From the NCBI RefSeq assembly GCF_000312045.1, contig NZ_HE978634.1, positions 489,192-553,191 of the forward strand: a stretch of DNA of 64,000 nucleotides, given 5' to 3'. The notes below the pieces were generated by a model. The model searched no databases, had not been told where the DNA came from, and worked only from the letters and a program-made list of their open reading frames with translations. Shown here piece by piece: positions 1 through 64,000 of this stretch. The DNA is from Noviherbaspirillum massiliense JC206 (lineage in GTDB: Bacteria > Pseudomonadota > Gammaproteobacteria > Burkholderiales > Burkholderiaceae_D). How positions within the stretch are numbered: position 1 is the stretch's first letter; the number at the start of each line of letters is the position of its first letter. The translations under genes were made by a program, and so were the position numbers.

Positions 1-573
1 GCGCTGGCTGAAGCTTCTTCCATCCTGGCTGGTATGGGAAAAGTAGTTATTGTTCGCCATGTCGAGCGAATGACCAGCGGCGGCGTCGAATAGTTTGCCG
101 TTCCAAGCGAGCGGCGCTGCGGCCTGGTACAGCGTGTTGCCGCACATGCGGCTGGCGGCACGGGCCTGATTCAGGCGATTCAGGATTTCCTGCTGAAAGT
201 TGGACAGGCCACAGCTTGTCACCGCCGGCACGGTCGGTACCGATGGTGTTCCGGAAGTCGAGCCGGATGTCGAGGCCGTCGGTGACGAGTTCGGCGCTGA
301 GGCCGGGCTTTGCGTCGCTGCGGGTGATGTGCTGGGTGCGGGGACCGGATTGGATGTCTGCGTCGACGTGGATGATGAAGCCGGAGCGGGAGTTGGCGTC
401 GAAGTTTGCGCGGAGGCCGGGGCCGATGCGGAAGCCGAGGGGAGGGGCGAGTCCGTGGCCGGCACGGATGTGGCCGCCTGTGCCTCGGATTGCGAGGAAC
501 TGGAGCCGCCTCCGCCGCATGCGGCAACGGCGAGCGTAAGTGAACAAAGGGATAAGCGGGTGATGCGTTTCAA
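1..573 (-). CDS. CAP-domain (SCP/PR1-like) lipoprotein, C-terminus beyond window edge
   Basis: The reading frame runs off the left edge, so only the first 191 codons are visible. I start it at a TTG codon (571-573) preceded by AGGAG at a good distance; no ATG start fits. The N-terminus is a lipoprotein signal: MKRITR, a hydrophobic stretch, then the lipobox VAAC with Cys at residue 19 followed by GGGG. Residues about 20-115 are a low-complexity Ser/Thr/Ala/Pro linker. From about residue 120 the sequence reads NFQQEILNRLNQARA, then WNGKLFDAAAGHSLDMA and NNYFSHTSQDGRSF, the hallmark of bacterial CAP domains. Such proteins are membrane-anchored and exported; their biochemical role is mostly unknown. 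The family call is from motif recognition. Confidence 0.85.
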   Translation of the reverse strand, partial: MKRITRLSLCSLTLAVAACGGGGSSSSQSEAQAATSVPATDSPLPSASASAPASAQTSTPTPAPASSSTSTQTSNPVPAPSTSPAATQSPASAPNSSPTASTSGSTSGTPSVPTVPAVTSCGLSNFQQEILNRLNQARAASRMCGNTLYQAAAPLAWNGKLFDAAAGHSLDMANNNYFSHTSQDGRSFSQR

Positions 574-962
574 GTTGGGCTCCTGCAAGCGGAATATGGG
601 ACTGCCGCCCGTCGTGACTACGTGGCGGATGGCGCGACATCATTCTTGATCCGAAGCGAAGCGTGCTCCGCGTTTCCGCCTTCTCTGATGCGGTTTCCTG
701 AAAGACATTGCAGGACTTCAACGAGTTCCGAAAGGAAATAATTTGTTTCACAAAGCCTATTGCCTGAACCGAGACATAACCCGCATCCGACAGGGATGCC
801 GCAAGCGGCTTTTTCCTTGTCTGGAACACAACGCGATAATGCGTGCCCGGGAGGAGACGGGCAATTCGGGCGTTGGCGCAGTTTCGCGGCAGTCAATGTT
901 CACAGTGCGTTTGATATGGGTTTACACTGGACGGCTTTCCTTCCCAGTGAGGCCACGCAGTC
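574..962. other. Intergenic region between divergent genes
   Basis: 389 bp with no convincing gene; the ORFs here lack start signals and family resemblance. It must hold promoters for the leftward lipoprotein and the rightward SRPBCC gene. At 783-814 there are two small overlapping hairpins: GCATCC (783-788) can pair with GGATGC (794-799), and GCCG (798-801) with CGGC (806-809) followed by five T. They share bases 798-799. Confidence 0.5.
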
Positions 963-1436
963 ATGAAGTTTGCCCACCTTGTTGAAATCAACGACCCGCT
1001 CAATCCCCTCATCAGCCGCCTGACGCGCGAGCAATTGTGGCGCGGGCTGGTGGCGCGCGCAGAATCACCCCAGGATTTCATTCCATCTCTGGATCGCTGC
1101 CTGCTGCATGAGCGCACCGAACTCACGCTCGCGCGCGAGCTGCACTTCGGAGACTTGGTGGTGCGCGACCAGGTGACGTTCCTGCCGCAGCACCAGGTGC
1201 GTTACCAGGTGCCGAAGCAAAAGGACATTTCGGCATCGAGCCTGACGATGACCATCGAGGAGCCGGAACCGGATATCTTCTTCGTGCGCTTCGAATATGA
1301 CGACGGCAACGAACCCGTATCGAGTGCCGAAGCCTTCTATGATGAATTCCGCCGGTCGGCATACCAGGAAGCGGACATCGATACGATCCGCATCATCCGG
1401 CAAATGGCCGAGGAAGGCCTGCTCGACGGCGCATAG
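963..1436 (+). CDS. SRPBCC family protein, DUF1857/AtaL-like
   Basis: A 157-residue soluble protein beginning MKFAHLVEINDP. The pattern of an N-terminal beta strand, two short helices (LTREQLWRGLVARAE), a series of strands with charged turns and a long C-terminal helix (DTIRIIRQMAEEGLL) fits the START/SRPBCC ligand-binding fold. The spacing of LWRGL, PQDFIP and the acidic EEPEPD segment recalls the DUF1857 subgroup. These proteins bind hydrophobic ligands or act as polyketide-related cyclases; no substrate can be inferred. No signal peptide or membrane segment is visible. It is a single gene facing the convergent stress-protein gene across a shared terminator. Confidence 0.7.
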   Translation: MKFAHLVEINDPLNPLISRLTREQLWRGLVARAESPQDFIPSLDRCLLHERTELTLARELHFGDLVVRDQVTFLPQHQVRYQVPKQKDISASSLTMTIEEPEPDIFFVRFEYDDGNEPVSSAEAFYDEFRRSAYQEADIDTIRIIRQMAEEGLLDGA

Positions 1437-1473
1437 AAAAAAAGCCTGCCGGCGCGGCGAACCGGCGCCGGCA
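1435..1473 (-). terminator. Rho-independent terminator for the leftward stress gene
   Basis: TGCCGGCGC at 1447-1455 pairs perfectly with GCGCCGGCA at 1465-1473. Read on the minus strand the hairpin is followed by GGC and a run of T (the A run at 1437-1443), so it ends the gene at 1525-2802. It overlaps the end of the convergent plus-strand gene and may serve both. Confidence 0.8.
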
Positions 1474-1524
1474 AGCGAGAGAAGCCTGCCTGTGGCCAAG
1501 GGCAGGCAGGCCATGATGAAAGGA

Positions 1525-2802
1525 CTAGTGGCGTCGTTGGCCGGTCACACGTTCCTTGCCGTAGCGGACCGCATCCTTCACCTTTTCCCAGGCGGTTTCA
1601 GGATGATTGCGTTCCCAATCGCTGCGGATGTCCGCTTCCGAATCGTTCCAGCCAGAAGTCTTGTAGCGATCATTATCGGCGAGCGTCGATCCGTAGCGGT
1701 AGGCGGATGCATAGTCGTCGTAGTTGCCACCCTGCTGACCATAGGCGCTTTGCCAGTGCTTGCGGTAATCGGCATCATCACCCATGCCCATAGTATCCGC
1801 CGTCGTGCCACGCATGCCCGCGGCTCCGGTTGTAGCGGTCTTGCCGCTGCCGTCCGCGCCGAGTTCCTCGACTTCGACGTCGGTCCTGCGTACGGTGTCC
1901 TTGACATCTTCCGTGCGCTGCGTGACTTCCTTGCCGACCTGGACTTCCTCGACGACGCGCGCCGTCTTTGAGACTACCGGCTCTTCCGCCATTTCGCGCA
2001 TTTCAACCTGGCCTTCCTTGAAGGCAGCGAGATCGGCTTCGGTTGCCGGCTTGTCGACCGGATGGCGTTCGACGTTGACGTGCTCTTCACGCAGCGTCAC
2101 CGATTCATTGACAGGCCGTTCGCTCACCCGCTGGAACACACGCACGCCACCGCGCTGCACCTCGCGCTTGCCGACACGCAGCTCTTCCTCGACCACCGGG
2201 ATCGTGGTGCCCTCCTTGGTCTTGCGCATGTTCTTGTCCGACGTATCCGACATATCCGACGTGTCCCTATCCCGGTCCATGTTCATGCTTGCGCCGGTGG
2301 TCGTATCGGCGCTTGCGCCGGTAGTCGCGCTCGTCCCCCTGTCCCTCGCATACATGCTGCGGTCCTGCTGGATTTCGCTGTCGCTCATCATGGGTGCATT
2401 GGGGTCGTATCCGGTCCATCCCTGGCTGCGCCACTGGGTCGAACGCTCGTCCACATCGACCGGATCATGCCGGTTCATGATGTCGATGGCGCGATCGCGC
2501 TGCTCTTCGCTGTCGGCGTTGACTGCCAGCACACAGCTTCCGCGACGCACTGCTTCGGAATAGATGTCGCTGTGCTGAGCGTCATCATCCATGCCAAACA
2601 GCGATCGGAAGAAGTTGCCGATCGCAGATCCGTGATGCTCTTCATGTGTTGCCGGTGCAGCAGTGGTGCCACCGGCGGTCGAGCGATCGCTGGTCGGATT
2701 CAGTTGCACGCTGTCTCGGGAAAAGCCGGCATTGAGCAATTCATCCATTGCACTCTGAGCGTGCGTAGAACTGTCATATACGGCAATGACTGTGTTTTCC
2801 AT
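1525..2802 (-). CDS. YsnF/AvaK-type (DUF2382) stress protein
   Basis: 425 residues, start ATG with AAGGAGA upstream. Residues 1-115 form a small alpha/beta domain (MENTVIAVYDSSTHAQSAMDEL, later CVLAVNADSEEQRDRAIDIM) like the YflT or general-stress N-terminal domains that track changes in pairs. A Ser/Thr/Asp/Met-rich linker follows. Residues about 195-310 are a DUF2382 domain, recognised by the repeated pattern IPVVEEELRVGKREVQRGGVRV, LREEHVNVERHPV and RVVEEVQVGKEVTQR. The C-terminus (WQSAYG, YRYGSTLA, DWERNHPETAWEKVKDAVRYG) is hydrophilic and conserved in related proteins. Cytoplasmic by absence of a signal. These proteins are associated with desiccation, radiation and general stress; the molecular activity is unknown. 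It neighbours a second DUF2382 gene with which it may share transcription (86 bp gap). Confidence 0.8.
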   Translation of the reverse strand: MENTVIAVYDSSTHAQSAMDELLNAGFSRDSVQLNPTSDRSTAGGTTAAPATHEEHHGSAIGNFFRSLFGMDDDAQHSDIYSEAVRRGSCVLAVNADSEEQRDRAIDIMNRHDPVDVDERSTQWRSQGWTGYDPNAPMMSDSEIQQDRSMYARDRGTSATTGASADTTTGASMNMDRDRDTSDMSDTSDKNMRKTKEGTTIPVVEEELRVGKREVQRGGVRVFQRVSERPVNESVTLREEHVNVERHPVDKPATEADLAAFKEGQVEMREMAEEPVVSKTARVVEEVQVGKEVTQRTEDVKDTVRRTDVEVEELGADGSGKTATTGAAGMRGTTADTMGMGDDADYRKHWQSAYGQQGGNYDDYASAYRYGSTLADNDRYKTSGWNDSEADIRSDWERNHPETAWEKVKDAVRYGKERVTGQRRH

Positions 2803-2888
2803 GGTTCATTTCTCCTTAAACATGAAAGCGGCATAAGCCGGCCGTGGTACTGAGCTGGAGGAGCAATCTTTTGCATAAGCCGTGCCTG

Positions 2889-3518
2889 CTATGGAGTGCG
2901 TTCGTCGAAACGCTCCACCTCGACTTGCTCCCGGCGTAGCTGCACGTTCTGCGGCTCATGGACCTGTTGCCGCTTGCGCGTGATGCGCACTTCCTCTTTC
3001 AACATGAGCTGCTTTTGCACGACCAGCACTTCCTCCAGCACAGGCACCACGAAGGTATCGCCTTCGTAATGTGCCTCAGGCGCCTCTCCCGACACGACCT
3101 GCCCGATGGGTACATGCTCGACGTTCAGTTCCTCCCGCAACAGCGGCAGATCGGCCTGCTGTGTTTCCTCGATCACCGCCTTGTGCAACCGGACGCCGCG
3201 GCCCGTGTCTACCAGCCGCTTGCCTACCTGCAGTTCCTCTTTCAGGACCGGCACGGTGATGCCACCTTTTTCTCCCTGCGCGGTCACGTTATCGAATGCG
3301 AACGGCAGGCGGTAACTGTCTTCACCTTCGGGAATCAAGAGGTGGACCGGCACGATCACCTGAGGGCCGCTGTCGCTGAGCTGGATGCAGGCCTGCAATT
3401 CCGCTTCGCCATCTTGCACCGACAGGATGGATGCACGATGACCTGCTGCATCCACCAGCCGTGCGCGGGTCAGGCGGCTGGCACTCGTGGCAGCGTCGTC
3501 TGCCGGGGATTGGCTCAT
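2889..3518 (-). CDS. Second YsnF/DUF2382 stress protein
   Basis: 209 residues. The first 80 residues (RARLVDAAGHRASILSVQDG, VIVPVHLLIPEG) look like a PRC-barrel-type beta domain. Residues about 90-205 contain the DUF2382 motifs ITVPVLKEELQVGKRLVDTG, LPLLREELNVEHVPIG and FVVPVLEEVLVVQKQLMLKEEV, two repeats of the VP(V/L)xEE pattern. It lies 86 bp upstream of the 425-residue DUF2382 gene on the same strand, which suggests co-transcription. Cytoplasmic; function unknown beyond association with stress regulons. The PRC-like assignment of the N-terminus is tentative. Confidence 0.75.
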   Translation of the reverse strand: MSQSPADDAATSASRLTRARLVDAAGHRASILSVQDGEAELQACIQLSDSGPQVIVPVHLLIPEGEDSYRLPFAFDNVTAQGEKGGITVPVLKEELQVGKRLVDTGRGVRLHKAVIEETQQADLPLLREELNVEHVPIGQVVSGEAPEAHYEGDTFVVPVLEEVLVVQKQLMLKEEVRITRKRQQVHEPQNVQLRREQVEVERFDERTP

Positions 3519-3745
3519 GGGTAGTCATGCTCCGTTTAGGAAAAAAACGAGCAATGCAAGTTGTGGGCCGGGCAGCTGCGCAGCGAACTGGGAGGACCGC
3601 ATGGGCGGGCAATCCGATTTTTACCCGTTCGCAGAAAGAATTACAGGGGTCGGATGTGAGAGGGTGTCAGCCGCCGGCGAAAGAACTAATGGAAATGCAT
3701 GGGCTCTTATTCTTGTTCAATCAATGCAATTTCAAGGAGGCACTT

Positions 3746-4342
3746 ATGCCAAGGATTATTGCCGGGCGATTCGAACTGCAGGAGCAGGCTCAGGATGTGG
3801 TTGATGAACTGGTGCAAGCGGGGTTTGCACGCGAGCATGTCACTTCGTTTTATTTGAATCCAGCCGGACGCCATGATGAGTATCCGATAGGCGGCGATCA
3901 GGCAGTCTCGCCAGGTGCGAAGGATACCGGCAAGAGCGTTGCTGCCGGTGTTGCCGCGGGCGCGGCAGCAGGCGTGGCGGCAACACCCGTGCTCGGCCCC
4001 CTGGGGCCGGTGACTGGTGGCTTGCTCGGTGCCCATCTGGGCGGACTGGCGGGTGGGCTCTCGGGCATGAAGGATGAGGGTGATGCGGGAAAGAATGAAC
4101 AGGACGCGGAAAACGCGGCGCCGGCGCGCAAGTCGGGAATGATGGTCGGCGTCGAAGTCGACGATGAGGAACAGGAAGACCGTGCAATCAGCCTGCTGCG
4201 CTCGATGGGCGGCATGGATATCGAACGCGCGGAAGGCCGGATTGCCGAAGGCGACTGGAGCGACTTCAATCCGCAGTCGATACCGGAACTCATTGCGGAA
4301 GCGCCGGGGCAGCAGCGCAGCGATCCGGCGCAGCGGGCCTGA
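3746..4342 (+). CDS. Glycine-zipper stress protein
   Basis: 198 residues. An in-frame extension upstream exists, but ATG 3746 has a near-perfect AAGGAGG seven bases ahead, so I start here. Residues 1-50 (MPRIIAGRFELQEQAQDVVDEL, QAGFAREHVTSFYLNP) resemble the N-terminal domain of the 425-residue stress protein nearby. Residues about 65-110 are an Ala/Gly-rich zipper (AAGVAAGAAAGVAATP, GGLLGAHLGGLAGGLSG) able to insert in or associate with a membrane. The C-terminal part (GMMVGVEVDDEEQEDRAISLLRSMG, then RAEGRIAEGDWSDF) completes the fold seen in YflT-type proteins. Divergent from the DUF2382 pair and probably part of the same stress response. Confidence 0.75.
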   Translation: MPRIIAGRFELQEQAQDVVDELVQAGFAREHVTSFYLNPAGRHDEYPIGGDQAVSPGAKDTGKSVAAGVAAGAAAGVAATPVLGPLGPVTGGLLGAHLGGLAGGLSGMKDEGDAGKNEQDAENAAPARKSGMMVGVEVDDEEQEDRAISLLRSMGGMDIERAEGRIAEGDWSDFNPQSIPELIAEAPGQQRSDPAQRA

Positions 4343-4414
4343 TTTGACGCGGTTTGAATGCCGCCGCCCTCAGCAGCCCAAGGGAGGCGCGTTCAGCCGG
4401 TTGGCAGGCAGGCG

Positions 4415-4651
4415 CTAGCGTCTTCTCTTCTTCCAGTTGTATCCCGGGTCGGGATCGGCTACGCCTGCCGGCCCGACCGAGTTCGGATTCTCCGATGCCA
4501 TGGTGACGAAGCAGATCTGCTCGCCCTGCCTTTGCCTCGTTCTCAGCTCTTCCATGAATTTCATCGCCGAGACCATGTCGCTCGTATCGAACTCCCTGGA
4601 GTAGGCGACCTTCAGGGCATGTTCGACGACCGTCCAGTAGACCATGTACAT
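4415..4651 (-). CDS. Small hypothetical protein downstream of priA
   Basis: 78 residues starting MYMVYWTVVEH, with GGAGA eight bases upstream of the ATG; a longer in-frame version would overlap priA and is less likely. It shows an amphipathic helix (ALKVAYSREFDTSDMVSAMKFMEELR) and a basic C-terminus (NWKKRRR). No known domain is recognised. The start lies 60 bp after the priA stop on the same strand, so it may be expressed from priA read-through. Confidence 0.55.
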   Translation of the reverse strand: MYMVYWTVVEHALKVAYSREFDTSDMVSAMKFMEELRTRQRQGEQICFVTMASENPNSVGPAGVADPDPGYNWKKRRR

Positions 4652-4710
4652 AGTTGTCTCCACGTTCTGCCGCAAAGCAGCCTGATGCTCCTCTAAGTGC
4701 GAAAGCCGGA

Positions 4711-6753
<2,043 letters not shown>

Positions 6754-6772
6754 CTTGATATTCGGATTAAGG

Positions 6773-7030
6773 AACCGGGCTAAACCACGGTTTTATAAGT
6801 ATTTTTTCAACTATCCACAAGTCCTGTGGATAACTTTGTGGAGAAGGCTTTCTTTTCCTTTTGAGCAGGAAGTTTCTGTATGGGCGCAACAGGCGGCACA
6901 AAAGAATGGTCAAAAATATTCTTCTTTAGAATCAGTAGTTTAGCGAATTCTGCTCGCCTGCGCAAAATTACATCCTCTTACAAAGTTGTTGCTTTGTATC
7001 GAAAACTATGTTTGCCGGTTTTGTGAATAA
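6773..7030. repeat. Tandem non-coding unit A
   Basis: Opens with a hairpin AACCG (6773-6777)/CGGTT (6788-6792) whose loop contains GCTAA. Then follow a T-rich spacer, CTATCCACA (6811-6819), the inverted TGTGGATAA (6825-6833), ACTTTGTGGA, AAGGC, about 170 bp of AT-rich sequence, and TTTTGTGAATAAG (box 7022-7030). The order matches unit B throughout. Confidence 0.7.
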
Positions 7031-7206
7031 GTAAGTTTTGGAGGAATAAAAAAGCCGGATGTCAACAGTGAGAAGCAGAAAAATAATGGGCCGGACATTG
7101 CATGCTGCAAGGCACACAGGGAGTCAAGGGGCCTACCGCCGGCAAAAGGATGTCGGACTGGCATCTTTTGCCGTCCTTCCGTCCCAAAACTTAATGTCTT
7201 TTTTTC

Positions 7207-7457
7207 AAAACTGGAGCTAAGCCCCAGTTTTGTAAACGCTTTTTCAGCTATCCACAAAAACTGTGGAAAACTTTGTGGACAAGGCCTGCTTGACAACCGA
7301 AAAACCCAAGCGCCATGCGGGTTCCGGGGCGATGATGAATCGAAAAGCAGAAAATAGTTTGTGTAAAATCAAGGACTTAAAAATCGGTACACTCTAGAAA
7401 GGTTTACCTAAAAAAATTTTTTTTGATGCTTTGCACAAGCGCCGTTTTTGTGAATAA
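7207..7457. repeat. Tandem non-coding unit B
   Basis: Opens with hairpin AAAACTGG (7207-7214)/CCAGTTTT (7224-7231), again with GCTAA in the loop. It continues with T-rich spacer, CTATCCACA (7248-7256), TGTGGAAAA (7262-7270), ACTTTGTGGA, AAGGC, an AT-rich middle and TTTTTGTGAATAAG (box 7449-7457). Shared landmarks with unit A are in the same order and near-equal spacing, so the units are an old duplication. Confidence 0.7.
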
Positions 7458-7491
7458 GCCGCTGCCCGAGTGGACGTGCAGCAGCCTTTTT
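7458..7491 (+). terminator. Possible plus-strand terminator after unit B
   Basis: GCCGCTGC (7458-7465) pairs with GCAGCAGC (7478-7485) with one mismatch, followed by CTTTTT. It points along the plus strand, where no gene is annotated, so it would end an unannotated transcript from the repeat region. It could also simply be a hairpin after hemE on the other strand. Confidence 0.45.
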
Positions 7492-7527
7492 CATGCGCTT
7501 CCGGAATGAATGGCGGTCGATTCGGCC

Positions 7528-8616
7528 TTAGTCAGCCCTGCGCATGCTGCGGCTTACTTCATGCACGGTATCGACGAGGACTGTCACTGCTTCAGGCGGC
7601 GTGAACTGGGAAATGCCGTGGCCGAGATTGAACACATGGCCGGCTCCGGCCTCTGGCGCACCAAAGGCCTGCAACACCTTGGTCGCTTCCGCGCGAATCT
7701 GCTCCGGCTTTGCAAACAATACCGCCGGATCGAGATTGCCTTGCAGGGCGACCTTGCGGCCTACCCGGGCCCGCGCATTGGCAAGATTCACCGTCCAATC
7801 CAGCCCCACCGCATCGGCGCCGCTATCGGCGATCTGTTCCAGCCACAGGCCGCCACCCTTGGTAAAGACGATGGCGGGAATGCGCACGCCTTCATGCTCG
7901 CGCTTCAGCTGGCCCAGCACCTCCCGCATGTAGCGCAGGGAGAACTCCTGGTACACGCCATCAGCCAGCGCCCCACCCCAGGTATCGAAAATCATCACTG
8001 CCTGCGCGCCGGCATCGATCTGGGCATTCAGGTAGCTGGCGACCGCATCGGCATTGGTCTTCAGGATGTGGTGCATCAGGTCCGGCCGGCTGTAGAGCAT
8101 GGTCTTGACGGTGCGGAAATCATCCGAGCCGCCGCCTTCCACCATGTAGCAGGCGAGCGTCCATGGGCTGCCGGAAAAACCGATCAGCGGCACGCGGCCG
8201 TTCAGCGCACTGCGGATCTGGGTGACCGCGTCGAACACATACTGCAACTCGCCGAGATCGGGCGCCCGCAGGGCGAGGACGGCCTGCTCGTCGCGCAGCG
8301 GGCGCTGGAATTTCGGCCCCTCCCCTTCGGCGAAATACAAGCCGAGGCCCATTGCATCCGGCACCGTCAGAATGTCGGAAAACAGGATGGCAGCGTCGAG
8401 CGCATAACGGTCGAGCGGCTGCAGCGTGACTTCGGTCGCATAGTCCGGATTCTTGGCAAGGCCAAGGAAGGAACCGGCGCGCTTGCGGGTCGCGTTATAT
8501 TCCGGCAAATAGCGGCCGGCCTGTCGCATCAGCCACAGCGGCGTGTATTCGGTAGGCTGGCGCAACAGGGCGCGCAGGAAGGTATCGTTCTTGAGAGATG
8601 CGAATCGGGATGACAT
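7528..8616 (-). CDS. hemE: Uroporphyrinogen III decarboxylase
   Basis: 362 residues, a normal length. The family signature at the N-terminus, [19 protein letters not shown], contains the Arg residues that hold the substrate; [12 protein letters not shown] supplies the catalytic Asp region, and [19 protein letters not shown] and FTKGGG are further conserved blocks. The enzyme decarboxylates the four acetate side chains of uroporphyrinogen III to give coproporphyrinogen III in haem synthesis. Cytoplasmic. It is a single-gene unit, with the repeat-rich non-coding region directly downstream, between its 3' end and priA. Confidence 0.97.
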
Positions 8617-8708
8617 GACGGGCTTTCAATAAGCCGCCATTATCGCCGATGCACGGCACTTGTTCCAAACCGGCAGAAACGCCACGGCCAGGAGGAGATG
8701 ACAAGCCG

Positions 8709-9209
8709 TCAGGCTGGCGTGGTGAGTTTGGCCACCCGCTCCTCGTCAGCGACGCGCCGGATGTAGGCGGCAAAGTCCGGATCCTCGCCGCGCAGCAGTT
8801 GCGGCAGCAGGAAGTAAAAGTCTTCTCGCCGGCACCACTCGCGCATGTAGTCGTCCCAGGACCGCCAGCGCCGCAAGGCCACGCCCTTCAGATCGGGTTC
8901 GTAGGAAACGATGTAGGCGCGCTCGAACAAGGCAATCAGCATTTCGAAAATGATCAGCATCCGCTCGCGCTGTTCCGGCGTCATGTCCGTCCGGGCCGTG
9001 GCGCTGCGCAATTGCAGGTCGGGATTGTCCAGCACGATTTTCAGGAAATCGTTGTAGGCATTCTGCAGCAGCTGGTAAGCCTCTTCATCTTCCGCATCTC
9101 TTTCCTTGCGTTGCTCGAACAGGAACACGGAGATGGCGAACGGCAAGCCGATTACGGTCACCATATAGCTGGCGACTTCCCAGAGGTCATGGTTGAGAAT
9201 GAAGTTCAT
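8709..9209 (-). CDS. Conserved membrane-anchored hypothetical protein
   Basis: 166 residues. An N-terminal hydrophobic segment (residues about 10-30, VASYMVTVIGLPFAISVFLF) is followed by a basic/acidic stretch (EQRKERDAEDEEAYQLLQ), so it is probably a single-span inner-membrane protein with a helical cytoplasmic domain. The rest is rich in aromatic residues and Arg (ALRRWRSWDDYMREWCRREDFYFLLPQLLRG). No catalytic motif is visible. The pattern resembles bacterial hypothetical proteins annotated only as membrane proteins. It is divergent from glpK and shares a 199-bp intergenic region with it. Confidence 0.6.
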   Translation of the reverse strand: MNFILNHDLWEVASYMVTVIGLPFAISVFLFEQRKERDAEDEEAYQLLQNAYNDFLKIVLDNPDLQLRSATARTDMTPEQRERMLIIFEMLIALFERAYIVSYEPDLKGVALRRWRSWDDYMREWCRREDFYFLLPQLLRGEDPDFAAYIRRVADEERVAKLTTPA

Positions 9210-9408
9210 GGCTGTTTTTCAATCCGGGGCGTGCAGGGAGCTACAATCTGCAGCATCAACATTGCCATACTGTATCGTATTGGACCTCAACGGCGAGCCA
9301 GGATGCTTTGCGCTGTTGTAAGGATTCTTACACCGCCGCTGCCATAATGAACCGGGCCGCCACGCCGGGCCAGCGGTTGTACCTGTTCCATCACATGCCG
9401 GAGACCAC

Positions 9409-10905
<1,497 letters not shown>

Positions 10906-10981
10906 ATTGGCGGGTGATGCGGCAAATGAATACGGCTCTGCGGATTGCCGACGCTAACGTGCCAAATGCGAAGAGGGTTTA

Positions 10982-11230
10982 ATGAATAACGTTATCACTT
11001 GTTCAAGGTGCAACTATCAAGGCCAAATCAAAAAGCTTCGCATCAAGCGCCTTGAGCAAGAGGTTCCGGTATGCGAAGAATGTGATGCTTTATGGCTTAC
11101 TCCTTTACGGGAGGAGCCGGTGTACGGAGTGGACTTTATTGATTTCAAATCTTTCTTGGAAGGGCAAGGTGTGAAATACGATGCGTCCGAATGGGAGCCG
11201 GTAGATGCAGGTAGCGCAAGCAAAATTTAA
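10982..11230 (+). CDS. Small zinc-ribbon-like protein of unknown function
   Basis: 82 residues. Two CxxC pairs, CSRC at residues about 8-11 and CEEC at about 31-34, are separated by a basic segment (QIKKLRIKRLEQEVPV), a classic small zinc-ribbon arrangement. The C-terminal half (YGVDFIDFKSFLEGQGVKYDASEWEPV) is acidic. No family is recognised. Base composition is near 50% GC, well below glpK, and the start lacks a strong ribosome site. It lies just upstream of the SUFU-type pseudogene, and the pair looks like a transferred insert within the glycerol locus. Confidence 0.7.
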   Translation: MNNVITCSRCNYQGQIKKLRIKRLEQEVPVCEECDALWLTPLREEPVYGVDFIDFKSFLEGQGVKYDASEWEPVDAGSASKI

Positions 11231-11263
11231 GTTCACTTTTAGATATCCAATTCAGGCAACCCA

Positions 11264-11919
11264 ATGACTGGCAGACTTGGTTTCAGGCCGCTTGGCATGA
11301 GCGTGAGGAGTCGATTTACTCTTTATTATTTGGTGACCTAGGTCCCGGAATTTACCCGCTCGATTTCGATCTATTCAACTCCTGCTTTGGCAACCCAGAG
11401 ATCGATCCTCGCTGGCTGCATATCGGCGTATTTGAGTCTCCACCTAATCAACGTCGAAATGGCTGGCTCTACGTATCGTCCGGCTTGTCAAATGCATGGG
11501 AGGCGGAGCAGCCAGATTCAAGCTCATGGTCTGGCCTCGGATTAGAGTTAGTTATCCAATGCAATCAGCAGGCCCCTTGGGCGCTTTCGCTGTTACGCAA
11601 GCTTACTGCTTATCAGCTTCTTCTCAGCGCAGGTCATTTTGGTGACAAACCACTACTGGATTTTTGGGACCGTATGCAGACAGGAGGCCCGGTTGATAGA
11701 GAGTCGAGTGAGTTGCGTGCCCTGCTATTTGCCCCATCTGTCCAGTTTGCCGGAGCACATCAATTACTGTCAGGGCGTTTTGAATTTCTTCAGGTCGTTG
11801 GCATCACGATTGCCGAACTTGAGTACGGTCGAACCAATGGATATGACGAGTTGCATCAAAAATTACTTGCTGCAGGTGCATCTCCGGAAATCGACGCGTT
11901 GAGGATGTCAGTTGTTTGA
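11264..11919 (+). pseudogene. SUFU (suppressor of fused)-domain gene, apparently frameshifted at its start
   Basis: An open frame from 11215 to the stop at 11919 encodes a full SUFU-type domain: WQTWFQAAWHEREE, GPGIYPLDFDLFNSCFG, IDPRWLHIGVFESPP, WLYVSSGLSNAWE, SGLGLELVIQC, ALSLLRKLTAYQLL, LLFAPSVQF and FLQVVGITIAELEYGR. That frame contains no ATG, GTG or TTG before TTG 11485, which lies inside the domain. ATG 11264 lies one base out of phase: restoring one base after ATGAC would give MTxQTWFQAAW. So either a 1-nt deletion has broken the gene, the sequence has an error, or a rare start is used. Bacterial SUFU proteins include immunity proteins of polymorphic toxin systems. Confidence 0.75.
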
Positions 11920-11969
11920 AGTGCTTGGTACCTGACACTATCAGTCCTCGGAAGTGCTTTTGTGAGCTA

Positions 11970-12761
11970 CTACCCTGCCGCCCCATGCGCCGGCGCCGGC
12001 GCCGGCGCCACCACCACCTTCACCTGCGCCTCCTTCAGCACCGTCGACAACGGCTCCGGCGGCCGGGCATCGGTGAACAGCACATCGATCTGCGAAACAT
12101 GCGCCATGCGTACCAGGGCCTGACGGCTGAACTTGTTGCTGTCAGCGGCCAGCCAGACTTCCCGCGACTGCTCGATGATGGTTTGCGCGACCTTGACTTC
12201 GCGCGGGTCGAAGTCGCGCAGGGTGCCGTCGGGTTCGATGCTGGAAATGCCGATGATGCCGATGTCGACCTTGAACTGCCGGATGAAGTCGATCGTGGCT
12301 TCGCCGACGATGCCGCGGTCGGGTCGGCGCACCACGCCGCCGGCCAGGATCACTTCGCTGTGCGGATTGTCGGCGAGGATGGCCGCGACATTCAGGTTGT
12401 TGGTCACCACATGCAGGCCCTGGTGATGGACCAGCGCGCGCGCCACTTCTTCTGTAGTGGTGCCGATGTTGATCAGCAGTGAGCAGCCGGGGCGCACGCG
12501 CGCGGCAACCGTGGCGGCGATGCGGCGCTTGGCGTCGGCATGCAGGAGCTGGCGCTGGCGGTAATCGATGTTTTCCACCGACGAAGGCAGGCCGACGCCG
12601 CCGTGATAGCGCGCCAGCAGCTTTGCCTCTTCCATCTGCTTCAGATCCCGCCGCACCGTCTGGGGCGTGACGTCCAGCGCCCGCGCCAGTTCTTCCACTG
12701 AGATCGTCAGCTGCTGCTGCACGAAGCCGAGCAGTTTTCGTTGCCTTGGGTTAAGAATCAT
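11970..12761 (-). CDS. glpR: DeoR-family glycerol repressor GlpR
   Basis: 263 residues. The N-terminal winged helix (NPRQRKLLGFVQQQLTISVEEL, LDVTPQTVRRDLKQMEE) is the DeoR signature. The C-terminal sugar-phosphate-binding domain shows LLINIGTTTEEVARAL, VTNNLNVAAIL, EVILAGGVVR and DIGIIGISSI, matching GlpR proteins that release DNA when glycerol 3-phosphate binds. The C-terminus is Ala/Pro-rich (APAPAPAHGAAG). It is divergent from glpD and probably represses the glp genes through the direct repeats at 12780-12796. Confidence 0.9.
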   Translation of the reverse strand: MILNPRQRKLLGFVQQQLTISVEELARALDVTPQTVRRDLKQMEEAKLLARYHGGVGLPSSVENIDYRQRQLLHADAKRRIAATVAARVRPGCSLLINIGTTTEEVARALVHHQGLHVVTNNLNVAAILADNPHSEVILAGGVVRRPDRGIVGEATIDFIRQFKVDIGIIGISSIEPDGTLRDFDPREVKVAQTIIEQSREVWLAADSNKFSRQALVRMAHVSQIDVLFTDARPPEPLSTVLKEAQVKVVVAPAPAPAHGAAG

Positions 12762-12779
12762 GCCTCACCTGACTGCAAA

Positions 12780-12796
12780 ACGAACAAAAACGAACA
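12780..12796. promoter_or_regulatory. Putative GlpR operator half-sites
   Basis: ACGAACA occurs twice, at 12780-12786 and 12790-12796, ten bases apart, so on one face of the helix. ACGAACA/TGTTCGT matches the core of GlpR half-sites known from enterobacteria. They lie in the glpR-glpD intergenic region, where autorepression and glpD repression would occur. Confidence 0.6.
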
Positions 12797-12820
12797 ATAT
12801 CAAACAAAGTAATTGTTGAT

Positions 12821-12850
12821 TTGATTTCTTATTTTGTCGTATCGTATGCT
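12821..12850 (+). promoter_or_regulatory. Possible glpD promoter
   Basis: TTGATT at 12821-12826 and TATGCT at 12845-12850 are separated by 18 bases, just after the GlpR half-sites. The matches to sigma-70 boxes are partial, so this is tentative. Confidence 0.35.
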
Positions 12851-12895
12851 TGTCTAAATGCTAATTCAATCTTAGTTCTCTTACGGCGCAATCCG

Positions 12896-14452
12896 ATGGA
12901 ACAGGCATCCGGAACGATCGAATGCGATCTGCTGGTCGTCGGCGGCGGCATCAATGGCGCCGGGATTGCGCGCGACGCGGCCGGGCGCGGCCTGTCGGTG
13001 GTCCTGTGCGAGAAGGATGATCTCGCTTCGCATACTTCTTCTGCCTCCACCAAGCTGATCCATGGCGGCCTGCGCTATCTCGAACATTACGAATTCCGCC
13101 TGGTGCGCAAGGCTCTGATCGAGCGCGAAGTCCTGCTGCGCTCGGCGCCGCACATCATGCGGCCCTTGCGCTTCGTGATGCCGCATGACCAAGGCCAGCG
13201 CCCTGGCTGGATGATACGCGCCGGCCTGTTCCTGTACGACAGCCTTGCGCGGCGCGAACTGCTGCCGGCATCGCAAGGCGTCGACCTGCGCCGCCATGGT
13301 GCCGGCAAGCCGCTGAAAAAGGCCTATACCCGCGGCTTCGCCTATTCCGACGGCTGGGTCGACGATGCGCGGTTGGTGGTGCTGAATGCGATGGATGCTG
13401 CGGAAAAGGGAGCGCTGGTCCTGACCCGGACACAGTGCGAAGCGGCAGCGCCGCAAGACGGCTTCTGGCATGCGACCCTGCGCAAGCCCGACAGCCGGGC
13501 TATGCAGGTGCGGGCGCGCTGCATGGTGAATGCAACCGGACCCTGGGCTGCGGGATTCCGGCAGGCGGCAACCGGGCAGGCTTCGAGCCAGACATTGCGC
13601 CTGATCAAGGGTAGCCATATTGTGGTCAGGTGCCTGTTCGACCATCCTTATGCGTACATCTTCCAGCACCCGGACGGGCGCATCGTATTCGCAATTCCGT
13701 ATGAGCGCGATTTCACCCTGATCGGCACCACCGATGTCGATTATGAGGGCGATCCCGACCAGGTGGTGATCGACCAGGAGGAAACGGCCTACCTGTGCGA
13801 GCTGACGAATCACTATTTCGAGAGACCTCTCACGCCCGCCGATGTGGTGTGGTCGTATTCCGGCGTGCGCCCCCTAGTGGAGGACGAAGCTGCCGACGCG
13901 TCGGAAGTCACCCGCGATTACCGGCTTGAATTCGAGGACCGTGGCGCACCGCTGCTGTCGGTATTCGGCGGGAAGATCACCACCTTCCGCAAGCTGGCGG
14001 AGGAAGCAGTCGACATGCTGGCCCCGGCGCTCGGCAATCGCCAAGGCGGCTGGACCGGGAATGCCTGCCTGCCTGGCGGTGATGTGTTCGGGCCGCAGCC
14101 ATCCAACCGGGCGGTGCTCGAATTCGAGCGCTTCGTGCAGGACCTGCAGCAAAAATATGCCTGGATTGCGCCGCAGCTGGTCGAGCGATATGCCCGCGCT
14201 TACGGTACGCGAGTCGACAAGCTGCTCGCGGGCCGCTCAAGCATGGAAGACATGGAAGAGGAAATCGCGCCGGGACTGTTTGCCGTCGAGGTTGATTATC
14301 TGATGCGCCATGAATGGGTGCTGACTGCGGCCGACATTCTGTGGCGCCGCTCCAAGCTGGGCCTGCATCTGCCGCGAGGAGCCGAAGAAAAACTGGAAGC
14401 ATGGATGGCGGCAAGCCGCGCTGTGGCCAGCGTGCCGTCCGGCACAAGTTGA
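12896..14452 (+). CDS. glpD: FAD-dependent glycerol-3-phosphate dehydrogenase
   Basis: 518 residues from ATG 12896; a 25-codon in-frame extension would run into the promoter region. The FAD-binding motif CDLLVVGGGINGAGIARDAAGRG is at residues about 10-32, followed by the GlpD signature HTSSASTKLIHGGLRYLE. Later blocks VNATGPWAAGF, LIKGSHIVV, TLIGTTDVDYEGDP and FGGKITTFRKLAEEA are all diagnostic. It oxidises glycerol 3-phosphate to dihydroxyacetone phosphate at the inner membrane and passes electrons to quinone. It is the first gene of a likely glpD-S-T-P-Q-U-V operon; the next gene begins 35 bp downstream. Confidence 0.96.
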   Translation: MEQASGTIECDLLVVGGGINGAGIARDAAGRGLSVVLCEKDDLASHTSSASTKLIHGGLRYLEHYEFRLVRKALIEREVLLRSAPHIMRPLRFVMPHDQGQRPGWMIRAGLFLYDSLARRELLPASQGVDLRRHGAGKPLKKAYTRGFAYSDGWVDDARLVVLNAMDAAEKGALVLTRTQCEAAAPQDGFWHATLRKPDSRAMQVRARCMVNATGPWAAGFRQAATGQASSQTLRLIKGSHIVVRCLFDHPYAYIFQHPDGRIVFAIPYERDFTLIGTTDVDYEGDPDQVVIDQEETAYLCELTNHYFERPLTPADVVWSYSGVRPLVEDEAADASEVTRDYRLEFEDRGAPLLSVFGGKITTFRKLAEEAVDMLAPALGNRQGGWTGNACLPGGDVFGPQPSNRAVLEFERFVQDLQQKYAWIAPQLVERYARAYGTRVDKLLAGRSSMEDMEEEIAPGLFAVEVDYLMRHEWVLTAADILWRRSKLGLHLPRGAEEKLEAWMAASRAVASVPSGTS

Positions 14453-14487
14453 AGCAGTGCGTGCAACACGATTCTGGGAGGAAGAGA

Positions 14488-15588
14488 GTGCGCCTGGCCT
14501 TACACGACATCAGCAAGAAACACGGCGCTGAAGATCATCTTTATCCGATGTCGCTGGAACTCATGCCCGGCGCCATCAATGTCCTGCTCGGGCCGACGCA
14601 GGCGGGAAAGACTTCGCTGATGCGCATCATGGCCGGCCTAGACCGCCCGAGCACTGGCCGGGTGCTGGCCGACGGCCAGGACGTTACCGGCGTGCCGGTG
14701 CGCGAGCGCAAGCTCGCCATGGTGTACCAGCAGTTCATCAACTATCCCTCCATGACGGTGTTCGACAATATCGCCTCGCCGCTGCGCATCCAGGGCATTC
14801 CCGAAGCACAGGTCCGAATCCGCGTCGCCGCCATGGCCGAGCGGCTGCATATCGCGCCCTTCCTGCAGCGCCTGCCGGCCGAACTCTCGGGGGGACAGCA
14901 GCAGCGCACCGCACTGGCGCGGGCCCTGATCAAGGACGCCTCGCTGCTCCTGCTCGACGAGCCGCTTGTCAACCTGGATTACAAGCTGCGCGAGGAGTTG
15001 CGCGAAGAACTGGCCGAGCTGTTCGCCGAAGGCCGGACCACCGTCGTCTATGCCACCACCGAGCCGCTGGAAGCCTTGCAGCTGGGCGGCTACACTGCCG
15101 TCCTTTCCGAAGGACGGCTGCTGCAATATGGCAGAACGCTCGATGTGTTCCATGCCCCGGGTTCGATCGAGGCAGCGCGCGTGTTCAGCGATCCGCCGAT
15201 CAATCTCATTCCGGCAAGCCTGGAGACGAATGGCCTGGCGCACGCCGGCGCGGGCCTTGCCCTTCCCCTGACGGCGGACCAGCGCGCGCGCGCCAGCGGG
15301 CACCGGAGCCTGACGCTGGGACTGCGTGCGCACAGCTTGCGCAGCGAGCGCATGCATGCGGATGATTTTCCGATCGAGGTGGAAGTCGCCCTCTCGGAGA
15401 TCAGCGGCTCGGAAACCTATGTGCACATGCATCGCGACAGCCTTTCGCTGGTCGCTCAGCTGACGGGCGTGCATGACATCGCGCTCGGTGAGCGTTGCAC
15501 CATGTACTGCCGGCCGGAAGAAATATTTCTGTATACGGCGGAAGGCGCCCTGCTGTTCGCGCCGCATCAGCCAGCAGCGGGGGCCTGA
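14488..15588 (+). CDS. glpS: Glycerol ABC importer, ATP-binding subunit GlpS
   Basis: 366 residues from a GTG start with GGGAGGAA upstream; an in-frame extension into glpD has no good start signal. Walker A is GPTQAGKTS (residues about 35-43), the signature LSGGQQQR is canonical, and Walker B LLLLDEPLVNLD has the catalytic Glu. The switch His is missing: the H-loop reads VVYATTEPLEAL with Thr in its place. The C-terminal TOBE-like domain is present. Order and content match the glycerol importer GlpSTPQUV described in Rhizobium leguminosarum. It pairs with GlpT, whose next ATG is two bases after the stop. Confidence 0.88.
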   Translation: MRLALHDISKKHGAEDHLYPMSLELMPGAINVLLGPTQAGKTSLMRIMAGLDRPSTGRVLADGQDVTGVPVRERKLAMVYQQFINYPSMTVFDNIASPLRIQGIPEAQVRIRVAAMAERLHIAPFLQRLPAELSGGQQQRTALARALIKDASLLLLDEPLVNLDYKLREELREELAELFAEGRTTVVYATTEPLEALQLGGYTAVLSEGRLLQYGRTLDVFHAPGSIEAARVFSDPPINLIPASLETNGLAHAGAGLALPLTADQRARASGHRSLTLGLRAHSLRSERMHADDFPIEVEVALSEISGSETYVHMHRDSLSLVAQLTGVHDIALGERCTMYCRPEEIFLYTAEGALLFAPHQPAAGA

Positions 15589-15590
15589 CC

Positions 15591-16682
15591 ATGGCTCGCA
15601 TCGATCTGGTCGACCTCGCCCATTCCTACAAGCCGAACCGGGCAGAGCCTCAGGATTACGCACTGCAGCCGATGAACATCCGCTGGGATGATGGCGGCGC
15701 CTACGCCTTGCTCGGACCATCCGGCTGCGGCAAGACGACACTGCTCAACATCATCTCCGGCCTTGTCAGGCCCTCGCAAGGCCGGGTGCTGTTTGACGGC
15801 CGGGACGTGACCGACTTGCCCCCGGAGACACGCAACATCGCTCAAGTGTTCCAGTTTCCCGTTATCTACGACACGATGTCGGTGTTCGACAATCTCGCCT
15901 TCCCGCTGCGCAACCGCGGCTGGAAGGAAGCCGAGATCCGCAAGCGCGTCGAGCAGGTGGCAAACATGCTGGAGCTGTCGGGGGAGTTGAAGTACCGGGC
16001 CAGCGGCCTGCCGGCCGATGCCAAGCAAAAGATTTCCCTCGGGCGCGGGCTGGTGCGCCCGGATGTGGCGGCGGTGCTGTTCGACGAGCCGCTGACGGTG
16101 ATCGATCCGCATCTGAAATGGCTGCTGCGGCGCAAGCTGAAAGAAATCCACCATGAGCTGAAGCTGTCGCTGCTGTATGTGACGCATGACCAGGTTGAAG
16201 CCCTGACCTTTGCCGACAAGGTGGTGGTGATGACAAGCGGTGAAGTGGTCCAGGTGGGGACCGCGCAGGAATTGTTCGAAGCGCCGGCGCATACCTTCGT
16301 CGGCTATTTCATTGGCAATCCTGGCATGAACCTGCTGCCCTGCACGGTGCAGGATGGAATGGCGCGCATCGCCGGCGCGGCACCCATCGCCCTTTCACTA
16401 GAAGCAAAGGCCGCGCTCACCGGCGCAGGCGGCAAGCTCACCCTCGGCATCCGTCCGGAGTTCGTGGAGTGCCTTGCCTCGCAACAGGCGGATGCGGTGG
16501 AAGCGGCGGTGCTTGCGCTGCGGGATCTCGGCGTCTATCAGCTCGGCGAATTCCGGATCGGCTCGCAGACGGTGGTGGCCAAGATCCGGTCTCCGGTGCA
16601 GGCAGCAGCCGGCGCTCCGGCCTGGCTGCGCTTTCCGCCGGAACGTACCCTGTACTACCTCAACGACCAGCGGGTGGCCTAA
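15591..16682 (+). CDS. glpT: Glycerol ABC importer, ATP-binding subunit GlpT
   Basis: 363 residues. Walker A GPSGCGKTT, Q-loop VFQFPVIYDTMS, Walker B VLFDEPLTVID and a normal H-loop LYVTHDQVEAL are present. The ABC signature is not LSGGQ but reads GLPADAKQKISLGRGL, which I recall as normal for this subunit family. A C-terminal TOBE-like domain follows (GIRPEFVECL). With GlpS it would form a heterodimer with one complete ATP site (GlpT Walker/His plus GlpS signature) and one degenerate site. This is not the glycerol-3-phosphate exchanger also called GlpT. Confidence 0.88.
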   Translation: MARIDLVDLAHSYKPNRAEPQDYALQPMNIRWDDGGAYALLGPSGCGKTTLLNIISGLVRPSQGRVLFDGRDVTDLPPETRNIAQVFQFPVIYDTMSVFDNLAFPLRNRGWKEAEIRKRVEQVANMLELSGELKYRASGLPADAKQKISLGRGLVRPDVAAVLFDEPLTVIDPHLKWLLRRKLKEIHHELKLSLLYVTHDQVEALTFADKVVVMTSGEVVQVGTAQELFEAPAHTFVGYFIGNPGMNLLPCTVQDGMARIAGAAPIALSLEAKAALTGAGGKLTLGIRPEFVECLASQQADAVEAAVLALRDLGVYQLGEFRIGSQTVVAKIRSPVQAAAGAPAWLRFPPERTLYYLNDQRVA

Positions 16683-16683
16683 G

Positions 16684-17549
<866 letters not shown>

Positions 17550-17553
<4 letters not shown>

Positions 17554-18356
17554 TGAAGCGACGCTGGACCGGGCCGGTGCTGGTGGTTTATCTGATCCTG
17601 GCGCTGTTGCCGATCTACTGGCTGCTCAACATGGCCGTCAAGACCAATGAAGAGATTACCGGCGCGCTCACCCTGATACCCGAGCATTTTACGCTGGATA
17701 ACTTCAAGGTGATATTCACCGATCCCTCCTGGTATGACGGCTACGTCAATTCCATGATTTATGTCGTGATCAACATGCTGCTGTCGGTGGCAGTGGCGCT
17801 GCCGGCGGCGTATGCGTTTTCGCGCTATTCCTTCCTCGGGGATCACCACCTGTTTTTCTGGCTGCTGACGAACCGGATGACGCCTCCGGCGGTTTTTTTG
17901 CTGCCCTTCTTTCAGCTGTATTCGACCATCGGGCTGATGGATACCCATATCGCTGTGGCGCTGGCGCACATGCTGTTCAATGTGCCGCTTGCGGTTTGGA
18001 TACTCGAAGGCTTCATGTCGGGAATTCCGAAGGAGATCGATGAAACGGCGTATATCGACGGCTACAGCTTCCCGCGCTTCTTCATCAGGATTTTCCTTCC
18101 GCTGATCAAGTCGGGCATCGGCGTCGCCGCCTTCTTCTGCTTCATGTTCAGCTGGGTTGAGCTGCTGCTGGCACGCACGCTGACTTCGGTTGATGCGAAG
18201 CCGATCGGTGCGGTGATGACGCGCACTGTTTCCGCGGCGGGCATGGACTGGGGCGTGCTGGCGGCGGCGGGCGTGCTCACCATCCTGCCGGGCGCGCTGG
18301 TGATCTGGTTCGTGCGGCATTACATCGCCAAGGGTTTTGCGATGGGGAGGGTCTGA
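17550..18356 (+). CDS. glpQ: Glycerol ABC importer, permease GlpQ
   Basis: 268 residues, six transmembrane segments. The MalG-type EAA loop reads IPKEIDETAYIDGYSFPRFFIRIFLP. The start ATG overlaps the glpP stop as ATGA, which implies coupled translation. It completes the GlpP-GlpQ channel. Inner membrane. The stop is one base before glpU. Not the periplasmic phosphodiesterase also named GlpQ in enterobacteria. Confidence 0.9.
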
Positions 18357-18357
18357 C

Positions 18358-18642
18358 ATGGAAAACGCGTTTGCATGGATGGCCTGGACGCCGCCGGTGG
18401 CAGTGTTTTTCATCGTGATCGTGCTGATGCTGATCGGGATGACGGTCTGGGAATTGAAATCGCCGACGATGGCACGCAAGGGTTTTCTGCCGATTCCGAC
18501 CACCCGGGGCGACCGTTTGTTCATCGGCCTGCTGGTCGCTGCCTATGTGAACCTTGCATGGGCCGGAGTGACCGATCTGCCGCAATGGATCGCGGCGTCG
18601 ATCGGTGTGCTGGTGCTGCTGATTGTGATGCGCTGGGGTTGA
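18358..18642 (+). CDS. glpU: Small membrane protein GlpU (DUF2160)
   Basis: 94 residues from ATG 18358, one base after the glpQ stop. Hydrophobic segments at about 12-33 (VAVFFIVIVLMLIGMTVWEL) and two in the second half (DRLFIGLLVAAYVNLAW, IGVLVLLIVM) predict three membrane spans. Its position between the permease and binding-protein genes and the WMAWTPPVAVFF start match the DUF2160 protein of the rhizobial glycerol importer. Its role in transport is unknown; it may stabilise the channel. Confidence 0.85.
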   Translation: MENAFAWMAWTPPVAVFFIVIVLMLIGMTVWELKSPTMARKGFLPIPTTRGDRLFIGLLVAAYVNLAWAGVTDLPQWIAASIGVLVLLIVMRWG

Positions 18643-18655
18643 CCTGCATCTCGGT

Positions 18656-18684
18656 GCGCGACCGCGTTCTTCCCTCCGTCGCGC
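18656..18684 (+). other. Intercistronic hairpin before glpV
   Basis: GCGCGAC (18656-18662) pairs perfectly with GTCGCGC (18678-18684) across a 15-base loop, with no T run. Such hairpins between permease and binding-protein genes often set different mRNA levels; that role is inferred. Confidence 0.5.
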
Positions 18685-18723
18685 GTCCATCTTGATGGGA
18701 AGGCAAAAAGAAGAGGAGAAGAC

Positions 18724-20448
18724 ATGAAACTACGACTGACAGTACTGGCGGCTGTGGCGATGCTGGTGTCTGGCGCTTCCTGGGCGGACATGCAGGCGGC
18801 CGAGAAGTGGGTGAACCAGGAGTTCCAGCCCTCGACGTTGAACAAGCAGCAGCAGCTGGCGGAAATGAAATGGTTCATCGATGCCGCCAGCAAGCTGAAA
18901 GCGAAGGGCGTCAACGAAATCAACGTGGTATCGGAGACCATCGATACCCATGTCTATGAGTCCAAGACGCTGGCCAAAGCATTCGAGGAAATCACCGGCA
19001 TCAGGGTCAACCATGACATCATCCAGGAAGGCGATGTGGTGGAGAAGCTGCAAACGTCGATGCAGTCGGGCAAAAGCATTTACGACGGGTGGATTTCCGA
19101 CTCCGACCTGATCGGCACCCACTACCGCTACGGCGCCATCATTCCTCTCTCCGATTACATGGCGGGTGAAGGCAAGGAATTTACCAATCCCGGACTGGAT
19201 GTGAAGGATTTCATCGGCACCAGCTTCACTACGGCGCCAGACGGCAAGCTGTACCAGTTGCCGGACCAGCAGTTCGCCAATCTCTACTGGTTCCGGGCCG
19301 ACTGGTTCGCGCGCAAGGACCTTCAGGACAAGTTCAAGGCGAAATATGGTTATGAGCTCGGGGTGCCGCAGAACTGGTCGGCCTATGAGGACATCGCCAA
19401 CTTTTTTACCAATGACGTGAAAGAGATCGATGGCAAGAAAGTCTATGGCCACATGGACTACGGCAAGAAGGATCCTTCGCTCGGCTGGCGCTTTACCGAT
19501 GCCTGGCTGTCGATGGCCGGATCCGCCGACAAGGGCATTCCGAACGGCATGCCGGTTGATGAATGGGGCATCCGCGTGGCGGACGACAAGTGCACGCCAG
19601 TCGGTGCGTCGGTGGCGCGGGGCGGTGCAACCAATTCGCCGGCCGCCGTCTACGCGCTGACCAAGTACATTGACTGGCTCAAGAAATATGCACCGCCGCA
19701 GGCCAGCGGCATGACCTTCTCGGAAGCGGGCCCGGTGCCGGGACAGGGCGATATCGCGCAGCAGATTTTCTGGTACACCGCGTTCACCGCACCAATGACG
19801 AAAGCACCGGCCGTCATCAATCCGGACGGCACGCCGAAGTGGCGCATGGCGCCCGGGCCGCACGGCCCCTACTGGAAAGACGGCATGCAGAACGGATATC
19901 AGGACGTCGGATCCTGGACCTTCTTCAAGTCGACGCCGCCCGAGCGTCGCGCGGCTGCATGGCTGTATGCACAGTTCGTGACTGCCAAGACGGTGTCGCT
20001 GAAGAAGTCGATCGTCGGAGTGACCTTCATCCGCGATTCCGATATCCGTCATGACTACTTTACGAAGAATGCGGCGAAGTATGGCGGCCTGATCGAGTTT
20101 TACCGCAGCCCGGCGCGGGTGGCATGGACACCAACCGGGACGAACGTGCCGGATTATCCGAAGCTGGCACAGCTTTGGTGGAAGAATGTGGCCACGGCGG
20201 TGACGGGGGAAAGGACGCCGCAGGCGGCCATGGATAACCTGGCGGAAGAAATGGATCAGGTGATGGCGCGGCTCCAGCGCGCGGGCATGAAGAATTGCGC
20301 CCCGAAGCTGAACGCGAAAGGCGATCCGAACAAGTGGCTGTCTGACAAGGGCGCGCCCTGGACGAAACTGGCCAATGAGAAGCCGAAAGGCGAGACGATT
20401 GCCTATGACAAGCTGCTGCAGGCCTGGAAGGAAGGCCGGGTGAAGTAA
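18724..20448 (+). CDS. glpV: Glycerol ABC importer, periplasmic binding protein GlpV
   Basis: 574 residues, long for a family 1 solute-binding protein but usual for this glycerol subgroup. The N-terminus is a Sec signal peptide (MKLRLTVLAAVAMLVSGASWA, cleavage near residue 21-22). Landmarks include VSETIDTHVYESKTLAKAFEE, DGWISDSDLIGTHYRYG and QLPDQQFANLYWFRADWF. The start has AGAGGAGA upstream. It would deliver glycerol to GlpP/GlpQ in the periplasm. It is the last gene of the glp operon. The glycerol specificity rests on synteny with GlpSTPQUV and on glpK/glpD being alongside. Confidence 0.88.
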   Translation: MKLRLTVLAAVAMLVSGASWADMQAAEKWVNQEFQPSTLNKQQQLAEMKWFIDAASKLKAKGVNEINVVSETIDTHVYESKTLAKAFEEITGIRVNHDIIQEGDVVEKLQTSMQSGKSIYDGWISDSDLIGTHYRYGAIIPLSDYMAGEGKEFTNPGLDVKDFIGTSFTTAPDGKLYQLPDQQFANLYWFRADWFARKDLQDKFKAKYGYELGVPQNWSAYEDIANFFTNDVKEIDGKKVYGHMDYGKKDPSLGWRFTDAWLSMAGSADKGIPNGMPVDEWGIRVADDKCTPVGASVARGGATNSPAAVYALTKYIDWLKKYAPPQASGMTFSEAGPVPGQGDIAQQIFWYTAFTAPMTKAPAVINPDGTPKWRMAPGPHGPYWKDGMQNGYQDVGSWTFFKSTPPERRAAAWLYAQFVTAKTVSLKKSIVGVTFIRDSDIRHDYFTKNAAKYGGLIEFYRSPARVAWTPTGTNVPDYPKLAQLWWKNVATAVTGERTPQAAMDNLAEEMDQVMARLQRAGMKNCAPKLNAKGDPNKWLSDKGAPWTKLANEKPKGETIAYDKLLQAWKEGRVK

Positions 20449-20623
20449 TCCGGGCTTGGTGGCTCCGCCGGTATGCAGCTTTGCCGGCGATCCTGGAAAG
20501 GTTTTCCGACAAGACTCCGGTTTAACCCCCTTCCCTCTGCAAGGGTGGGGCTATGCCCGCTTTCCTTTCTTGACAAGGTATGCCTGCTGGTTGGCTTGCT
20601 TCAGCCGCCGGGCGTACCTGCAT

Positions 20624-21394
20624 CTACGGGCCAGCTCCGAAAGTCTTTCCGCTTGCCGGATGCGCGAGCACGGCATCCAGCAGGCAATTTGCCCACAATG
20701 CGGCGCCGAGTGCCGAGGGATGATAGCCATCGGTGGCCATGAGGCCGCGATTGGTCAGCCGGGTAGGCATCGGCACATGGAGCATGTTGACCGACCCGGA
20801 GGTGAGCTGGCGGGCGCTTCTGTCGAGTGCTTGAGCCTTCAGGCCAAGCACGTGGCGCAATGGCTGGGGCAGTGCCGGAAAGATGTGGAGCGGCGGAACG
20901 CCGGAAATGATGACCAGCTTGGGGCTTGCGCTCGCGTCAAGATCATTGATCAATTCCTGAAGGGCGGCGCGGTAGCGGGCAACTGACCGGAATTCGGTGC
21001 TGTCGTTGACGCCGAATGCAACGAGGAGGATATCGACCGGATGCCGTGGAACGCTTGGCAGCAGCGTCTTCAGCGCACTGGTGACGGTGGCGCCATTTGC
21101 GCCGTACGCTTGCCAGTGTACTGGCCGCGCCATGCAAGCGGCGAGAACACGGGCGAATTGAGCAGTGATTGCTTCTTCATAGCTCGATACCCCGACGCCG
21201 GCGACCGGCGATTCGCCAATGGCAAGCAGACGCAGCGGGGTTGCAGCGGGCGCTCCCGCGGCTGGAAGCATGATGCCGCTGTGTGGCCCGCCGGCTTCCG
21301 GCAGCCGTGGCGTGACGCGTCGCGTGCGCCGGCCCTGAAGGAGCAGAAGCGGGAGTAGCGGGACCGCAAGCATCTCGGGCCACCAATGGCGCAT
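20624..21394 (-). CDS. SGNH/GDSL hydrolase-family protein
   Basis: 256 residues with an N-terminal hydrophobic segment (MLAVPLLPLLLLQ), so probably membrane-anchored or exported. The SGNH blocks are present: LLAIGESPVAG (block I, GES in place of GDS), the Gly of YGANGATV (block II), VAFGVNDSTEF (block III, with Asn) and DGYHPSALG (block V, Asp and His of the catalytic triad). It is therefore an esterase or lipase-like enzyme; the substrate is unknown. It is convergent with glpV across 175 bp and upstream of nothing obvious on its strand. Confidence 0.85.
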   Translation of the reverse strand: MRHWWPEMLAVPLLPLLLLQGRRTRRVTPRLPEAGGPHSGIMLPAAGAPAATPLRLLAIGESPVAGVGVSSYEEAITAQFARVLAACMARPVHWQAYGANGATVTSALKTLLPSVPRHPVDILLVAFGVNDSTEFRSVARYRAALQELINDLDASASPKLVIISGVPPLHIFPALPQPLRHVLGLKAQALDRSARQLTSGSVNMLHVPMPTRLTNRGLMATDGYHPSALGAALWANCLLDAVLAHPASGKTFGAGP

Positions 21395-21473
21395 CGTCGA
21401 TCGTTCCTATGGCGAGCGGGAAGTACGGCTTGATGCAGTTGCCGGACGGGGACGAGTCAGGCAGGTTCGCCTG

Positions 21474-21908
21474 CTATGCGACACGGTATCCATGCTCGAT
21501 CTTAATGCACTTGTCCATCACAACGAACAGTCCGGCGGCTTCAGCTTTTGCGGCGGCTTGGGGATCGCTGACGCCTAGCTGCATCCAGACGCAGCGCGCC
21601 CCGATCCTGATCGCGTCATCGACGATCTGCGGGATGTACTCGGATTTGCGGAAGCAGTCGACGATATCGATCTGCGTACCCTCCTTTTCCAGAGCGGCGG
21701 CGGCGTTTTCGAGCCCGGCGTAACATAGCTCACCGAGAATGTGAGCACCCGCACTCACCGGATTCACGGGGATGACGCGATAGCCCTGCATCTGCAGGTA
21801 GCGCGCTACGGTATGGCTTGGCCGGTGGTCCTTTTCGGACAGGCCGACCACGGCAATCGTGCGTGCTTGCCTGAGAATGGCAGAGATTGGGTCGTCCTGC
21901 TGTTCCAT
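21474..21908 (-). CDS. CoA-binding-domain protein (YccU-like)
   Basis: 144 residues forming one Rossmann-like CoA_binding domain: ISAILRQARTIAVVGLSEKDHRPSH, then YRVIPVNP, IDIVDCFRKSEYIPQIVDDAI and CVWMQLGV. These features match the small YccU family, related to the CoA-binding domain of succinyl-CoA synthetase. Cytoplasmic; no enzyme activity established. It follows the ATP synthase operon on the same strand beyond its terminator, so it is probably a separate unit. Confidence 0.88.
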   Translation of the reverse strand: MEQQDDPISAILRQARTIAVVGLSEKDHRPSHTVARYLQMQGYRVIPVNPVSAGAHILGELCYAGLENAAAALEKEGTQIDIVDCFRKSEYIPQIVDDAIRIGARCVWMQLGVSDPQAAAKAEAAGLFVVMDKCIKIEHGYRVA

Positions 21909-21925
21909 GTCATCCCTCTCGGAAA

Positions 21926-21951
21926 CAAAAAAGGCAGCCGAAGCTGCCTTT
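21926..21951 (-). terminator. Terminator of the ATP synthase operon
   Basis: On the minus strand GGCAGC-TTCG-GCTGCC (21933-21948) with a stable UUCG-type tetraloop is followed by a T run (the A run at 21926-21932). It sits 22 bp after the atpC stop. Confidence 0.93.
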
Positions 21952-21972
21952 CATTGTAGTGCGTACGACCGA

Positions 21973-22395
21973 TCAGCGCTTTTGACGCAGCTTCTGGATT
22001 GCCGCGAGCTGAGCCATTGCTGCTGCCAGTTCCGCCTGGGCCTTCGCGTAGTCGATTTTCGATTCGCGATTGCTCAGGGCTTCTTCGGCCAGCCGCTTGG
22101 CTTCGCTGGCTTTCGCCTCGTCCAGGTCGGCACCGCGGATGGCGGTGTCGGCGAGGACGGTGACGGCATTCGGCTGCACTTCGAGCAGGCCGCCAGCAAC
22201 GAAGACGAACTCGTCTTCGGCTTGGCCAGCGGTCTTGATGCGGACTGCGCCCGGCCGGATACGCGTGATCAGCGGAGTGTGCTGGGGATAGATACCCAGC
22301 TCGCCCGCCTCACCCGGCAACGCGACGAATTCCGCTTCGCCGGAGAAGATCTGCTCTTCGGCCGAGACGACGTCTACGTGGATAGTGTTTGCCAT
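21973..22395 (-). CDS. atpC: ATP synthase F1 epsilon subunit
   Basis: 140 residues, normal length. The beta-sandwich domain reads [39 protein letters not shown] with the family motif; a C-terminal helical hairpin ([25 protein letters not shown]) is present, able to inhibit rotation. It links the rotor to the c-ring. It is the last gene of the operon, 66 bp after atpD and just before the terminator. Confidence 0.96.
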
Positions 22396-22461
22396 TGTGA
22401 GAACCCTTATGTCCGTCTGAAGACTTGGTACCGCAAGCGGCGCGTGGTGCGCCGCTCGGGG

Positions 22462-23895
<1,434 letters not shown>

Positions 23896-23899
23896 TCAG

Positions 23900-24769
23900 T
23901 TAAACCGCTGCCGCACCGGCGACGATCTCGGAGAGTTCCTTGGTGATCGCGGCCTGGCGGGTCTTGTTGTACACCAGCTTCAGCTCGCTGATCACATTGC
24001 CTGCGTTGTCGCTGGCGGCTTTCATGGCCACCATGCGCGCCGACTGTTCGGACGCCATGTTTTCGGCGACGCCCTGATAGATCAGCGCTTCGACATAACG
24101 CACCAGCAGATCATCGATTACGGTCTGTGCATCCGGCTCGTAGATGTAGTCCCAGGACATGTTGCCCTTGTCGACGGACAGCCGGTCGGCGGACAACGGA
24201 AGCAGCTGCTCCATCATCGGTTCCTGCTTCATCGTGTTGATGAACTTGGTGTAGCACAGGTATACCGCGTCGAGCCTGCCTTCCTGGTATGCATCGAGCA
24301 GTACCTTGACCGGGCCGATCAGCTTGTCCAGGTGCGGCGTGTCGCCGAGCTGGACTGCTTGCGACACGACCTTCGCGCCGATGCGATGCAGGAAGCCGAG
24401 GCCCTTGTTGCCGATGGCGACGGCTTCGACCTTCTTGCCCTGGCCTTCGACTTCGCGCATCTTGTTGGTCACCAGGCGCAGCACGTTGGTGTTCATGCCG
24501 CCGCACAGGCCCTTGTCAGTCGTCACCACGATGATGCCGACCGTCTTGGAACCTTCCTGCTTGACCATGAACGGATGCGTGTACTCCGGATTGGCCTGCG
24601 ACAGATTGGAGGCGATCGTACGAATCTTTTCACTGTAGGGACGGGCCGCGCGCATCCGGTCCTGCGCCTTGCGCATCTTGGATGCGGCGACCATTTCCAT
24701 CGCCTTCGTGATCTTCTTCGTATTCTCTACGCTCTTGATCTTGCCGCGTATCTCTTTACCTGCAGCCAT
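23900..24769 (-). CDS. atpG: ATP synthase F1 gamma subunit
   Basis: 289 residues. The coiled-coil N-terminus ([33 protein letters not shown]) and the C-terminal signature [36 protein letters not shown] are diagnostic. Forms the central rotor stalk. Between atpA (22 bp) and atpD. Confidence 0.98.
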
Positions 24770-24791
24770 GAGGTTTTACTCCTTCAGCGGC

Positions 24792-26327
<1,536 letters not shown>

Positions 26328-26388
26328 ACTAACTCCTAAAATTGTTCACTCTGCTTAGCAGCGGAAGGATGGCGGGCTGGGCCGCCGA

Positions 26389-26922
26389 TCACGGCGCTAA
26401 GGCTGCGTGCATCCGTTGCAGTTTGGCGCGTACCGAGGTGTCGAGCACTTCATCGCCCACCACCACACGAACGCCGCCGATCAGCGCTTTGTCCACAGTT
26501 ACCGTAGGCTTGAGCTTGCAGCCGAATTTCTTTTCCAGCACCGCCACCAGATCCTTCAGTTGCGCATCGGACAATTCGAAGGCGCTCGTGACAATCGCGT
26601 CGGCCGCGCCTTCCTCAGCATTTTTCAATGCATGGAATTGCGCGCCGATTTCAGGCAGCAATGCCAGGCGGCCGTTCTGAACCAGCATCGCGACGAAGTT
26701 TTTCGCTTCAGGCGTGACCTTGGACTTCAGCAACGACAGGAAGGTGTCGGAAATCTGCTGATCCGAAAGTTTCGGGTTGTTGGCGAAGTTCTGGACTTCG
26801 GGAAGGGCCGCAACTTGCGCCATTTCCGATACGAGATCGGACCATGCCGCGAGGTTGCCGGACTGGGCCACGCGGAACAGGGCTTCTGCGTAAGGACGAG
26901 CAATCGTTGCGAGTTCGGCCAT
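26389..26922 (-). CDS. atpH: ATP synthase delta subunit
   Basis: 177 residues. N-terminus [17 protein letters not shown] and C-terminus [21 protein letters not shown] match the delta (OSCP) family. It joins the peripheral b stalk to the top of F1. Its ATG is two bases after the atpF stop, implying coupling. Confidence 0.96.
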
Positions 26923-26924
26923 GA

Positions 26925-27395
26925 TTACAGCTCAGTCTTCAGTTGGTTCAACAGGTCGGCGTGTGCCGCTGCGTTCACCTCGCGCTTGAGGATCTGCTCC
27001 GCGCCCTTCACTGCGAGGCTGGCGACCTCACCGCGCAATTCTTCGCGCGCACGGGTTACCTGCTGTTCCGCGTCTGCCTTGGCTGCAGCAATGATGCGTG
27101 CGGCTTCTTCGGCTGCGGTCTTCTTGGCTTCCTCGATGATCGACTGGGCACGTTTTTCGGCGTCATTGATCCGCTTCTGACCTTCATCGCGGGCTGAGGC
27201 CAATTCAGCCTGCGCACGCTTTTCGGCGGCAGCCATTTCTGCCTTGCCGCGGTCGGCGGCGGCCAAGCCGTTCGCAATCTTCTCGGCACGCTCGTCGAGC
27301 GCTTTCATCAGCGGCGGCCACACGAATTTCATCGTGAACCAGGCGAGGATGAAGAAGACCACGAACTGCGCAAACAAAGTTGCATTTAAGTTCAC
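26925..27395 (-). CDS. atpF: ATP synthase F0 b subunit
   Basis: 156 residues. One N-terminal membrane helix ([20 protein letters not shown]) is followed by a long charged coiled coil ([35 protein letters not shown]) ending LLNQLKTEL. Forms the peripheral stator stalk, as a dimer. Confidence 0.97.
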
Positions 27396-27479
27396 GGTGT
27401 TTTTTCCTTCTCAGAATAACGAGTGCCGAACCGCTTGGTTCGGCAGTTGAGAGTCGGCTAGCGCTGAGGCGCCAGGTAA

Positions 27480-27743
<264 letters not shown>

Positions 27744-27816
27744 TTAAGGTTAAAAACAAAAATGAAAAACAAACTTCTTTACTTACTACTATCTTTCGAT
27801 TCGTGACGCGGAATCC

Positions 27817-29029
<1,213 letters not shown>

Positions 29030-29171
29030 GCGCTACAGGCCGCAGTATGTCTCGGGAATGCTTCGTGGTGGTGCGTTTTGTGAAACCACGGGATTATAAG
29101 GGCTTTGTCGCACAGGCGTCAAACATTTGCCATGCCGAATTAAAAGTAAAAATCGCTGGTTTTTCAGTAGC

Positions 29172-29750
29172 TTAGCCGCTTGCCAACTGCGCGAGCCAGC
29201 GCCTTCCTTGCGGCCAGTCATGCAGGCCGCTGTCGGCGTTGATGTGGCCTTGTGCACCGATGGGACAAAAGCGCGCGCGCCAGTCAGCAGCCCAGGATTG
29301 CGCCCGCACCAGGTCGCACCAGGGGTCGTCGGATGATGCCGCGACGATCGCCGGGAAAGGCAAGGCAGCGCGCGGCATCGGGGCAAATCCGGAAGCGAAT
29401 GCGGAAAACCCATCCCGCTCGACATCGGGCGGCGCAACCAGCAATGCACCCCTGACTTTCTCCGCATGGCTTTTGTGACCGTGCTCCGCGGCCCACCAAA
29501 CAGTCAATGCGCATCCGAGGCTGTGCGCAGCGAGTATCACCGGACCATCCTGGGTTTCAATCGCTGCATCCAGAGTGGCTACCCAGTCGGAACGGCAAGG
29601 GCTGTCCCATTTCTGCTGTTGCACACGTTTTGCATTCGGCAGCATCGCTTCCCAATGGGTTTGCCAGTGGCCGGGGCCGGAATTGTAGAGGCCGGGAAGA
29701 AGCAGGATCGTCGCGCCCTCCAGGGCATTGCTTTCGAGGCCGGCGCTCAT
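29172..29750 (-). CDS. RBBP9/YdeN-type serine hydrolase
   Basis: 192 residues. ILLLPGLYNSGPGHWQTHWE is the family N-terminus, the nucleophile Ser is in LAAHSLGCALTVWW, the acid is in ASSDDPWC, and the His is in AQGHINADSGLHDWP. A small alpha/beta hydrolase of unknown substrate. Its start overlaps the parB stop by four bases (ATGA), so it is translated with the par operon. Confidence 0.88.
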   Translation of the reverse strand: MSAGLESNALEGATILLLPGLYNSGPGHWQTHWEAMLPNAKRVQQQKWDSPCRSDWVATLDAAIETQDGPVILAAHSLGCALTVWWAAEHGHKSHAEKVRGALLVAPPDVERDGFSAFASGFAPMPRAALPFPAIVAASSDDPWCDLVRAQSWAADWRARFCPIGAQGHINADSGLHDWPQGRRWLAQLASG

Positions 29751-30631
29751 GCAGCGCGCAGTTTGGCGATCACGACGTCCAGCACGTCGAGGTTGGCGAA
29801 GTCAATGATCAACTGGCCCTTGTTCTTCGCGCCCAGCTTGATCGAGACGGCGGTTGCGAGGGTATCGGACAGTTCCTCTTCAAGGCGGGCGATGTCGCGC
29901 GTTTTCTCTTTCTGGACGCGGGCCTTGCCTGTTGTGTCCTGCTCGGTGGTGGCCCGCACCACCAGCTTTTCCGCTTCGCGCACCGACATGCGCTTGGCAA
30001 GGATCTGGTTGGCCAGGGTGATTTGAGTCGCGGCGTCGACGGCCAGCAATGCACGAGCGTGGCCCATGTCGATGTCTCCCGCCATCAGCATGGTTTGTAC
30101 CGGCTTGGCGAGATTCAATAGACGCAACAGATTGGAGACGGCGCTGCGTGAGCGGCCGACTGCATTGGCCGCCTGTTCATGGGTGAAATTGAAATCGCTG
30201 ATCAGGCGGTGAATGCCTTGCGCTTCTTCCAGCGGATTCAAATCTTCGCGCTGAATGTTTTCGATCAGGGCCATGGCAGCGGCGGCCTGGTCATCGACAT
30301 CCTTGACCAGCACCGGCACTTCCGTCAGGCCGGCGATCTGGGCAGCGCGGAAGCGGCGTTCGCCGGCAATGATTTCATATTTGCCGTCGCCGTCGAGTGG
30401 ACGCACCAGAATGGGCTGCATCAAGCCCTGTGCCTTGATAGATGCGGCGAGCTCATTCAGGGCACCTTCATCCATGCGCGTGCGCGGCTGATATTTGCCG
30501 GCCTGCATTTGCGTGACACTCAGCGTGGAAGGCGCGCCTGCAACACTGGGCACGGCCTCGGCGATGTCCGACGAGCCTCCGAGCAAGGCATCCAGTCCGC
30601 GTCCCAGTCCCTTGGGTTTTTTCATGGCCAT
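29747..30631 (-). CDS. parB: Chromosome partitioning protein ParB (Spo0J)
   Basis: 294 residues. KKPKGLGRGLDALLGG is the ParA-interacting N-terminus; residues about 50-150 hold the CTP-binding ParB/Srx fold with GERRFRAA; FTHEQAANAVGRSRSAVSNLLRLL is the helix-turn-helix; the C-terminus is the dimerisation domain. It loads on parS, spreads and bridges DNA for chromosome segregation. Start is 9 bp after parA. The matching parS sites lie at 34767 and 34877, upstream of mnmG. Confidence 0.97.
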   Translation of the reverse strand: MAMKKPKGLGRGLDALLGGSSDIAEAVPSVAGAPSTLSVTQMQAGKYQPRTRMDEGALNELAASIKAQGLMQPILVRPLDGDGKYEIIAGERRFRAAQIAGLTEVPVLVKDVDDQAAAAMALIENIQREDLNPLEEAQGIHRLISDFNFTHEQAANAVGRSRSAVSNLLRLLNLAKPVQTMLMAGDIDMGHARALLAVDAATQITLANQILAKRMSVREAEKLVVRATTEQDTTGKARVQKEKTRDIARLEEELSDTLATAVSIKLGAKNKGQLIIDFANLDVLDVVIAKLRAA

Positions 30632-30640
30632 GTCTGCCCC

Positions 30641-31411
30641 TTACATTGATTGGATGCGTTCCACCATTTCGGCGCCGAACTGGATATAGGCTTGCGCGCC
30701 TTTGGAGGTTGGGTCGAAGCTGACGCCCGGTATGCCGTACGACGGTGCTTCAGCCAGGCGAATGTTGCGCGGGATCAAGGTCTTGAATACCTTGTCGCCG
30801 AAGTGCTGCTCCAGTTGCTCGGAAACCTGTTGTGACAAGGTCATGCGCGGATCGAACATCACCCGCAGCAAGCCGATGATTTTCAGGTCGGGGTTGAGCT
30901 TGGCATGGACTTTCTTGATGGTATTGACCAGGTCGGACAAACCCTCGAGTGCATAGTATTCGCACTGCATCGGGATGATCACGCCATGCGCGGCACACAA
31001 GCCGTTGAGCGTCAGCATCGACAGCGCCGGCGGGCAATCGATCAGGACGAAATCGTAATCGGCGTCCACTTCTGCCAGGGCCGCCTTCAGGCGCTTTTCC
31101 CGGTTGTCGAGCTCGACCATTTCGACCTCGGCGCCGGCCAGTTCGCGATTGGCGGGCAAGACATCGAACTTGCCAGTTTCGGACGTGGCGCGCGCAGTCT
31201 TCACATCGGCCATGCCGAGAAGCACCTGGTACACCGAAGCTTGCAGCTCGGCTTTGTTGATACCCGCGCCCATGGTGGCGTTGCCCTGCGGGTCGAGGTC
31301 GACCAGAAGAACACGCTGCTGCAATTGAGCAAGGCCCGCCGCGAGATTGACGGCGGTAGTGGTTTTGCCGACACCGCCTTTCTGATTGGCGATGCAAAAG
31401 ATTTTTGCCAT
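30641..31411 (-). CDS. parA: Chromosome partitioning ATPase ParA (Soj)
   Basis: 256 residues. The deviant Walker A CIANQKGGVGKTTTAVNLA is at the N-terminus; DFVLIDCPPAL is Walker B; VNTIKKVHAKLNP and GIPGVSFDPTSKGAQAY complete the family. Its ATP-dependent DNA binding drives ParB-parS movement. The short ParA without an N-terminal DNA-binding domain indicates a chromosomal Soj type. Confidence 0.97.
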   Translation of the reverse strand: MAKIFCIANQKGGVGKTTTAVNLAAGLAQLQQRVLLVDLDPQGNATMGAGINKAELQASVYQVLLGMADVKTARATSETGKFDVLPANRELAGAEVEMVELDNREKRLKAALAEVDADYDFVLIDCPPALSMLTLNGLCAAHGVIIPMQCEYYALEGLSDLVNTIKKVHAKLNPDLKIIGLLRVMFDPRMTLSQQVSEQLEQHFGDKVFKTLIPRNIRLAEAPSYGIPGVSFDPTSKGAQAYIQFGAEMVERIQSM

Positions 31412-31417
31412 GTAGTT

Positions 31418-32050
31418 TTAGTTGGTAGTGAGTTTGATTCCGAAGCCGATCAGGAAGATGCCGGCCGCCTTGGACGCGAAAGCCGCGAGGCGCTGGTGAT
31501 GCGCAAGGCGCTTGGCGGCCGCATTGCCGGCCAGCACGAGCACGCTGCCGTAAAACAAGGTGCAACTTGAAATCATCAATCCCATAGTGAGAAAAGTCAG
31601 CGCCCCTTGATGCGTGGCCGGGTCAATGAAGAGCGGGAAAAAGGCCATGTAAAACACGATGGCTTTCGGATTAATCAGGGTGACGAACAGGCCACGGCGA
31701 AAATCGGCGAGATGGGAAAAGGGCACGGTCTTGTCGTTACCGCCCTGCTTCGCCGCTAGTAGCCTGATGCCGAGATAAGCGAGATAGGCGGCGCCGAGGT
31801 ACTGCAGGCCTTTGAACAACAGCGGATTGGCTTGAAGCAAGGCTGCCACGCCGATCGCGGCAAGGAACATCAGGATGGCATCGCCCAGCATGAGGCCGAA
31901 CAGCGAAGCATAACCTCCGCGCAAGCCGCGCTGGGCGCTGCAGGTCAGCACACAGAACGTACCGGGCCCCGGCAACATGAGGAACACCATGGTGGCTGCG
32001 ATCAGTTGCCAGGCATCGGTGATGCCCAAGGCATGGAAGAACGGATTCAT
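31418..32050 (-). CDS. LysE/RhtB-family amino acid exporter
   Basis: 210 residues with six predicted membrane segments. WQLIAATMVFLMLPGPGTFCVLTCSAQRGLRGGY is the LysE signature region; LINPKAIVFYMAFFPLFIDP is the second. Exports amino acids or homoserine-lactone-like compounds; the substrate is unknown. It lies between parA and rsmG, starting with a four-base overlap (ATGA) on the rsmG stop and ending 6 bp before parA, so it belongs to the mnmG-rsmG-par operon. Confidence 0.9.
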   Translation of the reverse strand: MNPFFHALGITDAWQLIAATMVFLMLPGPGTFCVLTCSAQRGLRGGYASLFGLMLGDAILMFLAAIGVAALLQANPLLFKGLQYLGAAYLAYLGIRLLAAKQGGNDKTVPFSHLADFRRGLFVTLINPKAIVFYMAFFPLFIDPATHQGALTFLTMGLMISSCTLFYGSVLVLAGNAAAKRLAHHQRLAAFASKAAGIFLIGFGIKLTTN

Positions 32051-32715
32051 GGCCTGCTTCCTTCCGCTTTTTCAGTGGCTTCAATGAATACCAGATGCCG
32101 CTCGGCCTTCAGGCCGGGCACCGCCAACGGGTGCACTTCAAGCACTCGCCATTCCTGGGGCAAACGCGCAATCTCGTCTTTCGGCAGGATGCCCTTCATC
32201 GCAATGAAGCGTCCGCCCTCTTCCAGCAGATGGGCGGACCAGGTGACGAAATCGGCGAGTTCGGCAAAAGCGCGCGAGGTAATGACATCGAACTTGCGCG
32301 GCACCTTCAGCTGCTCCACATGCGCGGTATGGATAGTCACGTTTCCTAGTCCGAGCTCCGCTTTTGCCTGGGTCAGGAAGGCTGTTTTCTTGTGTACCGT
32401 GTCGACCATGGCCACTTGCATGTCCGGGCGGGCGATCGCGAGCACCATTCCGGGAAGACCGCCACCGGCGCCGACGTCCAGCACATTCATCGCATCAGCA
32501 AATGCCGGCACCACGGCGAGCGAATCCAGCAGGTGCTGCGTCACCATCTGCGCCGGGTCGCGTACGGCAGTTAGGTTGTAGACTCCGTTCCACTTGTGCA
32601 AGAGCGCAAGGTAATCCAGCAATTGGCCTGACTGCCGCTCGGTCAAGGCCAGTTGCATCTCAGCACTGCCCTGCTCCAGTGTGCGTAACAGCGCTGGCCG
32701 GTCAAATCCGCTCAT
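32047..32715 (-). CDS. rsmG: 16S rRNA (guanine-527-N7)-methyltransferase
   Basis: 222 residues. The SAM motif NVLDVGAGGGLPGMVLAI is near residue 85; KWNGVYNLTAVRDP and SRAFAELADFVTWS are family blocks. It methylates G527 of 16S rRNA; loss gives low-level streptomycin resistance in other bacteria. 13 bp downstream of mnmG, overlapping the LysE gene. Confidence 0.96.
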   Translation of the reverse strand: MSGFDRPALLRTLEQGSAEMQLALTERQSGQLLDYLALLHKWNGVYNLTAVRDPAQMVTQHLLDSLAVVPAFADAMNVLDVGAGGGLPGMVLAIARPDMQVAMVDTVHKKTAFLTQAKAELGLGNVTIHTAHVEQLKVPRKFDVITSRAFAELADFVTWSAHLLEEGGRFIAMKGILPKDEIARLPQEWRVLEVHPLAVPGLKAERHLVFIEATEKAEGSRP

Positions 32716-32728
32716 GGTCTGCCGCCGC

Positions 32729-34654
32729 TCACGCTGCTGCCTGAGACGCGGCGAATTCCTTGAAGCCGCCCTTTTTCAGATGCACCAGCAACAAGGAAAT
32801 CGCCGCTGGGGTCACGCCGGAAATGCGCGACGCCTGTCCGAGGGTTTCCGGACGGTGCTTGTTCAACTTCTGCCGAACCTCGATCGATAATCCTTTGACT
32901 TCCATGTAATCGAGTGCGGCCGGCAGTTTCAGGTTTTCATAGTAGTCATGGCGTTCGACTTCGCGCGCCTGGCGGTCAATGTAGCCGGCGTACTTCACCT
33001 GGATTTCCACTTGCTCGCGCACGGCTTCGTCCGTGACACCAGGCCCGGCCAGGTTCTGCCCGTCTGCACCCTTGAGACTCATCAGGCATTCATAGCTGAC
33101 ATTCGGCCGGCGAAGCAAATCAGTGAGCGCGTACTCTCGCTCGATTGCCTTTCCCAGCACGCGTTGCGCCTCTGCCTCGGGAACCAGACGGGGATTGACC
33201 CATGTCGATTTGAGGCGTTCGAGCTCCCTTGCCACCGCTTCGCGCTTCCTCTCGAATACTTCCCACTGAGCATCGCTGATGCAGCCGAGCTGGCGCCCGA
33301 TTTCAGTCAGGCGCAGATCGGCGTTGTCTTCTCGCAAGCTCAAGCGGTATTCGGCACGGCTGGTGAACATCCGGTATGGCTCCTGCACGCCTTTGGTGAT
33401 CAGGTCGTCAACCAGAACGCCAAGATAGGCTTCGTCGCGCCGTGGCGTCCACGCTTCCCTGCCCTGCGTGTACAAGGCGGCATTCAATCCGGCCAGCAAG
33501 CCTTGGGCGGCGGCCTCTTCGTAGCCTGTAGTGCCATTGATCTGGCCGGCGAAGAACAGTCCCTGGATCGCCTTGGTTTCCAGCGACGCTTTCAAGCCGC
33601 GCGGATCGAAATAGTCATACTCGATCGCATAGCCCGGCCGCAGGATATGCGCGTTTTCCAAGCCGCGAATCGAGTGCACCAACTCAAGCTGCACATCGAA
33701 AGGCAGGCTGGTGGAGATACCGTTCGGGTAAAACTCGTTGGTAGTCAGCCCTTCCGGCTCTAGGAAGATCTGGTGCGATTGCTTGTCGGCAAAACGATGG
33801 ATCTTGTCTTCAATGGAAGGACAGTAGCGCGGACCGACGCCTTCAATGACGCCGGTGTACATCGGGCTGCGATCGAGGCCGCCGCGGATGATGTCATGGG
33901 TGCGTTCATTGGTATGTGTAACCCAGCATGGCAGCTGCTGCGGATGCAAGTCCACCGAGCCCATCACTGAAAACACCGGAATCGGATCGAGATCGCCCGG
34001 TTGCACTTCCATGACAGAAAAGTCGATGGTGCGACCATCGATGCGTGGCGGGGTGCCTGTTTTCAAGCGCCCCTGCGGCAGCTTCAACTCCTTCAGGCGC
34101 GCAGACAGGGAAACGGCCGGCGGATCACCGGCGCGCCCTGCCGAATAGTTGTTCAGACCGACGTGAATTTTTCCGTCGAGAAAAGTACCAGCGGTCAACA
34201 CCACGGCACGACTGCGAAACCGGATTCCGACTTGCGTGACGGCCCCCACGACCCGATCGCCCTCCACCATCAGGTCGTCTACCGCCTGCTGGAAGAGCCA
34301 CAGATTTGGCTGATTTTCCAGGCGTGAACGAATCGCTTGCTTGTATAGTATGCGGTCGGCCTGAGCACGGGTCGCTCGTACGGCGGGCCCCTTGGAGGAA
34401 TTGAGGATGCGGAACTGAATACCCGCCTCGTCGGTGGCAATTGCCATGGCACCACCCAAGGCGTCGACTTCCTTTACCAAATGCCCCTTGCCAATACCCC
34501 CGATGGAAGGATTGCACGACATTTGACCAAGGGTTTCGATATTGTGAGTGAGCAACAATGTCTTCTGCCCCATTCGGGCAGAAGACAAGGCAGCTTCGGT
34601 GCCGGCGTGGCCACCGCCAACGACGATAACGTCAAACTCTGTAGGGAAAAGCAT
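32729..34654 (-). CDS. mnmG: tRNA uridine-34 carboxymethylaminomethyl-modifying subunit MnmG (GidA)
   Basis: 641 residues. FAD-binding [21 protein letters not shown] at the N-terminus; the signatures [27 protein letters not shown] and [17 protein letters not shown] are diagnostic, and the C-terminal helical MnmE-binding part ends [19 protein letters not shown]. With MnmE it modifies U34 of several tRNAs. First gene of the mnmG-rsmG-lysE-parA-parB-hydrolase operon; two parS sites lie upstream. Confidence 0.97.
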
Positions 34655-34766
34655 GATTTGGCCTGTGAAGAGATTGGGAAGGCACGTGAACAGGCAAAGC
34701 CTTGAAGGCGAAATTATACGGCGTTTTGCCGGCTTGCCGTTTGGGATCGCTTGACCTTAGGGGAAT

Positions 34767-34782
34767 TGTTTCACGTGAAACC
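34767..34782. promoter_or_regulatory. parS site, 15 of 16 match
   Basis: TGTTTCACGTGAAACC matches the ParB-binding palindrome TGTTTCACGTGAAACA except for the last base. It lies in the 246-bp region upstream of mnmG. Confidence 0.93.
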
Positions 34783-34876
34783 TTCTTGGGAGTGCAAAGC
34801 ATCCCGTCCTGCCCCATCCTCAAAGGTAGCCAAATGCGGATGCATGTGCACGCCCTAATCAAAGCCAGACAAGAAA

Positions 34877-34892
34877 TGTTTCACGTGAAACA
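34877..34892. promoter_or_regulatory. parS site, perfect palindrome
   Basis: TGTTTCACGTGAAACA is a perfect match to the chromosomal parS consensus. It is 110 bp from the first site and just after the TSUP gene. ParB from the nearby operon is the expected ligand. Confidence 0.96.
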
Positions 34893-34900
34893 CAGAAACG

Positions 34901-35668
34901 CTATTTCAGGAAGGCGTCATAGCCCGTCTTGAGAATCAAGGAGCCCACCACTATCAAAAATAGTTTGCGCACAAAACCGCTGCCATGGCGTACCGCCAGA
35001 TGACTGCCCACCATAGAGCCAGCGATATTAAAAGCCGCCATCAGGATACCCAACTGCCACAGAACATGCCCGCTGTAGCCAAACCACAGCAATGCGGCCA
35101 GGTTGCAAGCCACATTGACTACTTTTGCCACGGCTGACGCGCCAAGGAAATTGAAGCCGAAGAAGCGCACAAACAGAAAGACTAAAAAACTTCCCGTTCC
35201 CGGACCAAAGAAGCCGTCATAAAACCCGATCCCGCCCCCGACAATGACAGCCAAGACTTTTTCCTTCAGTCCGGTATGTACCGGAGCATGCAGGCTACCC
35301 AAGTCCTTCTTCTTCAACGTATACAACGCCACCAGAATCAAAATGAAGGGGAGCAGCTTGCGCATGAAATCCGGCGGAACACGGGTAACGGTATACGCCC
35401 CGAGGAAAGCCAGAACAAAGGCCGCCAAAGCGGCCGGCACAGCCGTACTCCACTCCAGCTTTACCCGGCGCGCCAGTGTCGCGGCAGCAGCACTCGTTCC
35501 CCAAATGCTCGCAAGCTTGTTCGTACCAAATAACGTTGCCGCGGGGACATTCGGCAAGGCGGTAAACAATGCCGGGATCTGGATCAAACCGCCACCACCG
35601 ACAACTGCATCAATCAAGCCGGCTAGAAAAGCTGCCGCGCACAGGACGAGATAATCAACCATGCGCAA
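34901..35668 (-). CDS. TSUP-family (TauE/SafE) membrane transporter
   Basis: 255 residues, about eight membrane segments. FLAGLIDAVVGGGGLIQIPAL and the second repeat VGGGIGFYDGFFGPGTGSFLVFLFV carry the two TSUP motifs. These permeases move sulfite, sulfoacetate or related anions, or act in sulfur export; the substrate here is unknown. The stop lies 9 bp past the second parS site. Confidence 0.9.
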   Translation of the reverse strand: MRMVDYLVLCAAAFLAGLIDAVVGGGGLIQIPALFTALPNVPAATLFGTNKLASIWGTSAAAATLARRVKLEWSTAVPAALAAFVLAFLGAYTVTRVPPDFMRKLLPFILILVALYTLKKKDLGSLHAPVHTGLKEKVLAVIVGGGIGFYDGFFGPGTGSFLVFLFVRFFGFNFLGASAVAKVVNVACNLAALLWFGYSGHVLWQLGILMAAFNIAGSMVGSHLAVRHGSGFVRKLFLIVVGSLILKTGYDAFLK

Positions 35669-35900
35669 CTCCGGCGAACGAACGTTCCCTGATGCGGGTG
35701 GAGAAAAAAATGGAAAGAATCATGCGATAACCTGAACAGAATTGGCGGAAAAACCTTCGGGGAAAGCCCGCCATTTTACCGCGCCAATAGAGCTGCCTGA
35801 TTCCTTGAAGCAAGCAAAGAGTCCGATGCGACATCCGAGAACGGGTGGAGCGCAAGTGGTTAAAATGGCGTCCATACCCGTAAAAAATGAGGAGACAACC

Positions 35901-37076
35901 ATGGCTACCGCTCAAACCCTTTCCCCCTTCAGCTTCAGCACTGTCCCGCACATCCTCTGTGAAGCTGGCGCCGCCAAACGCTTGGGCGAAGAGATCAGGA
36001 TGCGCTTTTCCCAGGTGCGACGCGCACTGATTGTGACCGATGCCGGATTTCTGAAAACGGGTCTGGTTGATGCCCCGGTCGCCAGCCTGCGATCCAATAA
36101 TATCGACGTCAGCATCTTTTCCGGTGTGCTCGCAGACCCACCGGAACAGATCGTGTTACAGGCGGCTGCGGAAGCGCGCAAATATGAAACCGACCTTGTT
36201 ATTGGCTTGGGCGGCGGCAGCTCGATGGACGTTGCGAAACTGATTGCGGTCCTGGCGGGAAGCGGCCAGGACCTGAAATCGATGTACGGCATCGGCAATG
36301 TAAAAGGCAGCCGCTTGCCGTTAGTGCAAGTACCCACTACGGCCGGAACTGGCTCCGAAGTGACACCCATTTCCATCGTCACGACCGGGGAAACCACCAA
36401 GATGGGCGTCGTGTCGCCGCAGCTATACGCCGATTTGGCTGTCCTCGACGCCGAACTGACCCTTGGCTTGCCGCCCAAGGTCACTGCAGCAACCGGCATC
36501 GATGCCATGGTGCACGCCATTGAAAGCTATACCAGCAAGCACAAAAAGAATCCCTTGTCCGACCTGCTAGCGACAAAAGCGCTGGCATTGCTTTCCGAAA
36601 ACCTTGTCGCCGCATGCGAAGACGGCAGAAATCTCGGGGTTCGGCAATCGATGCTGCTTGGCGCAACTCTGGCCGGCCAGGCTTTTGCCAATGCCCCGGT
36701 CGCGGCCGTGCACGCCCTCGCCTACCCGGTTGGCGGGATCTTTCATGTGCCCCACGGCTTGTCGAATTCCCTGGTCCTGCCTCATGTCCTGCGCTTCAAT
36801 GCGTCCCACGCCGCACCTCACTACGCCGAGCTTGCCGAAATCTTGGTGCCGGACGCCACCGGCACGGCAGAGGCACGTACCCATGCGTTCATCGCGAAGC
36901 TTGAGGAAATTGCGGAACGGGTAGGAATCGAAACCCGGTTGCGTGAAGTAGGCATCACCGAAGCCGACATCGACCGGCTCGCGGACGATGCCATGCTGCA
37001 AACCCGACTGCTGACCAATAACCCGCGCGAAGTTACCCGTGAAGATGCCCGTGCGATTTATGCGGCGGCCTGGTAA
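35901..37076 (+). CDS. Iron-containing (group III) alcohol dehydrogenase
   Basis: 391 residues from ATG 35901, with GAGGAGA upstream; an in-frame extension to 35742 lacks a start signal. NAD-binding GLGGGSSMDVAKLIAVLAG, the phosphate loop VPTTAGTGSEVTPISI, and metal ligands in GIDAMVHAIESYTS and HALAYPVGGIFHVPHG (Asp and three His) are present. Reduces or oxidises short alcohols and aldehydes. The physiological substrate is not evident. Single gene, convergent with the liv-type operon. Confidence 0.93.
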   Translation: MATAQTLSPFSFSTVPHILCEAGAAKRLGEEIRMRFSQVRRALIVTDAGFLKTGLVDAPVASLRSNNIDVSIFSGVLADPPEQIVLQAAAEARKYETDLVIGLGGGSSMDVAKLIAVLAGSGQDLKSMYGIGNVKGSRLPLVQVPTTAGTGSEVTPISIVTTGETTKMGVVSPQLYADLAVLDAELTLGLPPKVTAATGIDAMVHAIESYTSKHKKNPLSDLLATKALALLSENLVAACEDGRNLGVRQSMLLGATLAGQAFANAPVAAVHALAYPVGGIFHVPHGLSNSLVLPHVLRFNASHAAPHYAELAEILVPDATGTAEARTHAFIAKLEEIAERVGIETRLREVGITEADIDRLADDAMLQTRLLTNNPREVTREDARAIYAAAW

Positions 37077-37098
37077 GGGGGAATGACTTGCAGAGATT

Positions 37099-37119
37099 CC
37101 CGGGGCACATCGCCCCGGG
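37099..37119. terminator. Hairpin between convergent genes
   Basis: CCCGGGGC (37099-37106) pairs with GCCCCGGG (37112-37119) around an ACATC loop. No T run on either side, so its role as a terminator is uncertain, but it is placed exactly between the two convergent gene ends. Confidence 0.5.
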
Positions 37120-37133
37120 GTTAGATGAACTTC

Positions 37134-38120
37134 TTACTTGGACTGCGCAGCCGGGCGCTTGAACAAAGCCCCGAGCTCGCCTACCAGTCCACGGCGGAAG
37201 GCGAGCACGCAGACGATGAAGATGAAGCCGGTGACAATGGTGACCGACTCCCCGATCGAACGGAACCATTCAATGTGAGTCAAGGCGGCGAGCCAGTTGC
37301 CGAGTTCACCCAGGCGGTTTTCCAGAGCCACGATCACAATGGCGCCGACGATCGGCCCTGCAAGCGTGCCCAGGCCGCCAACCAAGGTCATCAACACGAC
37401 CAGGCCTGACATGGTCCAGTGCACATCGGTCAAGGTTTCAAAGCCCAACACCACTGTTTTGGTGGCGCCAGCCAGACCGGCGAGCGCTGCCGACAGCACA
37501 AACGCCAGCAGCTTGAAGCGGTCGGCGTCATAGCCCAGCGAAACAGCGCGCGGCTCGTTTTCCTTGACCGCTTTCAGAACTTGCCCAAAGGGCGAGTGAA
37601 TGGTGCGCACGATCAAGGCAAAGCCGGCGGTGGCGATCGCCAGCACTACGTAGTACATCATCAAATCGCTGGACAGATCGACCAAGCCCAGTAATTTTCC
37701 TCGCGGCACTCCCTGCAAGCCATCCTCGCCACCGGTGAACGGCGCCTGCAGGCACACGAAATACAGCATCTGCGCTAACGCCAGTGTGATCATGGTGAAA
37801 TAAATTCCCTGCCGCCGGATCGCCAATATCCCCATGACCAATCCGATGGCCGCGCCCGCTGCCGTTCCCAGCAGCATACCCAGCTCAAACGGCAATCCCA
37901 TTGCCTTCAGGCCATAACCGGTCACATAGCCGGCGCCGCCGAAGAACGCAGCGTGACCAAAGGACAGCAAGCCGGTAAAGCCGATCAACAGGTTGAAGGC
38001 GCAGGCAAACAAGGCGAAGCACAGGATCTTCATCAGGAATACCGGATAAAGCACAAACGGTGCAACCAGCGCCAACAGGAAAGCAATGGCGTATCCCAGT
38101 TTCTTGTTCATAAATCCCAC
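37134..38120 (-). CDS. livM: Branched-chain-amino-acid-type ABC permease, LivM
   Basis: 328 residues, multiple membrane segments. LLIGFTGLLSFGHAAFFGGAGYVTGY and IVRTIHSPFGQVLKAVKENEPRAVSLGYD are the LivM signatures. Last gene of the five-gene importer on the minus strand, two bases after livH. Substrate unproven. Confidence 0.9.
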   Translation of the reverse strand: MGFMNKKLGYAIAFLLALVAPFVLYPVFLMKILCFALFACAFNLLIGFTGLLSFGHAAFFGGAGYVTGYGLKAMGLPFELGMLLGTAAGAAIGLVMGILAIRRQGIYFTMITLALAQMLYFVCLQAPFTGGEDGLQGVPRGKLLGLVDLSSDLMMYYVVLAIATAGFALIVRTIHSPFGQVLKAVKENEPRAVSLGYDADRFKLLAFVLSAALAGLAGATKTVVLGFETLTDVHWTMSGLVVLMTLVGGLGTLAGPIVGAIVIVALENRLGELGNWLAALTHIEWFRSIGESVTIVTGFIFIVCVLAFRRGLVGELGALFKRPAAQSK

Positions 38121-38122
38121 CT

Positions 38123-39007
38123 TTACTTTTCCCGGCCAAACAAGCCAGCCGGCCGCAGCATTAACACGATGGCCATGATGACGAATACCACGGTGGCCGA
38201 GGCTTCCGGATAAAACACGCGGGTAAAGCCTTCGATGACGCCCAGTCCCAGTCCGGTAATGATTGCTCCGAGGATCGAGCCCATGCCGCCGATCACGACA
38301 ACGGCAAATACCACGATGATCAGATTCGAGCCCATCAGCGGCGACACCTGCACTACCGGGGCCGCCAGCACTCCGGCAAATGCCGCCAGCGCCACGCCGA
38401 AACCATAGGTGAGCGTCACCATCAGCGGCACATTGATGCCGAAGGCTTCCACCATCTTGGGGTTTTCCGTGCCGGCACGCAGATAGGCACCGAGCTTGGT
38501 CTTTTCAATGACGAACCAGGTTGCGAGACACACCACGAGCGACGCCACTACCACCCAGGCCCGGTACTTCGGCAGGATCATGAAACCCAGGTTGAACGCA
38601 CCGGCCAAGGCTTCCGGCACCGAATACGGTTGCCCGGATACTCCATAGAAGGAGCGGAACAAGCCTTCGAGCATCAGGGTGATGCCAAAGGTCAGCAGCA
38701 AGCCGTACAAATGGTCAAGCTTGTACAACCAGCGCAGCATGCTGCGCTCGATGATGATGCCGAACACCCCGACCAGCAAGGGTGCCAACACCAGCATCAC
38801 CCAGTAATTGATCTCGAAGTAGCTCAGCCCCATCCAGGCGAAAAATGCGCCCATCATATAAAGGGCGCCGTGCGCAAAATTAATAACGTTGAGCAAGCCG
38901 AAAATCACTGCCAGGCCCAGCGACAGCATGGCGTAAAAAGAGCCGTTGACCAGGCCGAGCAACAGCTGACTCAACATCGCTTGCAAAGGGATGCCGAAGA
39001 TTTCCAT
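38123..39007 (-). CDS. livH: Branched-chain-amino-acid-type ABC permease, LivH
   Basis: 294 residues. LGLVNGSFYAMLSLGLAVIFGLLNVINFAHGALYMMGAF and LGAYLRAGTENPKMVEAFGINV are LivH hallmarks. Pairs with LivM as the channel. The coding region begins 124 bp after the binding-protein gene, with a strong hairpin between. Confidence 0.9.
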   Translation of the reverse strand: MEIFGIPLQAMLSQLLLGLVNGSFYAMLSLGLAVIFGLLNVINFAHGALYMMGAFFAWMGLSYFEINYWVMLVLAPLLVGVFGIIIERSMLRWLYKLDHLYGLLLTFGITLMLEGLFRSFYGVSGQPYSVPEALAGAFNLGFMILPKYRAWVVVASLVVCLATWFVIEKTKLGAYLRAGTENPKMVEAFGINVPLMVTLTYGFGVALAAFAGVLAAPVVQVSPLMGSNLIIVVFAVVVIGGMGSILGAIITGLGLGVIEGFTRVFYPEASATVVFVIMAIVLMLRPAGLFGREK

Positions 39008-39054
39008 GGCAGTATGCGAGAAGACTCTCTAGATGAGGGAAGAAAGCGGCCGTC

Positions 39055-39089
39055 GTCCGAACGCATCAGGCAATCCCGCGCGTTCGGAC
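39055..39089 (-). other. Perfect 10-bp hairpin between binding-protein gene and livH
   Basis: GTCCGAACGC (39055-39064) pairs perfectly with GCGTTCGGAC (39080-39089). No T run follows on the minus strand. Likely lowers transcription into livH/livM or protects the binding-protein mRNA, giving more binding protein than permease. Confidence 0.6.
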
Positions 39090-39131
39090 CAACTGCTTTA
39101 AATATTTATAGTTATCGCCTGAAGAACGCGC

Positions 39132-40340
39132 TTACTTCCAGAGCGCACACTTCGATTCCGCCTTCGTAGTGAATGCCTGATCACCCGGGATCGTTTGCAA
39201 GACCTTAAAGTAATCCCATGGGGCTTTGGACTCGGAAGGTTTCTTCACTTCCATCAGGTACATGTCATGCACCATGCGGCCATCCGCCCGGACCACTCCA
39301 TTCTTCGTATAGAAGTCGCTGATCTTGTTCTTCTTCAAGTAAGCCATGACCTTGTCGGCGTCATCCGTACCGGTAGCCTTGACCGCGTTCAAATACTGAG
39401 TCGCTGCCGAGTAATCTGCCGCCTGAAGGCTGGACGGCATCTTCTTCATCTTGTCGAAATAGCGCTTCGACCACTTGCGGCTCTGGTCATCCTGGTCCCA
39501 GTACCAGCTGTCGGTCAGGTACATGCCTTGGGTCAGGTTCAGCCCGAGGGAATGCACATCATTGATGAACATCAGCAGGCCGGCCATGCGCATCGACTTG
39601 TTGATGCCAAACTCGTTGGCAGCCTTGATGGAATTGATGGTATCGCCGCCGGCATTGGCCAGACCCAGGATCTGGGCCTTGGAAGATTGCGCCTGCAGCA
39701 GGAAGGAAGAGAAGTCCGACGCCGACAGCGGATGACGGACGCTGCCCAGCACCTTGCCGCCATTGGCTTTCACCACGGCGGCCGTATCGTTTTCGAGCGA
39801 GGTGCCGAATGCGTAGTCAGCCGTGAGGAAGAACCAGGTCTTGCCGCCCTGCTTCACCACCGCCGAACCGGTGCCCTTGGCGAGTGCTACCGTGTCATAC
39901 GCATAGTGGACGGTATAAGGCGAGCAGTCTTCGTTGGTCAGGCGAGCCGTGCCGGCACCGATCGAAATGAAGGGCTTCTTCTTTTCAGCAGCGATCTTCG
40001 CCATTGACAGGTTGGTGGCGGAATTCGTACCGCCCAACAGCATGTCGACGCCTTCCTGGTCGAACCATTCCCGTGCTTTGGAAGCGGCGATATCCGCCTT
40101 GTTCTGGTGGTCGGCTACGATGAATTCGATCTTCTTGCCGTTGATTGCGCCACCCACGTCGGCAATCGCCATTTTCACCGCTTCTGCTCCGCCCGCGCCG
40201 TCGATATCGGCATACAGGCCGGACATGTCGGTGATCAGGCCGATCTTGATCACGTCGCCCGAGATCTGCGCGTGTGCGGCGCCTGTCAGACCAACCGCTA
40301 CGGCAGTGGAAACGGCAAATGCAATTGCTTTCAATTTCAT
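39132..40340 (-). CDS. Periplasmic binding protein of the liv-type importer
   Basis: 402 residues from ATG 40340-40338 with AAGGAGA upstream; a longer in-frame version lacks a start signal. A Sec signal peptide (MKLKAIAFAVSTAVAVGLTGAAHA) ends near residue 24. The mature part is a type 1 periplasmic fold: IKIGLITDMSGLYADIDGAGG, LLGGTNSATNLSMAKIAAEKKKPF, FFLTADYAFGTSLEND, GGDTINSIKAANEFGI. This group is annotated as branched-chain amino acid binding, but related proteins bind amides, aromatics or other small compounds. Confidence 0.9.
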   Translation of the reverse strand: MKLKAIAFAVSTAVAVGLTGAAHAQISGDVIKIGLITDMSGLYADIDGAGGAEAVKMAIADVGGAINGKKIEFIVADHQNKADIAASKAREWFDQEGVDMLLGGTNSATNLSMAKIAAEKKKPFISIGAGTARLTNEDCSPYTVHYAYDTVALAKGTGSAVVKQGGKTWFFLTADYAFGTSLENDTAAVVKANGGKVLGSVRHPLSASDFSSFLLQAQSSKAQILGLANAGGDTINSIKAANEFGINKSMRMAGLLMFINDVHSLGLNLTQGMYLTDSWYWDQDDQSRKWSKRYFDKMKKMPSSLQAADYSAATQYLNAVKATGTDDADKVMAYLKKNKISDFYTKNGVVRADGRMVHDMYLMEVKKPSESKAPWDYFKVLQTIPGDQAFTTKAESKCALWK

Positions 40341-40392
40341 GACGATCTCCTTTAAGGTGCAATGCGGATCCTTAGGTCTGCACTGCTTTTTG

Positions 40393-41103
40393 TTATACCC
40401 CGAGCAGCGAATGCAGCACGGGCATTTTGTTGCCCAACTCCGATGCAGCAAAGGTTTCGACAATCTGCCCATGCTCCATCACATAAAACCGGTCCGCCAG
40501 GGGGGCGGCAAACCGGAAATTCTGTTCCACCATCACGATGGTATAGCCCTTGGCCTTCAGCGTCGTGATCATGCGCGCCAGCGCCTGCACGATTACCGGC
40601 GCGAGGCCTTCGGAAATCTCGTCGAGCAGCAACAGCTTGGCGCCCGTGCGCAGAATACGCGCCACCGCCAGCATCTGCTGTTCGCCGCCCGACAAACGGG
40701 TACCCTGGCTGGACCGGCGTTCCTCCAGGTTCGGGAACATTTCGTAAATCTCGTCGATCGACATGCCGCGGTCGGTCTTCGATACGAAAGGCGGCAGCAT
40801 CAGGTTCTCTTCCGCCGACAGCGAGGCAAAGATGCCGCGCTCTTCGGGACAATAGCCCACGCCGAGGTGGGCCACCTTGTACGTTGGCAAATGAATGGCT
40901 TCGACCCCATTGATCTTGATCGAACCCTTGCGTGTGCCGGTCAAGCCCATGATGGCGCGCAGGGTCGTCGTGCGACCGGCGCCATTACGGCCGAGGAGCG
41001 TCACCACTTCACCCGGTGCCACCGTCAGATTGACATCATGCAGGATGTGCGATTCGCCATACCAGGCTTGCAGATTCTTGATTTCCAGTGCCGCTGCCAT
41101 CAA
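40393..41103 (-). CDS. livF: Liv-type ABC ATPase LivF
   Basis: 236 residues. Walker A LLGRNGAGRTTTLRAIMG (Arg replaces the usual Lys: GRNGAGRTT), signature LSGGEQQMLAVARIL, Walker B KLLLLDEISEGLAP. The Lys-to-Arg change in Walker A is found in some LivF proteins. Its start overlaps the livG stop by four bases. Confidence 0.9.
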   Translation of the reverse strand: MMAAALEIKNLQAWYGESHILHDVNLTVAPGEVVTLLGRNGAGRTTTLRAIMGLTGTRKGSIKINGVEAIHLPTYKVAHLGVGYCPEERGIFASLSAEENLMLPPFVSKTDRGMSIDEIYEMFPNLEERRSSQGTRLSGGEQQMLAVARILRTGAKLLLLDEISEGLAPVIVQALARMITTLKAKGYTIVMVEQNFRFAAPLADRFYVMEHGQIVETFAASELGNKMPVLHSLLGV

Positions 41104-41870
41104 TGCGCTCCTTCCAGCGCGCCGGTCGTGGTGCCCATGTAGGCTTCCATCACCTGCGGATTGCGCGAGACTTCCTCATAACTGCCTTCAGCCAGGACGG
41201 AGCCCCGCTGCAGGACGGAGATGCGGTCGCAAATACCAGAGACCACGCTCATGTTGTGCTCGACCATCAGGATGGTGCGGCCGGCTGAAACCTTCTTGAT
41301 CAGTTCGGTCACCCGATGCACGTCTTCATGTCCCATGCCCTGGGTCGGCTCATCCAGCAGCATCAGTTCCGGTTCCATCGCCAGCGTGGTGGCAATTTCC
41401 AGGGCGCGCTTTCTGCCATACGGCAAATCAACGGTCATCGTGTCGGCAAACGCCGCCAGATCCACCTGAGCCAGTAATTCCCTGGCGCGTTCATCGAGAG
41501 AAGACAAGGTCCTTTCGCTCTTCCAGAAATGAAACGATGTGCCCAAGGGGCGCTGCAAGCCGATCCGCACGTTTTCCAGCACAGTCATATGCGGAAACAC
41601 TGCTGAAATCTGGAAGGAACGAATGATGCCCTGGCGCGCAATCTGCGCTGGCTGCGCTGCCGTAATGTCGCGCCCATTAAACAGGATCTGCCCGGACGTC
41701 GGCACCAGGAATTTGGTCAGCAGATTGAAGCAAGTCGTCTTGCCCGCGCCATTCGGCCCGATCAAGGCATGGATATGTCCTCGCTGTACCTGCAGGTTGA
41801 CATCATTGACCGCGGTAAACCCTTTGAACTCCTTGGTCAGGTGTCTTGTCTCCAATATCACATCCGCCAT
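41100..41870 (-). CDS. livG: Liv-type ABC ATPase LivG
   Basis: 256 residues. Walker A IGPNGAGKTTCFNLLTKFL, Walker B LMLLDEPTQGMGHEDV, H-loop LMVEHNMSVV. The signature is degenerate, DLPYGRKRALEIATTLA in place of LSGGQ, which is common in LivG. First gene of the operon; the promoter must be in 41871-42089, a 219-bp AT-rich stretch. Confidence 0.9.
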   Translation of the reverse strand: MADVILETRHLTKEFKGFTAVNDVNLQVQRGHIHALIGPNGAGKTTCFNLLTKFLVPTSGQILFNGRDITAAQPAQIARQGIIRSFQISAVFPHMTVLENVRIGLQRPLGTSFHFWKSERTLSSLDERARELLAQVDLAAFADTMTVDLPYGRKRALEIATTLAMEPELMLLDEPTQGMGHEDVHRVTELIKKVSAGRTILMVEHNMSVVSGICDRISVLQRGSVLAEGSYEEVSRNPQVMEAYMGTTTGALEGAH

Positions 41871-42089
41871 GGGCTCTCCATATAGTTATTGCGAACGTAA
41901 AGTCTTGTGCAGGAAAGTTTTACACACTACACAGGACGAAGAGTTGATGGCAACACGGAAAATAGCTGTTTTGCTAAATGTTTATCTTAGATCAATCTTA
42001 ACGCATTTCTTTTAAGCAAGGCGAAAAAGAATATTGATAAAAACCTAAGCAATTCTACTTACTACTCTCCGTGCCCCGCACACAAGCTT

Positions 42090-43400
42090 TCACTCCTCAG
42101 GAATCTGGATCCTGACCTGGCTGACCACGATTCGTGTGCGCACAGACTGCTGGCGCTTGCGTACCGCCCATTCTTCCCGATGCTCGCTGGGCGCGACGAT
42201 CGGGACCTGCAGGCAGACGCTCTGCGTCGGCAAGACTTCCTTCCAGTCCCGAATCAGCTGTCGATACGCCTCCCCTACCGGGCGGATGCTTCGTCCGAGG
42301 TCGTACAGGCCCAGCGGATTCACATGCCCATTGTTTTCGCGCAGCGAGGTATCCCAGTCCACCTGGTCCGTCAGCGAATACCAGGTAAAGCCGACGATAG
42401 GCACGCCGTCATTGCGCACACGCAGTACATTCGCCCACTGCTTGCGCAACCACTTGACCGCTTCATCGCCTTGCGGGCCTTGCGCCGAATTGGTTTCGGT
42501 ATGCATGACCGGCATCCGGTAACGGTCGTGATACTGATGGGTGATGACCGCATAGCCAAAGATCTCTCCCGACCCTTTCAACCTTCCATCTGCCCTTACC
42601 AGATGCTCATTGGTCATGTAATAGTCATTCCCCATGATGCAGTGGTGCTTCAGATTGTTGGCCAGGAAAAAATGGTATTCCTCCCGCGTCATCCCATTGT
42701 CCATCAGGTATTCGTAGACATCCGAATCCACCCGACGGCCATAATTCAAGTCCAGGGAAAGGAATCGCCTCGCATTCATGATTTCCGCCGGCTTGATCGC
42801 ATGCGGATTCTCGGCATGGAAGTATTCCGACGATTCGCTCTGCACGAACAAGGCATCCGGCCTGGCTTGCAGGATACGCTGCATCGACAGGACGTTGGCC
42901 TTGGCCAGGTGCTTGAGCGCAGTCACGAATGTCAGGTCCTCGCGACCCTGTTCGTTCCACCAGCCATACAAGCCGGAGAACAAGGCGCAGATGAACATTT
43001 CATTGACGGGCGTATAAAGCTGCACCCAGGGAAAGCGCCGTGCAAACGCATCGGCATAATCGGAAAACAGTTGCGGGAAATCCGGATTCTGGAAATTCCC
43101 TACCCAGTCCGGCACGCCGAAATGGCACAGGTCGACGATAGGCACAATGTCGCGCCGGTAGAGTTCCTCGAAGGCTTCATCCGCAAACGACCAGTCGTAA
43201 CGGCCGGGGCCCAACCAGGTGCGATGCAGCGGCAAACCATAGCGCAGGAAGCTGATGCCGAGTTCCTCCAGCAATTCGAAATCCTTGCGCCAGTACTGGT
43301 AATGGCCGCACTTCTCCATCTCATCCATGCGCACTGTTCCATGGCAGATGGTCGGATTGCTGTTCTCGATGCCTGTGGCGAAAATAAAGCCGGATACCAT
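42090..43400 (-). CDS. GH1-like beta-glycosidase
   Basis: 436 residues from ATG 43400-43398, with AAGGAGA upstream; an in-frame extension of 48 codons is unlikely. The (beta/alpha)8 pattern of family 1 is seen: FIFATGIENSNPT, YQYWRKDFELLEELGISFLRYGLP, the acid/base Glu in QLYTPVNEMFICALF and the nucleophile Glu in PVMHTETNSAQG. These are variants of the usual NEP and TENG. The C-terminus is rich in Arg, Gln and Val. Cytoplasmic as no signal is visible. Possibly hydrolyses a plant- or host-derived glycoside; substrate unknown. It stands alone between the liv operon and the GMC gene. Confidence 0.8.
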   Translation of the reverse strand: MVSGFIFATGIENSNPTICHGTVRMDEMEKCGHYQYWRKDFELLEELGISFLRYGLPLHRTWLGPGRYDWSFADEAFEELYRRDIVPIVDLCHFGVPDWVGNFQNPDFPQLFSDYADAFARRFPWVQLYTPVNEMFICALFSGLYGWWNEQGREDLTFVTALKHLAKANVLSMQRILQARPDALFVQSESSEYFHAENPHAIKPAEIMNARRFLSLDLNYGRRVDSDVYEYLMDNGMTREEYHFFLANNLKHHCIMGNDYYMTNEHLVRADGRLKGSGEIFGYAVITHQYHDRYRMPVMHTETNSAQGPQGDEAVKWLRKQWANVLRVRNDGVPIVGFTWYSLTDQVDWDTSLRENNGHVNPLGLYDLGRSIRPVGEAYRQLIRDWKEVLPTQSVCLQVPIVAPSEHREEWAVRKRQQSVRTRIVVSQVRIQIPEE

Positions 43401-43598
43401 CGTCGTCTCCTTGCCCCGCGCTGGTGCCGGCGCTAGGCGCGTGACAAGCTTGACACTATCCGTGCGCTGGAGTTTCTGGATGAGAGGCGCCGATGCGCAA
43501 GTGCTGGCATGGCATGCCCCGGGCCAAGAATGAACCGGGTGCAAAGGAAGCAGCGATGATGGAAGATGATCGCCGTGGCAGCGAGCGTCAGCCCATGT

Positions 43599-45320
43599 CT
43601 AGCGGCCAACAGCTCCCGGCAGCGTACGCATGGCGACCGGTACCGCTTCTTCGCGAGCCGCTTCTTCACGCGCGGTCGAAGATACACGCGACGCAAGGCG
43701 TGCCTGCCGGATCAGCTGCGCCGCCTTTTCGGCGATCATCACCGTCGGCGAATTCGTGTTGCCCGAAGTAATGGTCGGCATCACCGAGGCATCCACCACA
43801 CGCAAGCTGCGAACACCCATGACCCGCAATTCGCTGTCGACCACCGCCAGCGGATCATCGCGCCGCCCCATCCTGCAGGTACCAACAGGATGGAAGATGG
43901 TGGTGCCAATGTCGCCTGCTGCGTTTGCGAGTTCCTCTTCGCTGCGGTATTGCAAGCCCGGCTTGAATTCCTGCGGCGTGTATTTCTGCAAGGCGGGCGC
44001 GGCAACGATGGAACGTGTCAGTCGCAATGCATCCACCGCGACCTTGCGGTCTTCTGCAGTGCTCAGGTAGTTCGGCGTGATCCGGGGCGCCACCAGCGGA
44101 TCTCCCGAAGCGATGCGCACATGTCCGCGCGAAGTCGGGCGCAGGTTGCAGACACTTGCAGTGAATGCGGGGAAATTGTGAAGCGGCTCGCCGAAGCGCT
44201 CCAGCGACAGCGGCTGCACATGGTATTCCAGGTTCGCGCTCGGCTGTGAAGGATCGGAGCGGGTGAAGGCACCAAGCTGCGAAGGCGCCATCGACATCGG
44301 GCCGCTGCGCGACCAGGCATACTGCATGCCGATCTTCATTTTGCCGTACCAGGTATTGGCCATGGTGTTCAGCGTGCGCGCACCCTGGATCTTGAATGCC
44401 ATGCGCAGTTGCAGATGGTCCTGCAGGTTTTCACCAACGCCCGGCGCATCGATGGCCACCGGAATCTGGTGCTGTTGCAGCAAGGCGGCCGGACCGATGC
44501 CGGACATTTGCAGGATCTGCGGCGAACCGACCGCGCCGGCGGCGCATATCGTTTCATGCACCGATTCCGCAAACCATTCTGTGCCGCCGCCCGTGAATTC
44601 CACGCCGGTGCACACAGGCCCGTGTTCGCCGCGTTCGATCCTCAAGCGCTTCACATGGCAACCGGTCATGATGTCGAGCTTGCCATGCCGCCCGGTCGTC
44701 GATTTCAGGAAGGCGCGCGCCGCGCTCCAGCGCAGGCCACCCTTCTGGTTCACTTCGAAATAGCCGCAGCCTTCATTGTCGCCGCGATTGAAGTCTTCCA
44801 CATTCGGAATCCCGGTCTGCGCCGCCGCGGCACGGAAGGCATCGAGGATTTCCCACGACAGGCGCTGCCTTTCCACCCGCCATTCGCCGCCGGCGCCATG
44901 GTAGTCGTCGGCGCCCTTGTGGTAATCCTCGCTTTTCCTGAAGATCGGCAGCACCTTGTCCCAGCGCCAGCTGTCGTCGCCGGTCAGCATTGCCCAATGA
45001 TCGTAGTCGCGCGCTTGTCCGCGCATGTAAATCATGCCGTTGATCGAGGAACAGCCGCCGAGGACCTTGCCGCGCGGGTAAATCAGGCTGCGCCCGTTCA
45101 GTCCGGGATCGGCTTCGGTGCGAAAACGCCAGTCGGTGCGCGGATTGTCGATGCAATAGAGATACCCGACTGGAATATGGATCCAGACATAATCATCCTT
45201 GGCCCCAGCTTCGATCAGGAGCACGGACACATTCGTGTCCTGCGTCAACCGGTTCGCCAGGACACAGCCCGCCGTGCCGGCGCCGATGATGATGTAGTCG
45301 TATTTGCCTGCGGATTCCAC
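43599..45320 (-). CDS. GMC-family FAD oxidoreductase (choline dehydrogenase-like)
   Basis: 573 residues. FAD-binding YDYIIIGAGTAGCVLANRL at the N-terminus, GMC signature 1 PRGKVLGGCSSINGMIYMRG, signature 2 GAVGSPQILQMSGIGP, and the C-terminal active-site region HPVGTCRMG with DASVMPTITSGNTNSPTVMIAEKAA (catalytic His and Asn). Oxidises a primary alcohol. Downstream of mmsA by 115 bp on the same strand, so the pair may handle an alcohol to an aldehyde and on to an acyl-CoA; substrate unknown. Confidence 0.9.
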   Translation of the reverse strand: MESAGKYDYIIIGAGTAGCVLANRLTQDTNVSVLLIEAGAKDDYVWIHIPVGYLYCIDNPRTDWRFRTEADPGLNGRSLIYPRGKVLGGCSSINGMIYMRGQARDYDHWAMLTGDDSWRWDKVLPIFRKSEDYHKGADDYHGAGGEWRVERQRLSWEILDAFRAAAAQTGIPNVEDFNRGDNEGCGYFEVNQKGGLRWSAARAFLKSTTGRHGKLDIMTGCHVKRLRIERGEHGPVCTGVEFTGGGTEWFAESVHETICAAGAVGSPQILQMSGIGPAALLQQHQIPVAIDAPGVGENLQDHLQLRMAFKIQGARTLNTMANTWYGKMKIGMQYAWSRSGPMSMAPSQLGAFTRSDPSQPSANLEYHVQPLSLERFGEPLHNFPAFTASVCNLRPTSRGHVRIASGDPLVAPRITPNYLSTAEDRKVAVDALRLTRSIVAAPALQKYTPQEFKPGLQYRSEEELANAAGDIGTTIFHPVGTCRMGRRDDPLAVVDSELRVMGVRSLRVVDASVMPTITSGNTNSPTVMIAEKAAQLIRQARLASRVSSTAREEAAREEAVPVAMRTLPGAVGR

Positions 45321-45435
45321 TGTCTGCTCCTGTCAGCCAATGCTTGATCGAACGAATGCGTGCGGCCATTGCGCGGCCGGCGCTTCCATCATCCATGCAA
45401 TGCGTGCCGGAGATTGTCGCGCCCGCCCGGCACGG

Positions 45436-46956
45436 TCACTTCGCGACGGGCATGGTGAATTCCGCGCCCTTGCCTATGGTCTGCGCCCAGCGCTGCATCA
45501 CCGATTTGTAGCGGGTATAAAAACGGATGCCTTCTTCGCCGTAGGCATGCGCATCGCCGAACAGCGAACGCTTCCAGCCGCCGAAGGAATGCCAGGCCAT
45601 CGGCACCGGGATCGGTACATTGATGCCGACCATGCCGACTTCGATGCGACGTGAAAATTCGCGCGCGGTGTTGCCGTCGGATGTGAACAGCGACACGCCA
45701 TTGGCGAATTCATGGCGGTTGATCAGTTCCACCGCACTGGCGAAATCCGGCACGCGGACGATGCACAGCACCGGTCCGAAAATCTCTTCCTGGTAGATTT
45801 TCATCTCGGGCATCACCTGATCGAACAACGTGCCGCCGAGGAAAAAGCCTTGTTCATGACCCGCCACCTTCAAGCCGCGGCCATCGACCAAGAGCTTCGC
45901 GCCGGCACGCACACCTTCATCGATGTAGGCTTCGATCTTCGCCTTGTGTGCGGCCGTCACCACCGGTCCCATTTCGACTTGGGGATCCATGCCATTGCCG
46001 ACCTTCAGCGATTTCACGCGCGGGATCAGGGCTTCCACCAGGCGATCGGCAACGCTGCCGACGGCAACCGCCACCGAAATTGCCATGCAGCGCTCGCCGG
46101 CTGAACCATAGGCCGCGCCGATCAAGGCATCGACCGCCTGATCGAGATCCGCATCGGGCATCACCACCAGATGGTTTTTTGCACCACCCAACGCCTGCAC
46201 CCGCGGCGGATACGCGCCCTTGCGCTTCGTGCCTTCGGTATAGATGTATTCCGCAATCGGCGTGGAACCGACGAAGGACACTGCTTTCACGTCCGGATGC
46301 TGGAGCAAGGTGTCGACTGCCAGCTTGTCGCCCTGCACCACGTTGAATACGCCATCGGGCAAGCCGGCCTGCTGCAGCAACTCGGCCACCATCAGCGAGG
46401 GCGAAGGATCGCGCTCGGAAGGTTTCAGGACGAAGGTATTGCCGGTCGCCAGCGCGATCGGCGCCATCCACATCGGCACCATGAAAGGGAAATTGAACGG
46501 GGTGATTCCGGCGGTCACGCCCAGCGGCTGGCGCAGTTGCCAGTTGTCGATGCCGCCACCGATATTGTCCGTGAACTGAGTCTTCAGGAGCTGCGGCGCG
46601 CCACAGGCAAATTCCACCACTTCGATACCGCGCACCACTTCACCCTTGGCATCGGAAAATACCTTGCCATGCTCGCGGGTGATGGCGGCAGCCAGGTCGT
46701 CATGGTGCTTTTCCAGCAAATCCTTGAACTTGAACAGGATGCGCGCGCGTTTCAGGGGCGCCGTGTCGGCCCAGGCTGGCGCTGCCGCCTGCGCGGCAGC
46801 AACCGCGGCATTCACTTCCTCCACGCTGGCCAGCGCGACTTCGCCGCTGATACTGCCGGTGGCGGGATTGAAGACAGGCTGGGTGCGTCCGCTGGAAGAA
46901 GCAGCCACGCGGCCGTTGATGAAGTGCTGGATGGTCGGTGCGGCAAGGTTGGTCAT
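45436..46956 (-). CDS. mmsA: CoA-acylating methylmalonate-semialdehyde dehydrogenase
   Basis: 506 residues from ATG 46956-46954 with AAAGGAA upstream. Substrate-binding [18 protein letters not shown] carries the catalytic Cys, with [28 protein letters not shown] and [18 protein letters not shown] as the other ALDH/MmsA hallmarks. It converts methylmalonate (or malonate) semialdehyde to propionyl- (or acetyl-) CoA, as in valine or inositol breakdown. Divergent from the LysR gene at 47068, which probably regulates it. Confidence 0.93.
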
Positions 46957-47040
46957 AAGAATTCCTTTGGCAAAATCGTCGCTTTTGACAGGATAAAGCC
47001 GCTTGCGGCGTAAATCCAATGAGTTATTATCAAATTCACT

Positions 47041-47055
47041 ATAAGAAAAGCTTAT
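47041..47055. promoter_or_regulatory. LysR-type T-N11-A palindrome in the mmsA/LysR divergent region
   Basis: ATAAGAAAAGCTTAT is a 15-bp palindrome with T-N11-A spacing. It ends 12 bases before the LysR start, so it fits autorepression; the mmsA start lies 85 bases to the left. Confidence 0.55.
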
Positions 47056-47067
47056 GAAGGAGATGCG

Positions 47068-47943
47068 GTGGACCTTACCCAGTTACGGGCCTTCGTGACC
47101 ATCGCCCGCGAAGGCAACCTGACCCGCGCGGCCGAACGCCTGCACCTGACGCAACCGGCCGTCAGCCTGCAGATCAAGTCACTGCAAGCCAGCCTCAATC
47201 TGCAATTGTTCACCCGTACCCCGAACGGCATGATCCTGAGCGACGACGGCGCCAAGTTGCTGCCCTTTGCCGAACGGGTGCTGGATAGCGCCGCCGAATT
47301 CCGGCAGCGCGCCAATGCGCTGCATTCCACCTTGTCCGGCACCCTGGCCATCGGCACCATCCTCGATCCGGAATTCATCCGCCTCGGTGCTTTCCTGAAG
47401 CGCCTGGTGGAAACCTATCCGCAACTCTCGACCCAATTGCAGCATGGTATGTCGGGCTGGGTACTGCAGCAAGTCAGAGCCGGCGCACTCGATGTCGGCT
47501 ATTACCTCGGCACGCCCGGCAAGGATGTGTATGCCCAGACCCTGACTTCCTTCACCTACAACGTGGTTGCGCCCCAAGGCTGGAAAACCCGGGTCGCCGG
47601 CCAGGATTGGCCGGCCCTGGCGAAACTCCCATGGATCTGGACGCCGCCGGAATCGGCGCACCACCGCCTGCTGACCAAAACCTTTGCCCATTACAAGGTC
47701 ACGCCGAACAAGGTCGCGCTGGTCGACCAGGAACCTTCCATGCTCGACCTGGTGAAATCCGGTGTTGGCCTGTCCCTCATCCGGGAATCAATTGCCTTGC
47801 GGGAAGCCCATGCCCATGGACTGGTGATTGCCGATGCGGTCAGCCTGTCGATCGACCTGTCTTTCATCACACTTGCCAAGCGGCGCCATGAAGGCGCCAT
47901 CGATGCGGTGTTTTCATTACTGCAAGCTTTATGGAAAACCTGA
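47068..47943 (+). CDS. LysR-family transcriptional regulator
   Basis: 291 residues from a GTG start with AAGGAGA upstream. N-terminal winged helix-turn-helix [40 protein letters not shown]; the ligand-binding domain follows to the end. Divergent from mmsA; the ligand and targets are probably in that pathway. Cytoplasmic. Confidence 0.93.
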
Positions 47944-47948
47944 AGCCC

Positions 47949-48156
47949 GGTGGATAAGTCCGGGAACAGAGCTGTGGAGAAATGTGAACAAGCACGTAAA
48001 TCGACAGGGTCACGATTCTTGTCCCGAAAACATCCGCTTGCCATACAAGGTTTGTACCCGTGTTTACACATGCACTAACCAACTGATTCGAAAAAGGAAT
48101 CCGGGGTTTTCCACAGAAAGAAGCCAGTGTTAACTATTACTACCATTTGTATACCT
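47949..48156. repeat. Duplicated non-coding unit C
   Basis: Begins with an inverted DnaA-type box (47949-47957), then CGATT, TTGTCC, TGCCATACAAGG with TTTGTACCC, a second box in direct orientation (48107-48115), and TTACTACCATTTGTATACCT at 48137-48156. Every landmark recurs in unit D at about 364 bp. Confidence 0.75.
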
Positions 48157-48312
48157 GACTTCTTATAAAACCACTTCTGTCTCCTCGTCACGGCGTGAAA
48201 GCATGCCGAACTGGAAATTCTGCAGAAACTCTCTTTGCCCTGAAAATTGCATTCCTGATAAATTCCAGATGCCGTGTTCTTTCGAAGCTTGCAAAATTGG
48301 GCTGTGCCCTCT

Positions 48313-48519
48313 TGTGGATAAAAAGCCGAAATTCGCATGCACTGAATGTGCATAAACCCCTCGGCAAGCGCGATTACTTTTTTTGTCCAGAATTCTTCCG
48401 TGTGCCATACAGGATTTATACCTGTACTTTTTTTTGACCTAAATAATTGATTCACTACGAAGAATCTGAGTTATCCACAAAAAACCCGACTGTAAACAAT
48501 TACTACCATTTGTATACCT
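48313..48519. repeat. Duplicated non-coding unit D
   Basis: Begins with TGTGGATAA (48313-48321), then CGATT, TTGTCC, TGCCATACAGG with a hairpin TACAGG/CCTGTA, a perfect TTATCCACA (48471-48479) and TTACTACCATTTGTATACCT at 48500-48519, identical to unit C over 21 bases including the preceding A. The two boxes span 167 bp, exactly as in unit C. Confidence 0.75.
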
Positions 48520-48595
48520 AACCTTTGTAAACACCTTAAAACATTTTCAACATCGCCCTCATCGCTGGAAAGCAAAGGAGCAAATCCTTGAAAGA

Positions 48596-49369
48596 ATGCC
48601 AATGACTTCTTCGATACCGAAACTGGGATTGATCAGCGCCATGGACCAGGAACAGGCTGGGCTGGTGGACTTGCTGCAGGAAGCTCGCCGAACCGTGCGC
48701 GGACAGCGCGAGTTCATCAGCGGCCGCCTGGAACAGCTGGAATGTGTCTGTGTGCTATCCCGCCTTGGCAAGGTAGCCGCCGCGGCGACGGCCGCGACCT
48801 TGATTGAAGGCTTTGGCGTGACGCATATCGTATTTACCGGGGTGGCCGGCAGTGCCGATCCGTCCGTGCGGATTGGCGACATGGTCGTGGCCGACCGGCT
48901 GATCCAGCATGACATGAATGCCAGTCCGCTGTTTCCGCGCTTCGAAGTCCCGCTGACCGGGCAAGCCAGCTTCGCGGCCGACCGCCCCTTGTCGGATCGC
49001 TTGATGGGGGAAGCAGACAGCTTCCTTCGGAATGAATTACGGCAAGCATTGGCCGAAGAGGACTTGCGTGCTTTCCGGCTGGATCAGCCCAGGGTGCACC
49101 GCGGCTTGATCGCCAGCGGCGATGAATTTATCCACAGCCGTGACCGGCTCGATGCGCTCAAAACCAGCTTGCCCGATGTGCTTGCGGTGGAAATGGAAGG
49201 TGCCGCGCTTGCCCAAGTCTGTTTCGAGTTCGGCGTGCCCTTTGCCGTGATCCGCACGATTTCCGACAATGCCGATCACGAAGCGCCGCTGAATTTCCTG
49301 CAATTCATGGACCGGGTGGCCGCGCGCTATGCCTTCCATGTGATGCAGCGCTTCTGCCGGGGTGGCTGA
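48596..49369 (+). CDS. mtnN: 5'-methylthioadenosine/S-adenosylhomocysteine nucleosidase-like protein
   Basis: 257 residues from ATG 48596 (ATG 48602 is an alternative). PKLGLISAMDQEQAGLVDLL, the purine site TGVAGSADPSVRIGDMVVADR, the substrate site AVEMEGAALAQVCFEFGVPFAVIRTISDNAD with the catalytic Asp, and a C-terminal helix identify the family. It cleaves the glycosidic bond of methylthioadenosine and S-adenosylhomocysteine. Longer than the about 230 residues of E. coli MtnN because of an insert around 140-170, so a variant substrate is possible. Single gene, convergent with putA. Confidence 0.85.
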   Translation: MPMTSSIPKLGLISAMDQEQAGLVDLLQEARRTVRGQREFISGRLEQLECVCVLSRLGKVAAAATAATLIEGFGVTHIVFTGVAGSADPSVRIGDMVVADRLIQHDMNASPLFPRFEVPLTGQASFAADRPLSDRLMGEADSFLRNELRQALAEEDLRAFRLDQPRVHRGLIASGDEFIHSRDRLDALKTSLPDVLAVEMEGAALAQVCFEFGVPFAVIRTISDNADHEAPLNFLQFMDRVAARYAFHVMQRFCRGG

Positions 49370-49391
49370 ACTCGCCGCAATGATTCGGTGC

Positions 49392-52300
49392 TCAATTTTC
49401 CAGAGTCAGAAGACGGGCATTGCCGCCAGCCGCTGCAGTATTGATGCAAAGAGCATGTTCGGCAACCAGGCGCCAGAGTGCAATCTTCCTCCTGGCCTCG
49501 GTTTCCACGACCGGGACCAATGCACCGTTGCGCAATGCAAGCAGGGGCAGAACCGCGGGCAACCGGGATGAATCGACCAGCGCCATGCGCAAGGCAATCT
49601 CGGAATTTCTCACATCATCAATGAAGCGCACCGAATCGAGCACCGCTTGCGGCAAATCCGCCGGAAGCGAATCTGCCTTGGCAAGCACTGCTTGATTGCC
49701 GGCTGCAAATACTGCTGCCACTTGATTGAGCAAGCCATCAAGATCATCTGCTGCGCACAGCACCGCGCCGCGGGGCACGAGAGACAGGCTGTTGCGCTCG
49801 CCCGTCGGTCCCGGCAGTTGCAGCTCCAGGGCCAACGGGCTGGTTTCCCGGTAATGTTCGCAAAGCGCGACAAGTTCTTCGCGCCGGTGTGATCGTGCCC
49901 ATGTTGCAAGAGCATCCAGCGCCGGCGCAGTGAAGTCGGGCCGGGTAAAGCTTGGCTCGAATATGGGCTGTGCTTCGCGCTGCAAGCGTTTCAGATAAAG
50001 GGGCCCGCCCGCCTTCGGCCCGGTGCCAGACTTGCCTTCTCCACCAAAGGGTTGCACACCGACTACCGCACCGATGATATTGCGGTTGACATAGATATTG
50101 CCGACCCGCGCATGGGCGCAGATATATTCGATGGTTTCATCGATACGCGAATGGATACCGAGAGTCAATCCGTAACCGGTCGCGTTGATCGCATCCACCA
50201 GTTGCGGCAATTCTTCGCGGCGATAGCGCAGCACATGCAAGACCGGCCCGAAGACTTCGCGCTCGAGCTCATCCAGCGCAGCGATTTCGATCACGGCAGG
50301 TGCAACGAAGGTGCCATGCGCGCAACCCGGCGGCAGCGGCAATTGATAAACCTTTTTGCCGGCGGCGCGCATTTTTTCGAGATGGCGCAGCAAGGCTTGC
50401 TGCGCTTCTCGATTGATTACCGGACCGATATCGGTGGACAGCCGGTCCGGGTTGCCGATGCAAAGTTCGCGCATCGCACCTTGGAGCATCGCCAGAACCT
50501 TGTCGGCGATTTCGCTTTGCAGGCAAAGCACGCGCAAGGCGGAGCAGCGCTGGCCGGCACTGTCGAAGGCCGAAGTGATCGCGTCCTGCACCACCTGTTC
50601 CGGCAAGGCACTGGAATCTACAATCATTGCATTCTGTCCGCCGGTTTCCGCAATCAAAGGCAACTCGTTTCCTTCTGCAAGTGTGCGAGCGGCTAGGCTG
50701 CGGGAAATCGATTGCGCGACTTCGGTGGAACCGGTAAAGATTACGCCAAGCACCCGCGCATCCGATATCAAGTGCGCACCGACCTCTTCACCACGCCCGG
50801 GCAAGAACTGCAGCGCGGACCGCGGTACACCGGCCTCGTGCAGCAATTGCACGGCACGATGCGCAATCAGAGGTGTTTGTTCCGCCGGCTTGGCAAGCAC
50901 TACATTGCCGGCAGCGAGTGCCGCACTCACTTCACCGATGAAAATTGCCAGCGGAAAATTCCAGGGACTGATGCAGGCGACCGGCCCGAGTGGGCGTATC
51001 AATTCCGATTCCCTGACTTGTGCCGCGTAATAGCGCAAAAAGTCCACCGCTTCACGCACTTCCGAGAGCGCATTCGGCAGGGTCTTGCCGGCTTCGCGAA
51101 TGGCCAATGCCATCAATTCCAGTCGATGCGTTTCCAGCAGGTCGGCCGCCTTCATCAGTATCTGCGCGCGTTCCGCGCCTGAGGTGTTTTGCCAGTCTTG
51201 CACACTTGCCTGTGCCGCAGCCAGTGCGCTTTCAAGCTCGGCCCTGCTTGCCTGTGTCACTTGTCCGACCAGATCGTGGCGATCAGCCGGGTTGCGAATT
51301 TCTTCCATGTCTCCGCACACCGGCACGTCCACCGCGAGCAGAGGCGCTGCCTGCCATTGCTGCGCGCCGAAGGATTGCAATGCGGCGCCGACTTGCCACA
51401 ACTGCTGCTCATTGCTCCAGTCGATGCCGGCAGAATTCCTGCGCTCTTTGCCGAACAGGTCGGCCGGCAGTGGGATGCGGGGATGCGCTTGGCCATCAAG
51501 TTCCCGAGCGCGGGCAAAGGGATCGGCGAGCAGCGATTCGGTTGGAATCCTGTCATTCACCACCTGGTTGACGAAGGATGAATTCGCACCGTTTTCCAGC
51601 AAGCGGCGCACCAGGTAAGCGAGCAGGGTTTCATGCGAGCCGACCGGTGCATAGATGCGGCAGGGGCGATCCAGCTTATCGGTGCCGACCACCTGGTCGT
51701 ACAGGGTTTCTCCCATGCCATGCAAGCACTGGAATTCATAATCGGTGATGCCGCGCGCATTGGACCAGCCATACACTGTCGCTAAGGTCTGCGCATTGTG
51801 CGTGGCGAATTGCGGATACACCGCATCGCTTGCATCCAGCAGCTTTTGCGCGCATGCGAGATACGACACATCGGTATAGACCTTGCGCGTATACACCGGG
51901 TAGCCGGACAAGCCGTCGACTTGCGCACGCTTGATTTCCGCATCCCAGTAGGCGCCCTTCACCAGGCGCAGCATGAACCTGTGGCCGCTGCGCCGCGCGA
52001 GATCGACCAGGTAATCGATCACGAAGGGGCAGCGTTTCTGGTATGCCTGCACCACGAAGCCGATGCCATCGAAGCCAGCAAGATCGGGATCGAAGGCCAG
52101 GCTTTCCATCAGGTCAAGCGACAATTCCAGCCGGTCCGCTTCTTCCGCATCGATGTTCAAGCCGATGTCGTAACACTTGGCCAAGTGCAGCAATTGCTTC
52201 AGGCGTGGTAGCAATTCCTGCATCACGCGAGCACGCTGGGCGCGAGCGTAGCGCGGATGCAGTGCAGAGAGCTTGACCGAGATGCCGGGGCCATTGCGAA

Positions 52301-53072
52301 TGCCGCGTCCTCTGGCTGAATCGCCGATGGCATGGATCGCATGCTCATAAGCTGTGAAATATCTGTCGGCATCTTCTGCGGTCAGCGCTGCCTCGCCCAG
52401 CATGTCGTAGGAAAAGCGGTAGCCGCGTGTTTCGCGTTCTCGGCTGTTGGCAAGCGCTTCTTCTATCGTTTGGCCGGTGACGAATTGATTGCCCAGCATG
52501 CGCATTGCGAGATCGACGCCCTTGCGGATCAGCGGCTCTCCGCCTTTGGCGATCAGGCGCGCAAGTACATGGCCCAAGCCTTGTTCGGTATGGGTCGCCA
52601 TCAGCTTGCCAGTGATGAGCAGGCCCCAGGTCGCTGCGTTGACGAACAGCGAGGGCGATTCGCCAAGATGCTTGCGCCAGTTGCCGCGGCTGATCTTGTC
52701 CGCGATCAGACGATCCGCCGTGGCCTTGTCCGGAATGCGCAGCAAGGCTTCTGCCAGGCACATCAAGGCAATGCCTTCTTCCGAGGACAGGGAAAATTCC
52801 TGCATCAGTGCATCCACGCCCGAGGCTCGGGCGCGTTGCGAACGAACGGCGACTATGAGTTGACGCGCCAGGGCTTGCGCAGCTTGAGTGCTGGCTTCAT
52901 CCGGCACAGCCTGAGACAGCATCCATTGCACCGCTTCGCGTTCATCACGCCGATATGCATCGGTGATTGCAGCGCGCAAGAGTGTCTGATGCTGCGTGAT
53001 TTCGGCTTCCAATGCCGCGAAGGGAGCGGGACAGGAAAAAACTTCCTCGGTCTTGAGCAGCGTGGCAGACAT
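49392..53072 (-). CDS. putA: Bifunctional proline dehydrogenase/P5C dehydrogenase PutA
   Basis: 1226 residues. There is no N-terminal ribbon-helix-helix domain; the protein starts MSATLLKTEEVFSCPAPFAAL and goes into the alpha domain and the proline dehydrogenase barrel (GNQFVTGQTIEEAL, ISVKLSALHPRYARAQ, LRLVKGAYWDAEIKRAQ). The aldehyde dehydrogenase part follows: PLGPVACISPWNFPLAIF, the catalytic Cys at about residue 843 in DSAGQRCSALRVL, and a C-terminal extra domain from about residue 1000. It oxidises proline to glutamate in two steps with substrate channelling. Lacking the DNA-binding domain it cannot repress itself, which fits the divergent Lrp-type regulator. Confidence 0.96.
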   Translation of the reverse strand: MSATLLKTEEVFSCPAPFAALEAEITQHQTLLRAAITDAYRRDEREAVQWMLSQAVPDEASTQAAQALARQLIVAVRSQRARASGVDALMQEFSLSSEEGIALMCLAEALLRIPDKATADRLIADKISRGNWRKHLGESPSLFVNAATWGLLITGKLMATHTEQGLGHVLARLIAKGGEPLIRKGVDLAMRMLGNQFVTGQTIEEALANSRERETRGYRFSYDMLGEAALTAEDADRYFTAYEHAIHAIGDSARGRGIRNGPGISVKLSALHPRYARAQRARVMQELLPRLKQLLHLAKCYDIGLNIDAEEADRLELSLDLMESLAFDPDLAGFDGIGFVVQAYQKRCPFVIDYLVDLARRSGHRFMLRLVKGAYWDAEIKRAQVDGLSGYPVYTRKVYTDVSYLACAQKLLDASDAVYPQFATHNAQTLATVYGWSNARGITDYEFQCLHGMGETLYDQVVGTDKLDRPCRIYAPVGSHETLLAYLVRRLLENGANSSFVNQVVNDRIPTESLLADPFARARELDGQAHPRIPLPADLFGKERRNSAGIDWSNEQQLWQVGAALQSFGAQQWQAAPLLAVDVPVCGDMEEIRNPADRHDLVGQVTQASRAELESALAAAQASVQDWQNTSGAERAQILMKAADLLETHRLELMALAIREAGKTLPNALSEVREAVDFLRYYAAQVRESELIRPLGPVACISPWNFPLAIFIGEVSAALAAGNVVLAKPAEQTPLIAHRAVQLLHEAGVPRSALQFLPGRGEEVGAHLISDARVLGVIFTGSTEVAQSISRSLAARTLAEGNELPLIAETGGQNAMIVDSSALPEQVVQDAITSAFDSAGQRCSALRVLCLQSEIADKVLAMLQGAMRELCIGNPDRLSTDIGPVINREAQQALLRHLEKMRAAGKKVYQLPLPPGCAHGTFVAPAVIEIAALDELEREVFGPVLHVLRYRREELPQLVDAINATGYGLTLGIHSRIDETIEYICAHARVGNIYVNRNIIGAVVGVQPFGGEGKSGTGPKAGGPLYLKRLQREAQPIFEPSFTRPDFTAPALDALATWARSHRREELVALCEHYRETSPLALELQLPGPTGERNSLSLVPRGAVLCAADDLDGLLNQVAAVFAAGNQAVLAKADSLPADLPQAVLDSVRFIDDVRNSEIALRMALVDSSRLPAVLPLLALRNGALVPVVETEARRKIALWRLVAEHALCINTAAAGGNARLLTLEN

Positions 53073-53211
53073 ATGGCGCCTTTCGCCGATAATGATGATT
53101 CGATTCTAGTAAGGGTTTGCAAAGATTAATTCCGGAAATGAAGGCAAGCACCGGAATTTCATATTCCATCTAAGAGAAGCACCAAACAAAATTCGGAGCG
53201 AGGAAACCGGC

Positions 53212-53670
53212 ATGCTCGACAAGATCAGCAAGAAGATCCTGGGCGAATTGCAAAACGACGGCCGCATCAGCAATGTGGAACTGGCCTCCCGGGTGAACCT
53301 GTCGCCTGCCGCTTGCCTGGAGCGGGTGCGCAAGCTGCAGGATGCCGGCTACATTCTCGGGTACACCGCGCAACTGAATCCGCAAATGCTGGATGTGGCG
53401 TTGCTGGTATTCATTGAAGTTGTGCTGGACCGCACCACGCCGGAAGTCTTCGATGCGTTCAAGCGCAGCGTGCAAGCCATTCCCGAAGTGCTCGAGTGCC
53501 ACATGGTCGCCGGTGGCTTCGATTACCTGATCAAGGCACGGGTCAAGGACATGAATGCCTATCGCGAATTCCTCGGCAAATCCCTCCTGCAATTGAAGGG
53601 CGTGCGCGAAACGCACACCTATGCGGTCATGGAAGAAGTGAAGAGCACGACCAAGCTGCCGGTGCGCTAG
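53212..53670 (+). CDS. Lrp/AsnC-family regulator, probable proline-responsive activator of putA
   Basis: 152 residues. N-terminal helix-turn-helix LDKISKKILGELQNDGRISNVELASRVNLSPAACLERVRKL and C-terminal RAM domain (VFIEVVLDRTTPEVFDAF, VAGGFDYLIKARVKDMNAYREFL). Resembles PutR and BkdR activators. Divergent from putA with 139 bp between starts, where its binding sites should be. The link to putA is inferred from position. Confidence 0.93.
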   Translation: MLDKISKKILGELQNDGRISNVELASRVNLSPAACLERVRKLQDAGYILGYTAQLNPQMLDVALLVFIEVVLDRTTPEVFDAFKRSVQAIPEVLECHMVAGGFDYLIKARVKDMNAYREFLGKSLLQLKGVRETHTYAVMEEVKSTTKLPVR

Positions 53671-53902
53671 CAAAAAATTCCACTTGGAAAATTTGTATCA
53701 CTCTCCCTGTTCTTTATTCCTACGGGTATTGCGGATATGCATGCGCTGTAACGAGGTGCAACATCTTTTCTTAATAAAACTCGGTCCTCTTATATTCAGC
53801 ACTCTTCATGCGCGGCCTTGCTTTGCTGCATGTTGCGCTGAACGACACACATATCCGGCATACAGATTCACGCTGAATACCCGATCAGCCAGAGGAATAA
53901 AC

Positions 53903-55120
53903 ATGAGCACAAAATTGAGAAAACTCTCCTTCATCGCCAGCCTTTCCGCAGCAGCTGTCCTGGCTGCATGCGGTGGCGGCGGAGCTGATGCAGGCAACGG
54001 CAGCCTCGCTGTTTCCCTCACCGACGCGCCTGCCTGCGGCTATGATGCCGTCAATGTCACCGTCACAAAGGTGCGGGTGCACCGCAGCGCCGATGCAGCG
54101 GACAATGCAGGCGGCTGGATTGACATCACGCCGCCTGCCGGCGTTGGCAAGATTAATCTGCTTGATTTCACCAATGGCAGAACGCTGGATTTCCTGCCGG
54201 TTTCCCTTCCCGCCGGCCACTATACCCAGCTGCGCCTCGTTCTCGACCGCAACACCGGCAACCGTGTCGCGAATTCCATCGTGCTGTCTTCCGATGCTTC
54301 GGGCAACGAGATTGCAATCGATACACCCAGCGCGGCGCAAAGCGGCATCAAGCTGATCAATGGTTTCGATGTGGAGCCCGGCCAGCAACTGAACCTGGTG
54401 CTGGATTTCGATGCCTGCAAATCCATCGTCACCAAGGGCAACGGCAATTACGCGCTCAAGCCGGTGATCAAGATGATTCCGGCCGCATTGAATGGCATCG
54501 ACGGTTATGTCGACAAGGCTTTGCTAAGTTCCAATGTAATGGTGACGGCGCAGCAGAATGGAGAAGTGATCAGCGCGACTGCGCCGGACAAGGATACCGG
54601 ACGTTTTTATCTCACTCGTCTTGCCCCCGGAAACTATGATGTCGTGATCACCGCAGACGATCACTCCACGGCAGTGATTACCCAGGTGCCGGTGGCCAGC
54701 CCCACCAGCACGGTCCTGCTGAGCACGGGCACTGCGCCGATCAATCTGCAATCGGCAGGCAGTCCGTCTCGCTCCATCAGCGGGACGGTCACGCTGAATC
54801 CGGCCAGCACCACGGAAGAAGTGCCGTATGTCGCGGCGAAGCAAAGCTTTGCCGCCGGACCTACGGTGACGGTCAAATACCGCGGTGCTGACTTGTCTAC
54901 CGGTGCCTATACCTTGGACAAGCTGCCCGGGGTTGCGCCCCAGCTCGGCCAGTACAGTGCCACGCTGCCGATCGCGCTGACTACCCAGACCACGACTTCG
55001 CCCGGTACCGGCAAGTATGCGGTAAGTGCATCTGCCGTTGGTTACCAGACTTCGACGCCGATCACCTTCGACGTCAACGTAGGCGATGCGACTAACACAA
55101 ACTTCACCCTGACGAAGTAA
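53903..55120 (+). CDS. DUF4382-domain lipoprotein
   Basis: 405 residues from ATG 53903, with AGAGGA upstream. Lipoprotein signal: KLRKLSFIASLSAAAVLAAC with Cys at residue 20, followed by GGGGADAG. GSLAVSLTDAPACGYDAVNVTVTKVRVHR is the DUF4382 hallmark. The C-terminal half carries repeated beta-sandwich-like segments (YDVVITADDHSTAVITQVPVA, YAVSASAVGYQTSTP), as in carboxypeptidase regulatory-like domains. Outer-membrane-anchored, function unknown. Confidence 0.88.
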   Translation: MSTKLRKLSFIASLSAAAVLAACGGGGADAGNGSLAVSLTDAPACGYDAVNVTVTKVRVHRSADAADNAGGWIDITPPAGVGKINLLDFTNGRTLDFLPVSLPAGHYTQLRLVLDRNTGNRVANSIVLSSDASGNEIAIDTPSAAQSGIKLINGFDVEPGQQLNLVLDFDACKSIVTKGNGNYALKPVIKMIPAALNGIDGYVDKALLSSNVMVTAQQNGEVISATAPDKDTGRFYLTRLAPGNYDVVITADDHSTAVITQVPVASPTSTVLLSTGTAPINLQSAGSPSRSISGTVTLNPASTTEEVPYVAAKQSFAAGPTVTVKYRGADLSTGAYTLDKLPGVAPQLGQYSATLPIALTTQTTTSPGTGKYAVSASAVGYQTSTPITFDVNVGDATNTNFTLTK

Positions 55121-55131
55121 TCCTCCAGACG

Positions 55132-55172
55132 GGCGGGATGAGGCGCGCGGCCAATGCGTGCCTCATCCCGCC
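55132..55172 (+). terminator. Strong 13-bp hairpin after the DUF4382 gene
   Basis: GGCGGGATGAGGC (55132-55144) pairs perfectly with GCCTCATCCCGCC (55160-55172). There is no T run after it, so it may work as a Rho-assisted terminator or mRNA end stabiliser. Confidence 0.65.
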
Positions 55173-55403
55173 TCCCGCCAGCAACCGGTTTGCAAATAAG
55201 CCGGACCATCCATCTCCCGCAGTACAGGATTTTCTGATAAAAAGGGCCCTGTTTCAAAAAATGAAACCGGCGCAGTCTTTCGCATTGCCCCTGCATGGAC
55301 GGGAAGCCGAACATCTGCGGCAGAGATGTGTCTGCTGCATTCGCGAACCTGATCTTTGCAAGCAAGTCTTACTTGAAATGCATCCGTGTTACCGAGGCCT
55401 ATC

Positions 55404-56237
55404 TTGAACAAATCCGACTACCAAAAACAGCAACAGCAAATCATTTCAGAGCTGCAAGTCGCATCTGCCTTCGATGCGCAGCAGGAAATCGAAAGACGCG
55501 TTTCCTTCCTGTGCGAATACCTGATCGCAAACAGGATGCAAAGCTATGTCCTGGGCATCAGCGGCGGGGTCGATTCCAGCGTGGCGGGGCGGCTGGCGCA
55601 GCTTGCGGTGGAACGCGCCCGCAGCAAGGGGCATCAGGCGAAATTCATTGCAATGCGTCTGCCCTATGGCGTGCAGCGGGATGAAGAGGATGCGCAGAAG
55701 GCGCTCAAGTTCATCCGGCCGGATATGACGCTGACCGTCGATATCAAGCCGGCCGCCGATGGCATGCTCAAGGCGCTGCAGCAGGGGCAGTTGCAGTTCA
55801 GGGATGAAGGCCAGGAGGATTTTATTCTTGGCAATATCAAGGCACGGCAGCGCATGATCGCGCAATACGCCGTCGCCGGTACCCATGCCGGGCTGGTGAT
55901 CGGCACCGATCATGCGGCGGAAGCCTTGATGGGCTTTTTCACGAAATTCGGCGATGGGGCCTGCGACCTGACGCCGCTGACCGGCTTGAACAAGCGCCGT
56001 GTGCGCGCAGTGGCGGAAGCGCTCGGTGCCGAGGCTGACGTGGTGCACAAGATCCCTACGGCCGACCTCGAGAATCTCAAACCCTTGCGCCCGGACGAGG
56101 ATGCGTATGGTGTCACCTACCACGAGATCGACGATTTCCTGGAAGGCAAGGAAGTGAGCGAGCACGCCTACGAAACCATCCTGCGGTTCTACACCAACTC
56201 GCATCACAAGCGGGCATTGCCGGTCCATCCGGCTTGA
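55404..56237 (+). CDS. nadE: NAD+ synthetase, ammonia-dependent
   Basis: 277 residues from a TTG start preceded by GAGG; a GTG at 55386 is an alternative. The P-loop YVLGISGGVDSSVAGRLAQLA is diagnostic of N-type ATP pyrophosphatases; VIGTDHAAEALMGFFTKFGDGACDLTPLTGLNKRRVRA and KIPTADLENLKPLRPDEDAYGV complete the NadE profile. It lacks an N-terminal amidase domain, so it uses ammonia. It makes NAD from deamido-NAD. Single gene. Confidence 0.95.
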   Translation: MNKSDYQKQQQQIISELQVASAFDAQQEIERRVSFLCEYLIANRMQSYVLGISGGVDSSVAGRLAQLAVERARSKGHQAKFIAMRLPYGVQRDEEDAQKALKFIRPDMTLTVDIKPAADGMLKALQQGQLQFRDEGQEDFILGNIKARQRMIAQYAVAGTHAGLVIGTDHAAEALMGFFTKFGDGACDLTPLTGLNKRRVRAVAEALGAEADVVHKIPTADLENLKPLRPDEDAYGVTYHEIDDFLEGKEVSEHAYETILRFYTNSHHKRALPVHPA

Positions 56238-56354
56238 TCCTTCATCCTCTTTCGGGGTAGCGCGATTGTCCGGCAGTGCCGGCGTGGGCTGCCATTACCG
56301 ATGACGGCATCCGGGCGCGGCTCTTCTGCTCTGCCCGGACGTCGTATCGCTGGT

Positions 56355-57317
56355 TCAGCGGTTGATCAGGGATTTGGCAAACGCGGTCTGGGTGGCGCCG
56401 CTCATCTTCTCGCGCAGCCATTTGTGGGCGGGATTGCGGGTATCGCGCTCATGCCAGAGCATGTCGATGTGCACGCTGGGCATCGGGAAAGGCAATTCCT
56501 TGGTGATCAGGGCGCTGGTGATGCCGGTGGATGCAATCAGGTGGCGCGGCAATACCGTGATCAGATCGGAAGTGGCCACCACGCGTCCGGCGGTGAAAAA
56601 CTGGTTGACCGTCAGCAGGATACGCCGCTCGCGTCCAAGACGTGCCAGCGCTTCGTCCACCAGTCCGCGCGCGCGCCCGGAAAAACTCACCAGCAAATGC
56701 TTGGCACTGCAGTAGGCATCGACCGTCAACTCCTCCTTGGCCAGCGGATGGTGCTTGCGCATCACGCACACATAGCGCCCTGAATACAGCTGTTGATGGC
56801 GGATCGGCGACACGGTCGTGCCCTGCCCGCTTGCCAGTTGCGCAACCACGCCCGGGAAAAAACCGATTGCCAGATCGATATCTCCGTGCAGCAGCATCGG
56901 ACGCGGCTCGCGCGTGGTCAGCTGCGCCATCCGTATTGTCAGGTTGGGCGCTTCCCGCTCGATTGCACGCACGATGGATGGCAGCCACAGGGCAGCAGTG
57001 GCATCGGCCATTGCCATGCGAAAGGTGTTGCGCGCGGTGGAGACATCGAAGGATTGGTCTGCTGCCACCGCCGCTTCGAGTTCGGTCAGGGCGCGCCGCA
57101 CGGTCGGCCACAGTTCTTCCGCGCGCGGTGTCGGCTTCACGCCATGCGCGGTCCGGATCAGCAATTCATCCCCGAGTGCTTCGCGCAGGCGCCGCAAGGC
57201 ATTCGATACCGCAGGCTGCGTCATCGCCAGGCGGTTGGCGGCGCGCGTCAGGTTCTGTTCCAGCATGACCGTATCGAAAACCCGCAACAGATTCAGATCC
57301 AGAGTCAGGAAATTCAT
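56355..57317 (-). CDS. LysR-family transcriptional regulator
   Basis: 320 residues. MNFLTLDLNLLRVFDTVMLEQNLTRAANRLAMTQPAVSNALRRLREALGDELLIRTAHGVKPTPRA is the winged helix-turn-helix, NodD/PcpR-like in its YD or FD-N(L) style. The remainder is the ligand domain. Upstream is the divergent 109-residue membrane protein; the target is unknown. Confidence 0.93.
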   Translation of the reverse strand: MNFLTLDLNLLRVFDTVMLEQNLTRAANRLAMTQPAVSNALRRLREALGDELLIRTAHGVKPTPRAEELWPTVRRALTELEAAVAADQSFDVSTARNTFRMAMADATAALWLPSIVRAIEREAPNLTIRMAQLTTREPRPMLLHGDIDLAIGFFPGVVAQLASGQGTTVSPIRHQQLYSGRYVCVMRKHHPLAKEELTVDAYCSAKHLLVSFSGRARGLVDEALARLGRERRILLTVNQFFTAGRVVATSDLITVLPRHLIASTGITSALITKELPFPMPSVHIDMLWHERDTRNPAHKWLREKMSGATQTAFAKSLINR

Positions 57318-57471
57318 GGTGAAGACAAGGTTGGCGGTTCAAGGGAAAGAGGCGTACGACATTCACCAGAATTATAGCTGATATGAGAATTTGAAATTGG
57401 TGTAATAACTCGCGCGTATCTATACTGCAATGCATCAAAGTAATACACCAGAGAATAAAAAGGAACCTGCC

Positions 57472-57801
57472 ATGACCATACTGACGATTGCCTTCCCGGT
57501 ACAAGCCGCGATCCCGGTCGCCGAAACCGTGATCGGCTCGGCTGCGAGCATGGCCCGTCCGGCGCTCGGACTTGGCGCATTGGTGGCTGTGCTGATGATG
57601 TTCAAGCCCTTGCTGCTGGGCCTGGTACGCGCAGCGGTATTGGTGGTCAAGCCGCGCCAGACTGCACAGCAGCGCGCCGAACAGCGTGCCGCCCGCCGCG
57701 CCTTGCGCGATGCAAAGAAACTGCATCGCATGGCTGCCGAAGTCGAACGTTTGCAGCCGAACCTGGCTGCCGAACTGCGCTTCCTGGCATCGCGCGGTTG
57801 A
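57472..57801 (+). CDS. Small membrane protein of unknown function
   Basis: 109 residues from ATG 57472 (AAGGAACC upstream). One or two hydrophobic helices in residues 5-62 (ILTIAFPVQAAIPVAETVIG, LGLGALVAVLMMFKPLLLGLV) are followed by a highly basic helical tail (RQTAQQRAEQRAARRALRDAKKLHRMAAEVERLQ). Probably inner-membrane with a cytoplasmic coiled tail. No family recognised. Divergent from the LysR gene and ended by a strong terminator. Confidence 0.6.
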   Translation: MTILTIAFPVQAAIPVAETVIGSAASMARPALGLGALVAVLMMFKPLLLGLVRAAVLVVKPRQTAQQRAEQRAARRALRDAKKLHRMAAEVERLQPNLAAELRFLASRG

Positions 57802-57877
57802 AAGAATTTCTGCCATCCGGCATCAATATGCCGTACTGAAACCCATGTCTCCTCCTCCCTTCTAAAGGAAGGACTTC

Positions 57878-57910
57878 GCCCCGCAAAGCTTGCTTCGCGG
57901 GGCTTTTTTT
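57878..57910 (+). terminator. Rho-independent terminator of the 109-residue gene
   Basis: GCCCCGC...AAGC and GCTT.GCGGGGC form a stem of about 12 pairs with one mismatch, followed by seven or more T (57904-57910). Confidence 0.88.
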
Positions 57911-57971
57911 TGTCTGCAGGATTTTGTCCTCCGGTCGCGTTGCGCCGACACGAAACCGGGAGCCCTCCGGC

Positions 57972-58403
57972 TCAAAGTCCCTGCAGCAGCAGTTGCGTAT
58001 CCACCACGCGGAGCGCGGTCCGCAATGGCTCGCTGCTGTCGAAGGACCAGCGCTGCACGGCAAAGGGGGCATAGCCGGTTTCGGTCTGGATCGCAAACCG
58101 GAATATCGCGTCCCAGTCTGCATTTGGCGGCGCCACCCACACCACTTGCCGGCCGTTGTCGCCGCGTATGCCTGCGTGATGCAAATGGGGCCGGATGCGC
58201 TGTGCGCGCTGCTCCCGGCTTTCCGAATAGCCACCGTCCTGCAAGTCGGGCAAGGGCAAGACCAGAGGCACGCGCTTCTGTACCAGCATTTCGGCGCCGG
58301 TCTTGAACCGGGCCCAGGGACCAAGCAATGTGCGTTCGACGAAGGCTAATTCCTCCGCGCCGAGCGGTTCGTCCAGGTAATAGCAGGAAAGAATGAAAGC
58401 CAT
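57972..58403 (-). CDS. Conserved hypothetical protein
   Basis: 143 residues from ATG 58403-58401, with CGAGG in place; ATG at 58448 is a longer alternative. MAFILSCYYLDEPLGAEELAFVERTLLGPWARFKTGAEML and a tail with WVAPPNADWDAIFRFAIQTETGYAPFAVQRWSFD show a mixed alpha/beta protein with many aromatics. No family recognised; cytoplasmic. Confidence 0.55.
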   Translation of the reverse strand: MAFILSCYYLDEPLGAEELAFVERTLLGPWARFKTGAEMLVQKRVPLVLPLPDLQDGGYSESREQRAQRIRPHLHHAGIRGDNGRQVVWVAPPNADWDAIFRFAIQTETGYAPFAVQRWSFDSSEPLRTALRVVDTQLLLQGL

Positions 58404-58625
58404 CACACCTCGTTGCGGCCGCACGGATCCGGAAAGATCTTGTTTCATTCGCTGCCGCCGTTCCTGCCTGCCATGATAAACCGCCATTGGCCGCCATAGC
58501 ATGGTCCGGGCAGCCTTCGTTGTAAGCATTGATTTCATGCAAGCGAGGCCGAAGTTATGCCAATTTGATAAAACCAACGCAGAAGTGCCTTGTCCAAACT
58601 CCGATCTAGCTGAAAGGTAAGGATT

Positions 58626-61055
58626 GTGGCCAACAAGAATCCCGAGCAGGACTCCCACATCACTCCCGACAAGACCAGGCGCCGCGCCCGCACCGCACCG
58701 CGCCGCCTCACCCCGCTCCAGCATGTGCGCAACACATTGATCGGGCTTGTCCTCCTGATCGCGGCTGCGCTGATCGGATTCGCCACCTACATCACCTGGC
58801 TCGAGCCGAGCACGCCCAGCGTCGAAGACATCCTCAACTTCCGCAATGCCAAACCGAGCATCCTGCTGTCAGCCAATGGCACGCTGCTCGCCACCTACAG
58901 CCAGGGCCAGCAGGAACGGGTCGACCTGAAATACATTTCGCCCTATGTGATCAAGGCCCTGCTCGCCACCGAGGACCACCGCTTTTACGACCATCAGGGC
59001 ATCGACATCCAGCGCACCCTGGCCGCCATTCTCCATACCGCAGGCGGCGATGCGCAGGGCGGCTCGACCATTACCCAGCAACTGGTGCGCAACATGTTTC
59101 CGGAAGAGATAGGTCGCTCGCGCACCATCGAACGCAAGCTGCGGGAAATGATCACCGCCGTCAAGATCGAACGCACCTATACCAAGGACCAGATCCTCGA
59201 GACCTATCTCAATACCGTGCCGTTCCTGTACAACGTGGTCGGCATCGAAATGGCGGCGCGCACCTATTACGACAAATCCGCCGCCGACCTGAACCTGCAG
59301 GAAAGCGCGACCCTGGTCGGCATGCTGAAGGGCACCAGCTACTACAATCCCGCGATCAATCCCGAGCGCGCCAAGAAGCGGCGCAACGTGGTGCTGGCCC
59401 AGATGGTCAAGCGCAACATGCTGAGCGAGGAAGAGTATCAGGCAGTGCGCAACAAGCCCTTGCAGGTACGCCTGACCAAGCAGGCGGAACCGCTCGGCAT
59501 TGCGCCCCACTTTGCCGCCTACCTGCGCCGGATCCTGCTGGACTGGACTGCGGAAAACGGCTTGAACCTGTACACCGACGGCCTCGTCATCGAGAGCACC
59601 ATCGATGACCGCATGCAGGAAGCGGCGACCGAAGCCGTCGAGCGCCAGGCCATGGCGCTGCAAAACATTGCCGATGTCGAATGGGGCCAGAAAGCCGAAC
59701 GCGTGCATTCCTACACGCCATCCGTCTATGCTTCCCTGCGCAAGCGCGTCGAACCCTTCCAGTATTTCTGGGATGAGAATCCCGGCCTGCTCGACGCCTT
59801 CATCCGCGAGACGCCGCAGTACAAGAAAGCGGTCAACGCGCGCCAGACCGATGCGTCAGCCATGACCAAGCTGAAGATGAACCACCAATTCATGAAGCGG
59901 CTGCGTAATGCCAAGACCCGGCTCGAAGCCGGCTTTATGGCGATGGACCCGGCCACCGGCGAAGTCAAGGCCTGGGTCGGCAGCCGCGACTTCGAGCGCG
60001 ACCAGTTCGACCATGTGGGCTTGGCGGAACGCCAGCCGGGGTCGACCTTCAAGCCGATCGTCTACGGCGCCGCACTCGAACAGGGCATGCATCCCTACCA
60101 GACTTACTTCGACAAGGCAGTGGAAATCCGCGCACCCGACGGCAGCGTCTGGCGACCCGGCGACATGTCCGGCCCCAGCGGCCGCATGATGAGCCTGCGC
60201 GAAGGCCTGATCTATTCCCGCAATTCGATCACGGCGCAGGTCATGCAGGATGTCGGCCTGCCCTCGATCATCCAGCTCGCGCGCGCCATGGGCATCCGGC
60301 AAAGCCGGCTCGATGCAGTGCCGTCACTGGCACTCGGCACCAGCTCGGTCACCCTGCTGGAAATGGTGTCCACGTATTCGACGATTGCGCAGCTCGGTGA
60401 ATACCGCCAGCCGGTATTCATCAAGCGCATCTCGGACCGCAACGGCAAGGTGCTGGGTGAATTCAGTCCTGCAGGCGCACGTGCCATGTCGCGCGACACC
60501 GCAGTGGAACTGATCGACATGATGCGCGGCGTGGTCAGGCAAGGCACAGGCGCGACGGTGCGCAACCAGTTCCGCCTGTCCGCGGATATTGCCGGCAAGA
60601 CCGGCACTACCCAGAACAATACCGACGGCTGGTTCATCCTGATGCATCCGAACCTGGTGGCCGGCGCCTGGGTCGGTTTCAACGATTCGCGCGTGACCAT
60701 GCGCAGCGATTACTGGGGCCAGGGAGGGCACAATGCGAGTCTCCTGGTCGGCGATTTTTTCCAGAGCATCCTGAAAGCGAAGCAGATCAATGCGAAAGCG
60801 AAATTCCCGCAGCCCAGGCACAAGCCGCCGCTCCTGGTGAGAGCGCCGGACGATGTGCCCGACATGCCGGGCTACGGGGTCATTACGCGCAGCGATCCTG
60901 ACAGGACCATCGTGGTCGGACCGCAAGGAAGGCAAGCCGCCAGCCATGGCGACGCAGTGGATGACCTGGCGCGTGTCTTGAGTGGCATGGGCCGCAACCC
61001 GGTGACGGCCGAAAGAATGGGCGGCGGCAGCGGCGACTCCGGCACGCTGCCATAA
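58626..61055 (+). CDS. Class A penicillin-binding protein (PBP1A-like bifunctional transglycosylase/transpeptidase)
   Basis: 809 residues from a GTG start. A basic N-terminus (KTRRRARTAPRRLTPLQHV) and one membrane helix (LIGLVLLIAAALIGFATYI) anchor it. The glycosyltransferase domain has the catalytic Glu in LLATEDHRFYDHQGID and QGGSTITQQLVRNMF. The transpeptidase domain carries SxxK at Ser473 (PGSTFKPIVYG), SxN in YSRNSITAQ, and KTG in AGKTGTTQNNTDGWF. It polymerises and cross-links peptidoglycan in the periplasm. The C-terminus (RMGGGSGDSGTLP) is extended. Single gene convergent with fghA. Confidence 0.95.
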   Translation: MANKNPEQDSHITPDKTRRRARTAPRRLTPLQHVRNTLIGLVLLIAAALIGFATYITWLEPSTPSVEDILNFRNAKPSILLSANGTLLATYSQGQQERVDLKYISPYVIKALLATEDHRFYDHQGIDIQRTLAAILHTAGGDAQGGSTITQQLVRNMFPEEIGRSRTIERKLREMITAVKIERTYTKDQILETYLNTVPFLYNVVGIEMAARTYYDKSAADLNLQESATLVGMLKGTSYYNPAINPERAKKRRNVVLAQMVKRNMLSEEEYQAVRNKPLQVRLTKQAEPLGIAPHFAAYLRRILLDWTAENGLNLYTDGLVIESTIDDRMQEAATEAVERQAMALQNIADVEWGQKAERVHSYTPSVYASLRKRVEPFQYFWDENPGLLDAFIRETPQYKKAVNARQTDASAMTKLKMNHQFMKRLRNAKTRLEAGFMAMDPATGEVKAWVGSRDFERDQFDHVGLAERQPGSTFKPIVYGAALEQGMHPYQTYFDKAVEIRAPDGSVWRPGDMSGPSGRMMSLREGLIYSRNSITAQVMQDVGLPSIIQLARAMGIRQSRLDAVPSLALGTSSVTLLEMVSTYSTIAQLGEYRQPVFIKRISDRNGKVLGEFSPAGARAMSRDTAVELIDMMRGVVRQGTGATVRNQFRLSADIAGKTGTTQNNTDGWFILMHPNLVAGAWVGFNDSRVTMRSDYWGQGGHNASLLVGDFFQSILKAKQINAKAKFPQPRHKPPLLVRAPDDVPDMPGYGVITRSDPDRTIVVGPQGRQAASHGDAVDDLARVLSGMGRNPVTAERMGGGSGDSGTLP

Positions 61056-61072
61056 CGAGCCACGGAAGCAAA

Positions 61073-61918
61073 TTACGGGCGCAGTATGCCGCGATGAAAC
61101 GCGATATGGTCTTGCATGAAGGTCGAGACGAAGTAATAGCTGTGGTCGTAATGCTCGTGGCGCCGCAGCGTCAGCGGCTGGCGCGCCTGATCGCATGCGG
61201 CTTCGAATGCTTCCGGCAATAGCTGCTGCCGCAGGAATTTGTCGTCGAGGCCCTGGTCGATCAATATGCCTTGCGGGAAAGGCGTGGTGCGCCGCTTCAT
61301 CAGTTCCGAGGCGTCATGCTCTTCCCACGCGCTTCTGTCCTCGCCCAGATATTGGGTAAATGCCTTGGTGCCCCAGGGGCAGCGCGTCGGCGCGGCAATC
61401 GGCGCGAAGGCGGAGACTGAGCGAAACACCGACGGATGACGCAAGGCCAGCGTCAATGCGCCGTGGCCGCCCATCGAATGGCCGAAAATGCCGACCGCAG
61501 TGGAATCGGCATTGAACTGGCTGAAGACGATCTCGGTGAGTTCCTGCACGATATAGGACTCCATCCGAAACCGTTCGCGCCATGGTGGCTGCGTCGCATC
61601 CAGGTAAAAGCTCGCTGCGGTGCCGACTTCCCAATCCTTGTCTTCATCCGGGATGCCGGTATTGCGTGGACTGGTATCGGGCGCGACCAGCATGACGCCA
61701 TGCTGCGCCGCCCAGCGCTGCGCGCCGGCCTTGATCATGAAGGTTTCCTCGGTACAGGTCAGCCCGGCCAGGTAAAACAGCACCGGCACCGCTTCATGAT
61801 CTTCCTGCGGCGGATGGTAGACCGAAAAGCGCATCGGCAAGCCGATCACTTTTGAGTCATGCCGATAGAAGCCCTGCACGCCATTGAAGCACTCGTGTTC
61901 GCTGATCTCTTCAAGCAT
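61073..61918 (-). CDS. fghA: S-formylglutathione hydrolase
   Basis: 281 residues. FSVYHPPQEDHEAVPVLFYLAGLTCTEETFMIKAGAQRWAAQHGVMLVAPDTSPR, catalytic Ser in GIFGHSMGGHGALTLAL, Asp and His near LIDQGLDDKFL and HEHYDHSYYF. Hydrolyses S-formylglutathione to formate and glutathione in formaldehyde detoxification. 12 bp downstream of frmA, so co-transcribed. Confidence 0.96.
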   Translation of the reverse strand: MLEEISEHECFNGVQGFYRHDSKVIGLPMRFSVYHPPQEDHEAVPVLFYLAGLTCTEETFMIKAGAQRWAAQHGVMLVAPDTSPRNTGIPDEDKDWEVGTAASFYLDATQPPWRERFRMESYIVQELTEIVFSQFNADSTAVGIFGHSMGGHGALTLALRHPSVFRSVSAFAPIAAPTRCPWGTKAFTQYLGEDRSAWEEHDASELMKRRTTPFPQGILIDQGLDDKFLRQQLLPEAFEAACDQARQPLTLRRHEHYDHSYYFVSTFMQDHIAFHRGILRP

Positions 61919-61930
61919 GGCAGTGGCCTT

Positions 61931-63052
<1,122 letters not shown>

Positions 63053-63259
63053 TCAGCGGAATGGCAGGAAAGCTGCAATAGCTGCCTGCCTCATGAGAGC
63101 GGTAGATCGAATAGCAGAGGAAAAAATCCGCGGTTTGACAACAATAAGCGGGTGTTGACTAGGGGCAGCGGTTGCAGCAGGGAAGCGTTGTCGGGTCAGG
63201 TGCTTAAGTGCACAGACCAAGCCGTACCACGGTGTGGTTTCGTCCTGAATGAATAAATG

Positions 63260-63664
63260 TCAGGCCCCGCTGTGCATCCCGGGCCGGGTGGCCGATTGCG
63301 AACGGGGCGTCAAGATGGCCAATGCAATCGCCACGATGAAGAGCGCCGGCACGTCACCCGCCAGATGTCCCATTTGCTCCGGTTGGGTGAGCGCCTGAAC
63401 AGCCATGATCCCTCCGTGCACGAGGCTAGACCACACGGTGAACCAGATCAGGCTCAGATTGGCTAATGGATCACGTGCAGCCAGGATCAGGAACACGCCG
63501 AGCGTGGCGTAGATGCCAACGATCATCATCGGATAGTCCGAGTAACCGATATGCCAAGCCCAGCCCGACGGCCAGAACAACATGAGTGGATAGAGAGCAA
63601 GGCACGCGAGGCCGGCCAAGACTAGGACGACGCGCAAATACCTGAGGCGATCGACTGCGGTCAT
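63260..63664 (-). CDS. Four-helix membrane protein, DUF6632-like
   Basis: 134 residues, four hydrophobic segments (YLRVVLVLAGLACLALYPLMLF, MMIVGIYATLGVFLILAA, LIWFTVWSSLVHGGIMAVQAL, VPALFIVAIALAIL). WPSGWAWH and SLVHGGIMAVQ agree with small membrane proteins annotated DUF6632. Function unknown. The start ATG has CAGGAG upstream. Confidence 0.65.
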   Translation of the reverse strand: MTAVDRLRYLRVVLVLAGLACLALYPLMLFWPSGWAWHIGYSDYPMMIVGIYATLGVFLILAARDPLANLSLIWFTVWSSLVHGGIMAVQALTQPEQMGHLAGDVPALFIVAIALAILTPRSQSATRPGMHSGA

Positions 63665-63729
63665 AGGAAACTCCTGTTGGGGCCTATCGATTATTCCCTT
63701 GTCCTTTGGCGGAGTCCATGTACGACTAG

Positions 63730-64000
63730 TTATGCGCTTTCTAGAAACAACTCAGCAATAAACGACTCACTGGGATTTCTGGGATTGAAGACAATGCTCA
63801 CCTTCTGTCCCTGATCAAGTGAAAGCACCTCTGAAGACAGATGCACTGGGCACCAAGAGTGGAAGGATTGGCCCTCTACACTGAAGGAGTACTCTACTCG
63901 GCCACGATCTTTTACGTACTGGATATAGTCAATGGTGCCTGCTGTAACTCTCCCCGAGATGGCTATGCGCTTTAGGCGGAGCACGCGCCACAAGAAGCCG
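63730..64000 (-). CDS. DUF3592-like protein, N-terminus beyond window edge
   Basis: The frame stays open to the right edge (about 89 visible residues), so the start is outside. A stretch KRIAISGRVTAGTIDYIQYVKDRGRVEYSFSVEGQSFH and KVSIVFNPRNPSESFIAELFLE matches the extracytoplasmic beta domain of DUF3592 proteins. A membrane helix would be expected just outside the window. Function unknown. Confidence 0.55.
   Translation of the reverse strand, partial: GFLWRVLRLKRIAISGRVTAGTIDYIQYVKDRGRVEYSFSVEGQSFHSWCPVHLSSEVLSLDQGQKVSIVFNPRNPSESFIAELFLESA

Follow-up and report, generated by a model that had tools for sequence, protein, structure and literature searches.

The 0.65-kb gap between a LysR-type regulator gene and a 5'-methylthioadenosine/S-adenosylhomocysteine (MTA/SAH) nucleosidase gene in Noviherbaspirillum massiliense JC206 is, on the evidence of its sequence, very probably the chromosomal replication origin (oriC) of this Oxalobacteraceae bacterium, made up of two complete modules resembling that of E. 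coli. The gap lies in a 64,000-nucleotide stretch of contig NZ_HE978634.1 (positions 489,192 to 553,191; hereafter the window), and feature positions are those of the window unless stated otherwise. The left-hand gene (47068..47943, + strand) was recognised through LysR-family NCBIfam models, none of which was over its cut-off among the matches listed, and the right-hand gene (48596..49369, + strand) matched NF004079 with 271.5 bits at a cut-off of 169. Bacterial chromosomes are taken to have one oriC, which is usually sought at dnaA. What seems to be new here is a family origin situated outside the dnaA-dnaN gap, with two or three old, complete modules in most of the genomes searched. We observed the anatomy of the element, its conservation, its similarity to the elements of dnaA-dnaN gaps and to E. 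coli oriC, and, in relatives, its position opposite dif and at the skew minimum.

Anatomy of the two units

The gap contains two non-coding units in the same direction, C (47949-48115) and D (48313-48479), offset by 364 bp. Each is bounded by an inverted and a direct DnaA box, whose starts are 158 bp apart and which span 167 bp together with the DNA between them. These coordinates and the box geometry had been given in an earlier sequence-only reading of the window and were reproduced here, as was the 21-base block ATTACTACCATTTGTATACCT, which can be read off the sequence in identical form in C (48136-48156) and D (48499-48519). Along each unit, the inverted box is followed by further box-like sites, an IHF-type site, the direct box, a gap of 18 nt (C) or 20 nt (D) to the start of a trio-like run of CTA/TTA repeats, and an A+T-rich tail.

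The predicted origin module C (47949..48175, + strand), with its DnaA-box array, IHF-type site, DnaA box, trio block and A+T-rich tail, matched model R1 at 47950-48160 (114.2 bits; 112.3 bits with nhmmer). Its outer inverted box GGTGGATAA (47949..47957, - strand) has one mismatch to TGTGGATAA, and two inner inverted DnaA-type boxes follow on the same strand (47973..47991), TGTGGAGAA with one mismatch and TGTGAACAA with two. The IHF-type site (48076..48088, - strand) is one change away from WATCAANNNNTTR, the consensus in an excerpt of PMC10380432, and its TGAT starts 23 bp before the direct box TTTTCCACA (48107..48115, + strand), which has one mismatch and stands beside the presumed unwinding side. 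The DnaA-trio-like run CTA TTA CTA CCA (48134..48145, + strand) is of the 3'-GAT-5' type on the lower strand, as trios are defined in an excerpt of PMC6669920, and overlaps the 21-base block. The A+T-rich tail (48132..48175, no strand assigned; 30% G+C) is the presumed unwinding element.

Module D (48313..48540, + strand; model R1 match at 48313-48526, 105.5 bits) has the same layout. The outer inverted box (48313..48321, - strand) is a perfect TGTGGATAA, the inner inverted DnaA-type box TGTGCATAA (48347..48355, - strand) has one mismatch, and a weak direct DnaA-type box with two mismatches, TTGTCCAGA (48383..48391, + strand), corresponds to what had been noted earlier as a TTGTCC island. Both the IHF-type site WATCAANNNNTTR (48440..48452, - strand) and the direct box TTATCCACA (48471..48479, + strand) are perfect. 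The trio-like run TTA CTA CCA (48500..48508, + strand) lies inside the 21-base block, and the tail (48495..48540, no strand assigned; 29% G+C) is again the presumed unwinding element.

DnaA boxes with up to two mismatches number eight in the two units, four in each, and two of the four perfect boxes of the window fall in unit D; together, C and D present the cluster of DnaA boxes, consensus ones included, by which an oriC is recognised. Their tails have 29-30% G+C against approximately 55-64% in 2-kb windows and, taken by composition alone, represent the adjacent A+T-rich segment of an oriC, a putative unwinding element. GATC does not occur within the two modules. With regard to chance, the window has two box pairs at 150-166 bp with at most two mismatches in total, against an average of 0.025 in order-1 simulated windows. 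None of 40 simulated windows had a pair at exactly 158 bp, and the box pairs of C and D are therefore not expected by chance.

Conservation, age and relatives of the units

By plain DNA similarity, 10 of 39 relatives were matched (11 of 40 with JC206 itself counted). Searching with nine aligned nucleosidase proteins led to 80 named loci (the best 80 of 521), mainly from Oxalobacteraceae (Massilia, Janthinobacterium, Duganella, Noviherbaspirillum, Pseudoduganella, Rugamonas and others, with some MAGs). Profile searches over the window and these loci gave 191 hits; one overlapping hit of 27 bits (L066) was left out, and 190 units were retained, two of them from the window. Among the best 80 of 521 loci, three units were found in 37, two in 38, one in a single locus and none in four, at least one unit thus being present at 76 of 80.

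In the full set of 190 units (window plus the best 80 of 521 loci), the box spacing is 156-160 bp without exception and 158 bp in 86. The exact spacing claimed in the sequence-only reading holds for the two window units, while among relatives it is near-constant. The direct box is perfect in 168 units and the outer inverted box in 122, and the tail has a mean G+C content of 24.7%. At the IHF-type site, AA at -30/-29 and TGA at -23 to -21 are conserved at 93-100%, and WATCARNNNNTTR was found at that one position in 63 of the 190 units, as against 0.03% of single-base shuffles at positions 25-45. Using a simple pattern, trios were found within 16 nt of the box in 92 units. The most conserved columns are the DnaA-box, IHF-type and trio positions, and the conserved islands between the boxes proved to be real, with TTTGTCC, the IHF-type site and the trio block kept across units. 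A coding reading of the units was rejected: open frames overlap them, but the spacing shifts by single bases between relatives, a difference ill suited to a kept reading frame.

A sequence-only model of the unit, built from 42 units, matched 237 of 244 family genomes and 37 of 40 genera, with 193 genomes matched at two or more places. One match was found in 44 genomes, two in 139, three in 53 and four in one (n=237), counts that include a few weak or overlapping matches (the fourth in G168, 21.6 bits; the third in G125, 21.3 bits, on the opposite strand over a unit). All 15 genomes searched from the genus have two matches each. In JC206 itself the model matched exactly two places in the window and two in the whole genome, the same ones, with no third match of the model in this genome.

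Each of the 188 units at the named loci (best 80 of 521) was compared with those of other genera, and in 151 cases its closest counterpart there occupied the same rank relative to the nucleosidase gene (first with first in 68 of 76, second with second in 53 of 62, third with third in 27 of 37, and opposite-strand units in 3 of 13). The copies therefore look old, and the pattern suggests long-kept, separate lineages for the first three ranks rather than recent duplication. The two window units are without a close partner, with approximately 60% identity at best. Selection on function and not mere duplication, as had been proposed for the pair, is supported by this agreement of ranks and by the occurrence of the unit throughout the family.

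Some loci deviate in arrangement. At L054, L059, L070, L051 and L061, one of the modules is read from the opposite strand; it either stands back to back with the other module or lies past the nucleosidase gene. No unit was found near the nucleosidase gene at L043, L067, L072 and L075 (4 of the best 80 of 521 loci), where the origin may have moved again; L072 spans only 1.1 kb upstream.

The unit model also matched outside the family. Of 200 genomes of the order, 130 were matched; at least seven of the 200 belong to the same family, six of which match, and matches outside the family are weaker than those within. When the 14 best-scoring loci of other families were fetched, 10 matches lay between dnaA and dnaN, and four had neither gene within approximately 1.5 kb. 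The annotated oriC of E. coli was the top match of the model in the surrounding 25 kb (13.9 bits, E=6e-4). In this alignment the R1 box falls on the direct box, and TTGAT starts 24 bp before it, as TGAT does at 23 bp in C and D. The IHF consensus pattern had no match at the E. coli oriC locus, and we take the aligned TTGAT core to be the E. coli IHF site. The units thus display sequence similarity to recognised origins, which often lie beside dnaA in the rpmH-dnaA-dnaN cluster (PMC4403523). Judged by homology to the dnaA-dnaN gap elements and to E. coli oriC, the units are very probably an origin.

Position on the chromosome

In Janthinobacterium sp. LM6, the cumulative GC-skew minimum over 1-610 kb is at 353,712, and three units are located at 354,911-356,062, 1.2 kb away; dnaA is at 1 kb. 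In the genome of JC206 the lowest point between 300 and 770 kb is at 549,634, which puts the units (contig positions 537,141-537,717) 12 kb away; around them the skew is uneven and rises at approximately 490-520 kb. Within the stretches covered, the units are at or near the skew minimum in these two genomes, as expected of an oriC. Skew in 20-kb samples from six further genomes turned from minus to plus at the units in G205, with one of six samples there out of line, and was weak or mixed at the units in the other five.

A dif-like site was found once in each of eight genomes searched. The distances of the units from the dif antipode in single-contig genomes, with those of dnaA in parentheses, were 9 (364) kb in LM6, 15 (404) kb in G205, 20 (344) kb in G125, 37 (115) kb in G004, 45 (337) kb in G095, 90 (630) kb in G015 and 1,165 (1,954) kb in G255. 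The units are therefore opposite dif in six of the seven, 9-90 kb (0.15-1.5%) off, whereas dnaA is 115-630 kb off. In G255, which departs from this balance, the units are 1.16 Mb (19%) from the antipode with arms of 1.84 and 4.17 Mb, and dnaA is further off still. The arms are also unbalanced in the JC206 assembly as it stands: this unclosed assembly totals 4.19 Mb, and the contig in question, of 3.15 Mb, has the units at 537 kb and a dif-like match (two mismatches) at 1,582 kb. A plus-to-minus skew change at 32 kb of the window was considered as a terminus, a reading opposed by the longer skew curve and by the dif-like site at 1,582 kb. In LM6, KOPS-like words turn near 200 kb and not at 355 kb, in small counts.

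The neighbourhood contains genes that lie near origins in many bacteria, namely parS, parB, mnmG and ATP synthase genes. Two parS sites (34767..34892, no strand assigned), with one and zero mismatches to TGTTTCACGTGAAACA, which we take to be the consensus, are 13 kb from module C, where none are expected by chance. parB (29747..30631, - strand; TIGR00180, 198 bits), mnmG (32729..34654, - strand; TIGR00136, 913.5 bits) and parS are all within 19 kb of the units, and an ATP synthase gene is also present in the window. In LM6, mnmG starts 11 kb and parB 15 kb from the units, and mnmG and atp are nearby at the E. coli oriC locus. Among 20 family loci fetched around units, the nucleosidase gene was found within approximately 1.5 kb in 15, a LysR gene in eight and neither in three; the gene neighbourhood of the units is common but not universal.

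As to dnaA, the gene is located at 3,096,892 in JC206, on the same contig as the units, 2.56 Mb apart in contig coordinates and 0.59 Mb if this contig formed a closed circle. Among 34 single-contig family genomes, the distance between units and dnaA is at least 152 kb in 16 and does not exceed approximately 70 kb in 18, with rounding of lengths leaving an uncertainty of approximately 50 kb on some of the smaller values; in G236, G097 and G063 the units are only 7-20 kb from dnaA. An origin at dnaA was considered and rejected, as the unit model had no match at the dnaA loci of eight members, JC206 included. The origin seems to have left the dnaA-dnaN gap in this family, by differing distances. 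In JC206, a perfect DnaA box is present between dnaA and dnaN (C1:3096338) and another upstream of dnaA (C1:3097923), possibly a remnant of the ancestral origin site or elements of dnaA autoregulation. Excerpts of the respective reports place the likely origin at dnaA-dnaN-gyrB in Herbaspirillum seropedicae (PMC3093359) and Janthinobacterium sp. HH01 (PMC3566124). Since the units are only 7-20 kb from dnaA in some members, the error of such a placement may be small for a given species. According to an excerpt of PMC2864759, Cupriavidus metallidurans has a skew transition next to a DnaA-box cluster, 90 kb away from dnaA, and the idea of an origin away from dnaA in this order is therefore not new.

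Other clusters of DnaA boxes were observed. At 6811-7457 of the window, eight boxes with at most one mismatch lie between priA and a hemE-like gene; the origin model does not match there, and the motif TGTGGANAACTTTGTGGA occurs at two places 437 bp apart. LM6 has a seven-box cluster with a single TGTGGANAACTTTGTGGA motif between these genes (113,207-113,801). The cluster of the window is possibly a DnaA-titrating site or an old origin, and a putative origin adjacent to hemE in Ralstonia pickettii is listed by Gao 2015 (PMC4403523). LM6 also has dense clusters of DnaA-box-like sites at 330,868-331,140 (four boxes) and 341,064-341,352 (six boxes), within 25 kb of the units.

Proposed mechanism, alternatives and known systems

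From the analogy to the origins of E. coli and B. subtilis, each unit is most likely a full origin module. We infer protein binding, DNA opening and the participation of both modules as follows. Within a module, DnaA-ATP would occupy the left-end inverted boxes as well as the right-end direct box, and IHF would bend the intervening DNA so that DnaA bound on the left is carried over to the right. From the right-hand box, a DnaA filament would extend onto the trio-like repeats and open the A+T-rich tail, where helicase would be loaded and two forks would start. Two modules in a row could provide two opportunities for opening at each origin locus, a larger helicase-loading platform or robustness to the DnaA level. 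In E. coli, according to an excerpt of PMC10380432, an IHF-induced bend brings the opened strand to DnaA; in B. subtilis, according to an excerpt of PMC6669920, boxes load DnaA onto trios and upstream boxes deliver DnaA via a loop. For the family, we regard it as conceivable, at rather less than even chances, that each chromosome has a row of two or three complete oriC modules, every one of them competent on its own and the whole detached from dnaA, the number of modules at the one origin locus being a built-in control of initiation.

A variant of the origin reading, compatible with it and about evenly balanced in our estimation, is that only one module fires, with the other serving as an accessory DnaA platform of the kind found in bipartite origins or representing a spare copy. 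It would agree with the single mismatch in each outer box of module C, with none in D, and with the 44 of 237 family genomes that have a single match; in the split origins described so far, to the extent covered by an excerpt of PMC4285127, one subregion has the unwinding element. On the other hand, neither module lacks an unwinding-side box, an IHF-type site, a trio block or an A+T-rich tail of its own, the spacing is kept at 156-160 bp in 190 of 190 units, and the copies look old (same rank in 151 of 188; best 80 of 521 loci).

Three roles had been named in the sequence-only reading, among which the origin is now strongly supported by homology, conservation and position; an individual copy may be a DnaA-controlled element other than an origin. 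We consider a DnaA-titrating or DnaA-recycling site like datA or DARS improbable. Minimal datA and DARS2 of E. coli do combine DnaA boxes with an IHF site (excerpt of PMC10380432), but the units resemble the dnaA-dnaN element and E. coli oriC and have an unwinding-type tail, in relatives they are at the skew minimum and dif antipode, and no third model match exists in their own genome. The third role, paired non-coding RNAs, has almost nothing in its favour beyond the complementarity of the outer boxes, which could pair as a closing stem. An Rfam search of the window gave no match, and the consensus structure calculated with RNAalifold on 42 diverse aligned units contained no pairs, supporting neither a structured RNA nor the TACAGG-type hairpin suggested earlier; the best-kept columns are those of the DnaA boxes, the IHF-type site and the trios. 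Repeated origin-like blocks could also come from an integrated plasmid or mobile origin. This is just as implausible, given that units occur in 37 of 40 family genera, that 15 of 20 family loci tested have the nucleosidase gene no more than 1.5 kb from the unit, and that no plasmid replication gene was recognised by eye among the neighbouring open frames.

Returning to the reading of C and D as oriC, a family-wide origin of two or three homologous modules, long kept and away from dnaA, would, if true, correct annotations and provide a natural system for asking why cells keep several complete origin modules and whether each fires. The departure of an origin from the dnaA-dnaN gap would be recorded in the range of distances between units and dnaA in the family. 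Among the literature matches listed, none described this origin; DoriC and subscription papers were outside the scope, and a DoriC prediction may exist.

The modules share with E. coli oriC the opposed perfect DnaA boxes at the ends, as in D; we take those of E. coli to be R1 and R4. Further likenesses (see also an excerpt of PMC10380432) are a TTGAT core 24 bp before the unwinding-side box, an unwinding element outside that box, and mnmG nearby. They differ in that the end boxes of E. coli are 180 bp apart in one copy, compared to 158 bp in two copies here, and in the CTA/TTA repeats and absence of GATC, which are features of the window modules. The dnaA-dnaN gap element of other Burkholderiales families is found by the same model (10 of the 14 best-scoring loci fetched) but lies beside dnaA, whereas here there are two copies away from it. 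In the basal origin unwinding system (BUS), a DnaA box is likewise followed by trios of the 3'-GAT-5' type. The box-trio gaps of C (18 nt) and D (20 nt) exceed the 16-nt limit of the published search (excerpt of PMC8287927), and the units are therefore not classed as BUS as defined there. The bipartite origins of B. subtilis and H. pylori also have more than one DnaA-box cluster at one origin, but their known halves are unlike and one has the unwinding element (excerpt of PMC4285127), whereas the halves here are homologous, each with a presumed unwinding element. Putative double origins, some arising by duplication, were discussed by Gao 2015 (PMC4403523) and resemble the present case in that a chromosome has at least two origin-like regions, which are close together in Acidaminococcus fermentans and identical by duplication in M. 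bovis BCG. Those listed are single cases with a dnaA, hemE or parB gene, whereas the modules described here are short, lack a dnaA gene and occur family-wide.
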